Source of the DNA: Lepraria neglecta | Taxonomy: Eukaryota > Ascomycota > Lecanoromycetes > Lecanorales > Stereocaulaceae | Length of the DNA: 64,000 nt | NCBI GenBank assembly: GCA_033220425.1 | Contig: CM065650.1 | Location: 3,596,001-3,660,000, forward strand | Reading direction: 5' to 3' | Shown here: piece by piece, positions 1 through 64,000 of the stretch | How the letters are laid out: each line of letters opens with the position of its first letter | Numbering within the stretch: the first letter of the stretch is position 1 | Program-made: the position numbers and the translations under genes | Notes under the pieces: model-generated | Database searches by the model: none | What the model was told of the DNA's origin: nothing | What the model saw: only the letters and a program-made list of their open reading frames with translations

Positions 1-2992
1 GCCAGCAGGCAACCCAAACAACCCAAACAAATACCGCAAACAGCGCCAGCGAGGGCTTTGCCAGCTGCTGATCTGGATCTTGACGATATCGAAGACTACC
101 AACTTCGAAATAAAATCAGGCGAATACGTGATATCCTCCCTCAACATAGTATAATGGCGTGCAAGTATGCTCTCGAACAGAAGAGGTTCAATTTCGATGA
201 TGCAATGGAATTTCTGGCTGCTCGGGAAGGTGATCCGACGCAAATCGATCTCACTATGTCCGACGGCGGCGAGGACCCACTATCCGCAAGGACTACCGTA
301 GGCCCAAAGAAACCCTCAACAAAGCAACAGCTCAAGGCTCCGAACCAGAAGATTCAAGAGAAGTGGACTGCCACCCAGATTCCTCAGAAGATCACGCAAT
401 CTTCTTCTCCGATTGCAGCTGTTTCTTCCCCTGTAGCAGCTCCAAAGCCTAGACGCCGTCTGGTCCAGGGTCGAAAGCATGCTTCCTCGCCCCCTCCCCT
501 GGCAAACCCTCCGAAACAGCCATCGCCTGTCCCATCTACAAGGACTGTCACTGACGAGTCAGATTCAGCTCTTGGAGAGTCAGAACCTGACACCACGGAA
601 TTAGATAATAAAGTTCTGAAATTCTTCAATACTTGCTCCGTCCTCGATCTCGCAGATATAGCCACAGTCACAGAAGAGGTCGCCACTGTTATGCTTTCTC
701 AAAAGCCTTTCAGTTCGTTGGATGAAATTCGACAAATCTCAGGCGAAGCTCCACCAAGTACAAACAAAAAAACCAAGAAAAAGTCGACTAAGAAGCCAAT
801 CGGCGATAAAATAGTGGACAAGTGCTTGGATATGTGGACTGGATACGAAGCCGTGGATGAGCTTGTCACGAGATGCGAAGCTTTGGCCAAACCACTCAAA
901 GAAGACATGAAGACTTGGGGCATGGACGTCTTTGGAGCGGCTAAGAACGGTGAGCTTGAGCTGGTCAGCTTTGAGCGCGACACGTCCCCAAGAGATAGTG
1001 GGATTGGCACACCTACAAGCTTTACGGTTTCCGATGATGACGGTGGTGACGGTCAAGAAGTGCCAAAGAGGATCCGGAAGCACGGCTTCTTCCCTCAACC
1101 ATCTATTATGGCAAAAGGCATTCAATTGAAAGACTACCAGGTCGTCGGAATCAATTGGCTGTCTTTGCTGTTCAACAAGAAGCTCTCCTGTATCCTGGCC
1201 GATGACATGGGCCTGGGTAAGACATGCCAAGTCATCGCCTTCCTTGCCCATCTCCTAGAGAGGGGTGTCAAAGGCCCTCATCTTGTTGTCGTTCCTGCTT
1301 CAACCCTCGAGAATTGGCTACGCGAATTCTCCGTCTTCTGCCCGAAGCTACATGTTATGCCGTACTACGCCAGTCAGAGCGAGCGGCCAGGCATACAAGC
1401 TCAAATTCTCGATAGTCTAGACACGCTCAACGTAATTGTCACCACTTATACTTTGGCTAAAGCCAAGGACGATAACAGATTCTTGCGCAAGCTAAATCCG
1501 GTTGTTTGCGTCTACGATGAAGGTCACATTCTCAAGAATAGTAAATCAGCGGGGTACGATGCCCTCATGAGGATTCAGGCAGACTTCCGCCTACTGTTGA
1601 CAGGCACGCCACTGCAAAATAATCTAAAGGAGCTCGCCTCGCTTCTTGGGTTCATCCTGCCCTCGGTGTTCAGAGAACACGGCAAGGAGCTTGAGGCAAT
1701 TTTCAGCCACAAGGTCAAAACGACAGATGATTCTCACGCGGCGTTACTATCAAATCAGCGTATCGGTAGAGCAAAATCTATGATGACACCCTTCGTTCTA
1801 CGGCGAAAGAAATACCAAGTCCTCAAGCACCTTCCAGCCAAAACCCGACGAGTTGAGTACTGCGAGATGTCAGAATCTCAGTCCTACCTATACGATAAGG
1901 AGAAGGCCAAAGCACAACGGATAATTGCAGCAAGAGCGGCAGGTGAGAAAGTTGGCAACGAGACGAGTAACGTCATGATGGCACTACGCAAGGCTTCGAT
2001 CCATCCGTTGCTATTCCGTCGGCTCTACGATGACAAGTCTATCCGGAAAATGTCCGAGGCTTGCTTAGGAGAGGACCAATACCAGGGCTCTAATGCCGAA
2101 ATCGTCTACGAAGACATGGGGGTAATGACAGATATGGAATTGCACCGTTTCTGCGAGCATAATCCGATGACTATGTCCCCTTACCTTCTCCAAAACGACG
2201 AGTGGATGGACTCAGGGAAAGTCAACAAGTTAGCCGCGCTCCTCAGACAGTATAAAGAAAATGGGGACCGCGTCCTTGTCTTCTCCCAATTTGTTATGGT
2301 CATGGATATCCTGGAAGCAGTGATGGAAAACCTGGAAATGGCTTATTTCCGTCTTGACGGGAGTACGAAAATTGAGGAGCGACAAGATATGATTGACCAG
2401 TTCTACAAAGAGGAAGATATTACTGTTTTCTTACTTTCCACGGGAGCTGGCGGCGCAGGGATCAATCTCGCTTGGTACGTACATTTCGGAGCTTTTCTTT
2501 CTCAACTCGGACCACTGTCTGGGTCCTTAGACATGTTGCGGGAGTAACGACTTGCATTTTGCTCCCTAAACATGTCTCACAACTCTTTTTCCTATCCATA
2601 GAGAGTAATGCTGACTCCGAAGTGTGCGCAGTGCCAACAAAGTCATCATCTTCGATTCGTCCTTCAATCCTCAGCAGGACATACAAGCTGAAAACAGAGC
2701 TCACAGAGTGGGTCAGACACGAGAGGTGGAAGTGGTGAGGCTAGTGACCAGAAACACCATTGAGGAGCAGATTCACGCTCTAGGGGAGACCAAGCTGGCT
2801 CTTGACGACCGCGTGGCTGGCGTTGTGGAGGGTGAAGTTGATGACAAGAAGGCGGAGATCAAGGCCGAGAAGCAGGGGGCGAAGCTGGTGGAGGAGATGA
2901 TGATTGGAAAGATTACAGAAGAAGTGGACGGGAGGGACGGAGTTAAAGAAAAGGCTAAGAGCAACGTGAGTGACGAGATGCTTGATATATGA
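1..2992 (+). CDS. FUN30: Fun30/SMARCAD1-type SNF2 chromatin remodeller, 5' truncated by window edge
   Basis: This is an ATP-dependent nucleosome remodeller of the Fun30/Fft3/SMARCAD1 group, which acts in heterochromatin maintenance and DNA-end resection. The frame is open from base 1, so the true start lies upstream. Exon 1 runs to 2474, and a 157-nt GT-AG intron (2475-2631) joins it to 2632-2992. The join restores helicase motif VI, INLA-C-ANKVI then NRAHRVGQ. A CUE-like segment (ILPQHSIMACKYAL, FNFDDAMEFL) lies near 145-220, followed by a disordered Ser/Pro linker. The Walker A DDMGLGKT is at 1201-1224. The Walker B is DEGH (1516-1527), the variant I associate with Fun30 rather than Snf2 or Ino80 classes. 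The helicase-C half includes LVFSQF and FRLDGST. It converges on the Rdx gene downstream. Confidence 0.95.
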
Positions 2993-3346
2993 GCAGAGGT
3001 CATCGAAAACAACGAGGATTCCTGAAGGATGTGTCGCGCAAGGCTGGAAGCCAGGGGGCCTTGTCTACCTGTACGAGCAGTGTTTCGAGCAACTGGGCAA
3101 TTCGTCGCCTCGCATAGCTGACTGGACGAACACTTGGGCTTCAACATGGAGAGCAAGTCTTCGGCGCCGTTGAGCTCGTTTAGAACGCATCTAGATAGCT
3201 CATAGATGATGTGTTGAATATCAAAGCATTCTGGTATCAAGGTTCATCTGCACAGCTCATTTGTACTACACCGTGAATCTCTCACGGAAATGCAGGATTC
3301 ATCAAGCTGATACTGGGGAGTTGTATCAAGGAGTAACATCTAACGT
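2993..3346. other. Gene-free spacer between convergent genes
   Basis: This holds the 3' regions of the Fun30-type gene and the Rdx gene. I see no further gene or repeat. Confidence 0.6.
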
Positions 3347-4442
3347 CTATGTACAATCCTCACAGACCTCACCGCTCCCCTTTTCCTTGTCACCCTTTGC
3401 TCCTCCTTCATCATCAGGAGGTCCCTTGGCTATGCCTGCGTCGGGGTCTGTTGGGATAGTCGTCTCCCCTCTGCTACTGGTCAAAGCCGTTTGTGTTTTG
3501 GTGGGGTTTTTATTGTCTACTGGTTCTACTTTCTTATCTTTCCGATGGCCGTCGACATGTCCGAGATCGCGAGTAGGATCAATGATATTTCGGACTAGTT
3601 GCTTGAGGTGCTTGACTTCTGCAAGTTTGAACATAATTAGTGGTAGAAACGTATGAGGCGTCTTAAAAGAGCGGAAGAGACGAGCTATAGGCATTGGGCA
3701 ACTCCTGGCAGAGAAAATGGCAAAGGCGTATGCATTGAATAGCAAATAGAAGAGAGATGGAACAGAGGAACTTAGAGGGAGCAAACTCAAGTATCAGACA
3801 TGGAGCCATACATAATGCACAATAAATGCGCTAATCTATCACGTACCTGGAAAACCACCTTCTGTGTCGCGATCCCATAGTCGAGACATCTGGGTCGTTA
3901 CTTGGCCCTCTTGCGATACTGTGTCTGGGTCTGATGGGGAGCCAGAATGTTCGATATCAATCGTGAAAACACCGCCAGTTGACGGTATTAGGGCGACTTC
4001 ACCGATGGAGGTGGAGAATGTGGAGAGGAGCTCTTGTGCGAACTAGGTCTATGTTAGTGGGAGCTGGAGGCCAGAGATGAGCACCATGTAGAGACGTTGT
4101 AAGAAGAAGTCTTGAATGTATATTTAGGGAGTAAAAGGCTTATAGCGAGTATAGTACAGTACTAAAGAAAATGGGCAGGGGTTTAGAGAAGGAAATGATT
4201 GAGACAGTAATGCACGGATTCTTTGCAGCACTATCGACTTGAAAGGACGGAGTTGAGAGACAATTGTGGACTTTGAACGAATGCGAGAGCTTGCAGAGTG
4301 TGTCTCATCTTTGAGGAAATTGTTGACTTACATACGCGGCACGAAGCATCCATTTACATTTCGTACAGTATTTTATAGTAACACGAGGCAACACTATTGG
4401 ACCTTGGGCTTCTGATATTTCTTTTCCAGTTGCAGACTCCAT
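3347..4442 (-). CDS. Rdx/SelT-SelW-SelH family thioredoxin-like protein
   Basis: Exons are 4332-4442, 3847-4042 and 3347-3618, totalling 579 nt and 192 aa. The first intron (4043-4331) is unusually long for this window at 289 nt. The ATG at 4442 opens a short N-terminus followed by RVTIKYCTKCKWMLRAAY. This has the CxxC redox motif of the SelW-like fold, with cysteine rather than selenocysteine as expected in fungi. Exon 2 carries the family signature GEVALIPSTGG and ends LWDRDTEGGFP. Exon 3 gives VKHLKQLVRN and DPTRDLGHVD, then a Lys/Asp/Gly-rich tail. The biochemical role of fungal members is not established; a thiol-redox function is inferred from the fold. No membrane segment is visible. 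Confidence 0.9.
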
Positions 4443-5090
4443 GTTTAGATTCCTACTAAGCAGAACTGTTGGATGGGATGAGTTGTTAAAGCTCTAAGTT
4501 CAAATACGTTTGGAGAAGGCTGGACTGGAGTGGTCAGAAATGATAACGTCATGGAAGAAGTTCCGTGATTTTCGAATGCATTTCCTGAACTGCTATCTAC
4601 AAAAAATCTCGGAAGCAACAATGGCTTTCCATTCCCACATAGATCTGGTTACACGTGCATTGGTCCACCAACAAGCTATCCATTAGCGGATATTATGAAC
4701 TGCAAGTACATCAGCAATCCACCATGAACACAAGGAAGACCCTCCTAACACAAAAACATCCGGCGCTGCAACATGAAATGAGGTAAGCTTCTCCCAGTCC
4801 AAAGCACCCAGTCCTTTTGTTGCCCTCTGGGAATGGGTCTGTGTGGAGGTGAGGCGTCGTAAGGCGTAGGATTGAAGCGTTCGGTGTTTAAAAATGTTGT
4901 AGGGCGCGAAACTGACTGATCCCATTCAGCTTTTGTCTTTTCCTTTCACATCCGTACAGCAGGCGCCCCAAAGAGATGTCGATGTTGCGTAGAAGGGATA
5001 GATCAAACCGGGGGTGTAGAAGTGAAAGTGGTATCGAGAGAGACGAATGCGAAAAACCGTAGAACGCCTGGTAGACCGGAGGTATACGCT
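4443..5090. other. Gene-free spacer
   Basis: This lies between the start of the Rdx gene and the end of the G-gamma gene, both on the minus strand. It probably holds the Rdx promoter and the G-gamma 3' UTR. The short open frames lack splice or family support. Confidence 0.5.
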
Positions 5091-5526
5091 TTACATGACC
5101 GTGCAGCATCCACCCGATTGCTGTGGTGCGTAGGGATCCTCGCGTTTGTCGACCTGGTACAAGGCGAGGTTAGCCAGCCGTTTCAACCACCGACCACCCC
5201 CAATGCAACGTGCCATTGACAGTGGCATTAGATGTAGAAGGAGACTTACCGAGCCCCACATAGAAGGCACCATAAAGTCTTTTGTGTTTGTGCAGTATTG
5301 GATTAACCTGGTTGTGAGGGATTAATATTAGCACGGCCCACCGCCGTCGCAAAAGGAGGGCCATCACTCACGACATGGAGGCCTCTGATACTCTGATTCG
5401 AGGTCGCTCTAGGTCTTCCCGCAGTCGCGAATTGAGCTCATTAAGCCGGCGGAGCTTCAGATCTGCCATAGATTGCTTCTTATTCTTGACGTCTCCGCCA
5501 GCGCGGATTTCGTAGGCCGCGGGCAT
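5091..5526 (-). CDS. gpgA: Heterotrimeric G protein gamma subunit
   Basis: Exons are 5372-5526, 5250-5307 and 5091-5153 (276 nt, 91 aa, the usual fungal size). No single open frame covers it; it appears only after splicing. Exon 1 starts [17 protein letters not shown] and continues through a helical [19 protein letters not shown]. Exon 2 gives [18 protein letters not shown]. Exon 3 gives [12 protein letters not shown] and ends CCTVM. The terminal CTVM is a CaaX prenylation box, and the preceding Cys is a likely palmitoylation site. The product pairs with a G-beta subunit at the plasma membrane in pheromone and nutrient signalling. The gene is divergent from eIF3a. Confidence 0.95.
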
Positions 5527-5850
5527 CCTTGTCGATTGGGGCGTTCGCCCGACCGTCGAACTGTAGAGGAACAGCTACCAAATGCGTTGAAGGTGTTCGA
5601 AGATGAGAAGTGGAGTACGTTAAGGATGCTGTTTTGCTGATTGAAGACGTAGGATGGGGCGTTGGTGTCTCTGTTCGTCAGGTTACGACTACGAAGCAAG
5701 CCAATAGTTTTAGCTTTAGAGCTGAGGGCTTGGCGCCAAGGCGCACAGAAACGTCTACCAGAGTCAGAGGCGACAAAACGTCCGCACCACATCCCCTGAG
5801 TGTCTGTACAGCCCGAATTTTGTCAACTATTCGGAAAGGTTACACTCAAG
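5527..5850. promoter_or_regulatory. Shared divergent promoter, G-gamma / eIF3a
   Basis: These 324 nt separate two divergent start codons, so both promoters and 5' UTRs must lie here. I could not identify a specific element. Confidence 0.5.
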
Positions 5851-8800
5851 ATGCCTCCACCACCGCATACTAAACCCGAGAATGTGCTCAAGGTAAGTCT
5901 CACGATCCTCAAGGTCCTGCTGAAGGAGAAGTGAGCTAACAACCCACGAACACCAGCGAGCACAAGAACTCATCGCAGTGGAGCAATCTCCAGCTGCACT
6001 CACTATTCTACACGAACATGTCACGTCAAAGAGATCCAGGAACAGTCCCATCACGTCGCTTGAGCCTGTGATGATCCAGTTTGTGGAGCTCTGCGTAGAT
6101 CTCAAGAAAGGCAAACTGGCAAAGGATGGACTTTATCAATACAAGAATACTGCACAAAATACGAATGTTGGCACCATCGAAGTACGTGGAACGAGACAGG
6201 AGCTGGTGTAATTTTTGTGGCTAACAGCTTTCTCTTCCAGCTTGTCCTCAAAAAGTTCATCGAGCTCGCGGAGGCTAAGGTCGCGGAAGCTCAAGAAAAG
6301 GCAGACCTGGTCCAGTCAGCGCTCGAGCCTAGTGCTTCCGGTGCGAATGTGGAGGATCTCGAGGCCATCGAAACCCCAGAATCAATACTGCTCTCCACTG
6401 TCTCAGGCGAACAGTCCAAAGACAGGACCGACAGAGCTATTGTCACACCATGGCTGAAATTTCTATGGGAAACATACCGCACCGTGCTGGAGATACTAAA
6501 GAATAATGCACGACTGGAAATCATGTATCAATCTACTGCTATGCTCGCGTTCGAATTCTGCCAGAAATTCACCCGCAAGACCGAGTTCCGGAGGCTATGC
6601 GAGCTGCTTCGGAACCACGTCCAGAATGCTACCAAATATCAATCGCAGATGCATGCTATCAACCTCAGCGACCCAGACACCCTGCAGCGCCATCTTGATA
6701 CTCGCTTCCAGCAGTTGAACGTGGCTGTAGAATTGGAACTATGGCAAGAGGCTTTCCGCAGTGTTGAAGATATCCACACTCTTCTCAGCCTGAGCAAGCG
6801 TCCAGCGAAGAACATCATGATGGCCAACTACTACGAGAAGCTCACTCGAATATTCCTCGTCAGCGAGAACTACTTATTCCATGCCGCCGCCTGGAGCAGA
6901 TACTACAATCTCCTCCGCCAATCTGCTAATATCGTCGCTTCGGGCCAGAGCTCAAAGAAAGATAATCCGGCAGTCTCAGAGGCAGACATGAGTCGCGCGG
7001 CGTCGTTCGTCTTGCTCTCAGCGCTCTCAATCCCTGTCATAAGCACCTCTCGCTCCCGTGGAGCACTTATTGATATCGACGAGGCTCGCAAGAACAAAAA
7101 CAATCGACTGACCAACCTGCTTGGCATGTCGCACGCTCCCACGAGGGCCGTGCTGTTCAAGGATGCCATGAGCAAAGGACTCTTAAAGCGCGCCAAGCCA
7201 GAGATTCGAGAGCTCTATCAAATATTGGAGGTTGACTTCCATCCTCTATCGATCTGCCAAAAGATCTCGCCTATACTCACACAAATTGGCGCTGACCCTG
7301 AAATGGAAAAATACGTCCTTCCTCTGCAGCAAGTCATCCTAACAAGACTGTTCCAGCAATTGTCACAAGTATACGAGTCTGTGGAGCTTAGCTACGTGCA
7401 TCAGCTCGCTCAATTCCCCGACCCTTTCCAGGTAACGCCCGCTTCTATCGAGAAGTTCATCATGAATGGATGCAAAAAAGGGGACTTGGCAATTCGAATC
7501 GACCACGCTACTGGCGTTCTGACCTTCGACTCCGACGTCTTCTCCTCTGCAAAGGCTCTTCATCCGGGCAGCGTCTCCGGCTCTGCAGAGAGCGAAGGAA
7601 GCTCTGTCCAACGGCTACAGCGTACCCCAGCCGAGATCGTTCGTTCTCAACTCACTCGCCTTGCCAAGTCAGTCTATGTCACCTGCCTCTATATTGATCC
7701 TGAATACACCGAGGCTCAAGAAAAAGCCAAGGCGGCAGCACTTGCTAGAGCACAAGCTGGTGCGGAACAGGAGCACCAGGAAACTCTAGCGAGACGAGCA
7801 ATCATAGAGAAAAAGAAAGAGCTGGCCTCTGATGCACTTCAGAAGAAGCAAAAGGAGGAAGAGACTCGAAAGCGGATCATTGCTCAGCAACGCCAAGAAG
7901 CTGAGCAATTGCGATTAACGGAGGAGCACAAGGAGCGCGAGCGTAAGCGCATGAAGGACGAGCAAGATCGCATCCGCCGTGAGAACAATGAAAAGGAGCT
8001 CAGTGATCTTCTCAAGAAGGGCATCAACATCGGAGATGTGGACGTCAAAGATCTGGATAGCAATCAACTTCGTCTTCTGAGGATCTCGCAGCTTGAGAAG
8101 GAGAAGAATGACCTCTTTAAGAATCTCAGAGTCACCGGGAAGCGTATTGATCATCTGGAGCGTGCATTCCGGAAAGAAGAAGTCAAACTTCTGCCAAAAG
8201 ATTACGAGGCTCAACGAGAACGAGATCTAGCTGTACACGAGAAGTCCAAGGCAGAGACACTGAAGGACTCAGCGGCAAAGCACAAGGAGGACGTCTCTCT
8301 AAAGCATCGACTTAGCCGCTTGCTGCCTGTGTACGAGCAATTCCACAAGGATCTCAAGGAACGTCGTCATGATGAATTCGAGAAGCGAAGGAAGGCCGCA
8401 GACCGCGAATACCAGAATGCCATTGACAAGCGCAAGCGTGAAGTCCGTGAAAAGATAGCTCGCGAACAGAGAGAGCGCGAGGAAGCTGAGAGGCGTGCCC
8501 AAGAAGAAGAGGAGAGGGTCGCAAGAGAGGCAGAAGAGAAAGCAGCTGCTGAAGAAGAGAAGAAGCGACAACAGGCAGAAGCCAGAGCAAAGAGAGAGGC
8601 AGAACGAAGGTAAAAATCCCTAACCCCAACCCTAGCTGATAGCAAATGCTCACCACGCTTTACAGAGAACTCGATAAAGTCGCCCAAAAACAGCGAGAGC
8701 GCGAAGAAGAAGCCGAACGCAAAATGGCCGCCAAAAAGGCTGGCCTCACCTCCCGCATCCCAGACCGCACTGCACCCATCCGCGCCGCCGAACCCCCCGC

Positions 8801-9341
8801 TCGCACAGAATCAACAGAGCGCCCATCCCCATCCGGCCCACCCCGCCTCGCCCTTGCCGGCAACAAGCCCACCTGGCGCGAACGCCAAGCAGCCAAAGAA
8901 GCCGAAGGTGCAGCATCAGGCCCATCACCAGCTGCTCCCTCCATCGACATCGCCACCGAAGAAGCCGCCCTGTCAAAGAAAACAGGCGGCTATGTGCCCC
9001 CTGCCCGTCGTAGCGATGCAGTTCCCCGCGGCCGCACAGACGCCGCTGCTTCCCCTGCTCCGAGGGATGAGAGCGGCAGTGCTGAGCCGACTGCTAAATG
9101 GCGGCCCGGTGCTCCGCGTGGTGGAATGGGCAGAGACGACTCTCCTGCTGATGGACTGAAGCCGAGGAATTTGGCTGGATTGAGGGCACCGAGTGGTAGG
9201 GGAGATAGGGATGCTAGTCCTGCTGATGGTGGGAGACCTGTTAGTTGGAGTGGGACGGCGAGGACGGAGAGTCCGTCTGAGCCAAGGCCTGCTGCTAGGG
9301 CTGGAGGGTATGTTCCTCCGCATATGAGGAATAAGGGATGA
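5851..9341 (+). CDS. TIF32: Translation initiation factor eIF3 subunit a
   Basis: Exons are 5851-5892, 5957-6181, 6241-8609 and 8666-9341 (3312 nt, 1103 aa). The start [14 protein letters not shown] and the next exon [15 protein letters not shown] match the conserved eIF3a N-terminus. The PCI-containing half (to about residue 575) includes [17 protein letters not shown] highly charged coiled coil of Glu/Lys/Arg heptads follows (about 575-885). The last exon encodes a disordered Arg/Pro/Ser tail with two near copies of (D/A)SPADG and ends [10 protein letters not shown]. eIF3a scaffolds the eIF3 complex on the 40S subunit during scanning. Confidence 0.97.
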
Positions 9342-9843
9342 GGTGTGAGTGGAGGTAGGGGATAGGGGAGGAGGTTGGGAGAAGGGGTAAGACAAATTGA
9401 TATTGGCATTTTTGCATTGCGGTCTCTAAAAAGGAATAGTTCGCTTCAAGCACACGCGTGCGAGCAGTGTCATTAATAGCTGGGGTCTCGCTCTGGTCAG
9501 TGTATATCGCGAGCCTTTGTGCTCTACGTTAGTTACCTCAACGGCAATGTATCAAAAATCTCTTCCTTTCATCCCATTGGTAGATGTTAATGCTTTAGAA
9601 ACCCAAACAAAATGGCATCTTCGCTCTCATTCCCCTCACGCCGTTGAAGTCAAGCTTGTGTTTCACGTTATCTTAGTAGCAATGTAGTAAGAGTCTCGTC
9701 GTATCATGCGTTGATTTGTTTGTTGTAAATGCTTCAGAAATCTAAACAAAATGGTATCTCCGCTCTCATGCACATCATACAAGTCAAAAATCCCATTCAG
9801 ACCCATCTCAACCCATCCGATCCCATTACTTTCCCCTGTAGTG
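9342..9843. other. Convergent 3' spacer with a diverged tandem duplication
   Basis: This separates the ends of eIF3a (plus) and an unrecognised minus-strand gene. No gene is seen. The notable content is the duplicated block listed separately. Confidence 0.6.
9544..9787. repeat. Diverged tandem repeat, two copies, period about 134-135 bp
   Basis: Copy 1 (from 9544) and copy 2 (from 9679) both begin GCAATGTA. Both contain a segment of the form AAACAAAATGGYATCTYCGC followed by TCTCAT, and both end AAGTCAA (9647-9653 and 9781-9787). The spacing is 135 at the left anchor and 134 at the right, so this is one old duplication with substitutions. It lies in the 3' flank of eIF3a. Confidence 0.75.
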
Positions 9844-11106
9844 CTACGCAGCACCCACCTCCACCCCCAACCCACCGACCAATCGTTCCCTCCACCCATT
9901 ACAGACCTCCTCAAACCCTCCCATCACGTCTCCGCATATCCTCGCACAATCTCTCTCCCCCAGCCTCTTTTCCCATTGGCCCTTCTCCACCCACCGTTCC
10001 CCTTCATCCCTAGCCTCAGCCTCTTTCCGCATCTCAATTACCATTTCCCTCGCTGCTCGTAACCGTCTTGCAGCCAAGGATGTGGTTTGACGAGTCATGT
10101 GCAGCGTGTCCGATAGATAAGTGAGGATTGATGTTAGCTCGTTAGTCGTAGCGTGCAAACTGTGCAGGGAGGAGAGAGGCTTAGGCGTTGGTATTGGAAG
10201 CTCAGTGATCAGGGATGCGAGGAGGGGAAGTAGGTCGTCGATGAATTCGGGATCTGGCGGTGCGGACAGTGGAGAGAGAAAAGGGTGGCAGAGTGTTTGT
10301 AAAGTGCGCGTTTGGTTTGTAAGGTGTGATGTCAGAGCTGTATGTGCGGTAATGAGCCTGCTTGCGCCGTTCTCGACGCCTGCTTGAGATCCTAGGTCTT
10401 TCAGAGAGTTGGAGACTCGTTTTACAACGTCGTCGATGTCACTGCCGTTCGCTTCTGTGCCTCGACGAGCGAGGCTTTCAATAGCGGCCATGCGAGCTTC
10501 GAGCGAGGGTGATATTGCGTCTGCGCCTTCTAAGTCTCTCTCGGAGCCGTAATCTGAACCGCCGTATTGTGAAACCTTTTGACGGTGCTTCGACCGCGAA
10601 GTGTGGTTTGGCGGGCTTAGAGAAAGCTCTCCTGTAGGTTGCGGTGGTGGCGATATGGAGATTCTCGCGCTCTGGAATGCTGGGTATCCGTTCGCCTTAG
10701 ATCCCGCTCCATCGTACTGTAACTCTGACACTTCCTGCCCGGGCTCTTCCTCGTCTTCTTCGAAAGCTTCTGCTAATTCGTCTGCTAAATTCCCAAGTCC
10801 GTTCGAAATCTCCGCCTCCACCGAATTGCCAAAGCCGTTCACTGAGCCCCAGTCACCGCTCGCATTCCGATCATGAGCAGAATTTGGTCTCGGCGTCAGG
10901 GGCGACTTCATAGAGTACTGAGATGACCTCCGACTACTTATCGACGGCCGTTTTGAGTGATAGCCATTGCTTTGTGGGCTTGCGGATGTGAAGGAGATAT
11001 CGATACCGACGCCTGAGGACTTTCGCGGCCGGGTTGGCGTTCGCGGGGAGGAGGGTATTGAGGAGGGTATTGAGGAGGGTATTGAGGAGGGTATTGAGGA
11101 GGGCAT
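9844..11106 (-). CDS. Unrecognised fungal protein with low-complexity N-terminus and helical C-terminus
   Basis: This is a single open frame of 420 aa with no family I recognise. The N-terminus is a five-fold SSIP-type repeat made by a 12-bp tandem repeat that overlaps the start codon. It is followed by Ser/Pro/Arg-rich disorder and an acidic patch (LAEAFEEDEEEPGQE). The C-terminal half is helical and Leu-rich. It includes ITAHTALTSHLTNQTRTLQ, then a charged coiled-coil-like RRLRAAREMVIEMRKEAEAR ending near a conserved-looking tryptophan segment (VCNGWRERL). No membrane segment or catalytic motif is visible. I chose the ATG at 11106 as the first in frame after a stop further upstream. An upstream exon is possible. 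It is divergent from the NatB gene. Confidence 0.75.
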   Translation of the reverse strand: MPSSIPSSIPSSIPSSIPSSPRTPTRPRKSSGVGIDISFTSASPQSNGYHSKRPSISSRRSSQYSMKSPLTPRPNSAHDRNASGDWGSVNGFGNSVEAEISNGLGNLADELAEAFEEDEEEPGQEVSELQYDGAGSKANGYPAFQSARISISPPPQPTGELSLSPPNHTSRSKHRQKVSQYGGSDYGSERDLEGADAISPSLEARMAAIESLARRGTEANGSDIDDVVKRVSNSLKDLGSQAGVENGASRLITAHTALTSHLTNQTRTLQTLCHPFLSPLSAPPDPEFIDDLLPLLASLITELPIPTPKPLSSLHSLHATTNELTSILTYLSDTLHMTRQTTSLAARRLRAAREMVIEMRKEAEARDEGERWVEKGQWEKRLGERDCARICGDVMGGFEEVCNGWRERLVGGLGVEVGAA

Positions 11107-11110
11107 TGAG
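11051..11110. repeat. 12-bp tandem repeat, five units, across a start codon
   Basis: Five units of GAGGGTATTGAG stand head to tail, the last with one substitution (GGGCATT). That substitution creates the CAT (ATG on the minus strand) used as the start of the 9844-11106 gene. The repeat length is a multiple of three, and all three minus-strand frames are open through it (SSIP, LLNT and QYPP readings). Confidence 0.9.
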
Positions 11111-11581
11111 TGATAGGAAGGGTTTCGGCACCTAGACCAGATAGTGCCAGGAACTTTAAGTCAGTGTAGACTCCTAAAGAAGCGTGCAGTCGCGAATTAT
11201 TCAAAGTGGACGTTGGCGAGGGTCTGGTTGCAGATGCCGATACCGTGGTTCCTCTGCGTGGTGTAGCTTGAGGAATTTCGCCGGAAATGTAGGTTATTAT
11301 ACAATCGCTTTGTAACACATCTATTTCGCTCCCTTTGTCAAAACAACAAGGCGCTTTGTGGACGTTGAAAGAAAAGGCAAAGAGCTTCTTGTCCATGGGA
11401 ATTCAACCCGTTGGTCACATCCATGCCTAGCGGCGGCTCTCCCCGCACGTTCATATTCGAGTGATTGCCTGCACGCTGGTGGGGGCGGGGGCCGTTTCCG
11501 TTTCCATTTCCATCTTCCTCTTCTCCACCCATTGTAGCAATTCAGAGACTCAGTATAAAGTCTCAAGAATCCAACGACAGT
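11107..11581. promoter_or_regulatory. Divergent intergenic region
   Basis: This separates the minus-strand unrecognised gene from the NatB catalytic subunit gene. It must hold both promoters; no specific element was recognised. Confidence 0.4.
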
Positions 11582-12296
11582 ATGACATCCCTCCGTGCCT
11601 TCCGCCTTCAAGACCTCTTCCACATGAGTCTCACAAACCTCGATCCCCTCACCGAGAACTACAATATCGACTACTACATGCAGTATATGATGACATGGCC
11701 CTCGTTGTTCACAGTAGCTGAGGATCAAGAGGGAAATATCACAGGCTACAGTATGCTCTCGACCCCCTTTCCCCCCAATATGTACAATGACGCTCAGCTA
11801 ATGTGATGGGTATCAGTCATGGGCAAAGTAGAAGAAGATCCGGACTGGCGCCAATTCACGCCCCACTACCTCCCATGGCACGGGCACGTCACGGCTCTAA
11901 CAGTCGCTCCGCAACACAGACGATTAGGCTTAGCGCAGACCTTAAGCAAAGCGCTGGAGCGGGGATGTGAGAAGGAGAATGCGTGGTTTGTAGATCTTTT
12001 TGTGAGGGCGGGGAACCAGACTGCTGTGGGGTTGTATAAAGGCTTAGGGTAGGTCTACATCCTCTTCTGCTTGTAAGTCGTTAGCTGTGTTGCAATGGCT
12101 TACGGGAGTCTTGCGTGACAGATACAGCGTCTTCCGGCGAGTAGTCGACTACTACAGTGATGACCCTACGGGGAGATCAACGGGAGAGGATGCATTTGAC
12201 ATGCGGAAGCCGTTGAAAAGGGATAAGAAGCTAAAGCATATTAGGAAGAATGGGGAGAATTTCAGGATTGAGCCGGAGGATATATATCATGGATGA
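11582..12296 (+). CDS. naa20: NatB catalytic subunit, N-alpha-acetyltransferase (Naa20/Nat3)
   Basis: Exons are 11582-11750, 11817-12048 and 12122-12296 (576 nt, 191 aa). The N-terminus MTSLRAFRLQDLFHMSLTNL and the segment DPLTENYNIDYYMQYM are the conserved Naa20 opening. Exon 2 supplies the GNAT acetyl-CoA motif (PQHRRLGLAQ) preceded by HVTALTVAP. It continues into WFVDLFVR and the join YKGLGYSVFRRVVDYY, then DPTGRSTGEDAFDMRKPLKR. NatB acetylates nascent N-termini beginning Met-Asp/Glu/Asn/Gln on the ribosome with its partner Naa25. Both splice joins are phase-consistent and restore family sequence. Confidence 0.96.
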
Positions 12297-12753
12297 AGGC
12301 TAAATTCTGGATAAACGAAGTGGCTGCCAATTTGCGTCTGGACGAACTCACTGGAGAGATCATCAGGTACGATTCCATGCCCTGCGATTGACGTCCGCCT
12401 GCCGAGAGCCGTAGCAAGAGTGAGCTGAAGAAACGACAGAAGTAGCACGGACTTGAAGAGAAGAAGGCGCCAAATGCCGCTGCAGCCTGCGATGAGGACG
12501 GGCTTAAAATTAATACACAGTATTAGTATTTAGAACTAGAAATAGCCATTACTTAATACAACAACGCTCCACCAAGGTCCAAGACATCCTCGTCGTTTTA
12601 GTACACATGAAACCGTTGCCAGACGAGCACCAAAACCTAGCACAGCGCCGACCAACCTCGAAGAACAATATGAACTTTTTCTTCCAGAATCTCTTATGTC
12701 CGGCCTTGTGAAAGCATGAAAGCAAACAATCTCTTGTCATAACCTCTATGTAA
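12297..12753. other. Convergent 3' spacer
   Basis: This is the 3' flank of the NatB gene and of the minus-strand gene below it. No gene or repeat is seen; a short A/T-rich stretch lies near 12505-12550. Confidence 0.5.
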
Positions 12754-15282
12754 TCAGTGCAACGTCCTCCAATCCCCCAAATCACCCTTCCTCTGCAGCC
12801 TCGCATCAATAACCAGCTCCTCTGCGACGTCAAAGGTAATGGTAACCTGGATCTTCTTGATACTCATATTGCTCACTTTGCTCTCCCTACGCACACTCTT
12901 AGGCGAAGCATTGACCTGCGCACTGGCTGAGGAAGGATGGACGACCATCTCAGACACTCGTCGCTGGCGCGGATCAGCTGGAGATTTGGGTCTTGGTGTT
13001 TCGGTCCCAGGGGGAGACAAACTCAACTCAGGCGAACCATCGAGACGTAGCGTTACTGAGGCTGTGGGAGTAGAGGTCTGCGAGCTCATTGGCGACCACT
13101 GCGTTGGTTCTCGTAAACGTTGTTCTGGAGAAGCTGCAGTTGCATAAGTCCTGTCCGTAGAGTTTGTCTTCGAGGGACGCTTTGATCGTGATGGAGAGTG
13201 CTCTGGGAGTGGATTGTGGGAATATTCTGTAAGGTGCTCGAGTTCTCCAACCGGCTTCCTTTCCTGGGAATCTATCGAGGCTTCAGAGTCTGTACCCTGG
13301 AGACCGAAAGCTCGCGAGGTCTTGGCTCTAATCTGAAATTGCTCCCATTTGTGTTACTTATCAGTCTCTTGTGGTGAAGCCACGGCCTGGACTGAATCAG
13401 AAGAGGCACCTTGTGGCACTGGACTCACGTTGACATTGGTCTCAGGCGCCTCCAGAACACTAGTCTCGCCATCTTCATCTTCATGCCCACCATCAGCCAG
13501 CTTTTGCGCCTTGCTTGCGTCCTGTAGGTATCGATCAAGATGCAGAGGAGCATCATGCTGAGCATTGCTCTTAGCTTTGTCAATTGCAGTGCCTTTCGAC
13601 CGACTTTTCGAGAAGTCCCAAAGTAACGGTGGGTTGTCTGAGTCTACGAGCCTGGGGAGGAAGCGATATTTCTTGAACCATAATGTCGATCTTTTAGTAG
13701 ATCGAGTGAGTAGAGTTGTATTGGTGCTAGCTCGCCGCAAGCTTGGTGCAAGTGAGATAGACTCTGAACTCTGACCTTGCCGCTCATTCTGATGCGCTGC
13801 GGGCCTTTGCTTTGATGGTGAGACTGTATTTCCGCCGGACAAAAAGTGGTTGATTGCTTTACGGTCCTGCTCTCCGCTGCGCCGAGTCAAAGAATGGGTC
13901 GGAGAGATCGTGTCGAGCTCGAAGTTCTGGCTTTGACTGCTTCTGAGACGGGTGAGATGTTGTAAAGAGAACACTCGACGCTTTTGCGGAGGATCAGAAA
14001 AAAAGTAGTCTGACACAAATTGTTCAGCATCTGGGCTCCTTCGTCGAGCACCTTTTCTCGTGGGACTGGGGTGTCCATGTTGTTGGTGTGTTCTCTCGCG
14101 CGGACTGAAAATCGCCAAGGGCGTAGGTTCCCCTTCCTCCCCATCAGAAGTCTCCAGCGCAGTCGAGTCATGAGAGACACTGCACGCCTTGGATGTAGAG
14201 TATGACGGGTGATTGTTTACGTAAAGGCAGCATGATAGGACGTGCCTCATCCCCTGAAGATCGGCTCCGGTACTTCACTCTTGTATGGTGTATGTGAGAC
14301 TTGGTAGTTATGTTATCGGATATGTGTCGGTCGTTGTAAGCTCTGCCAAAAACATCCATTCCAACCCAACCACACTCGACTAGAGAGCCTAATTTGTCCA
14401 CAATACTTATCTTTGGTCGGAATTTTCGGAGAGGGCTAATCTCGCTATCGTGCCACTCAGTTCCCGAGACGTCCCTCCACGAATTGAAAGGATCGACTAG
14501 GTTCACAGGTATGGCTCGAGGGCTCAAGATTCCATCTTCAGAGGGGTTTGAATGTCAGTGTTGTTTGATTTGTCGGTCGCCAAAGTGTGTGTTGATGGAG
14601 TTTGCCACGCACATGGCTCAGGCGGTTCGACAGGACTCTCTTGCTCCTGTGGGGTTATGATCGCGCCGAAATATTCTGTTGTCTTAGCTGGGACTTCATC
14701 CAATGGCTTCTGACACTCTTGGACCCCTGTAGATAGCATAGCATCGAACAGGTCGTTTGTTTGAGCTGGCAGTTCACCAAGTGAGTCCTGACTTCCACTC
14801 GAAGCGACCTCCTCCTGTAAGTGTTCGGCTGCCCCGATTTCGAGGCTCTCTGGGCTTTTCACTATTGGCTTTGTTGACTACGCAAGCGTTGGGGGACTAC
14901 GAGGAGAATAAATTTGGAGCCATCGCGATGGACATGGGATCATTGGAGAATGCGAATGAGCTGTGCTTTGCGCCTTATTATGCAAGTCCTGTAAAGCTCG
15001 AATCCTGGAAGCGACGAAGCCTTCTTGAACAATAGGCCCGGTTGACTCGCAATACGGCGAATGGTTGCGTACAATCGACCTCTCGGAGGCCGGGGTTTGG
15101 GGTGCCCATTCTCTCGTCCTGGTCAAAGAGCGGTGTTGCATGACGATAGGTGTACTTGGAGGAACGGAACGTTGACTGGCCATGTTCACTAAAGAATGAC
15201 TATAAGATAATAACGACAAGCCTTCATCGTCGATGTTTTGGGGCGGGGTCCCGTTGGCAGAGGCGAGTAATTGAAAAAACAT
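12754..15282 (-). CDS. Large disordered fungal protein, multi-exon, function unknown
   Basis: I do not recognise this family. Coding blocks, in minus order, are: from 15282 (or the ATG at 15183) to 14901; 14613-14849; from 14535 down to about 14280; about 14230 to 13429; and 12754-13332. The 77-nt intron 14536-14612 and the 96-nt intron 13333-13428 (donor GTGAGT, acceptor TTTCAG) are well supported by frame. The 51-nt intron 14850-14900 is probable because it removes an in-frame TAG. The join near 14230-14300 is unresolved. Features include VASRIRALQDLHNKA, a more ordered GMDVFGRAYNDR block, a basic LTRSTKRSTLWFKKYRF block, and a hydrophobic C-terminal IKKIQVTITFDVAEELVIDA. The rest is Ser/Pro/Glu-rich. 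All parts could instead be two adjacent genes. Confidence 0.6.
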
Positions 15283-15484
15283 GATGAGATGATTATGGTT
15301 TAATTGAGGAAATAACAGAGAGAAGGAACGAAGAGCCAGACAAAAGCTATCGAGAATGGGCAGGCGCGACGGGATTGACTAGAGTTAGCAGCAAGAGGAA
15401 GCCGCCACAGCTGCTTCCATAATGGTAGTTTCTTTGTAGGTAATGTATAGCAGTACAATATGACACCAGGTAGAATTACAAAGT

Positions 15485-16383
15485 TCACTTCAGCGAAGCC
15501 TGCAAGCTCTCTAGAACCTGAGACACAATTAGTATAGCCACAACAGTGAAAAAACGGTTTTCTGTGACTTGCCTCCAGTTCTATTTTGGCCTCTGCGATA
15601 TCCTGCTCACTGCCGCTACCTCCGGCGATCTTTTGTGCCTCAGTGATTTGTGATCGAACGGCCTGTGACGGATGTCAGTTCGGCCAGTAGACTAATTAAC
15701 AAAGCCTGGGAACAACATACATCAGCGCTGAAGTCGTCCAAAGGGAATCCCTCTACAGCATTGATGCTAAGCTGCGAGCCAGGTTGCACGATGGCGAACC
15801 CTCCGGAGACTAAAGATGCGGGTGGTCAGCAAAGACTGGATACGAACACTATCTTCCTAAGTCCTGGTCCAGGCAGAGCACAATTCTTTGCCAGGCTTCG
15901 CTGAGGACATTCGTTGGTATACGTACGGAAGTATTGCTTGCTTCCACCGCTCTCCTCAATGATCTCCACAAGCCCAGGCTTCAATTGTTCAATGGAAGGC
16001 ACATGGTTGGCAAGGACACCCATTTCTCCAGATTCAGCAGGTATGTTGACTTGCACTCTGTAAGTTTGCATAGGAGTCAGCCCAATGCCTCATCTCTCTG
16101 GGCGAAAACTCTTTAAAGGTCGGACGGTGGTGGTGGAGGAACGTACACGTCTGTAGACTTGTAGATTGACTAGTCAGGAGAAGCAATGTCAGTACTCAAA
16201 GCATAGAGTGGCTTCTGGCAGAGTAGCTTGGAGAGGATGATGATTGCCCACCTGATGAGGAAGTGCAAGGGTGAGCTTGATTTTGTCTGACACCGCATCC
16301 GCGTAGCTTCTTCGCTGTAGAGGTGCTACGAAGGTGGATGGGCGAATGCGAGCAGCTGCTCGGGCTACACGCAAAGAGTTCAT
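15485..16383 (-). CDS. ATP16: Mitochondrial F1 ATP synthase delta subunit
   Basis: There are six exons: 16252-16383, 16147-16169 (only 23 nt), 15927-16057, 15721-15809, 15573-15662 and 15485-15517, totalling 498 nt and 165 aa. The N-terminus is a basic mitochondrial presequence with a plausible processing region at RRSYADA. The mature protein gives SIYKSTDVVQVNIPAESGEM, VLANHVPSIEQLKPG and a beta-sandwich to INAVEGFPLDDFSAD. It ends with a helical ITEAQKIAGGSGSEQDIAEA and VLESLQASLK. It is part of the ATP synthase central stalk. The last intron (15518-15572) starts GCAAGT and is a GC-AG intron; no GT donor nearby keeps the frame. Confidence 0.96.
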
Positions 16384-18401
16384 ATTGGCTGCCAATTGAA
16401 TTCTGATAGCTTCTACGGCTCCTTGGAGGTGACAAACTCCAAAGGTATCCGCGGCTAGCGGCTAATCCTATCACGTGCAAAGTCTTGGCGTTTGCGATTT
16501 TGCCAACTGCCTAGCAAAAAGGGCTAATCTCATACGATGAAGTAGTTTTATTCCAGCATGAAGACGGTGACTTTCACGGTGTGGTGTTTACTTTGGCAAG
16601 TACATGCAGACACGAATCTGCGCTTTAGTGCTGTCGTTCTCAGAACTTCCGGGTTTACTACTACTAATACTGTAGCTTGTGTTTCGCTTCCCACTTTCCT
16701 TTTCGAGACGAGTCCATCACACTGACCTGCACGTGGGTAGTTCCGCTCAGAAAGCCATTAATGCAAAATCATGCCGCCTCTAACTAACTGCTTGGCTCCG
16801 TGGAGCAGGATGATTGGACCCCAGAAAATCCCTCAATCGCTGAAAGCCATTGACCAATCAATCACCGGACGAAGTGCATGAAGCCAAAGACCCCTAGGTG
16901 TCTTGCTTGAGAATATCTTCCTTTGGCGCTTATGTCTACGAGTCCACGAGGATCGCATTAGGGCTAAGAGAATGATAGAACAGTGTTCGTGCACAGTGAG
17001 CGGCCGCAGCCGAAGAAAAACCCGAATTCAAAACTTGCCGAGCAATGGTATATGATGAAAAGGAAGAGCTTGTGGACTGCCGGACTTGAAACGAAAGCAT
17101 TGAAAATTGGAATACCTCTAGATCAGACTTGACGACCTGGGTACTTGGGGTATTTCCGGCGGCTCGAGTTCTACCAATACATTGTTTTTCTCCATTATCC
17201 TGCAATAAACCGAATTTTCTTGGGAACTCTCGAACAAACACGCGAGCAAGCGGTGGGATTGAGACTGCAGCAACCAATGACCTTTCCTAGCGAGTTGGAA
17301 CCAAATTGGAGGCAGGCTATGAAGCCACTGACGTGAAACGGTATGCGCGGCATGAGTCTCACCCCCAGCTTCGGCCACAAATGTGGGGTATTAGTGCAGG
17401 AATTGCGCTCGGGTACATCAATATATTCCTTCGAGTCTCCATGCCAAGGGCCCGTTCGCTTCTATTTGGCCAGGCGGTAAATGGGCGAGCAATAGGACGA
17501 CACTAGGAGGTTAGTTTTTGTGGGCTGATTATTTTTCACCGATTTTCTTCTGCTCCGTTTTCGGCCGGAATTTCAAGAGCGAGGGGTTGATCATTAGATA
17601 GAAATGAACTTTATGCAGGACTAATGTTAGAGGTCACACCATTCATCATCAAAATAATGGTAATAAGATCAGGTACCTCCATGAAGACCCTTTTTACAGA
17701 TTCGCATAATCGTTGTTCGTTGTTCGTGGTTCCGGTCTATTTTGGGATGTTTAGCCGGGTCCTACACCAAAGGCCCCTCCACCACATATTTCGGAGGCCT
17801 CGCTCCCTCGCTCCATCCGGCCTACGCCTCATTTCTTCACTTCAAAACATCTCCACTTTCCACTTCTTCAGAAAAACGACACTTCCATCACTATACATCA
17901 CCTGTCATCGTGTAACCAACCATCGGCCGTCTCTGCCACAAAGTACGCGGGAAGATATTTTATTCCCGTGCCTATCATTCGCCACGATCCCACTCAACAT
18001 ACACAGCAACCAACATCATCCTACAAACACCGAAATCTGATCTCATCTGTCCCTGAGATCTTTCCTTTGGCACGTTATTGCGCAGGGCTGAGTTTCGACT
18101 CCTCTGCGCATAGCTCTCTTACGGTCTTCCACACCCTTTCTTGCGAGTAGGCTTACTCGCCGACCCTCACGTCATGTCAGCATTACGGTTATAGCACCAC
18201 GGTCCTGAGGGACACTCCGTACCACCGCGTCCGAAGAAGTAGTCTATCGATCAAGACTCCTTCGAAAGCTCGCTCTCCCAACATTACAATCTACCTCTCT
18301 CGTTCCTCCAGCCATTGGTCGACATACCACTACGTTCTTCAAGAACCACAGCATCTGATCTTCCTGCCATTACGGTACTTATCCCAGAAGAGCAGTGGTT
18401 C
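16384..18401. promoter_or_regulatory. 2 kb divergent region, ATP16 / DUF3295 regulator, with long pyrimidine-rich leader
   Basis: No convincing gene is present. CCAAT boxes occur at 16854-16858 (plus) and 16813-16817 (minus orientation), about 430-475 nt upstream of ATP16. That is compatible with Hap-complex control of a respiratory gene, but the motif is short and the link is inferred. From about 17,770 to 18,400 the plus strand is C/T- and CA-rich with several short upstream open frames. This looks like a long 5' UTR for the regulator at 18402. Confidence 0.4.
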
Positions 18402-20735
18402 ATGGCTCATCATCAGCGGACCAGCCACGACCGGACACTTGCATCCAAAGGGCTGTCCTCCGGTAGCGCGCTCAACGGCTCAGCCAATATGCCTACTACT
18501 GGCGATGACGACCTGGCATCGGAAGTCGATGAACCACCGGATAGTCGATTTCAATTTGCCAAGCGTATCACGCCTAGTTCACAAAGTTCAAATACTCATT
18601 ACGACTACTTGTCTCCCGTGAGCCCCTATAGGAATGAGTCTCTACTCACACAAGCACTCCTCTCGAGCCCCGAAATAAATCCCATGTCTGATGCTGAAGC
18701 TCCTGTTCTTACCAGCGATGGAGGACTGACCAGTCCTGCCCGGACCACCACCCCGAGCCCTCCTCTACCTACCCTGAATTCCACAGGCTTTGCAACGCTC
18801 GTCTCGAAGCTGTCGAAAGGAACCTCGATTCCTAAAAACGAGCGCATTGCAGACAACGTCCAAATTGCTCAGAAGACATCTATCGATAGTCCAGGCGAAA
18901 GTAAAGTGGAGGAAGGATTGGGTCGCAGACGATGTATCAGCTTCGCATGTGGACAACAGGCAGCTGCGCAAAAGAAAGTGGAGTCGCCGGCGCAAGGTCA
19001 AGACAGCACAGAAGTGCTCCAGAAACCAGCCGATCCACCAAAACGACCTTGCATGTTGAAATTTGCATGTCCGATGAAACCTACTCGTACCGAGACTGCC
19101 AATGTCCAGCCTAGGCAGAAGTCACCAAATCCACCAGAGAACAACTCAACGCTCACTAAGCCCCAAGTCGTCGAGTCAATACCTGCGTCTGCTGCTCGGG
19201 ATCACCGTGATTCTAACGCTACAATCAAGAACAGTCCAGCTAAAGACGTCTCACTTGAGCCAGTGGTCGCTCCTCAACCTCGAAAAGCGCAAATCTTCAA
19301 TCGTGTGGACTTTCAGAAATCGGAAGCTACCAGGTTTCACGAGTTCGCCGGTTCTTTCAACGCAGAGGATGAATGGATTAATGAGCAGACCGCTTACCGG
19401 CAGAAGATCACTGTCAATGACACACTCCGAAAAGAGAACGCCATCAGAAAGCTGGCCGAGGAGGCTGAGGAAGAAGCACTCGATGAGGAGGACGAGGTAG
19501 AGATTGATGATGACGAGGGGGCTGAATTTGACGACGATGACGAAGAGGAAGAAGAGGAAGAAGAGGAAGAGGGATCCGATGACGGTAACGAGACCGATGA
19601 TGAGGAAGGCTTTGCTGAATCCGACGACGAAAGCGATGGTGGTTCAGAATATCAATTCTGGACCCCAGGATTGACGACAGCCGCTACTTCGACAGATCAG
19701 CTCGAGCACATTCGTCCCCTGACCCGCAGAGTAGATTCAGACTCCTCTGTCGAATCCATCATCAACACCAAACAGAAGGATCCGACTCGAGGTCGGAAGG
19801 TATCGCACTCACACAAGTCTCCCAGGATGCGGCCTGGAACCCCTGATCTACCGGACAGCTCCGACTTCGTCGTTGGGACTATTGATGAGGATCGCCCATT
19901 GGAGGACGCGTATATGTCTTGCTTAGAAGAACGCCGACGTTCAAAGCATCATCTGATTCCCCAAGACATTGATCCAAGCTTCCCTACTTCGGAACCTGAG
20001 CCCGAAAATGACGATGACGAGGAGGATGATGCTACTCAGACAGACCATGAACCGGAGTGGGTCATAGGACGGCCAGATAGCTCCGAAGAAGAACATTCAG
20101 CGGTTCGCAGGAAAAGCTCATCGTCGACCAAGGCCACAAAATCCCCAATGCCTTCACCCAAACGCATGCATTCACCACCACCACCACCAAGACGTAGCGT
20201 GGTGCATCGATCACCTCCGCCACGCCGCCTATTCGGTCAAGCGACTCACCGTTTGCGGTCCCCACTACCCATGCACCAGAAGCTCACCTCTCCTCCCTCT
20301 TCGCGCAGACCTTCTCTCACAGGTTCGCCGCACAACAAATCTCATGTGCTCAGCATGCCGCACCTGGCTCAACGCCCAAATCTAACACACACAGCCTCGC
20401 TGCCGAGAACACCCAATCCCTTTTGGGATCAGCAACGCAGATGTCGTTTTCACAGCTTGGACACCCCTTCTGCTGGTACATCACCAACAACTGTTGGTCC
20501 ATCACGCATGGAGGTCCACAGCCGAGGACCTATCGATATAGTCCAGGGGCTCGAGACAAAAAGACAAAGGCGCAAAGACAAATTCTGGCGCCAGCACTGC
20601 CGCCACGCGGTTAAAGAGAAGGAGCGCAGATGCCAGCCTGGCAAAGGGGCGCAGAGAATGAGAGAGCTAGGGCTGGAGATGGCTGATAGGTGCAGAGGCT
20701 ATGGCCAAAAGGCACAGCTCGTCCTCTCCGTCTAA
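18402..20735 (+). CDS. DUF3295-type (Mks1-like) nutrient-signalling regulator
   Basis: This is a single exon of 777 aa, taking the ATG at 18402; the frame is open a little further upstream. Two short blocks, RRRCISFACG (about residue 175) and KRPCMLKFACP (about 213), are the paired FACG/FACP motifs I associate with DUF3295 proteins. FAGSFNAEDEWINEQTAYRQ, a long Asp/Glu tract (about 355-415) and YQFWTPGLTTA follow. The C-terminus (about 715-777) is basic: KRQRRKDKFWRQHCR then RRCQPGKGAQRMRELGLEM. Relatives include proteins linked to nitrogen regulation and the yeast retrograde regulator Mks1. The AreA-like N-terminal LENLSWR block found in many relatives is not in this ORF, and I did not see it in the 2 kb upstream. 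Confidence 0.8.
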   Translation: MAHHQRTSHDRTLASKGLSSGSALNGSANMPTTGDDDLASEVDEPPDSRFQFAKRITPSSQSSNTHYDYLSPVSPYRNESLLTQALLSSPEINPMSDAEAPVLTSDGGLTSPARTTTPSPPLPTLNSTGFATLVSKLSKGTSIPKNERIADNVQIAQKTSIDSPGESKVEEGLGRRRCISFACGQQAAAQKKVESPAQGQDSTEVLQKPADPPKRPCMLKFACPMKPTRTETANVQPRQKSPNPPENNSTLTKPQVVESIPASAARDHRDSNATIKNSPAKDVSLEPVVAPQPRKAQIFNRVDFQKSEATRFHEFAGSFNAEDEWINEQTAYRQKITVNDTLRKENAIRKLAEEAEEEALDEEDEVEIDDDEGAEFDDDDEEEEEEEEEEGSDDGNETDDEEGFAESDDESDGGSEYQFWTPGLTTAATSTDQLEHIRPLTRRVDSDSSVESIINTKQKDPTRGRKVSHSHKSPRMRPGTPDLPDSSDFVVGTIDEDRPLEDAYMSCLEERRRSKHHLIPQDIDPSFPTSEPEPENDDDEEDDATQTDHEPEWVIGRPDSSEEEHSAVRRKSSSSTKATKSPMPSPKRMHSPPPPPRRSVVHRSPPPRRLFGQATHRLRSPLPMHQKLTSPPSSRRPSLTGSPHNKSHVLSMPHLAQRPNLTHTASLPRTPNPFWDQQRRCRFHSLDTPSAGTSPTTVGPSRMEVHSRGPIDIVQGLETKRQRRKDKFWRQHCRHAVKEKERRCQPGKGAQRMRELGLEMADRCRGYGQKAQLVLSV

Positions 20736-21234
20736 CGAGTTACTAAATCCCCAATGCACTGGGATTTTGCACATAGTTGTACATACTTTTCGATCCTTCC
20801 TCGTCGCCCGGACTTGGAACTTTCACATATTGTTTTACATGTATTTACGGCTTCTACGATTGGACACCGGAGTCGTTAGCGGGCATTCTAAGGAGGTCAC
20901 CGATCATTAGATTACTGGGGGATTTGTAGCATAGTTAGCAGCGGAGTGGTGGCACGTTCGTTGCAATACCTAACAAAGTACAAAGATTTCATGTTCCACA
21001 GTACTGTGTCCAAAGAAGACTTGTAGCATGAGCCCCGTGTCAAGCACTAATTGTCCCAAGAGAAGAGCATAATATTTTTGCTTAGGTAAGCTGAACAAGT
21101 CAATGGAACATCAAGAAAGCCAGCACATTGATAGCTCGCCACGTAGCCTGTACTACCTTTTCCAGCGGCTTCACTTCACCTTCATTACATCTCTTCTACT
21201 ATCTTCTCGACTATTACAATACCAACGACCAGCC
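20736..21234. other. Gene-free spacer before SAR1
   Basis: This is the 3' flank of the DUF3295 gene and the promoter of SAR1. A T/C-rich run directly precedes the SAR1 ATG. Nothing else was recognised. Confidence 0.5.
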
Positions 21235-22187
<953 letters not shown>

Positions 22188-24014
22188 CACTTTGTGGCTC
22201 TGACGCTCTCAATACTTCAAAGCTCCATCTCTACGCCGGTATCGGCAGGAATGAAGTGTATCATAGCTTAGATATATGAATAATTCAACAAATGAGCCTG
22301 CATGATCCTCCGAGCCGGCGGTGAATTCTTACTGTTACTTTAGGGTGCAAAGTGATTTTGCGAGCTGACCGCCCAAAACTCGAAAACTTTGTTGCAGCAT
22401 TATTGGTGCTAGCCGTGAACAAATGTATCATATACGGAGAGCGGAGAAGGCAAAGGAGCGAGACCATGTTGATCCTTCGAGCCTGCTTTTCATGCAATAC
22501 ATACCAATATGGACATATTCTAGCTGCTCATAAATCATTCTAATCTATTCATAACGCTGTGAGCATGCAAACATTCATTGATCGCTGTATCAGACCACTC
22601 GCATGCTTGGCTCTGCTCGAGGGGTTGTGCGAGACATGCACCACACCCTCATATCTTGATCCTTTCGACGATCTGAGCTCAGTCATCCACACCGCTCCTC
22701 CAATACCCTTGATAATATTATCGAGCGGAATGCTCACGCCACGGGAACCCTAGTCACGGTGGCGAAAAGCCTCGAGATTTGCAGCACACCCTTTACATCT
22801 GGCTTCCCGTAGCAACGCATTGCCTGCGCCCAATTGTACGAACATGGTCACATTGATGATTAGTAGAGTGAATAATCCAGCATCAGATGGCTTGGAGGCC
22901 TCGCAGATGATGCTGACAAGGAATTTGTACTACCTCAAAGTAGTACAAGTGGTGGATGTATATCAGCCATGTGACTGCTGGCCACAAGACAGTGGCTTAC
23001 AGTGGCTTCGCGAGAAGGATTATGGAAGCCTCAAGAAGATGCTAGAAGTCGGGATGCGAGAAGCAGTTGTCTGTCTTCTTTTCGACATCGTTCACCAAAC
23101 TCAGAATATCAGAGATGCAGCGTGTTTTCTGGCGCATATCACGACATGGTTCATAGCCTAGCTTACTGGAAAGCTAAAGGGTATTTCTTGCATGAGGCCT
23201 AACCCCCACACCACCACGTTGTCTCTCTTCGCACATTCGCTTGGACGCATTCCTAGATTAACTAGCCTAGCCTCTAGGGAGCTGCGAGACCGCCTCGACA
23301 TTTTACTTTGATCATCGAGGAGATCTACATTGGTACCGTGGTTCGCTGTGCGGAGCACTTTTTGATAGAAACGACAACAACAAAACCAACATCCGCCGTT
23401 CTTTCTTTCGCGTCCTGCAGGGTCAGGCCCATTCCCTGCAGCAAATTGAGCAGATCCTATCGTTGAGCGAGTAACAACAACATGCCATTTACGTTTAGCA
23501 TCATCATTGTTTGACAGAGCCAAAAGACGGCAGGGACCCCACTACTGGTCTTATCTTGGTCCCACCGGTTGCACCTTTATATAGTTCGCAAGCTTCGAAC
23601 AGCTGCAGCTGTACAGCATCGTGCGTCAAGCACCTCTCCTGCTCCCCGCACCCAACTAAGGTATCCTTCCCATTGGCTCGGCCTACTTCGCCTGGAACTG
23701 AGACACCTCGCCATTGCCTCATATAACCAAACGAGGGTCCTCCCCATTCGCTTGTCCATTCAACATTCCGGCCAACCTATAAACATCAATTCAGTGCGGA
23801 GCACTCGTCAACCCAGTACCTACTAGAATATATCTTGATCTTTGGGAGGCTATTTGTCGGGCATCATTCTTCAGAAGCAACAAAGCATATCCAATTCGTA
23901 CAAATTGCGCAAGGCCCCTACGTATACCTAGACATACAGCCATTGGCGCAACAGGAGACGGTAGCGTCACCTTTGTCCTTCACGTGACTGTGTATCACTT
24001 ATGTATTGTTCAAT
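22188..24014. other. 1.8 kb without a convincing gene
   Basis: Open frames of about 110-120 codons occur (plus 22820-23161, minus 23158-23523), but they have no recognisable domain, poor start context and no splice support. The right end probably holds the promoter of the LRR gene; CTATAAACATC near 23776 resembles a TATA box. Confidence 0.4.
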
Positions 24015-26547
24015 ATGGACTCGGTGGACGGACAAGTATTTGTCAAGGTAGGCTGCCGAACACGCTGCCCGTCGCCCTTCGCTTCTACATCAATGAAAGG
24101 ATACCTTGACTGACTTAGCATAGAATTTAGCACAATTTGTCAGAACCCATGAGAAGGCTCTTGCCAATGCTCTGCAACTCCGCCGCCAGGCGCACAAGAA
24201 TGGGCAGGCAAGCAATGAGGCGTCGCCCACACCATACCAATACTCAACTTCCTCCTCCTCCACATCCAGTACCCTCGCTGCTGCCTTATCGCTTGGAGCG
24301 CTCAACTTCTCTTCTCACAATATCAAGCCTACTACACTCTCTCTGACTTCTCATCATCTTTATTACCTACTCGACCGGTTTGAAGAGATGGGCATACCAA
24401 TTGGGCCAATGAACGTGCGACTGGAGAATATTCATACAGAGGCTTCACCGGCCAACTATGTCTCCTTTCTCAGCCAATCGCAAAGATCTCGGGGCCGAAG
24501 CGATCGTGACTCGGTTCACTCCGTCTCCAGTGTTCGCAGTGTAATGTCAGGCATGTCGACCTTGTGGTCTGGTTTTGGGCTTGGGTCCTCGAATACCACT
24601 GCAAAGACCGAGAAGGCCAAGGCACAGCTGCTTATAGACCTCAGATATCTGTACTCCGCTTTCACCAAGATCCCATGCCTGCGACTGCGCCCAGATCGTA
24701 AAGCCCGCCTCATTGGCGGGTATGAAGAGTTTCCCTTTGATACTGCTGTGCCATTACTCACCTTCAAGAATGTCAGTGCACTTGAAATTTCCGACGTAGA
24801 CTTTCGACAGTTCTTCGGCTGGGACAAGATGGCAGAGCAATTGCGCTCCCTCACGGTGAAGCGAGCAAACGTGGATGATCCAACCGATCTGTTTGTTAAC
24901 ATTGTGCTCGACGACATGGACAAGCGACGACGACGCTCGTCTAAGGCTCAAAGCTCTCCTGTGCTGCCATGGCCTACAAACCCTTCTCTACGCTTCAACG
25001 ATGTAGGGCGGACAAATCCCACTCCTCCCTCCCAAATGGTCGATGCACAGCTCAGCCATAGCCCCAGCCCCAGCCCCAGGAATAATCACCATTTCCAACG
25101 CGAGACTGAGTCTCCAGTGCCCCGTAAGAGACCCAGGACCAAAAGCGCGTCTCCAACTCGACCCATCAGCTCTAGACAAGACGGCTCTTACCGTCAAGTA
25201 CGATCCAACCCTGGCAACAACGTCAAGCGTTCAGGGTCTGGAAGCTCAAACTCAAGCAGCAACTCTCGAAGCGGGAGCTCATCTAATTTGCTGACATCGG
25301 GTATACTTCCAGCTTCCAAATGGAGATTTTTGAGGCACCTTAGTCTTGCAGACAACTCTCTTACTTCCATGACGGGATCGAGTCTCGCACCGCTATCAAA
25401 CAATCTACATTCACTAGATTTGTCCTCTAATCTCTTCACCGAAATGCCCGATTGTCTCGCGACACTGACAGCTTTACGAGCCTTGAACCTCTCTGACTGT
25501 ATGATCGAGTCTCTACACTCTCTTACAAGGAGCCCTCTTCCTGCTATCACGGCGCTGAACCTTCGAGCCAACCGACTTGTCTCCATTGCTGGCATAGAAC
25601 GCCTGCTATCATTGGAGCGTCTGGATCTTCGAGATAACAGGATACAGGACCCCACAGAGCTGGCAAGGCTTACCGGCAGTCCAGATATCCATGAGGTCTA
25701 CGTTTTGCGAAACCCGTTCGTCAAAACACACGGCAGTTACAGAGTCACTATCTTTAATCTCTTCCGGGCTGCTCCCGGATATCATGAAGACATCGTGATT
25801 GACTCTTCACTACCAGGGTATAGCGAACGAAGGCAGCTTAAAGACCGTGTTGCAGAACCAGAGAAAGTTCCTGAGGTCAAGCCATTACCTATTAAGCCCG
25901 CAGCAAGCCTTCCACCGCATATTGACACGCTGGAAGATACAGCAATTAGTGAAGAAATGGAGGGAGTACAGCGCCCTCCACCCCAAAGCACACAAAGTGA
26001 ATTTACAGTAGGGTCTGGCCGTCGAAGAAAAGGTACACGGCGGAGGATTATTGACCTTGCCCGAGATCAGAGCCCACCGGGTATCCACCAGCAGGCTCCT
26101 ATGGAGATACCCCAGGAAATTGCCCGTCCAGGCCTCAAGAGTAGCTTCACAGATGACATGTCCCTAAAGAGCAAGCCGAGTCTGCTGCCACCACTGCAAG
26201 TTCATCCTGAGATTCCATCGCCACAGCAGTTCCAGACAATCGACCTCCCACACCGCCTACCTCCAGACGTCTCAGACAAAGGACGGTCTCTTGCCACAGA
26301 GATCCAAAGCCTAAACCTTAATGGAACTCTGAACCCAAATGCAGAAGAGTTTCGTCAAAAGATAGAAGCTTTCAAGGACGAAGTTGGTACTAAATGGCTG
26401 AGTATGGTGCCTGAATTGAGCGGAAGCCAGCATGCCAATGTGCCAACTTCCAATTCGCATTACAACCACGTTGGTCTTATGAGACCTGAACCAGCATTTC
26501 GAGCCTCCAGCCAAGGCATTGTTAGTGGCAGTCGCACGTTGGGCTAA
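24015..26547 (+). CDS. Fungal leucine-rich-repeat protein
   Basis: A 33-nt first exon (24015-24047, MDSVDGQVFVK) joins a long exon 24124-26547, giving 818 aa. The N-terminal part is helical (LAQFVRTHEKALANAL, then HHLYYLLDRFEEMGIPIGPM). A conserved-looking domain follows (LRYLYSAFTKIPCLRLRPD, then ISDVDFRQFFGWDKM). After a Ser/Arg/Pro-rich linker, SDS22-type leucine-rich repeats span about residues 410-545 (LRHLSLADNSL, LHSLDLSSNLF, LRALNLSDCMI, ITALNLRANRL, LERLDLRDNRI). They are capped by VYVLRNPFVKTHGSYRVTIF. The C-terminus is disordered. SDS22-like repeats often bind protein partners, including PP1. PP1 is the next gene, but an interaction is not implied by position alone. Confidence 0.85.
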
Positions 26548-27954
26548 AGGGTTGACAAGTGCTTAGCCATCTCTCTAAGCCCGACCATTTTTCACAAGAT
26601 TTCGACGACCATTGATGAAGATACGACACATCCGGTGGAGCAGTGTTTTAGTCAAGGTTCTTCGAGGGCCTTACGTGTTTTGATCATGTCGAGTTTTTAG
26701 CGATTCTCACCGAGGCATTTCTAGTCTCATGGCGCCTGGCCTTTTCTTCTGTACAATACTTTCCTCATGTCCATGTTTTAGAAGTTCTTATACTACGGCG
26801 GCCTTTTCGATTGATGATAAAACATACGAAGCATTGAAGCGAAGGCGTTGGGAGGGGTTTGCACTACTGAGCATTTCGACCTGGCGCAGGAGCTTATATC
26901 TAGCAAATCCAAATGAACGTCTGTCTTTGGTGTGTCAAAACCGAAGCACATGAGATCCAACCTCCGTTAGTAGCACTGCCATTGACTTAGTAGTTGCCGT
27001 TTGTGTTGTGATCGATCCAAAGAGATTGTGGGAACCGTTGACTCAGCACTCCACATAGGGGACGAGTGAGCCATCACTTAATTGCCCTTAGATCTCGATC
27101 AACCCTTTGGGTCGCAGTGACGGATTCAACGGATAGTGTACGAGAACCCTGCTGAATCCAAAACTTTGTTAGATACTCAAATACTTTGCCATAGTATTAA
27201 GACAAAGTATTGATGCTGGTTCAACAACACCTTTTGTTCAGAGGCAAAGTTGTTCTAGAAGGCTTCTTGACCGTACTATAAATTCCTTGGCGGTACTACC
27301 AGTATCTACCAACGGAAGGGACACACCCTCCAACGAACAACCAAAGAGGATCACAGCCAAGCAAAATTCTTCTACTACTCTGCACCTTACCGTGCTCAAT
27401 CACGCTGCGCTCTACTCGACGTACCTCACCAATTTATCATAGTACAGATTAACATCCAAGAGGTCCCGAGAGCAGGCCCTGTATTGACTACGAAAAACCT
27501 CACAAATCGCCCCTTCCAACAATCCCAACGGGATCAACAAGCTACTGATTGAGCAACACACCGTACACTTCCTCCTTCACCCATACTCAGCACTGGTGTG
27601 ATCACTTAGGGAATTGTGAGGTCAGCCTTCAGAGCCCCACCGCGCCACGAGGCCTTTGTCCCTTTCGCATCTAGACGCGCAAGAGAGTTGAGGAAACAAC
27701 AAGCACCTGCACTGCAGTAGACTTGAGGTCAGTCCGCTCTGTCGGTCCGCTTGACAAATTCTGTGCACTTCCCGCATCACCAGAGTGTTGTGAATTTATG
27801 CTGCCTCGCCCAATCACTGCAGCTCTGCTGACACGATACACAAAGTTAGGCGTACCGAATAGCACATAGTGAACGCAAACGGAGAGCACGATATCCTCAA
27901 ACCTCGCCCTGCGCTCATTTACGCATACATCGCATCCCAATCTGGGAACACACC
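26548..27954. other. 1.4 kb gene-free region upstream of PP1
   Basis: No gene was recognised. It contains an inverted repeat at 27180-27211. It then has a long C/A-rich stretch (about 27,300-27,954) that is probably the PP1 promoter and 5' UTR. Confidence 0.5.
27180..27211. repeat. Inverted repeat, 9-bp arms
   Basis: AATACTTTG at 27180-27188 is matched by its exact reverse complement CAAAGTATT at 27203-27211, with a 14-nt spacer. It lies about 750 nt upstream of the PP1 start codon. Confidence 0.6.
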
Positions 27955-29205
27955 ATGGCGGATCAGAATGACGTTGATTTGGATTCTATCATCGATAGGC
28001 TGCTCGAAGTGAGAGGAAGCAGGCCGGGCAAGCAGGTCCAGCTCCTCGAGGGAGAAATTCGTCACTTATGCCAGAAAGCCCGTGAGATCTTCATCTCGCA
28101 ACCCATCCTCCTGGAGTTGGAGGCACCGATAAAGGCGAGTTTCCCAGCTTCCTATAAAGCACAATGTTGCTTCCCTCGGATTACTGTAGAACTCATCGCT
28201 GATACTTTCCTTTGCATGATACAGATTTGTGGCGATATTCATGGACAGTACTACGATCTGCTCCGCCTCTTCGAATATGGAGGATTCCCGCCTGAGGCGA
28301 ATTACCTTTTCCTGGGTGACTACGTCGACAGAGGAAAGCAGTCCCTCGAGACCATCTGCCTGCTTCTCGCCTACAAGATCAAATATCCCGAGAATTTCTT
28401 CATCCTACGTGGGAACCACGAGTGTGCTTCGATTAACCGCATATATGGTTTCTACGATGAGTGCAAGAGGAGGTACAATATCAAGCTATGGAAGACCTTC
28501 ACCGACTGCTTCAACTGCTTGCCAATCGCTGCAATCATTGACGAGAAGATTTTCACGATGCATGGCGGACTGAGTCCAGATCTGAACTCCATGGAGCAGA
28601 TCCGCCGTGTTATGCGCCCCACAGATGTAAGCTGAACTTTTCTCATTCTGGCCGAGACCTTGAGAAGAGCAAGCTCGGCTTGTGTCAGTTTGGTGATCCG
28701 CTGACTTCCCTAGATTCCTGATTGCGGTCTCCTCTGTGACCTGCTGTGGTCGGATCCAGACAAAGACATCACTGGCTGGAGCGAAAACGATCGCGGCGTC
28801 TCATTCACCTTCGGCCCTGATGTTGTATCTCGATTTTTGCAGAAGCATGACATGGACCTTATTTGCCGTGCACATCAAGTGGTGGAAGACGGCTACGAAT
28901 TCTTCTCGAAACGACAGCTCGTCACGCTATTCAGCGCACCCAACTACTGCGGGGAATTCGACAATGCAGGCGCTATGATGAGCGTGGACGAGAGCTTGTT
29001 GTGTTCGTTCCAGGTATGGCAGGCCTATTTGCAATTCCAATGCTACAACACACAATGCTTGGCAGCAATGCTACTAAAGACGAAAGCTAATCCGGTGTCT
29101 CGCCTACAGATCTTGAAGCCGGCGGAGAAGAAACAAAAGTACGTCTATGGTGGCATGAGCACAGGCCGGCCCGTTACCCCGCCCAGGAAGCAAAAGAAGA
29201 AGTAA
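27955..29205 (+). CDS. GLC7: Serine/threonine protein phosphatase PP1 catalytic subunit
   Basis: Exons are 27955-28134, 28225-28626, 28714-29013 and 29110-29205 (978 nt, 325 aa). The metallophosphatase signature is complete: GDIHG (63-67), GDYVDRG (91-97) and GNHE (123-126), plus FTMHGGLSP and [20 protein letters not shown]. The C-terminal GRPVTPPRK contains the TPPR site phosphorylated by CDK in PP1 family members. The first intron (28135-28224) begins GCGAGT, a GC-AG intron that interrupts [15 protein letters not shown]. Introns 1 (90 nt) and 3 (29014-29109, 96 nt) are multiples of three and contain no stop, so their retention would keep the frame. Confidence 0.98.
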
Positions 29206-30525
29206 CGTACCAACACAAACTCCCCGTGTGCAGCAGGTTCGGGCGAAGATAGACTTTTTATCACCAATACGCCTTACCCTCACGATCGAAGGCACGATAA
29301 AGCGCTTGCCATTATACACCAACACGACAGCTTCCGCCAGATCAACATTGCTACATCTCTGTTGTCGCTCCGATGTCTCACCAGCTTTTCCTCCCCCTAT
29401 CATCCTTGACGCCGACGACGATGGTGGTGGAATAACATGAGTCATGAAAACAGGAGGTACTGGCTTATCTCTATGGTGGAAATTGCTATGCTGGGATTAT
29501 GGTGGACGCGGTAGATGTTGTCAGCTGTTTCAAGACCGTTTAGTAAGTTTCTGTCGCTCATAGGCAGATTAAAGCAATTATCTTGCGTTCTCACTTCTAT
29601 CCTTTCCGAGTGCGTGCTCCTTGTTGGCCACGCATCCCTTCTAGTGCGCCTGGCTGCTCCTCGCGAATCCCGCTTCATTCTCCTATATCTAGATCTCTCT
29701 GTCTGATATCCACCCAATTGCGAGCCAATCTGCTCAGCAACGAAGAGTTTCCTTATTATCCAACGCCCTACTTGTGAAAGCTGGTATGTCAACGAGAAGC
29801 CAATGATCTATCCAGGTTGGCAAGACAGCAACTCGCACACACTTTACGCTTATCTGACACTTCAGCGACTCGTATCCAGATGACACAAAAAAAGAGCATG
29901 CGGATCCTGACTCTTTGGCCATGGCTTTTCGACTGATGGCTACTTTTTCCATGAACACAGACGTCCTTTGCTCCGATCTCGGTCGCATCGCCAATGAGCA
30001 TGCTATATGCTGCACTGCATACATGCAGCCCCCCAAGGCTTGCTGAAGATGCCACTCACAAAGATCCGTTCATGTTCGCCCATGCGGAATCTATATGGCC
30101 ACTTCTTTGTACCCTCCCCTTTCACACCTATCACCTCAGACCCTTTGCCACCGTTGCCAGTTCCTGCTGCTCTCGGCTGCCAGCCTTCAACCCAATAATT
30201 CTTTGCAGAAGCTCCGTTGAACAATTGACTTCCCATTTGGGCTACCGATTTGTGGAGAATTGAGGAGGACAGGCACGATTGTATGGGAGGGGGAATTGGT
30301 GGGTAGATGCTGGCGCTGGCTTTGGTTGTTCCGGAGGTGGGGAAAGCTTCGATATCAGGGTTTTTTATTTGAGTCGAGCGGAGTACCTGACTCTTACTGT
30401 GAGAAAGCATTGGGTGTGACTGCCAAGCGTCACTATCAGTTAACAGTAAACTTAGGGCTAGGGCATCTCTTATCAAAACGCGTCCCATTCGCGTCTCTCA
30501 CTCGCACTTCCCCAATTATCACACA
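29206..30525. other. 1.3 kb gene-free region between PP1 and dUTPase
   Basis: Several open frames of about 100-160 codons occur on the minus strand, but none has a recognisable domain. The right end is the dUTPase promoter with an exact MCB box. Confidence 0.45.
30478..30483 (+). promoter_or_regulatory. MCB (MluI cell-cycle box) upstream of dUTPase
   Basis: ACGCGT occurs 43 nt before the dUTPase start codon, in the context AAAACGCGTCCC. ACGCGT is the known MBF binding site of G1/S genes in yeasts. A further CGCG-like element (TTCGCGTC) follows within 12 nt. Confidence 0.6.
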
Positions 30526-31234
30526 ATGTCCACACCACCCCCCTCACACACCCATCTCCCACCCTCCCTTCCCACCTCACCCCTAGCCAAACGCCCTAAA
30601 ACCGAGCAATCGGCCTCAATGGCTTCCTCGACCGAGCCAGCCGTTTCCAACGGCAATGCCAAACCAGGAAGAGCACAGTCGAGAGCACCTCCACCACCTC
30701 TCTCGTCCTCGCCCCCGCTCTTAGTGAAGAAATTGTCTGAAAAGGCGAAGACGCCTACACGAGGGAGTGCGTTTGCGGCTGGGTATGACTTGTATAGTGC
30801 GATGACGGGTGTGATTCCAGCGAGGGGGAGGGGATTGGTGGATACGGATTTGGCTATTGCGGTGGGCGAGGGGTGTTGTGAGTCCTCCCACCACATCCAC
30901 CAGTCTCATGCAATCAATTCGTTCTCGCACTGGACGAGCAGTATCTTTAGAGGCCATGGACTGATACGTGGGATATACAGACGGCCGCATAGCCCCCCGC
31001 TCCGGCCTCGCAGTCAAGCATTTCATCGACACCGGCGCTGGCGTTATCGACTCGGATTACAGAGGACAGGTTAAGGTGTTACTTTTTAATCATTCGGAAA
31101 CGGATTTTGAGATTAAGGAGGGGGATCGGATCGCGCAGCTTGTTATTGAGAGGATTTATACGCCGGAGGTTGTGGTTGTTGAGGAGTTGGAGAGTAGTGT
31201 TAGGGGGGCCGGGGGGTTTGGTAGTACGGGATGA
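30526..31234 (+). CDS. DUT1: Deoxyuridine triphosphatase (dUTPase)
   Basis: Exons are 30526-30877 and 30981-31234 (606 nt, 201 aa). All five trimeric dUTPase motifs are present: [17 protein letters not shown] (formed across the splice join), [18 protein letters not shown] and the Gly-rich C-terminal [10 protein letters not shown] arm. An N-terminal extension of about 65 residues is Pro/Ser-rich. It contains a basic AKRPKT segment that could be a nuclear localisation signal. The enzyme hydrolyses dUTP to dUMP, keeping uracil out of DNA and feeding dTMP synthesis. S-phase control is suggested by the MCB upstream. Confidence 0.97.
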
Positions 31235-31358
31235 AGAGATATGATGGGGGATGGGCACATAGAATAAAGATGGACATATAGAAGAAAGAGGTAGATGAGG
31301 AGACGACTATGCTGAGGAATGTAATGCATTGGTATCTGACGCTCTGAGGGAGCCCATG

Positions 31359-32900
31359 TCATGCTCGCCGATGAGGAAGCGTGCTATCGACAGAGTCCTT
31401 CTTTCCATGCCCATTCTCGAGCCTCTTCCCTGTCCCTGCTAGGTGTTGCATACCGAGGCCTTCGCGTTCTCCTGCAACATTTGCACCGTTTGCTTGTTCA
31501 ACCTTAGGCTCACCAACATGTTCAATGGCCCCTCCTCCCTCGTTCTCATCAAACGCTTCAGCTTTCCAATCCAGCCTCGGTTCCCTAAGGTCCTCCAAGC
31601 ACCTCACAACCTTCACCTCCGCCGCCTTCGTCTTCCGCAACCATATCCTCTTCTCGCTATCCTTCTCCTTCTCCATGACCCCCAACGGCCCAGCCATACC
31701 CTCCAGCTCCTTATCCCTCGCCTCTTTCGTCTTCGATAAGACAGTATGCATACTCCCCAACACCTTCTCTGCAGCCTTCGCTAGCGGCAAATCCTCCGCT
31801 TCAACATCATCAGGCGAGACCCAGGATTTGGTGTTGTTGAGGTCGGCATGAGTGACGGCCTCGCGCAGACGGACGACGGTCAGGGCAGCGAACATGTCCC
31901 CTGTGCCGCTGAAGAAGCAATCGATGGCTGGGACGTCGATCTTGAAGATACGTGGAGAGGAGTCGGAGCGGGCAGTAGAGCCGATGATGGACATGGTGGA
32001 GGGTTTATCGGGGAGGTTGATGGAGGTCACGATGATGTGGGGGGTGCGGTGGGTTTTGTGGAGCTTGGTTATTGCTTCTTTGAGGCTTGAGAGGGAGGTG
32101 ATTTTGATTTCGGAGAGTATTCTGAAAGTCTTAGCTTAGGGGGCTGATCAAGTGGTCGGTGGAAGAAGAGCTTACTCGGCCTCGAACTGGTTTGGCAGGA
32201 TCAGGTCCGCGTCCCGCAGCAAATTTCTGTATACAGGTACTACGTCCTCGCTAATATAGAGTTTGCCTTGGTCGCCCATGACTGGATCGAGGACTGTTGA
32301 TCTTCAGCTGTTGTCTTTGTTTGCTTGTTCGAGGACCATTGACTTACTCCAGAAGAACGAGCCTGCCTTCATCGAGCCCTTTAATTTGAGATCCCTAGCA
32401 ATGGAGCCAACAGCGTCCACGGTTTCAGCGCTGGGCGCATAGCCTGTGAGCAGGACATCGAAGTCCGTCAGGTAGCTTTGCTTTAGTCCAGTGTAGAGAT
32501 CTTTTATTTCTTCTGCTGAGGCCTTCGTGCCCTTCCATTGTTTGTATCCGGTATGATTGCCTACCTTAGTATCAGCAGGTACTATATCTCCATGGTCTGA
32601 GCAAGAAGGACCGGAGAATGTATACTGTATTGCACGGTGTTGAGAGCAGCAACGTCGCAGCCCAGTGTCTGCATGACAAGCGCAGCCATAGTATTTCCAA
32701 CATATCTGCGGTCCGTTAGGACTACATTTGGTGGCCATAAATTGGGATGTTCCTGCATAATGCCCGTAAGACTCACCCATAGACGACCTTGAAGTGACGC
32801 GTTAGCCATAAGCACCACCGGCATGATAGGGCAGTGGCGTCCCTACATGACTGGCTATGGCCAACACACGCGTTTCTGGCACCACAGGATCTGAAGACAT
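31359..32900 (-). CDS. BUD16: Pyridoxal kinase (Bud16 family)
   Basis: There are six exons: 32847-32900, 32777-32787 (an 11-nt micro-exon), 32626-32705, 32348-32560, 32176-32293 and 31359-32121 (1239 nt, 412 aa). The micro-exon supplies VVYG and restores ASHVVYGYVGNTMA, the conserved pyridoxal-kinase start. Later joins restore [26 protein letters not shown] and [16 protein letters not shown]. The catalytic ribokinase-fold motif is [12 protein letters not shown]. The enzyme phosphorylates pyridoxal, pyridoxine or pyridoxamine in the PLP salvage pathway. A C-terminal charged extension past the kinase core (about 100 residues) is disordered. Confidence 0.95.
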
Positions 32901-33374
32901 AGTTAGAGGTATTAGCTGTCAATCATGAGAAGAGTGAAGGTTGAAGATTAGGTCACGAGAGTCAAGTGAGATAATTTTGACCGCTTATCTTATCGCAGTC
33001 CGAAGTCGCGCTAAGGGAAATCTGCCTTGGACGCCTTGAAAACCAAATGCCGACAAGATGTGATGCTGCATTGCTGCAGGTATGATAGCAAGTCATGAAA
33101 TTAAGTGGCTGGTTCGCTATAAGCACTTTTTGTTGCAGAAATGGAGACCTTTGGTAGCTTCATGGAGGCACACTGAAAATTTTGCAAGCATCTTTCCTAT
33201 GTGTATGGTATTGGATCATGGTATTATGACCGTTTGTGCATAAAGACAATCTTTGCAAGCTTCGAATTGATAAAGCAGCTATCTATCCTGGCCACAGCTC
33301 ATCATCATCGTACAGGCCCACTGACGCAATGCTCGGGTGACGCAATTTTGGTTGTCCGCTTCTATACCTAGCCG
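32901..33374. other. Gene-free spacer
   Basis: This holds the promoter of the pyridoxal kinase gene and the 3' flank of PCNA, both on the minus strand. Nothing else was recognised. Confidence 0.5.
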
Positions 33375-34367
33375 TTACTCCTCATCGCCGATCTAGCAAA
33401 GGTGTCAGCAAGTGATCAAGGAGCAGTGTAGGTGATACAATTTACCTTTGGTGCCAGGTAGAATCTCAAGAAGCTGTTTGACGCTAGAGTGTATTCGACC
33501 AGCAACGGTACCTCGTTCGACAGGCACAACTTTACAGTGTTGGAAAGGCCACTGGCTTTGCAGAAGTTGACGAGGTATTTCAGGGAGAATGTCAGAGCGA
33601 CGGGCTCTGATAATGCGATGTCGACGTTCAGCTCTGGCTTGTCGACGTTCTGGTGGCTTCGAAGGGTGACTGCTCCGTTGCCAATATCACCTGAACAGGA
33701 GAACTTGACACCGTCCTTTGTAGCTTCAATAGCAACTGGATAGTAGATCAGCACAAATGCAAGGAATTTCATAGACAAGCTCTCATACCTGACTCTGACA
33801 ATGCCATCAAGTCCCTACAGATCCTCTGAAACTCCGCCGACGGCATAGTAATAGTAGCCGCATACTCCGTCTCTGGAATGCCCAAATGCTCCTGGTCAAT
33901 ATCCATAAGCTTGATATCATATTCGCTAATACGATCGCTCTCGCTGCTCTCAAACACCAAGTTGACGACATCTGGTGCGTCTTCCGCCTTCAATGTCAGG
34001 ATATCCTCATTCTGTGCACAGCGTAGGACTTTCATGAGCGAGGTGAGGTTGATGCCGAGGGCGATGTTGCGGTCACAGCGGAAAGGGGAGAAGGATTCGG
34101 CTTTGAGCATCATGGAGACGAGGGCGACGTGGGAATTGTCCATGGCTTGGAGAGCGACGCCGGAGTCATTGCAGTCGAAGTTGCAGTCTTGGACTAGGTC
34201 TTTGATGGCATCGACGACCTAGAGGGATGTTTGAGTATGGTTTTCGTGTAAATTGGGCACATGTAGTGTACCTTCTTAAGCAGGTTGGCCTGCTCTAGTC
34301 GTGCCTCAAGCACTGGGGGCGTTGATCAGCATTCATCTATTACACGAGTGCGGGGAGGGCACATACT
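33375..34367 (-). CDS. POL30: Proliferating cell nuclear antigen (PCNA), sliding clamp
   Basis: Coding exons are a single base at 34367, then 34272-34312, 33789-34218, 33446-33735 and 33375-33392 (780 nt, 259 aa, the standard length). The first intron (34313-34366) splits the start codon: the A is in exon 1 and TG begins exon 2. The joined start is [20 protein letters not shown]. Family landmarks are [39 protein letters not shown] and the C-terminal RFYLAPKIGDEE. The last 18-nt exon supplies IGDEE. PCNA tethers polymerases delta and epsilon and recruits PIP-box proteins at replication forks. Confidence 0.98.
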
Positions 34368-34898
34368 CTTGAGTTAAAGCTGGATGTTTCTCAGTAGGAT
34401 CGCACTCCGTGAGTAACAATTGTGCAATTACAGTGTGGAATGTATTTCTTGCAATGAAGGGCGTCACTCGGTCAAGAAGAAGGCTCTTGTTTGACTGAAG
34501 GAAAGCCGTTGAAAAAGTCGTGATGTTTGTGAGCTTGGCGCGTACTTTAGTTTCGCGACGCCAAAAACGCGCTACTAAAGTGGTTTGGCCAAGCCCTAAC
34601 AAACTTGCCCTGCGAGCCTTGTGCCTATGCAGAAGAGCCTGATCGATTCAAACAGTATTTCCACTGCTTCAACGATCCGGTTGGGAAGCATAGTTTATTA
34701 AAGAGTCTAAGTAAACCATATGATTTCATTCCTATGATACATGTATCTAACGCGCCTTTTATGTATTCGGGGTATCAATCGCCCAAACTACGCTCCTGTA
34801 AATGCAGTCATGAATTGTGAACCCGTGAGATACCCATTATGAGCAAAGCAAAAAGCCATCATCATGTCACCAGAAGCAATTCGAGCGTCAAAATTTCG
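34368..34898. other. PCNA 5' UTR and promoter region; vezatin-like gene 3' flank
   Basis: No gene is present. It includes the CGCG cluster listed separately and the PCNA first-exon leader. Confidence 0.55.
34538..34572 (-). promoter_or_regulatory. Cluster of MCB/E2F-like CGCG elements upstream of PCNA
   Basis: Within 35 bp lie GCGCGT (34538-34543, the reverse complement of ACGCGC), TTCGCGACG (34552-34560) and ACGCGC (34567-34572). On the PCNA strand this reads as GCGCGT, then GTCGCGAAA, then ACGCGC. These are one base from the exact MCB or resemble SCB (CGCGAAA). They lie about 170-205 nt upstream of the split start codon. Confidence 0.5.
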
Positions 34899-36966
34899 TT
34901 ACATGGTAGTAATTCGTCCAGTCGTCCGTCCCCTGGGTCGTAGCTTAATCACGGTCTCCAACTCCTTGAGCATGTGCGTGTTGGCATTCGCTTTCTCCTT
35001 CACAATTGCCTGTCTCATTCGATCTTCCTTCATCTTAGCAATTCTCTCCTCTCTTGTGAGCGTGCTCCGCTGCCGTGGTAGCGCAACCGCTTCGAAGATC
35101 TCTTCGCCTGAGCTGCTCGTTGTGGTACCGGATCGTGATCGAGGAGGTTTCGGAATTCCATTGAGGGCTTGCAAAGCGTCCTGTGGACTGCCCCCTCCAA
35201 CGGCAGTGGTGCCACTCAATGTGGGAGAAGCCGGTAGCGCATTGCTCGGGGACGACAAAGACCGCATGTGGTCCCTTTTATCAAGGTTCATTGCTAGAGC
35301 CGCTCTGCCCTCCTCCCATTCCTGAATCAGTCCTCTCAAATCAGCGCCTATCGAGTCGTATTGGGCTAATAGATTCGTGCCAGATTCCGTAACTTCGTCG
35401 GATTGGCCCAACGCCTTGTCAGACTCTTCCCGGAGCAAGCGCATCTTTGCTTGAAGCCCCCGGATACCCTGGGACAAATTCCCGACCTGTCGCATCTGGC
35501 TTCGTACGCGCTCCCTACTAGGCGTCAGAGGCATCTTCTGGGAAAGTGGTGTTTTGAATTCTATCCAGTCCTTTGTTAGCCCTCGGAGATGGGGAGAGCA
35601 ATGCTAGACCTCACCTTCTTCATCCCCCAACACTTTATCGATATTGAAGACCATCTTTGAGGTCAAGGAAGAGACGCGATTCATTGTCTCAGTAGCAACT
35701 GACCACCTCTGGGAGTCCGACTTGCTCCCGTCCGCGTCCAAAGCCAGTAACGTGCAGAGAAAGAGCTTCCGAATAAGGTGTAGCTTCTGCAGGCCAACCT
35801 TGAGATCTTGAAGCGTATCGGCATCTTCGATATCAGAAGTATTGACGTTTGCAACCAGCTCTGCATCCTCCATGTCGGTCAAGCTAATCTCGTAGATATC
35901 GTAGTACTTTTCCAGATCTAAATTAATGGCTAATGGTTTCAAGTCTTCATAAGCCTCATAGTATGGTGAGAACATGGAAATCAAAGCCCTTTGGATAGTG
36001 CGGCGTAATCGTGAGCATCGCTTGATCTGATACGTCTCTTCAAGCCTGGTGATTGGAGGGAGCGGGTTGCTTCTAGACGAGATATCAGCATTCTGTCTAC
36101 GTTAGAGGATGTCACATACGTACATGTTATAGCCTCGAGAGACAAGCTCTACTTCCTGTATGAGAGTAATACCGGCAGAAGCCGCGGCATCGAAGTCTCG
36201 AGCGCTTGCCGTTAGGGACGAAGCGCTTTCAACAGCTCGAACACGGAGGTAGTGCAGCCAATGTCGTCGAAAGTAGTAGTAGAGTATTATGGTTAAGACA
36301 GAACATAACGATACAAAGACGACTTTGTGTGGTGTGCTATACCTTGCAATGCCTCGACTATGAAACCAACGTATTGACCAAGCAAGAGCGAAGGCCGTCA
36401 CACCAGTTAACGCAAGCCCTTCCCAGCTGGGTACGAAACTTTGGTCTTTATCCCATTGTGATGAGCCATCTCCAGCTGGTGGTGGAAAGCTCTGGCGTTT
36501 GTACGTTTTTGAGTTCGAATGTTCGTTCAGCAGCTGAGATGCAACTATGGTGTACCGAAACTGTTCGAGGAAATGTGCATTCTTAGTCCAACCAAGTCGA
36601 GTATGAAGAGCGCTCTGCAAACAGGATGTACATTAGCACATAATTGACATGAGAGCGAATGTACAGTCCTACCGAGCAGGTATGGTGTATGCGGGCCACG
36701 GCGCCCTTTAAAGGTGGATTCTCCAGGTTGAGGAGACGTGGTGGCTTTTTGCGAGAGCTTCTGTATTGCGAGGACAGGCCTCGAGGCGCATATGAGGTGG
36801 TCTGAGGTGAGGGAGGGTTGGCGGTAGTCTTTGTTGAAGCCCATTCATCGCCGGCTTCGCCTTGTCCTGTTTTTAGGTCAGCACCCATGAAGAGTAGGCA
36901 ACAACAGCTTTACTTACCTTCGAGATATTGCGCAACCGGGCTATCTTCGAAGACGACAGATTCCAT
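34899..36966 (-). CDS. Vezatin family (myosin-binding, Inp2-like) membrane protein
   Basis: Exons are 36918-36966, 36673-36866, 36124-36614, 35615-36072 and 34899-35560 (1854 nt, 617 aa). After a disordered N-terminus comes TRLGWTKNAHFLEQFRYTIV, then two hydrophobic segments at about residues 146-164 and 178-196, so it is probably a double-pass membrane protein. The join GYNISNPLPPITRLEE and the segment RRTIQRALISMFSPYYEAYE resemble the vezatin / myosin-binding domain. Relatives include yeast Inp2, the peroxisomal receptor for myosin V. Helical and coiled-coil regions follow (GNLSQGIRGLQAKMRLLREE), then a basic C-terminus. A peroxisome-inheritance role is inference from the family. Confidence 0.85.
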
Positions 36967-37736
36967 CTTCAAAGGCTGGCGCGTGATCAAACATGCTTTA
37001 TGTTTCTTGCAGGGACTCAAATAGGAACAGGCACAGGAGCTCTTCAATCAAGCTGTGGCTGTGAAAGGATCTGCGCAATTGCGATGATGCAAGATGTGAT
37101 CGATAAAGACAGTCGGTAGAGAGGGTCTCTCAAAGGGGGCAAACAAGAAAACAAGACCGTTTGAGCTTGGACCAGGGAAACGAACGGGGAAGACGGCTAC
37201 GCGTTTGACGGGTCCCAGGCGTTCAAGTTCCGGCCTAATCTGCAGCCCTACGAATACCTTAATAGAGCTTTGGTGCTTGGCCGTACGAATACTCCGTGCG
37301 CAATAGGCCATATAAAATCATGACCATGGCCTCAGGTCTCTCAAGAAATTGACAGATTGTCTCTATTGTATCCCGGTACATTGTGCGTGATATAGGAGCA
37401 CGTTCTCGCGTGTAGTCGTCCAAAAATAGATTTTTGGACAAATCAACAGTGAATAGTGAATTTTGTTCCTTTGCTTTGAGTTTACAAAAACACAGACTTC
37501 ACGGCAGTGAATTTGCAGTTCAATCGAGTGGTTCTACAAGTGATCATATCAAATTCACATGCTTTGAGCAAAGTAGAAAGCTCTTCTAAGTTTGGATAAT
37601 GACCGATGGCTTTTCCTCCTTGAGCCTCGGTTGTTCCCCACTCCCGCAGCGGTCCCTCACTTGGAACTAAAAAGCTGCACAAGTCTCTCTCCGCGATGAG
37701 GTCAGTCATGCTCTCATTGACATATACGACAGCAGC
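36967..37736. promoter_or_regulatory. Divergent intergenic region, vezatin-like / APH-like
   Basis: Both genes begin here and diverge. No gene or clear element was recognised in the 770 nt. Confidence 0.45.
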
Positions 37737-39019
37737 ATGGCTGGCGCTGTACGGCAACCAATCGACGTACCTTCTTTATCCTCCTATATAGCAAAGCAAG
37801 TGCCTGACATCCAATTACCCATCAGCGTGAAGCAGGTACTTCCAGATGCTCTTGTTACAACTGAAGATTTGCTAACACCCGACATAGTTTGGTTATGGAC
37901 AATCAAACCCTACCTACCAGCTTACGGCGGCTGACGAAAAGAAATATGTGCTACGAAAGAAACCTCCTGGCAAGCTTCTCTCAAGGACAGCGCACCGAAT
38001 TGATCGAGAATTCCGCATCATACACGCCCTCGAGGCTACAGATGTGCCTGTCCCGAAAGCATATTGCCTGTGCGAGGATACAGCAGTGATCGATTCAGCC
38101 TTCTATATTATGGAATTCTTGGATGGACGGATATTCGAAGACGCGTCGTTCCCCGGCGTCGCTGCGGAGGAAAGGACAGACATGTGAGCTAGCTCTCGTA
38201 CCTTTACACATACGTCTTCTCACACATTACAGGTGGCACGATGCCATCCAGACTCTTGCAAAGTTCCACCGTGTCGTCCCCAGCTCCATCAAGATGGAAA
38301 GCTTCGGCAAGCCCTCGGCCTTCTACAACCGACAAATCAAGACCTTCAGCACCATTTCTGCTTCGCAAGCCCAAGCGGTCGATCTAGAGACAAGAGTCCC
38401 CGTAGGCAATATTCCACACTACGACGATACGGTAGCATTCCTCCAAGATCCGAGAACGCAACCGCGGGATCGAGGAACATTGGTTCACGGCGACTACAAG
38501 ATCGATAACCTAGTCTATCACAAGACCGAGCCAAGGGTAATTGGCATCATTGAGTAAGTCGCTTCGAGAAGTCTGGCAACCTCAGCGAGTTGACTGACCA
38601 CTACGATATACAGCTGGGAAATGTCCACTATTGGACACCCTTTGTCTGACCTCTCGAACTTGCTCACTCCATATTGCTTCGCCGTCAATCCACCCAATTC
38701 TGCCATGTCCGTACGCACCAATCCAGCCTTCTCTCCGTCCGCTAATACTCCTGGCCTCCCTTCACGCTCGAAATGTATCAAATGGTACGCGGAGGTAGCA
38801 GGCTGGGACCCGACTCCAGAGCTGGACTGGGGAGACACGTTCGCAACGTTCCGGAACTCGGTGATCATGCAGGGTATTGCCGCAAGATATGCAGTGCGGC
38901 AGGCTAGCAGTGCACAGGCAAAAGAAATCGGAGACTTGATGGGACCATATAGCGAGTTCTCCTGGGGTCTCATCAAGAGGATGAAGGAGAAAGAAGGTAG
39001 GAAAGGGGCGAAGTTGTAG
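37737..39019 (+). CDS. Aminoglycoside-phosphotransferase-fold protein (ACAD10/11 kinase-domain type)
   Basis: Exons are 37737-37835, 37888-38183, 38233-38553 and 38614-39019 (1122 nt, 373 aa). The joins give [13 protein letters not shown], whose glycine-rich motif takes the P-loop role in this fold. They then give [12 protein letters not shown] with the ATP-binding lysine, and FREIIHAL-like [16 protein letters not shown]. The catalytic HGDYKIDN and metal-binding [15 protein letters not shown] are intact. This is the kinase half of ACAD10/ACAD11. In animals these phosphorylate 4-hydroxyacyl-CoA before beta-oxidation; the stand-alone fungal form may do the same, which is inference. There is no obvious peroxisomal PTS1 (the end is GAKL). 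Confidence 0.9.
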
Positions 39020-40577
39020 AACGTTGATGCGACGTGCGACGTGCGACGTGTCATGCTATCTGTTGGGCGTTATTGGCGAGCCACACTCTTTTCTTTGTGA
39101 CGCGCAAATCTGAGCCACACTACTTCCTGCCGCTTGCTGTTGCCAAGCTGCTTAGATCTGCAGGTGTAACGAGCATGTGGTCGAGGCTCTTCGCGACAGC
39201 ATGCATGAGGCTATCGTAGTTCAACAATGTCAACCAGTGTATGGAGGATAAGAATACAGCATGAGGCAAAATGTGAAGAGTATGATTGGTGTAGAAACTA
39301 TTCGCACCACCACCTTTGGCCGTGATTGGCGCTTCCATTGACACCATTCCCGTCGTCATCGAGATTCCAAATCGTCAAGCTTACGACTTATCCCGGGCAT
39401 ACGTTGATTAATTAACTCCCTACGTCTAGATTGAAAACACTCCTTGAGACCTCGGATGTCAAATCACAGCGGAAGGATGCGGCGTGCTCGACTAGCGATA
39501 TGCGGGTCTTGCTTAGGTGGGCGATGCCAGGCAAGTTGTGGAAGGTGGGAAGGGATTCGGGGTGTGAGATATTCCAGATCCATGTAGGCAAGGTGTGGAG
39601 CAATAGCACCGGCGGCGAGACCCATAGTGGGGGCCTGGCCCTAGAGTGCACCTTCAAGGCCCCCCAAGGCTACCTATCTTCTACGCCAGGCAATCTTTGC
39701 GATCCACGCAACATCACTACCGTTTTGTGCGAGCATCAGCGGAAAGCTATCATCTGTCATCTCCTACCCACTCCAACGTCTGTCATCATCGATCATCTCT
39801 CATCGCTGAGGCTCCACCTCCTCACCGTGCGCCTCGCAATCTCACCCTCCAACTCCGATACACTGTTCGCCTCAGCCGCAAGGCGGGCCGGTTCCCTGTT
39901 ACTCGTACACCAGCACTGCCCCAGTTCACCTCGTTAAGTCCATGACACCTTGACGCGCGAGCGTTTTAGACCGGCCAGCCTTTTCAAGCTCAGGAAATCC
40001 ATCTGACCTTCCTCTACTTTTCGTCTGATCCATCAACTCCAACTCGCCATCATTTTCTGCGCGGGCCGGACGAGCTGAAGATTGAGGCTCTTCGAGTCAC
40101 AAATAACCTTTGTGAGGCTCTCCGCCCGCTTTAGCCCCCAGAGGACGAGTCGTCACATTGTACAAAACAACACTCAAGAGTACGTCAAACCAATTAGTTT
40201 ACTGTCCGTCATGCGAGTGGAGACTTCTATTTCCTTACCATCCGAAAAGAGGAAGCGTCTGCACTTGAAACCTATCGGACCCGAACGCCCGCATCGGGTA
40301 GGCCCCTCAATGGAAGGATAGATCTTCGCTTGGGCTCTAGCATTATCGAGCAGAGCCTCATGGCGGCAGGGGAACGTTTTCTTGCTTGCCCCTCCAACAA
40401 AGTCCTTTAATAGCCCGTCATCTGCTGCATTGTCTTGGCGCTCCCTTCGAGTCTTGTCCTCTCATTTCTCAATATTTCTCCCAAGGCTTGCTCTCAAGGC
40501 TTCGTCATAACCGAGTATATGTGCGAAGAGTTCAATCATGGTCTCTACAAAGGATGCCTTACTGACATGACCTCCAG
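39020..40577. other. 1.5 kb without a convincing gene
   Basis: An open frame of 168 codons (39431-39937) lacks a good start or recognisable domain. The right half (39,700-40,570) is C/T-rich and is probably the long 5' leader of the C2H2 gene. One or more unresolved 5' exons of that gene may lie here; the frame from the ATG at 40211 (MRVETSISLPSEKRKRLHL) is a candidate. Confidence 0.4.
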
Positions 40578-42457
40578 ATAGAGAGCCCATTGTCATTCAT
40601 TGATGGCCGCCACAAGTCTCTGCTTATGGAACTCGTGACTCGCAAGACCCTTACTCGTCGCCTTACCTAAGACTAGGAGGGGATTCAGTCCTCTCCGCTC
40701 CAACGGCGTCAAGCTGGCGGCGGAAAAATATGACCCCGATGACGGTCTAGTTCGACAATCCCCTCCGCTCGAAAGACAAATTGTCAACCTAAGACCGTCG
40801 CCGTCACCCGACTATCTGCCACCACCGGAGAGGTCTCCCACTCCTGAGCGACTGAGTAGGTTATCAAACTCCCGGGGGCGGCCTCGCCGTCCAAAAGCAC
40901 AAGCTTCACAAGGTGATGCGGTACTGATTGGTTTTCTGGGTGGGCTAAATCATCCAGATCTAGCGATAAAAGCAGGCGAAGAGCCATTGCCTCAATCGGA
41001 CAGCGACGACGAGTCAATGGAAATCGATGAAGACGAACAGACAAGTAGAGAACCCAGCGACCCAGTACAATTAGCGAAAAATGCAGTGTCTATGGTTGAG
41101 CGAGGTGACCGGCGAAGTGAGGATCCGCATGGCTCGTCAAAGAATGAGAACGCAAGGCCTGCGTTCTTAAAGATTCAAACGCAGACCGAACCGCCAATTT
41201 CGAAAAATGGCGTCAACGGAGATTCCGAAATTCAACAAGATCCATCCCTTAGAGCCTCGCAGCCAGCCGTTAACGGTATACCGAGACCGGACGAAAATGG
41301 ATCCAAAACAAGCCACTCGCCCTCAAGAAGCAAATCTCCTGCGAACGGCGACTCTGATTCTGCCACACTCTCGCCAATGGTGCGCAGATATACCATCCCC
41401 AACTCAGAACGCCCTACAGAAGCTCTGCCTGCTATGGTAAACTCTCCAGCATCCAGCTCAGCGAGATCACCTAATAATCAACAAAGCCTCCCCTCCTTGC
41501 GCCAAATACAGCTCGAGCCATTGCTGGACGCTTCACGGTCAAGTCGATCTCCATACCCGATGAGCAACGGAACAGTCAATTCATCCCCGATGAGCGCCAT
41601 AGCACCGAGGCCTGTTCAGTTCCCAGGTCCACAGACGGGAGTGAACGGCGTCTTCAACCAACAATCACCGTATAGCCATCACTCGCCTTCTCACAGCGGC
41701 GCATCCCCGTCCACAAACATGTCTCCACCTGCTGGAAAGCCTGGCTCTCAGGGGTACTATTCGAACGGGAGGACTCCACAGAGCGAAGAGTCAACGCCTC
41801 AATCAGCTGTGAGCCACCGCAGCTCCAGTAGCTTCAGCACAGTCCCCTCACCTCACCCAAACCATATGGAGATTGACAGAAGCCAACGTCCTACTCTTCC
41901 GCCGTTGCCATCGATGCCAAACATGCCGCCAAATACAGCAATTATGGCCGCTGGGTCTTTCAAATGCGATCACCCTGGATGTACTGCACAGCCTTTTCAG
42001 ACGCAGTATCTTTTGAAGTAAGTCACACAATGATGAGGTTTGAAATGCAACTTTACTGACTCAGACTTGAAGTTCTCATGCCAACGTTCACTCCCAAGCC
42101 CGACCTCATTATTGTCCTGTAGCACAGTGCCCTCGATCCGAGGGCGGCAAAGGATTTAAGAGGAAGAATGAAATGATACGCCATGGCTTGGTCCATGAGT
42201 CGCCTGGCTATATCTGTCCGTTCTGTCCTGAGAGAGAGCACAAATACCCGAGACCAGATAATTTACAAAGGTGAGGCCTCTACTCCTCCTACTCTCAACT
42301 ACGTCTATGTCATTCCCTCGCTAAACAGAAACATAACAGGCACGTCCGCGTCAACCACGCGGAAAAAGACACGAACGACCCCCAACTCCGCGAAGTGCTT
42401 GCCCAGCGGTGCGAAGGCGGGAATCGAGGCCGACGAAGACGACTTGGCAGTGGGTGA
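40578..42457 (+). CDS. C2H2 zinc-finger factor with AT-hook, 5' end unresolved
   Basis: Resolved exons are up to 42017, 42073-42270 and 42340-42457. A likely acceptor (CTGACATGACCTCCAG) precedes 40578 and opens SPLSFIDGRHKSLLMELV. The frame then changes near 40635-40671 and continues as TRRGFSPLRSNGVKLAAEKY to the end. An AT-hook-like RGRPRRPK and an acidic DSDDESMEIDEDEQ precede a long Ser/Pro/Asn-rich region. Three fingers follow: FKCDHPGCTAQPFQTQYLLN then SHANVH; YCPVAQCP ... RHGLVH; and YICPFCPEREHKYPRPDNLQ then RHVRVNH. It is probably a DNA-binding transcription factor; its target is unknown. A first coding exon further upstream is expected because no suitable ATG is in frame. Confidence 0.8.
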
Positions 42458-42611
42458 CCTTACCTTCTTTTCTTGCATACGACCTTAGCGTGACGACACG
42501 GTGCACGGCGTTGTTAAGGTGATGGTGATGGCCCAAGCTGGCAAGGGAGTATAGAGGGCGATACCCAAGCAGCGAAGCTGCCAGTGAGCGAGCGATAGAA
42601 CATATGATGAT

Positions 42612-42666
42612 CTTTCTTGGAGTCATGATACGATGACAAGATACGATGACATGATACGATGACATG
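42612..42666. repeat. Short tandem ATGATACGATGACA-type repeat
   Basis: Near-identical copies of GTCATGATACGATGACA follow each other between about 42621 and 42667 (ATGATACGATGACAAGATACG, then ATGACATGATACGATGACATG when split into parts). This is a small local satellite in the 3' flank of the C2H2 gene. Confidence 0.6.
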
Positions 42667-43760
42667 ATTTGGCTCTCATTTTTGTAAGGCTTTCAGACAT
42701 TTACTTATATTGCATTGCAAGAGAGAGCGTTCTTTGGGCATCTACCTTTCGCGGATAGCTTTTCACTACATTCAAAATCACGTTGTCCTCCTCCACGGCA
42801 TTCTGAGACTCTGCGTCTTAGACTTACCGTCAGCACCTTTCCTCTAGCCCTCAGACAGACCAATCTCTACCTCTGAAACTTCTGGTTTTCCACAACCCTT
42901 GTCCAACTAGCACAAAGGCACCACCAACAGCCCCCACACATGCTCAAAACAACTCACAACCGCGCTAACAACATCATCCATATTTCCCTCATCACATTTT
43001 CACAACCCCCCAAACATCCCCCGGCCCCCCCGACCGACTCCCAGCGCTTATCTAGATAAAACCCACCAAGTGGTGATGGAGGCAGTGTCCGGCGGCTAAT
43101 ACCCCTGAAATCTCCATAGCTCTGTTACGCACTACCTTATTGCGCAAGGCTGTGTAGCGGAACGTCGGTCGCACGTTTCACGTTTCAAGTTCCACGTGTT
43201 GAAGGAGTTGCGAAATGCGCTGATGATGCGGCTGATTCAGGTGCTGGAGGATGAGGGTGTTGTCGGTGTTGGCCATCGGGAGTGTTTCCAAATTTGAGGT
43301 CCTTAGGCATTGATTATGCAAGGCTGTGTAGAGATTCTGCGTCTCAAGTATGAAGATTCTTTTCTGTGCCTACGGCGATTGATGGGGCTGGGTTGAGGAC
43401 TAGAGGGTGATGATTCATGAATGATGCTTCGATTTGGGGGTTGAATTCTAGAGCAGAGCATTCTTGTCTCGGTGTTGGCCTCCCTCGTGGCTTTCCACAT
43501 GGCAGGTGGCGTTGGAGAACGTGACAAGGGATGCGCTAGGGCTGTTAAGTGTGAAACCAACGGGCTTGCTGCAGGTTTCGTGCTGAAAGGGACCTCGAAG
43601 GCTCTTGGAAGGATAGGCTAACGGTGTTGGAGCAGTTCTCTAGAACAATGTGGAAGGGATCTCACGCTCTTACCTATTCAGGGGTATAGTCTGAGGATCA
43701 ACGGATGAACAGGGCTGGTTTTCATCGACGAGCTTCTGGAATAGGCACGGGAATTCTTCG

Positions 43761-43885
43761 TTGGAGGTCAGGCTGCCCGTGGCTTGGTGGAGATGTCTGG
43801 GATATTGGATGGAAGTCTGGTGTTGGAAATCGGATTGCCCGTAGTTTGGGAGAGGGATTGACCGAGACATTGGATGAAAGCCTGG
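43761..43885. repeat. Imperfect tandem duplication, about 62-65 bp period
   Basis: Copy 1 (43761-43820) runs from TTGGAGGTCAGGCTGCCCGT to ATTGGATGGAAGTCTGG. Copy 2 (43823-43885) runs from TTGGAAATCGGATTGCCCGT to ATTGGATGAAAGCCTGG. The ends are well conserved and the middle has small indels. Confidence 0.65.
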
Positions 43886-44481
43886 CGTAGCTTGCTGTAA
43901 ACAAGTGTCTTGGATTTTGGCTGTCTCCTTCGAGTGGGCAATGCTGGTGAGAGCGGAAGATAGGAGAAGTGGCTATTGGCCTTGGTGTCGTTCAGGACAG
44001 TGTCTGCTCGATTGTCCCATTTGACTCGAGGTCATGTTAGCGTGACGGTTTCTTAGACGGCTCCCACAGTTGTAGATGATGTAAGCAGGCCTCATGGGCA
44101 GGCCTCACAAGCAAGACAGTCCGATTAGTTGAGCATTATTGCCTTTATCCTCTCCAAGGTACGTTTGTCAGGACGGATACCTATACGAGAACTTTATCAG
44201 CAGAACAGCTAGGAGAGATGGTTTCAATATGTGCACCACTTGAGTTTGGAGACTGTATCACAAAGCGGCATTGATTGTGAGGGAAGTAAAATGAAATTCA
44301 CATTGCGTTAGATAAAAGTACATTGCCAGCCACATTAGTCCCGAGTATGCTTCCATCCAAGTAAATGCTTTTCAAACAAAACAAAACGCTATAATCTTAC
44401 AACGCCCGATGTTGAAGCCAGCCACAACTCCAAGCGATGATGGAACTGTGTCTTTTAGGGTGCTGTCGATGAATGAGACTT

Positions 44482-45231
44482 CTAAGAATGTTTCCGGTGA
44501 ATCCGTCGGACATGGTCCTTCATGTTGTCCACACGACTGAAGACCCTTTCGCAATCTTTATGAGAGCAGGGGACGCCAGGATTGTGGCGAGATTCGTGAC
44601 GATCGCGGTCCTTCTTGGACGAGAAGCCTCCCTCCGTCGATTGGGGGCAATCTTCGTAGCGGCAGAAGAGGGACTTGGTGTGACGGTGATAGTGCTTGCG
44701 CAGATCACAGCCCCTGGTGAAGCGGGCTGAAGAGGTGCATTGTGGGTACGCACAGCGCCAGCTCCTGCCATCAGGAAGGAGAAAGCCGAAGTTTTGCAAG
44801 TCTGCTGGGTTCGGCGATGTCGAGCGGGAAGTGTCGGAAGCAGCTTCCATGTCGTCAGGGTGCAGTGCAGGCCATGGCGCGTTCGGATTGTACTGGGTAT
44901 TGTTGGCGTAAGGCGATGATGGGAGGGTAGGCGTGTAGGAAGATGATGGGTATTGCCCTGGAGCGTACTCGTTTGGTCCTAGACCTGGCCATGACGAAGT
45001 TGGCCATGAGGGATAATGACTTGGGCCAGCATACGCAGATGGCGAGAGCTGGGTGTTGGCCATAGAAATTCCTGGGGGAGCTGGCCACTGCTGCTGGTAT
45101 GAGGAGCTGTTGGCGCGATTTCCTCGGCGAGCGTTCGCCATTTGCTGTTGATAGAAGAGTTGGCGAGCTTCTTCCTCCTGTTCCAGAAGGGCTGCTTCAG
45201 CCTCTGAAGACAGAAAGCCTGAGCCTGACAT
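44482..45231 (-). CDS. C2H2 zinc-finger transcription factor
   Basis: This is a single exon. I take the ATG at 45231 (MSGSGFLSSEAEAALLEQEE, 249 aa); the same frame has an upstream ATG at 45396. After a short acidic helix and a Gln/Ser/Pro/Tyr-rich region lie three C-terminal fingers. These are WRCAYPQCTSSARFTRGCD with RKHYHRH; FCRYEDCPQSTEGGFSSKKD with RHESRH; and VPCSHKDCERVFSRVDNMKD with HVRRIH. All Cys and His ligands are present. This arrangement, with fingers at the extreme C-terminus and an activation-like N-terminus, is common in ascomycete factors of unknown target. Confidence 0.85.
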   Translation of the reverse strand: MSGSGFLSSEAEAALLEQEEEARQLFYQQQMANARRGNRANSSSYQQQWPAPPGISMANTQLSPSAYAGPSHYPSWPTSSWPGLGPNEYAPGQYPSSSYTPTLPSSPYANNTQYNPNAPWPALHPDDMEAASDTSRSTSPNPADLQNFGFLLPDGRSWRCAYPQCTSSARFTRGCDLRKHYHRHTKSLFCRYEDCPQSTEGGFSSKKDRDRHESRHNPGVPCSHKDCERVFSRVDNMKDHVRRIHRKHS

Positions 45232-45972
45232 AGTTGGAAGCGTTAACTCTGGATTCTTTAGATGCAAGAGCCACGGGTTCGTTGTTCTTGAAGAAGAAGA
45301 TAGAAGGGATGAGGGGTTGAGTGAGGTGGCAACAAAAAGATCTGAGTCCACAGAATATGATGTCGAAGCAAGTGGTCTTGACGGAAGTATATACATTGAG
45401 CCCGAGGCTTATTCCACGTGGCTTTGTGCCCTTCAGCCCACGTGGAGAAGAGATGATTGCTTATTCTTAAAATATCAATCAGGATGGTGGACAGGAGGGT
45501 GAAGGAGAGATTGGTGGGTTGAACGGGAAAGGCCGAGGGCGAAATGTCATAACGACAGCGCCGCTTTTCACAGCCGCCTACCGAAAACAAAGGGTTTACC
45601 AACAATTTGATCTGCTTCGGTTTTCCTGTGCCTGGGGACTATGCTAAGGCGGGATGCTCTGTTCGACCGGTCCTTCTGTATTCAGTATGTCTGCTTCCCA
45701 TTGGGTTCTCAGCTTTGAGAGGAATAGAATCATGTACTCAACGCCTTATGACTCAGGAGTTAGCTTACAGCATTCGCGGCTCTTTCTGAAGTTAGCAAGA
45801 AGATGATTTCAATTATCTACGTGTAACAGGCAGAAAGTGTGAGGCCAGAGGCATCATATTCCCGTCTCGAACGTACTGATGCATCCCAAGCTGAATATCA
45901 GAGTTAGCCTGAAGAATGAGATGTCAAACGAGATCCTGATTGGCTCATCTCGCAGGACCCTTTAGGCCAATG

Positions 45973-46003
45973 AAACCTGTTACCAGTGCCTGGTATAAGG
46001 TTT
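45973..46003. repeat. Imperfect palindrome, 14-nt arms
   Basis: AAACCT-GT-TACCAG (45973-45986) pairs with CTGGTA-TA-AGGTTT (45990-46003) around a TGC loop. Twelve of the 14 positions are complementary. Confidence 0.65.
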
Positions 46004-46682
46004 AGTGGTCCTTCGTCTCCTGCTCGCTGGGTGAGATTGGAGCTTGGAGAAGTATTGGATCCGATACCACCCACATTTGGCAGACCAACGGCGAAATAGT
46101 GAGTCTAGAAGTCCGAATGCTGACTCAATCTGACCATGGGTCCGGTAAAGAATAACACCTGCGTGATCTGCAGAGGCAGACATTATCGGACAATATCAAA
46201 ATATCAAGAGGACTCTCCGAGACCATGAGATGCAACCAAACCGATAAGAGCGAAGACTCGTCTGATGAAACATATAGCTGTCTTCTTGGGCTGCATGTAA
46301 GGGTTGCAATACTGGCCTAAGGCAACTGCATGTAGAACTCTCAGTATTCATTCGATAAAAAGGGAATCCAAACCGGGGTCTCCTTGTAAGGCACATGGCA
46401 TTCCTACCCGGTGGCCTGCCGTTAGGGAAGTTTGAATGGCACCGCATATACAAAAGGTGTAAGCTTATTGACGGGTTTTGCGCACCCCGGTATTTCTCGC
46501 GTGATCATGAGCTTAACGTTCGGCCGAGGATGAACTACTCTGGCTCTGAACGCGCAAGCCTGTGCCTGCGGATTTAGGCCCAGCATGATTCATAATTCAT
46601 TTGGCCGTTGTGAAGGAGGACGATCAGGCGTCCAATGAAACAGCGGAAGCGACGACTTCAGCCTTGTTTCGAAACCTAGAGG

Positions 46683-46706
46683 TGATGCCTCAGAACTGAG
46701 GCATCA
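46683..46706. repeat. Perfect palindrome, 10-bp arms, 4-nt loop
   Basis: TGATGCCTCA (46683-46692) and TGAGGCATCA (46697-46706) are exact reverse complements separated by GAAC. Confidence 0.8.
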
Positions 46707-47297
46707 TAGCAATGACACACACCAATGTTAGCTGTAAGCATGGTTTGGATTGGTGAATAATTCAGAGATGGGAACGATGTGACGAAGCTCAGCCTACAGG
46801 AATTTGAAGTGTTGATGAGTTTTGGGGGGCGAAAATTTCAGCCCTACGGCAAGGCAAGCACCGGCACGCGCTATCACCGTTTGACCTAACTATAAAGTCT
46901 CTGTAGTACTAGTCTATCAGAACCTTAGCTGCGCTCCCGAAATTGAAGTGCTTTTTGGGCCTTAAGGCGCTTAGGATAACGTTGTTCGTAAATATAGCTG
47001 TCTCAGGCATGAGCACTGAGTTTCCCTCATTTTCGAAACAGTTGATTTCAAATACCAATCTGCTGCTTCAGGCATTCGCAACCCAGCTATGCCAACGGAA
47101 GACAGACACAGCCCAAGTCCAACGTGTCTAGCCTAGCTCGTTGTAACGATCACAGAGTCTGTTTCTGGCCTTAGACAGTCGTAATTTCCGACACTCTTCA
47201 GCTCTCCCTCTTAGGGTATTCTCATGTTGTCCTGAGTCATAACCTAGCTCGATGAAAACTCTCTGAGGTTATTAGGTGACCTTGGTGCAAGTGCGTG

Positions 47298-49906
47298 TTA
47301 TAGCCCGTCTCTCATATGCCAATTGCCAAGTTCGATTGGCTCATCACTAAGAAGCTCTACATCAACGTACTCGTTCTGTTCCAGCCCCGAAGATCCCAAT
47401 CGCTCCATGACGATCCAGACGCCCCTCCCCTGGCACATGCCGGGCTGGATATCGACATCAACTGTCCGAACTCCGGCGGGGCTGTCGAGGTACTCATCGT
47501 TGCCACTGATGGCAAGCACTTGCTTCGATGGCCCTCGCCCATACTCAAGCCCAAGCTTCAAAGGCGATTGCGGGCTTCGTTCTGGTCCTGACTTTGCCCC
47601 ACAGGGACGAGCAGTCATCGAGATTCGGTTGAGGCGGCGAGAGATCAAGGGTGCTAGAAGACGATCATTGCCAGGTGTAAATTCTGCGGCCCGGGCTTTA
47701 GTAACGAAGCGTCCGGCATTTTCCACCACGACTCGAGTTACAGTACAAGCTGACATGCTGCTGATTCGCAAGGCGAATTTTCCCAGCTGGTCTTGCTCGA
47801 ACGCGGAGCAAACAATAGTATAGGTACCAGCTGGGACTTTACGGATCTCGGCAAAAGCGTAGCGTTCCCTGTACTCGCCGCTATCGCCGACAATGTCTCG
47901 AGTTGTAATCGAATGTATCTGCTTTCCTCCCGCCCACACAAGGTTGACATGAATTGGAAAGTCCTTGGATGGGCTTTCAAGCAAAAGTGCAACATCCGAG
48001 GTGCTCTCCAGGTTCATACTGTATTGCGGATTGTTGTGATAAGATTGGCTGCTCGCGTTGCCCCCAGCCGTTGCAAGAGTCCAAGCGCCGTGCTGCACGT
48101 TGCAATGAGTATACTTCTCCCGAGCTTGGGAAAGAGTTAAGCCTGTTAAAGAATATACCGACAGCGTGAAGGTGTGATTCGATCGGGAAAGCGCCTGCTC
48201 GGACACTACCACCGTATACGCTTGTTTGGGTGAGAGCTTTAGTTTGAGCAGAGTGTTGGGCGAATCAACATATTTACCACACATGGTGGCCCCGTCGCTT
48301 AAAAGGACCTGCTGACCGTCATTGTCAAACGCATACAAGCTGATGTAGCCTTGCGGAAGTAGCTCTGTCGACGTAGTAGCCCCAGAACCCTCGGCCGACA
48401 TCTCCTCAATTGAAGTGAAGTGTTTGGTCAATAGAACCCACACAGTTCCACCCATGCTGCTACGAACCTCGTACTGGGGATTGGAGATGAAAGTACCTTC
48501 TGGACTACTAGATGTTGCTAGATCCCAGTTGAGATGAACATCTTCCCTGTATCTGAATAAGCTGGGATTCCAGTTGAGATATATAGATTCAAAACTCTGG
48601 AAGATGTCATTGAGACTCATCCAAAACATTCCCGGTGGAGGAGGCTCAGCCTCAGGTATAATGCGGAGGTCTTCGAGTGTTTTGATGGAATTCGTGATCG
48701 TGTCGCCGCGGTAGATATGGCCTTTCCAGACTGTCCCTTTGGACCAAGGGTTCTTTAACAGAAACAATTGTTGGCCTTCCTGCTCTTTCAAGTCGACAAC
48801 AGCATAGTCGTGCTCGCCTGATAGACCGAGACCCTCTTCTTCTCTTTGCGAGAATGTGCCTGTTCCTATGGTAATTAGAACGTCACCATAGTTGAAAGCA
48901 TTGAAAATTCTCTTCCACAAGGCACTTCGTACCATGTCATCACTAGCAACTCAAAAGCTTTAAGTTAGCATACTCTCGCCATTTGACGACGGAGTGGGAC
49001 ACGATACATTTGAGCATACCTTTGGAGAAACAGTTGCTCCGGAATCCACCCTGTCAAGGCGCATAAATCTGTACCAGAATTACTGCCCGGAAAGTCGTAA
49101 CCGCCCCTGACTTTGAGGTACGCTTTCTCGACGAGCGCAGGCCACAATAAAGCAGTGTTGTTCCGGTCAATAACATGCAAAGTCTGCGATGTACGAGATG
49201 CTGGAAGTCGATCGTCGATGACAACTTTTCGGGAGCAGCCATTGAAGTGTAGTCTCAATATATACTTTCCATTGGGTGATAGGGTGGGCTGCTGTAAGCT
49301 GTTGTCGTAGGGATAGAAATTGCAGGTGATGACCTGTAATACGGTCAACCCAAGAGGAGATGTGGTACGGAAATTCAATATTACATTAGAGTGCCCTCGG
49401 TCGTTCCTTGCGGTAACTGCACACAGGCTCGCAACCACAGAGCAATCACTGGTGACATCTTGGACAAGGTCGACTTTACCCTCGGCCTGCATGGTGAGAC
49501 TCGGATTGTGGCTGGTATCAGGAGCCTCAAGAACTTCGCCAGGCCTCTGCCAACAATCAAAGACCTCAAGCTGCGTCTTGGACAGTCGAAAACCTGCATT
49601 GTCTCTATCAGGTGTTAGAAGCCTAGTAGGAGTACGAGATGACTTGAATTCATCTTGGCTTGAGACCTACAGATACTGAGCCTGTCCAAGTTGGCACTGG
49701 AAGTCAGAAGCATCTGGCGGAGAAGTCCATGGTGGAAATTTTGAGCCATTCAGTTCAGAGCTTTTCCAAAGTATGATTTTCTCTCCAGTCGTCAAGTCGC
49801 GCTTTGACAGAAGCTCTCGCGGTTTCTGTCCTTTTCCTGGAATGTCTTCCTTTTTGGAAGGCTGGACAGCGGAATTCACCTCCCCCGTCATTGTAAGGAC
49901 CAGCAA
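47298..49906 (-). CDS. palB: PalB/Rim13 calpain-like protease of the pH-response pathway, N-terminal exon(s) unresolved
   Basis: Exons recognised are 47298-48942, 49020-49333, 49385-49604 and one ending at 49671 with its start near 49,880-49,906. The joins give GQAQYLDNAGFRLSKTQLE, RGHSNVITCNFYPYDN and FLQSDDMVRSALWKRIF. The calpain triad is visible: Cys in DVTSDCSVVASLCA, His in SGEHDYAVVDL and Asn in LLKNPWSKGTVW. It is followed by a long beta-sandwich C-terminus. In the Pal/Rim pathway this protease processes PacC/Rim101 on ESCRT-III at alkaline pH. The MIT-type N-terminus expected in the family is not resolved; candidate coding (AEARGHSKFDVYVYL) lies near 49,920-49,980. The 51-nt intron 49334-49384 is stop-free. 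Confidence 0.92.
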
Positions 49907-50316
49907 CCCGTACCTTGCTCAACGGTAACATTGAGATACACGTAGACGTCAAATTTGGAGTGGCCTCTGGCCTCTGCCTTTATTTTTGGACAGCCCCTCT
50001 TGTAGCTCGAGGAGACATGTCCTCAATATCACTTGTGGAACGCGCACAGAGTTGTCCTCTCTACACCAAACGCGGAAGTGGAACAGTGAAGAGTCTCGGG
50101 AGATAGATTTGGATCTAACGCAGCCTTGGCACTAGTCCAGATGTAGGTGGCAGCTGAGCCTCGGCAGTGGGGTTTTCCGTTCCTACTCTCTCAAACGACG
50201 TAATGCTGCTAACAATGTTTCCTATAATCTACTCGCTTCGTATTCAGATTGGTTCTTGGTTGCGTCCATAGGAACAGCTCCATGACCACAAGTGTCTGCA
50301 ACCACTAACACTTGTG
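49907..50316. other. PalB 5' region and divergent promoter with PMP47-like gene
   Basis: This should contain the unresolved PalB 5' exon(s) and both promoters. A minus-strand ATG at 50272 (MDATKNQSEYEAS) is a possible PalB start, but I could not join it in frame. Confidence 0.4.
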
Positions 50317-51520
50317 ATGGCAAGCAAAGCTGGCCAACCGCCGTTGCCGCCATGGGGGAACGCTTTGGCAGGAGCAACTGGTGCTGTCCTAGCAAATGCG
50401 ATTGTCTACCCATTGGATATGTGAGCTAAAATTTCCACAATTGACGAGCTCCAAGAACCTCATACTAATTGTCATTCAGAGTCAAGACACGCCTACAAGT
50501 CCAAGTGAAACGCAAATCAACAGACGAGGCTCCTCTGACAACCAATGATATACACTACACATCAACCATGGACGCTATCCGGAAGATTATGGAGGACGAA
50601 GGCGTTCTTGGCCTATATTCTGGAATCAATGGGTCCCTAATCGGTGTCGCATCTACCAATTTTGCCTACTTCTACTGGTATTCCGTCGTCCGTACGCTAT
50701 ACATATCGGCACAAAGCCTACCCAAACCTCCAAGCACGACAATAGAGCTCTCTCTAGGTGCTGCTGCAGGAGCAATAGCCCAAGTGTTCACCATACCAGT
50801 AGCTGTGGTCACCACACGCCAGCAAACGCAGCCAAAGGGGGACAAGAAGGGACTGCTGGATACTGGAAGAGAAGTGATAAATAGTGAAGACGGTTACAGC
50901 GGGCTATGGAGAGGATTGAAAGCTAGCTTGGTGCTGGTAGTGAACCCTGCCATCACCTACGGCGCATACCAGAGGTTGAGAGAATTGTTGTTTGTAGGGA
51001 AGACAAATCTTAGGCCATGGGAGTCGTTTTGTGAGCAAGAAGTCGGATCTAGCTTAAGAAGAGTGCTAATAGCTTCTCAGTCTTGGGTGCTGCGTCGAAA
51101 GCTTTAGCAACAATCGCTACACAGCCCTTGATCGTTGCAAAGGTGGGCCTCCAGTCTCGACCTCCTCCAGCAAGACAAGGCAAACCATTCAAGACCTTCA
51201 TTGAAGTCATGGCATACATCATTGAACACGAAGGCCCATTGGCGCTCTTCAAGGGCCTTGTTCCTCAGATCACTAAGGGTATCCTTGTCCAAGGCCTGCT
51301 GATGATGACCAAGGAAAGGCGGGTGTCTCTGGGCTCGGACTATGAATGACTATGCTGACGAACGGGCAGAATGGAAATCCTCTTCGTTGTCCTCTTTGCC
51401 TACATGCGCAGAATTAGATCAGAAAAGCTGCAAAAGGCAGCCGAAGCCGCAGCATCAAAGGCAAAGGAAGTTTTGCCTATTGAGAAAGCAAAGCAAGCTA
51501 TGCCCGCACTCATGAAGTGA
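50317..51520 (+). CDS. ANT1: Peroxisomal adenine nucleotide carrier (PMP47/Ant1 family)
   Basis: Exons are 50317-50420, 50480-51030, 51081-51318 and 51370-51520 (1044 nt, 347 aa). It has the three-fold mitochondrial-carrier architecture. The first repeat has PLDIVKTRLQ (the P-x-D/E-x-x-K/R signature restored by splicing) with EDEGVLGLYSGI. The second has IPVAVVTTRQQTQPKG and YSGLWRGLKASL. The third has QPLIVAKVGLQ and ALFKGLVPQITKGIL. These features, and the C-terminal Lys/Ala-rich tail, resemble PMP47, which imports ATP into peroxisomes for acyl-CoA activation. The last intron (51319-51369) starts GCGGGT and is a GC-AG intron; the frame and MMTKERMEILFV join require it. Confidence 0.93.
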
Positions 51521-51906
51521 CGCTTGGCCGATTTGCTTCTGATGATTTAATGTATATATTGGACGTTGGGCCCTTGCCATCGTCTTCCTTTCTGCATTTT
51601 TTGGTAATCCAAGCCCATACACATCTCGATCTGGCGGGGTGCTTTTTTCCGATCTAGAGCGACGGATCTCATTTCACAATGTAAATACTAGCAAATCAAA
51701 TTACCAATGGTCGATGAGTCTCAAACGTATTTGTGAGTTCCGTAAACTCCTACCGTTTGAAAAGTTGGCGATAGGGCGACGTAAATCTGTTAAGCTGACA
51801 CTCATGTGGCGCTAGCGACAGACACAATCCTAAGCGAGATCTTTCAACAGCAACACCTCTAAACCTCCACCTTGATCCCCCAATTCAACCTGTGAAAGCT
51901 GTTATA
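51521..51906. promoter_or_regulatory. eL29 promoter region
   Basis: This gene-free stretch contains the 3' flank of the carrier and the eL29 promoter. No specific ribosomal-protein element was recognised. Confidence 0.4.
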
Positions 51907-52329
51907 ATGGCGAGTAAGTCATCCACAGAATACAGTGATTCACCACCTCCCTTCAAGTACTAACAATCCGCGCGCACAGAATCCAAGAACTCTTCGCAGC
52001 ACAACCAGAACAAGAAAGCCCACCGAAACGGGTACGCTCTTCCCCTCCACCTCTACCATCACACTCTTCTCTCCCTTTACAAGCCGCCTATTAGCTCCTG
52101 AACAGAGCTATACTGACACGACACTCCGTTCAATAGCATCAAGAAACCCAAAACGCACCGATATCCTTCTCTCAACGGCACGGATCCAAAATATCGACGG
52201 AACCATAGACATGCGCTACATGGAACTATGAAAGCTTTAGTAGGTCTCTGTGGGTATGGTAATATATGGGATAGGAGCTGACAGGTGCTATAGAAGGAGG
52301 TTAAGGAGGGGAAGAGGGATGCGGCATGA
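51907..52329 (+). CDS. RPL29: 60S ribosomal protein eL29
   Basis: There are four exons: 51907-51913 (7 nt), 51980-52031, 52137-52239 and 52294-52329 (198 nt, 65 aa). No long open frame reveals it; it appears only on splicing. The product reads MAKSKNSSQHNQNKKAHRNG, IKKPKTHRYPSLNGTDPKYR, RNHRHALHGTMKAL, KEVKEGKRDAA. This is the conserved eL29 sequence, slightly longer than the 59-residue yeast form. It is strongly basic, as expected for an rRNA-binding protein. Exon 1 holds only ATG GCG A; the third codon is completed across a 66-nt intron. Confidence 0.96.
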
Positions 52330-52778
52330 TAAGGTGGAGCGGAGGGGTTTTGAAGAGTGGATTTGCAAGCTAGTCGGAGAAAGTACAATCATGAATCCAA
52401 ATGCTTGAAGATCGATACTCGCTGCGAGACAAGATTCACCTGAATGTGAGCTGGTGCCATTGCGATTGTCTGAGGAAGAGTGTGCCCAAAAAGCGCCCAC
52501 TTCTAAGTTCTATCCCCTGTCCCACCTCACAAATTCTCCTACAAAGGCATATGTGTGTACAGCCCCGTCGCTTCCTCCATGCGCGGCAGCTGAAGGATTA
52601 TCATCTTTGACGTGCCGATATTACCTACCTTTTCATTACCAAACACCCTCCTTCCCTCTCCCTATGAAGGATAAGGGTGCATGGAGAAACGGTTACATCT
52701 ATTTCCTCACTTCTACTTCTTAGCCTCAATTGTACAGCTTTGAATCTGATCACTTCTCCACTCCTTACTCTACAAGAT
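52330..52778. other. Convergent 3' spacer
   Basis: This lies between eL29 and the LisH-WD40 gene. It is C/T-rich in its right half; no gene was seen. Confidence 0.5.
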
Positions 52779-54361
52779 TCATGTCGTCTCCTTCTCCGGT
52801 CTCCAAACAACCAACCGCTTATCAAACCCCCCACTAACAGCCCACTCCTCCCCGTCAACCATCCCACACCAAATACTCCTAATCTTACTCCCCACCTCAT
52901 GTCCTCCTTTCAAACTAGATACCACCTTCCCTGTGTTCGCTTCCAAACCTCTCAACACGCCATCGTCACCGTTGACCCAAACCCCACTGAATGATTACAG
53001 GGTCAGCATTTCCCTTTTAAGGTGGTTTCTGTGTCATGAGACATATTTCGGGAGCCGGGAATGGGGTTTGAAAGAGGAATGATAAATCAGAACGAATAAC
53101 ATACCTCCCATCAGGCCTCCACACAACCATTGGCGTCGAATACGGCGTCTGCGGCGCCATCGTACTAACATGGATCTGAATAGCCGCATCCTCGCGATCC
53201 TGGACAGCGAGATTGGCGCGGGTTTGGGCCGCTTGGCTGATCGGCGCTATGGGATTTTCGGATAACGGTGATTCCAACCGGGGAAGAAGGAGCCGGACGA
53301 TTATTAGTTTCATGTGGGGGACAGCGGATGTAGCTACGGCGACTAATGTTGGGTCGACTGGACTTATGGCGATGGAGGAAGGGGAGAAGGCGATCCAGGC
53401 GTTTGAGTGGGGGGCTAGGTTTTGGGATCCAAGGTGTTTTAATTCTGCCCCTGGCGAAGACATTGATGTCGAAAATTCCTCGGTTGGAAGCGAGTAATAA
53501 TGCAAAGATGTCGAGTCCCGGCGTGTAACCAGCAGAATAGGACGGTCATGATCCGGATCTTTGATAAACTTGATCGTTTCCGGATTCGTAGGCAGAGTGA
53601 TTGATGCCACAGGCTGTCCCAACTGCAATCCCCCTTCTTGAGTGATGCGGTAGAGATACACCTTCCCATCCCACCCAGCAGTAGCAACCCAAGTACCCTC
53701 ACCATCTTCCCAAACATCAACTTTAACAACATATTTCTTGTGATCCCTCCTCTCATCAAGCACACTTTCCTCTCTATGATCATAAAGCACAACTTGCCCC
53801 GACATACCACTCGTAATCGTAGTCATATAATTCTTGCCAAGGGGAAGACAGGAAAGAATGGGGGAATCTTGCAGGTGGCTTAGGGATTTGACAAGGGTAA
53901 ATTCCGAGTCTGGAGTGAGAACATGTAGTCGTCTGTCCGCTGTGGTGGCAAGAAGTATCTGTTGAATACCCCCAGAGATTTCATCCTGAAATGATTCGAC
54001 AGAAACATGCAAGACATTCGTAGCTGAAGGCAAAGTGGAAACTTGATGCGGGTTTGAAGGCGCAGTGATGGTATTCCAGCCTTTATCGTTGGAGATACCG
54101 ACTTTTTCGAATGCTAAGCTGATATCGAAGATTTTCTTTTCTTCGAGGATTTTTTCGATTGTTAGGTCGCCTTTTCCTGTTGAGCCGGAGTCCGGGGGGA
54201 GGCCGGCTTCGCGGAGGAAAGCATCTAGGGTCTAAGATATCTCCGTATTGGTCAGTGGTTGTGCACGAGAATTGGACGAGGCTGGGGTGTTTTACGTCAT
54301 TGTAGTGGTTCGCTTTGAGGAATCTGGCTACTATAATTGCCGAGGAATCTGTGGCTGGCAT
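52779..54361 (-). CDS. LisH-WD40 protein of unknown role
   Basis: Exons are 54296-54361, 53105-54231 and 52779-52986 (1401 nt, 466 aa). The join NHYND-TLDAFLREAGL restores a LisH dimerisation motif at the N-terminus (ARFLKANHYNDTLDAFLREA). WD40-type repeats follow, with recognisable blades such as GTWVATAGWDGKVYLYRI. The last exon gives SIWCGMVDGEEWAVSGGFDK then RLVVWRPEKE. A middle region (VTRRDSTSLHYYSLPTEEF) is less repeat-like. No catalytic motif is present. LisH plus WD40 proteins usually act as scaffolds; I cannot assign a complex. Confidence 0.85.
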
Positions 54362-54735
54362 GTTAAGTGATATATTTGTTGGAGATAGCGTGCAATGTTT
54401 ATGATATCTTATTTGCCACCCTGAGTTTCTGCAAGATGATGTCAAGCAATACTACAAGAAATGCTGAAGATGAGGTGTTGTGTCATTCAATTTATGATGA
54501 TGGTTGAATCTGCTTGTAAAATATTGCTAAATGACATGGGGTATCTTTTCTATCCTGAACGCCACACTGAAAGAGCGGAGATATGCTATGCTGCTCGGAA
54601 TGCTGTATCTCTCGTGTACCTAAAGGTATGGTGGAGCATCCGAAGCTTGAAAAGATAAAGAAAACACATTTGTAGCTAGCCTGGAGCCAAGTTCGAGCTT
54701 GGGTAATAGGACCAAGCAGTCCAAGGTCCCAGCAG
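54362..54735. other. Gene-free spacer
   Basis: This is the promoter of the LisH-WD40 gene and the 3' flank of the NCBP3-like gene. Nothing specific was recognised. Confidence 0.5.
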
Positions 54736-56241
54736 CTAGTAAAACATATCCTCCGCCTTATTCCTCCTCCCACCCCTGCCCTCTAGTCTCTCAGCAAACA
54801 GCTCTTTCCCCGCATTGCCAACTGCCTTGCCCGGAAATAGCTCTTTAATGGTCCCCGCTGCAGCGCCGCCACGAATTGAGAACCCCTGCTCCTGCTGGCT
54901 TGACGCTCCTAGAATGCTAATGCCGCTGTTGTCCATGTCTAGCGTATCATGCACAAGCACTGGATCCGAGGCCTTCAAACGGCCATAAGATGTGGTGGGT
55001 CCATTAGTAATCCGATCAGCCAGATTCTTGCCCGCCTTAGAGCCGTTTTTGTTCGACATCGAAAGTCCGTTGGCAAATAAATCTGCTGTTTCATCTGCAG
55101 CATCAAAAGCGTCTGAACGGCGGTGGTTGGGAACATTGGCTTTGTGTGGAAAGAGTTCCTTCTTCAAGTCCGCTGCAAGCAGTTTGTTGCTGAAGAGGTC
55201 ATTGCTACCCCGGTTGAGGCCGCCTTTCGGTTCAGACTTGGTCGGGAATAGCTCTTTGCCTTTGTTCTCACGCGGGAAAGGATGAGGATCTTGGGTTCGG
55301 TATGAGGGCGGAGGAGTACGTCGAGGACGCCCTGGCGATGCGCTTCGGTCGCGTGAGGCACCACCCCTGTCACCCCTAGTTGGCCAATATGAGTCTCCTC
55401 GGCGTCGGCTGCGTCTTCCATCGTCATCGCTGTGAAAGTCTGGTGAAGAACCCATGGAATCTTTCCTGCTTGATGGCGCATTGTCATCGTACATGGATGC
55501 ATCGAAACCGTCTTCATGATCTTTGCGCCTCCGTCGCCGATGCTCTTGGTCGCTGTATCCTCTTCTTCGATAGTCGCCATTGCGGGAATCGTAGCTACGC
55601 TCTCCTCGGCGCTGTTTCTCCCTCGGATCGTGCTCAGGGTGCATCATGTAGAATCTGCTGGCTTCGTACGCTCGTGGACGCTTTTGGTCAGCGGTGAAAG
55701 AGGTCCGCACCTGGAGGTTCGAGTCTGGATGTGATGGTAAGATTTTGGCTGTCCGTAGCTGGAATTTCGGAATTGGAACACCGTCAACATTGGGGGCAAT
55801 TGAAAAGTGTTCAAGCGCCTCAATTGCAGTCGTCTCGTCTTCGAATACGATGTTCGCAGAGGAGTCATCGATCCATTCGACTCGGGGAGGTGGGCAGGAA
55901 GGGAAATGTTCTGCGGAAAAAGTTTTGATATCTTTGGTAGTGAGGCTATCCAGGCCATGTATGTAAATCTTGTTGGGTGTGAGCTCTGTCTCAGGTCCAA
56001 CGCCTGGTTGCTGAAGGCTGTCAACGCCATTGGTTTCATTATTAGTGGTTGTGAGGCCAGTCTGAGTGAGATCCTAGGCAACTGTGTCAGTCCAGAGGCT
56101 AGGGAGTGAACAAGATGTGCTGCAATGTCATCTTACCTGCTGATTGAAGTTGCCCTCCTGAAACTCATCCATTGGTCCCAAGTCAATATCCATGTCCACA
56201 TCCATATCGTCGCCCGCGACGATACCCAGCTCGTAGGCCAT
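54736..56241 (-). CDS. NCBP3: NCBP3-like nuclear cap-binding / mRNA-processing protein
   Basis: Exons are 56137-56241 and 54736-56073 (1443 nt, 480 aa). The N-terminus has an alternating acidic run (GDDMDVDVDMDIDLG). An RRM-like domain then gives NKIYIHGLDSLTTKDIKTFS and VEWIDDSSANIVFED; the latter matches the W-(L/I)-DD-(T/S) signature of NCBP3. ALEHFSIAP and an Arg/Ser/Asp-rich segment follow. The C-terminal third repeats a KELFP motif: KGKELFPTK, LKKELFPHK and IKELFPGK, plus weaker NDLFSNKLL, ADLFANGL and KELFAERL. NCBP3 in animals binds cap and TREX/EJC components; the function here is inferred. Confidence 0.85.
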
Positions 56242-56700
56242 GGCTGACTCAGAGTATGAGAGCTCAACCTTGAGAAACAGCCAGAAAGATTTGTCCCAGT
56301 GTTAACGTGAATTGATGTATGTTGAAATAATTGTTGATTGTTGAAACGTGAGGCTTAGAGCTCTCTGGTGAAACGTTGTTCCGTTCCGGTACAGGCTAGA
56401 ACTAGTCTAAATCGAGAATTGTAAGCTCCAAGTGAGAGATCCTCCCCACTCTTAAGAATTCTGGGAGAGCCCCTTTCGCTGATGGATGAAAGTGGTAAAG
56501 AGGTGAAGCTTATTAAGATTCGGTTCCGTAGGAAGATGCATCCAGCTCGAAACAAGCTCCCTAAATGCTCCGTATGGTAAAGACAGTAGCAAAGTGCTGA
56601 AAACATGTGGAACTCCTTTCATCGACTCAAGTCCCAAGACTGACTCCCAAACGCCATGCACGCCGATATCCTCGATCTTTCAGACTCAGTGGCGGCGCTT
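56242..56700. other. Gene-free spacer
   Basis: This is the promoter of the NCBP3-like gene and the 3' flank of the SANT-like gene. No element was recognised. Confidence 0.5.
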
Positions 56701-57963
56701 CTACGGCCCATGCTGCACATATTCTTCTTCATCGTCATCGTCGTCTTCCTCAAGATCGTCGTCAGGTTCTGCTTCAATCAATCTCGCTGTGCGGAGCGCC
56801 TTGGCCTCCTGACGCTTCTTAAGCTTCGGTAGCTGGGTTCGTCCGTCCTCATCATCCACATCAGCGTCCAGCTTGCACTTCTTCTCTTCCTGAAGCTTCT
56901 TGGCCTCCTGTCGCTTCCGTTTCCGCTTCTCAGGATCCATTACGCCTGTGACCATCTTGTCCGGCTTCTTTTTCTTCCTCTCATCGATGCCTGTGGCTTG
57001 CCTACCGTAACGGAACCAATAATTCCTGCACATTGTGATTGTTTTGAAGATTGCCCAGTTCTGCCTAAGACGATCGCGCGTCTTGACCCATTTCCCCTCT
57101 GTCTCATCTTTCTCCACATAAACTATGTGTGCCATTAGCTCTTTCATGCATTCCTTCTCGTGCAAACTCCATCCCTTGTCTCCAGCGGAAGTATTTTGGT
57201 TCTCGTTGAGCTGGGGACGGCGCTTTCGGGGCGTACTGGGAGCGGAGAGGTCGGCATCCGGGGTGGATGGAACTGGCGAAAAAGCGGGGATGATGTCGTT
57301 TTGGGGGCTATCCGCTGGGGAATAATGTCGCTTGCGCTTTTTGAAAGTAGAGATGGTGTCGATTAGAAGGCGAGGAAGATGGAAATGGAGTTGCTTGGGC
57401 TGCTTTGGAGCGGTGACTGGCGCGTTCTGGGGCTCATCTGGAGCTGCAATGTTGCGATTTTGGCGGCGACGGAGTTGAGAACGGCGTGCTTGGTTCTCCT
57501 GAGGAGCTGCGATGGTGGCATCTTGGCGCTGAGTTGAAGTAGCCACTGCGCCATTCTGAGGGGCAAGGAGCTGGGATTGGCGTTCTTGGTGGGCTTTAGG
57601 AGCTGCGTTGTTGGCATTCTGGGGCTGGATTTGAGCAGCGGCAGCGGCATGCTGGCGGAGAAGACGCTGAGTATGGCGTTGCTGACGCTCAAACAGAGCA
57701 CGATTGGTGTCTTCCATGGCTTGAGAAGCCCGAGAATGGTCAGGGCAGCGGCGCAAATGGAGACGGCGAAGGCGAGGGATTTCCTTGAGGAAGCGACAAG
57801 CAAATTCTGCGATGGTGGCTTTCATGACTCGGGAAGACTGGGCATGGCAGCGGCGCGAATGGATGCGGCGAAGGCGAGCCATTCCCTTTCTGAAGCCAGA
57901 AGCGGCGAATTCTGCGAAGTCGGTATCGTTGTGGATGGTGAGCGGTTCGGTCAGTGTAAACAT
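56701..57963 (-). CDS. Repeat-built protein with SANT/Myb-like domain
   Basis: This is a single exon. I take the ATG at 57963 (MFTLTEPLTIHNDTDFAEFA, 420 aa), though the frame is open to 58245. The N-terminal half is made of tandem duplications: two 36-codon copies around RLRRIHSRRC / RLRRLHLRRC, then degenerate 21-codon Gln/Ala/Arg-rich repeats (for example RQDATIAAPQENQARRSQLR). The C-terminal half is ordered: GWSLHEKECMKELMAHIVYV, GKWVKTRDRLRQNWAIFKTI and CRNYWFRYGRQATGIDERKK. This resembles a SANT/Myb-like fold with conserved tryptophans. A basic coiled coil (KRKRQEAKKLQEEKKCKL) and a terminal acidic DDDLEEDDDDDEEEY follow. It is probably nuclear; I recognise no named family. Confidence 0.75.
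   Translation of the reverse strand: MFTLTEPLTIHNDTDFAEFAASGFRKGMARLRRIHSRRCHAQSSRVMKATIAEFACRFLKEIPRLRRLHLRRCPDHSRASQAMEDTNRALFERQQRHTQRLLRQHAAAAAQIQPQNANNAAPKAHQERQSQLLAPQNGAVATSTQRQDATIAAPQENQARRSQLRRRQNRNIAAPDEPQNAPVTAPKQPKQLHFHLPRLLIDTISTFKKRKRHYSPADSPQNDIIPAFSPVPSTPDADLSAPSTPRKRRPQLNENQNTSAGDKGWSLHEKECMKELMAHIVYVEKDETEGKWVKTRDRLRQNWAIFKTITMCRNYWFRYGRQATGIDERKKKKPDKMVTGVMDPEKRKRKRQEAKKLQEEKKCKLDADVDDEDGRTQLPKLKKRQEAKALRTARLIEAEPDDDLEEDDDDDEEEYVQHGP
57440..57640. repeat. Degenerate in-gene repeat, about 63-bp period
   Basis: GGAGCTGC-type starts occur at 57440, 57503, 57567 (GGAGCTGG) and 57599, with spacings of 63, 64 and 32. Each is followed by a TTGGCG/TTGGCA-like segment. On the minus strand it encodes 21-residue Gln/Ala-rich units. 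Confidence 0.7.
57715..57930. repeat. In-gene tandem duplication, 108-bp period
   Basis: Copies begin CATGGCTTGAGAAGC (57715) and CATGACTCGGGAAGA (57823). They share CAGCGGCGC-AATGGA-GCGGCGAAGGCGAG and AATTCTGCGA. The spacing is exactly 36 codons, so the duplication is in frame. Confidence 0.75.
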
Positions 57964-60142
57964 CCTGAAAGACTGTGTGCTGTGCTGGGACCGGCCCAGG
58001 CTTTGCTGTAAAGCTGATTCGAAAGATGCTGGTATGTGCTCAAAGATTAAGGAGAAGTGCTGTATGCTGGCAATGTATGCTGGGACCGGCCTAAAGATTG
58101 TGCAGAAAGAAGATGCTGTAGATGGTGTGAGATAGGATGAGAAGAGAAGGAGAGAAGAGGTTGAAGGAGGAAGAAGTAAGGGCGAGACCAGCTCTGGAGT
58201 CTTCGCTAAGCAGCATAATGCCATTGTCAATGGCGACAATAGCATGCTTTGCGACTCTATCGTTGACCAGCCTCATTTTCATTCACGTCTGGTGTTTTGG
58301 TGTTTCGGGGTTGACTATTGTGCAAGACACCCCCTTTTCCCATTGAAAAGTACATATTCACATTCACGAACACCACAACTTTGAAACATTATACATGCTG
58401 AAACAGGGGCACGACAACGGCAATGGATACACCGATTACGATGCCGACAAGAGAATATCAAAACGCTGGGCATTGTTCACTCTTCGGAAAGGCAGCCTTG
58501 CAACTTTCAGGGATCTGGACGAGAAGGGTTTCAACATATTTGCACATCTCCCTCTTTCAACGACCAAGACACTCTTTACTTCTCCTCTCATCAACTGTAG
58601 ATATTGCATGTCAATGCCTTACCTTACCAGGATTATGACTTTTTGACAGGCGTTCTGACAGTGACAGCGGAAACCCTAGCGCCGGCAAACAGCCGCTGTC
58701 TCCTGAGATGCTTGGCGAAATTTCCCTCTCGGGACGGGAGGTACTTTTTTGTACCACCACGAATCACAATTGATCTTGTGCTACTGCTCCATAATCGCTG
58801 TTCTTTGAATGTTCTAGACATGGGATCCACTTCGCGCATCATCCAAACCTGCTCAATCACTCAATGTACGCGCATCTTAGCATCAATGCCAAAGTCGCTG
58901 CTTTAGCTACTTCTCAGACCCACACAAAGCACTCATACATATTGCTCTGGTTCGTATTACTCTTGTATTAATACATCAAACATTTCAGCCAAGTTACAAC
59001 CAATGTTACTGTACCAGTCTACCAGAATTGTTGAGTCGCTACATCGCTGCCTGAGAGCTCCACCCGTAGGGTTCCGTGCGCAGGTTTGCTACATTTCCAG
59101 TTGATCCATATCTCCCCTTCCGTTGGGGCTGCCTGAAAAGTTTATGCAGCGAACGATCAAAGTGGTGTAGTCGTAGGGCTGGCAGTCTGGCGCTTTGACT
59201 GCGATATTGGTATAGTGACGTCGTCGTCGTTGCAGAGAGTTTGCCCAGGAAGGCTGTGGGTACTGGCGGAGGACCTTATTGCCTTGGTTTTACGTTGCCT
59301 TGCGCACATGCTGTAGCCATTCGTCCAGAAATCTTCCGGCTTATCCGTAATCTCCTCAGAAGGCGCTGCCTGCCAAGTGTGCAAAGTATCTCAGCCTTCG
59401 AACCAGTGGTAGACGTGGGGTTTCTGCCTTCGTGAAGGTTGAAGAAGGGTTCTGGCGGTGGCTTTGACTCTCTATTGTGCTCATTCCCTTGGCGAAGGCG
59501 TTGAAAAATTCGAATAGTCTTGGCGAATGCTTCCATAAGGTTTCAGTGGGACGAGTGGCGTTGTGTGAGTTCGTCGCAAGGTAGAGACGGAAGTTTTGAA
59601 CATCGACTCTGCTACCAGCCCAATCCGTTGGATCACTGAGGGTGTTAGCACGCCTTTATGGGTAATTTGTAATTAGAAAGGAATCAAGGAGCTGAGGAGA
59701 CAGTGTCAATCGAGGCAAGCCAGATATATAATTGTTTGATGGCAGCGGGCGACTTCTGACAATAGCAGTGCATCTATGTAACCGATTAAGTACATGTATT
59801 TTTATGTCGCAATCGCAGTAGCAAATCCAAAGCGCCGGCTATGTATAGTCAAGCCTATTGCGCAGCCTCCCAGAATAGCAATGTTGACGCCAGACTCCGT
59901 GCGTCATGGCATGCCCTATGGGGTCAGCGCCTGCAGCATGGGTATTGAATGGAATAGCGTGATCGTGAAATGGAAGGAAACTCGTAAAGACAGAAGCAGT
60001 GTACCACCCAATGCTCGAGGTCCTAGCCAAGGGACCCATTGTTGAACGCCGTCCAGAAAAATATCAAGCAGAGCTGACTCAAGAAGTGCGATGAGTGAAA
60101 AGAAATGTATAGACCGTGTGTAATTTCGAGATCGGAGTCGCC
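57964..60142. other. 2.2 kb interval, at most one small candidate gene
   Basis: This lies between the SANT-like gene start and the end of FlbD, both minus strand. Apart from the weak candidate at 59276-59536 I see no gene. Another 83-codon plus-strand frame (58395-58646) has no support beyond being open. Confidence 0.4.
59276..59536 (-). CDS. Candidate small basic protein, weak
   Basis: This is an 86-codon frame with its own ATG (MEAFAKTIRIFQRLRQGNEH), Arg/Lys-rich, with no family recognised. An overlapping frame continuing to 59157 reads SEEITDKPEDFWTNGYSMCA, which also looks protein-like. The true gene may therefore start as here and cross an intron I could not place near 59,360-59,420. 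Either reading could be chance. Confidence 0.25.
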   Translation of the reverse strand: MEAFAKTIRIFQRLRQGNEHNRESKPPPEPFFNLHEGRNPTSTTGSKAEILCTLGRQRLLRRLRISRKISGRMATACAQGNVKPRQ

Positions 60143-61294
60143 TTAGTGAAGGATCGAGGACACCGACATCTTCTTCCTCTCCGGAGAATGTGATAGAAGC
60201 TCAGCATTATCTGCTGTCCTCTTCTTTGAGATAGTCTGATTCGCAGGTTCAGTGATGGGAGGAATCGATCGCGAGCTCGAAGCGGAGTAGTGGGGTGTGT
60301 CAGGCGTGCGATAACTCGCTGGTGGAGGAATATAGGAGCTTGGGAGAGTGGAGCTGGGTAGTGTTGATGGGGGGATGGAAAGCGGTGGGAGCCTCGGAGA
60401 CTGACTGGTGTTGAGCAAGTTATTGAAGGAAGGTAGACTGCGTTGGGAAGGTAGTAAGGGTGGGCGCTGTCCGTCAGAGCTCGCTGAAAGAGGTGTTCTC
60501 GTTGCGACATTCGCAAATTGTTGAAGACGTGGATGTGGCGGTGGTGGATTCGGTTCCTTTGGTATCTCGTTACGGGCCCACATGGGTGGTGAACGGTCAA
60601 CAGTCGGAGCAAAGGGATGTGGGTGGCTGTTGGTGTAAGGAGCTGCGCTTGGTCGCCAGTTGTAGTCCGACGGTGGTACCTCCGGAGCAGGAAGATAACG
60701 GTGGTGTGAGTGAGCGGTAGCATTTGGAGAAGACATTGAGAAGTGCGAACTAGAGTCAGACACCAGGCTCGGGGCCTCGCCGAGAGAGTCAGGCATGGAC
60801 ACCTCGCTGTTGGCAGGCGAGGTCAATGGAGGGTCGATTCTTCCTCGTGACGTTGGTACCAAGATGTGACGGTTTTGAATAGGAGGCGCAGGTCGAGCGA
60901 ATGATAGATTCTCATTGTTCTCATCGAAGTCCACGCCGCCGCGAGCGCTTCCCTCACGGCGAACAACGATGCGACGTCGGCGATTCATACCACCATTCCA
61001 CCAGTTCTTGACTGCGTTGTCGCTTCGCCCGGGCAGTCGTCGTGCGATTTCAGCCCAGCGCTTTCCCATCTCAGAGACTAGTCGCTCAATGGTTTCGCCT
61101 TCTTCTGGCGTGATGGGATCATGGCACAGACTGGGCTTCAGGTTCTGATGAAATCGCTCTCGACATTGCTTTGGCGACCTCGACTGGAGGTATGAAGATA
61201 TCCTCACCCAGTTGTGGGCGCCTTGACTTCCGACGAGTTCCAAAAGCGTTTCGTCTTCGGCCTGCGACCAAGGTCCTCGTTTGGGTGTCACCAT
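60143..61294 (-). CDS. flbD: FlbD-type R2R3 Myb transcription factor
   Basis: This is a single coding exon from the ATG at 61294 (383 aa). Two tandem Myb repeats fill residues 3 to about 105: KRGPWSQAEDETLLELVGSQ, NWVRISSYLQSRSPKQCRER and FHQNLKPSLCHDPITPEEG, then MGKRWAEIARRLPGRSDN and AVKNWWNGGMNRRRR. This is close to Aspergillus FlbD, which activates conidiation. The remaining region is Pro/Ser-rich and disordered, with basic KKRTADNAELLSHSPERKK near the end and a short conserved-looking terminus VSSILH. The upstream frame extends to 61327, but the ATG in CACCATGG-like context at 61294 fits the family start. Confidence 0.93.
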   Translation of the reverse strand: MVTPKRGPWSQAEDETLLELVGSQGAHNWVRISSYLQSRSPKQCRERFHQNLKPSLCHDPITPEEGETIERLVSEMGKRWAEIARRLPGRSDNAVKNWWNGGMNRRRRIVVRREGSARGGVDFDENNENLSFARPAPPIQNRHILVPTSRGRIDPPLTSPANSEVSMPDSLGEAPSLVSDSSSHFSMSSPNATAHSHHRYLPAPEVPPSDYNWRPSAAPYTNSHPHPFAPTVDRSPPMWARNEIPKEPNPPPPHPRLQQFANVATRTPLSASSDGQRPPLLPSQRSLPSFNNLLNTSQSPRLPPLSIPPSTLPSSTLPSSYIPPPASYRTPDTPHYSASSSRSIPPITEPANQTISKKRTADNAELLSHSPERKKMSVSSILH

Positions 61295-64000
61295 GGCGAA
61301 TGTCTCACTCCAAAGCAGTAACTGCAATTTCTGTCAGCGTTTCAAGCACAGGCGCAAGATGAATACCAAAGAACGTACATAAGGATAGGCGATGCTGAAT
61401 AGCTATTGCGGTAGAAATATATCACGAACGGTAACACGCATGCAGATCAATTGCTTCTTGCAGGTGCATGGAGGGGAAGAAACGGAATTATAATGTAGGT
61501 AGTTGAAACTTTTTGGGGTAAGGTAAGAGCGTCCCACAAGTAGTAGTGTACCAGATAATGGCTTACAAGCCCACAAATCGAAAGGTAGTAGTGGGGTCGG
61601 ACCGGCAGGTGGAGACAAGGATTTATGCTAGTGATTATGGCGGAGAGATTTCGTTGGCTGAGGCTTGGTAACGCTCGAATCGCTCGAATATGAGCGTTTT
61701 ACTGTTATGCTATTTGCCAGATGTCGTTGGTCGCAGCAAAACAGGAACAGTACAATTGAAAAAATGAAAATGTGGAAAGGGCAATGATCAAAGAAGGGTA
61801 GGGGCGTCTGTTGATGGCTTGAGGTAGTGCTGGTTTGGGGAGGGCGACGGGCGTGCTTGTACGAATGAAGAAGTGTAGAAAGCGCCATCAAGCTTGTTTG
61901 AATAATAGGAACTATGAATGTACTAGGATTAGCAAACGTCTTGAAGACGATGCGCAACAAGGGCAACCAAGGGCACCTGTGCTAGCCTGGTGTGGTTTAG
62001 TTGAATACAAGCCGGTAATGATACAGTAGAGTACTGTAAATCGAGATCTGACGCAGGCAATTTGACGGATAAGCCTGGAGAAGGAACGAGCAAGTATCCA
62101 CAGCCCGATTGGGCAAGAGTGGGGATGGTCAGTAGCATGCGTATGGCTTGCAGTAAGCGCTCTTTGCGAAGTACTCGTACATTATTGCTTTGAACGCCTT
62201 CTCCATCTCCGCACAGCTGAAATCTATTATTTCTGAGGAGCCCCTCAACCTGTCGTTCTGTTTTGATTGAATTGTTACATTCCGTTCAAGCACGCGCCTC
62301 TTCCGGATTTGGGAGATGAGCTTGCAAATGCCAAAAATCGGGCAAATTGCTAGGCCAGATGCAGCGCGTTGTTTGACTGGTATTAGCTAATTTAGTCGCC
62401 GACTACCCAATTAGCGCGATGCAGGTGTCATATGCAAATGCAATGCTCGACGGGAGCAGAAGTTTGGCTCGGTTTTGGTTGATGGGATAGCGACGGGGAA
62501 GTCGGAGACTTGCGAAATCCTGGGTCATTTTCGACCTGGTCTAGACCTCGTCCTCGCTCGTCTTGCAGAATAGCGAAACGCCTTTTCGCTTACTTGACAC
62601 TCGAACATCCGTGATATCCCCACCTGCACCATGCAAACCAAGATTATTATTGGCGCAATTCAGCTTTGCGACGTTGTTTGCTTCGTCATAACGGCCCCGA
62701 ACCCAAGTCTCACTTTGGTAGCCACAACGCCATCACCCTGGTCGTGGATCAACGGGTCCCTCCCTTTCACCCGTTCTCTATCCAACGCCGATCGATTGTG
62801 AAATACCACCAAACTTTTTCCGTCTGAGTTCGCAGACAGCTTATTGACTTCGTCAGGGTCTCCTACCTTATACCTTCTACACTCTAAGCTCGACTTGTCA
62901 ACTCTATGACTATCCTGCTATTATCTGTGCGCGTTGCGTTACAGTATGACATGTTCGGCATTAAAAACGACACGGGGACCTGCGGCCGCTGGAGGCCGCA
63001 CCATGCGCGTGGTCGACCGAGCATGAGCGAGCTTCCCCTGGACACGTTCACTTGTGCTATGGTGCATTAGTGCATATACATCATGACGGCAGGCTTGGAA
63101 CCCCGGTCATCCGCAAGACTGACGAACCACGTTACCGCTTTGCATCGAAACGCTAGGATCGGACAGCCAGACTAGATTGCAGGGGGCCTGGATCGGTGAC
63201 GTGAAGAGCGAATCAACCGCGTCCCAACCGATTTCCTCATCCAAGCTAGCCTGTCGTTAATCCTCCGACCCAAAACTCGTTTGCAGCTGTTAGTTCAGAA
63301 CTTCAGCTCCAAAAAGGCAATCGTGGCGCCAGCGGTTCAACGGTCGTCCTCCCTGATTCGTAGAAGTTACTCCGCCGGCCAATTTCTTTCGATACCTGAG
63401 GCTCCTGCAGTACCATACACGTCTAATTCACCTGGTAAAGCCGTTGATATCGCGTGGATCGGCGTGGAGAAGTTCGGTCCAAATATCAAGGTGGGGCTTC
63501 GTGCTCCATAGCTCTCAATGCGCGCATGGATTCATGAAACAACCTGTCGAAATGTCTTGCGCATCATGACAGCACGTAGCTACGAGTACGGAAAAATAAG
63601 TGGACATGTAGTTATCTGGGTGGTTGCAGTTCCAACGCTTTGGAAGGCCGGGTGAATGCATTACCCGCATCGTGGCTGCTGTCAGCAACGAAGTGGCTCT
63701 GCGGATTGGAGCGTGGAACGAAGATGTCCGGGTTGCGGTCTCGTGTCCTGCGAGTGAGCGAGCCTGCTCTTCCCATCCTGGAGAAAGTTGGGGATGGGGA
63801 CTGCATGATTACATTGGGAAAGCCACTTGCCTACTAAGACGCACCAATCGTGATTAAATCCGGCTAGCGAGGCGTAGACAATCGACGATGAGCGGGATTC
63901 GTTGACTTGTGAGACATGCTCCAACGGCGGTCGCCGCTAGGGGCTTCAGGGAGCTCAGCAAGGCCACAGTCTAGAGCCCTAAAGCCTATGCGCAATTCTG
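61295..64000. other. 2.7 kb without a convincing gene; long FlbD upstream region
   Basis: The left part should hold the FlbD 5' UTR and promoter. At 63290-63511 an open plus-strand segment (SSSLIRRSYSAGQFLSIPEA) follows an acceptor-like TTTGCAG and looks like a presequence-bearing exon. It has no ATG, and I found no joining exon. The segment to 64000 holds only short frames. Confidence 0.35.

What the first reader, a model, noticed from the sequence alone, without database searches (positions are those of the whole stretch)
34312..34367. PCNA start codon is split by an intron, and the unspliced RNA carries a different ATG
The only placement that gives the conserved PCNA start puts the A of ATG at 34367 and TG at 34311-34312, across intron 34313-34366 (donor GTATGT, acceptor CCCAG). 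If that intron is retained, no PCNA ATG exists. The first ATG is then the one inside the donor (34362-34364), which opens a 12-codon frame ending at 34326. Splicing therefore acts as an on/off switch for PCNA translation. Regulation by this switch is inference; the split itself follows from frame and family.
Basis: partly seen in the sequence, partly recalled or inferred. Interest (0 to 1): 0.7.

Follow-up and report, generated by a model that had tools for sequence, protein, structure and literature searches.

The report
Ordinary intron splits PCNA start codon
In this mould the DNA-clamp gene PCNA has a normal small intron that happens to fall inside its start codon, so splicing is needed to assemble the start; this is real but uncommon rather than new, and nothing here shows that the fungus uses it as a switch.

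Summary
The window lies in a 42-Mb assembly, a filamentous ascomycete by my reading. PCNA (minus strand) is rebuilt from five exons as a 259-aa protein that matches the NCBIfam PCNA model over 1-259 of 259. The A of its ATG is 34367 and the TG is 34312-34311, separated by a 54-nt GTATGT...CCCAG intron. This is the only A|GTRNGT donor within 400 nt upstream of that acceptor. If the intron is retained, the next ATG after 34691 is the one in the donor (34364-34362). It opens a 12-codon frame ending in TGA at 34328-34326.

The "switch" is not supported. The splice signals look good and the RNA folds no better than shuffles. Retaining intron 2 or 3 also destroys PCNA, and 5 of 18 sampled donors in this genome are GTATG, so an ATG in a donor is common. 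Start-codon introns recur here: of 40 legible genes, one (proteasome beta4) is split AT|G and two have an intron just after ATG. A start-codon intron in microsporidian rpL19 is already in print. Conservation in other fungi and RNA could not be tested. A new member of a known kind; low interest.

The parts
34367..34367 (-). Last base of exon 1: the A of the PCNA start codon
   Evidence: only A|GTRNGT upstream
34313..34366 (-). Intron 1, 54 nt, GTATGT...GCTGATC...CCCAG, phase 1 of codon 1
34326..34364 (-). 12-codon frame plus TGA opened by the ATG inside the donor if intron 1 is retained; in the PCNA frame
34272..34312 (-). PCNA exon 2, begins TG of the start codon
34219..34271 (-). Intron 2, 53 nt, GTACAC...CTAG
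33789..34218 (-). PCNA exon 3
33736..33788 (-). Intron 3, 53 nt, GTATGA...CCAG (this donor also holds an ATG)
33446..33735 (-). PCNA exon 4
33393..33445 (-). Intron 4, 53 nt, GTAAAT...CTAG
33375..33392 (-). PCNA exon 5 with stop codon
34368..34898 (-). Intergenic leader and promoter region; ACGCG motifs at 34543 (gene strand), 34567 and 34750 (other strand)

Best explanation
An ordinary short fungal spliceosomal intron sits, by historical accident, in phase 1 of codon 1 of the single PCNA gene. It is most likely spliced constitutively, which joins A and TG into the start codon in a fair context (A at -3). Unspliced RNA would start at the donor ATG, stop after 12 codons, make no PCNA and probably be removed by nonsense-mediated decay. 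Shown: gene model, split, reading of retained RNA, one PCNA gene found, another split start in the same genome. Inferred: that splicing is constitutive, where transcription starts, and decay of unspliced RNA.
For: Gene model and family match from residue 1. Only consensus donor upstream. Intron 1 resembles introns 2-4 in length and signals. Same genome: proteasome beta4 split AT|G, alpha7 and beta3 ATG|intron, 37 genes with an intact ATG, 40 legible of 60 first pieces; beta4 aligns from residue 1 with yeast beta4. Donors holding ATG are common, 5 of 18. Fold like shuffles, z 0.01; no Rfam match. In print: start codon interrupted by an intron in microsporidian rpL19 (PMC2685015, passages); introns disrupting the start codon 'relatively rare' (PMC1626468, passages).
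Against: No RNA data, so constitutive splicing is not shown. Start-splitting introns are uncommon (1 of 40 in the sample, PCNA not counted), so selection for keeping it cannot be excluded. No relatives were reachable to ask whether it is recent or conserved. [quoted passage not shown]
Confidence: 0.87

Rival explanations
1. Regulated switch: retention of intron 1 is controlled (cell cycle, stress), so that PCNA translation is gated by splicing and the donor ATG acts as decoy.
For: Retained RNA has no AUG for full-length PCNA and opens a 12-codon frame instead. Start-splitting introns are uncommon, 1 of 40 in the sample.
Against: Consensus donor and GCTGAT motif, no unusual fold, retention of introns 2 and 3 would be as destructive, ATG-bearing donors are common, and the promoter region has a modest excess of ACGCG motifs that would fit ordinary transcriptional cell-cycle control (motif meaning recalled).
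Confidence: 0.05
2. The gene model is wrong at the 5' end: another first exon or start site gives a different N-terminus joined to 34312.
For: Transcription start is unknown, and 12 other A|GT or A|GC sites lie within 400 nt upstream; several ATGs lie further upstream.
Against: None of the other 12 fits GTRNGT, the chosen one gives the length of the other introns, and the family starts at exactly this Met.
Confidence: 0.05
3. Unspliced RNA still makes some PCNA from a non-AUG codon: after the TGA the frame is open through ACG CCC CCA GTG CTT, which would add three residues before Leu2 if ACG starts, or replace Met1 by initiation at GTG.
For: The frame from the TGA at 34326 into PCNA is open.
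Against: Scanning ribosomes meet the donor ATG with A at -3 first; neither codon has a purine at -3 (sequence: T before ACG, C before GTG).
Confidence: 0.03

Closest known systems
Start-codon intron of microsporidian rpL19 (PMC2685015, passages read)
   Same: A short spliceosomal intron interrupts the start codon of a conserved housekeeping gene
   Different: Ribosomal protein gene in an intron-poor microsporidian; here PCNA in a four-intron gene of a filamentous ascomycete
Proteasome beta4 gene of this same genome (L085, AT|G)
   Same: Start codon split by a 50-nt GT-AG intron; residue 1 agrees with yeast beta4
   Different: Phase 2 (AT|G) instead of phase 1 (A|TG); its unspliced RNA keeps an ATG at the same place, read in another frame
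Phase-0 start-codon introns of Nielsen and Wernersson 2006 (PMC1626468, passages read); here proteasome alpha7 and beta3
   Same: Intron at the very start of the coding sequence, over-represented in conserved proteins
   Different: Those lie after the ATG and leave it intact; introns disrupting the start codon are described there as relatively rare
Neurospora frq, splicing-controlled start codon (recalled, no paper read)
   Same: Splicing decides whether a given start codon is present
   Different: frq splicing is recalled as temperature regulated with two isoforms; no regulation is shown for PCNA here

Membership tests
PCNA (eukaryotic sliding clamp) | Both PCNA domains and a full-length equivalog match | tested here: met
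   PF00705 at 1-124, PF02747 at 127-254; TIGR00590 1-259/259, 391.2 bits, cut-off 99.1
PCNA (eukaryotic sliding clamp) | Homotrimeric ring and binding of PIP-box partners | not testable with these tools
   No assay; pocket residues not examined
Start-codon-splitting spliceosomal intron | GT-AG intron inside codon 1 with fungal splice signals | tested here: met
Start-codon-splitting spliceosomal intron | Protein start confirmed by family at that Met | tested here: met
Start-codon-splitting spliceosomal intron | Spliced junction seen in RNA | not testable with these tools
   No RNA reads available
Regulated intron-retention switch | Condition-dependent retention of this intron | not testable with these tools
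   No RNA reads available
Regulated intron-retention switch | Sequence hint such as weak splice signals or a structured intron (a soft criterion, judged by eye and by one fold) | tested here: not met
   GTATGT donor, GCTGAT motif, CAG acceptor; fold z 0.01
Regulated intron-retention switch | Conservation of the junction in related species | tested here: inconclusive
   No relatives found in the two collections scanned, which are bacterial/archaeal and viral

The most novel reading that the evidence does not exclude
Splicing of the start-codon intron is coupled to the cell cycle or to DNA damage in this fungal lineage, so that PCNA RNA is kept untranslatable and is released by splicing, with the donor ATG as a decoy.
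Probability: 0.04. Interest if true: 0.6.

Novelty: new member of a known kind. Interest (0 to 1): 0.17.

Why it matters
It is a clean example of why automatic gene calls can lose the true N-terminus of a conserved gene: no uninterrupted frame shows the PCNA start, and exon 1 contributes one coding base. One further split start and two introns right after ATG in a sample of 40 genes suggest that start-codon introns deserve a systematic count in filamentous fungi. If the retained form were regulated, PCNA would give a simple handle on splicing-gated replication, but that is unproven.

Tried and rejected
Relatives: the PCNA exon 3 peptide gave no confirmed hit in genome contigs (34 pattern matches, 0 confirmed) or viral contigs (6 matches, 0 confirmed), so the junction could not be aligned across species. 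The window's genome has no relatives held (note). Metagenome scans are capped at 0 and were not tried.

Special RNA element: a fold of 34480-34302 and Rfam over 33300-34900 gave nothing. Other first exons were listed and rejected for lack of consensus. Frames 35603-34899 and 32801-32304 had no Pfam match at 0.001.

Literature: ten searches for split or interrupted start codons, start-codon introns, fungal PCNA introns and retention. Several listings were capped (20 of 217, 25 of 310, 30 of 49). In the rows listed I saw no paper on a PCNA start-codon intron; many subscription papers are not in the library. Read by passages only: PMC2664464 (irrelevant), PMC1626468, PMC2685015, PMC10522483 (irrelevant), PMC8942408, PMC7049704.

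Base-rate sample: 60 first pieces from Ras, ubiquitin-conjugating and proteasome matches were looked at; 20 could not be read to a start and were dropped (L007, L011, L013, L014, L016, L021, L023, L024, L029, L030, L040, L042, L044, L046, L048, L054, L055, L056, L058, L063). Of the 37 scored as intact ATG, 36 were found by script; L004 failed there because its exon 1 is shorter than the typed peptide, and was read. Many N-termini were judged from recalled family N-termini, and some genes (L012, L017, L028) have more than one candidate ATG, so single entries may be wrong. Donor sample: 26 junctions listed, 1 skipped, 2 gave nothing, 5 scored under 2 and were dropped, 18 kept; the score gives one point for G at +5, which favours GTATG slightly. 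The ubiquitin-family search gave no loci and is not in the sample.

Full report
What is there. The window is G000:C5:3596001-3660000 of a 42.0-Mb, 11-contig assembly. By its short GT-AG introns and its PCNA sequence I take it to be a filamentous ascomycete (inference). On the minus strand the PCNA coding sequence runs from 34367 to 33375. Rebuilding it gives exons 34367, 34312-34272, 34218-33789, 33735-33446 and 33392-33375, introns of 54, 53, 53 and 53 nt, and a 259-aa protein. The protein matches the NCBIfam PCNA equivalog model over 1-259 of 259, both Pfam PCNA domains and solved PCNAs. The genome searches found one PCNA gene.

The split start. Exon 2 begins TG CTT GAG. The bases before it are CCCAG, so the A must come from an upstream exon. 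Among 13 A|GT or A|GC sites within 400 nt upstream, only 34367|34366 fits GTRNGT, and it gives an intron of almost the same length as the others. The full pattern (A|GTRNGT donor, 45-80 nt, CTRAY motif) precedes 2 of 196 YAG|TG sites in the window; by its sequence the PCNA site is one of the two.

Unspliced RNA. If intron 1 stays, the first ATG downstream of 34691 is the one in the donor (34364-34362), with A at -3. It opens a 12-codon frame that ends at TGA 34328-34326, in the same frame as PCNA. No in-frame ATG then occurs before Met40 of PCNA. Such RNA cannot give full-length PCNA from an AUG. [quoted passage not shown] that this would hold here is inference. A rival route, initiation at the in-frame ACG or GTG just upstream of Leu2, is open in frame but has poor context.

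Is it a switch? Only in the trivial sense. Retention of intron 2 gives 39 aa and of intron 3 gives 163 aa, so those introns are equally essential; retention of intron 4 changes only the tail (263 aa). The donor ATG follows from the GTATG donor type, present in 5 of 18 sampled junctions of this genome and in PCNA intron 3. Splice signals look good, and the RNA folds no better than shuffles (z 0.01). Upstream lie three ACGCG motifs in 531 nt (window mean 0.57; 4.3% of 635 overlapping tiles have as many), a modest hint of ordinary cell-cycle transcription control (motif meaning recalled).

How unusual is it? From Ras-family, ubiquitin-conjugating and proteasome matches in the same genome I looked at 60 first pieces and could read the start of 40. 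In 37 the ATG is intact and not abutted by an intron. In two (proteasome alpha7 in L084, beta3 in L070) an intron follows the ATG directly. In one (proteasome beta4, L085) a 50-nt intron splits AT|G; the spliced product aligns residue 1 to residue 1 of yeast beta4. So PCNA is not alone. In print, Nielsen and Wernersson describe introns right after the start codon as over-abundant and those disrupting it as relatively rare (PMC1626468, passages), and a figure legend of the Nosema ceranae genome paper says that the rpL19 start codon is interrupted by an intron (PMC2685015, passages).

What could not be done. No fungal relatives were reachable (the collections are bacterial/archaeal and viral), and there are no RNA reads in the tools, so conservation, transcription start and splicing efficiency are untested.

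Verdict. A true, neat, ordinary oddity: a known kind of intron position in a gene for which I found no earlier report in the rows listed by ten literature searches. The regulatory reading has no support beyond possibility.

Noticed in passing
L085 (G000:C5, start about 1893423-1893371, minus strand): Proteasome beta4 start codon is split AT|G by a 50-nt intron (GTGGGT...AATAG); product starts MEVLLGFTGKD.
   Followed up: yes
L068 (G000:C6:20601-21050); condensation-domain matches at C6:17855-19096 and C6:37546-42149: A second proteasome beta6-like gene, 107 of 149 aligned residues identical to the copy at C7:643012-643476, lies about 20 kb from a contig end beside nonribosomal-peptide-synthetase condensation domains and a frame that reads by eye like an FSH1-type hydrolase (not searched). 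It resembles a self-resistance proteasome gene in a proteasome-inhibitor cluster (inpE of the Aspergillus nidulans fellutamide cluster; recalled). The cluster was not mapped.
   Followed up: partly
L084 (G000:C7, near 643897) and L070 (G000:C7, near 917835): Proteasome alpha7 and beta3 genes have 49-nt introns directly after the ATG.
   Followed up: yes
L046 (G000:C3:905849-906232): A second Ubc4-like gene with a TAA in the matched stretch and no ATG legible at the expected start; perhaps a decayed or divergent copy.
   Followed up: no
window 32304-32922, minus strand: The next tandem gene, starting near 32900, reads by eye like a pyridoxal kinase; its 165-aa frame had no Pfam match at 0.001.
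   Followed up: no
window 34368-34898: Three ACGCG motifs upstream of PCNA, a modest excess over the window mean of 0.57 per 531 nt; candidate MBF-type cell-cycle boxes (recalled).
   Followed up: partly
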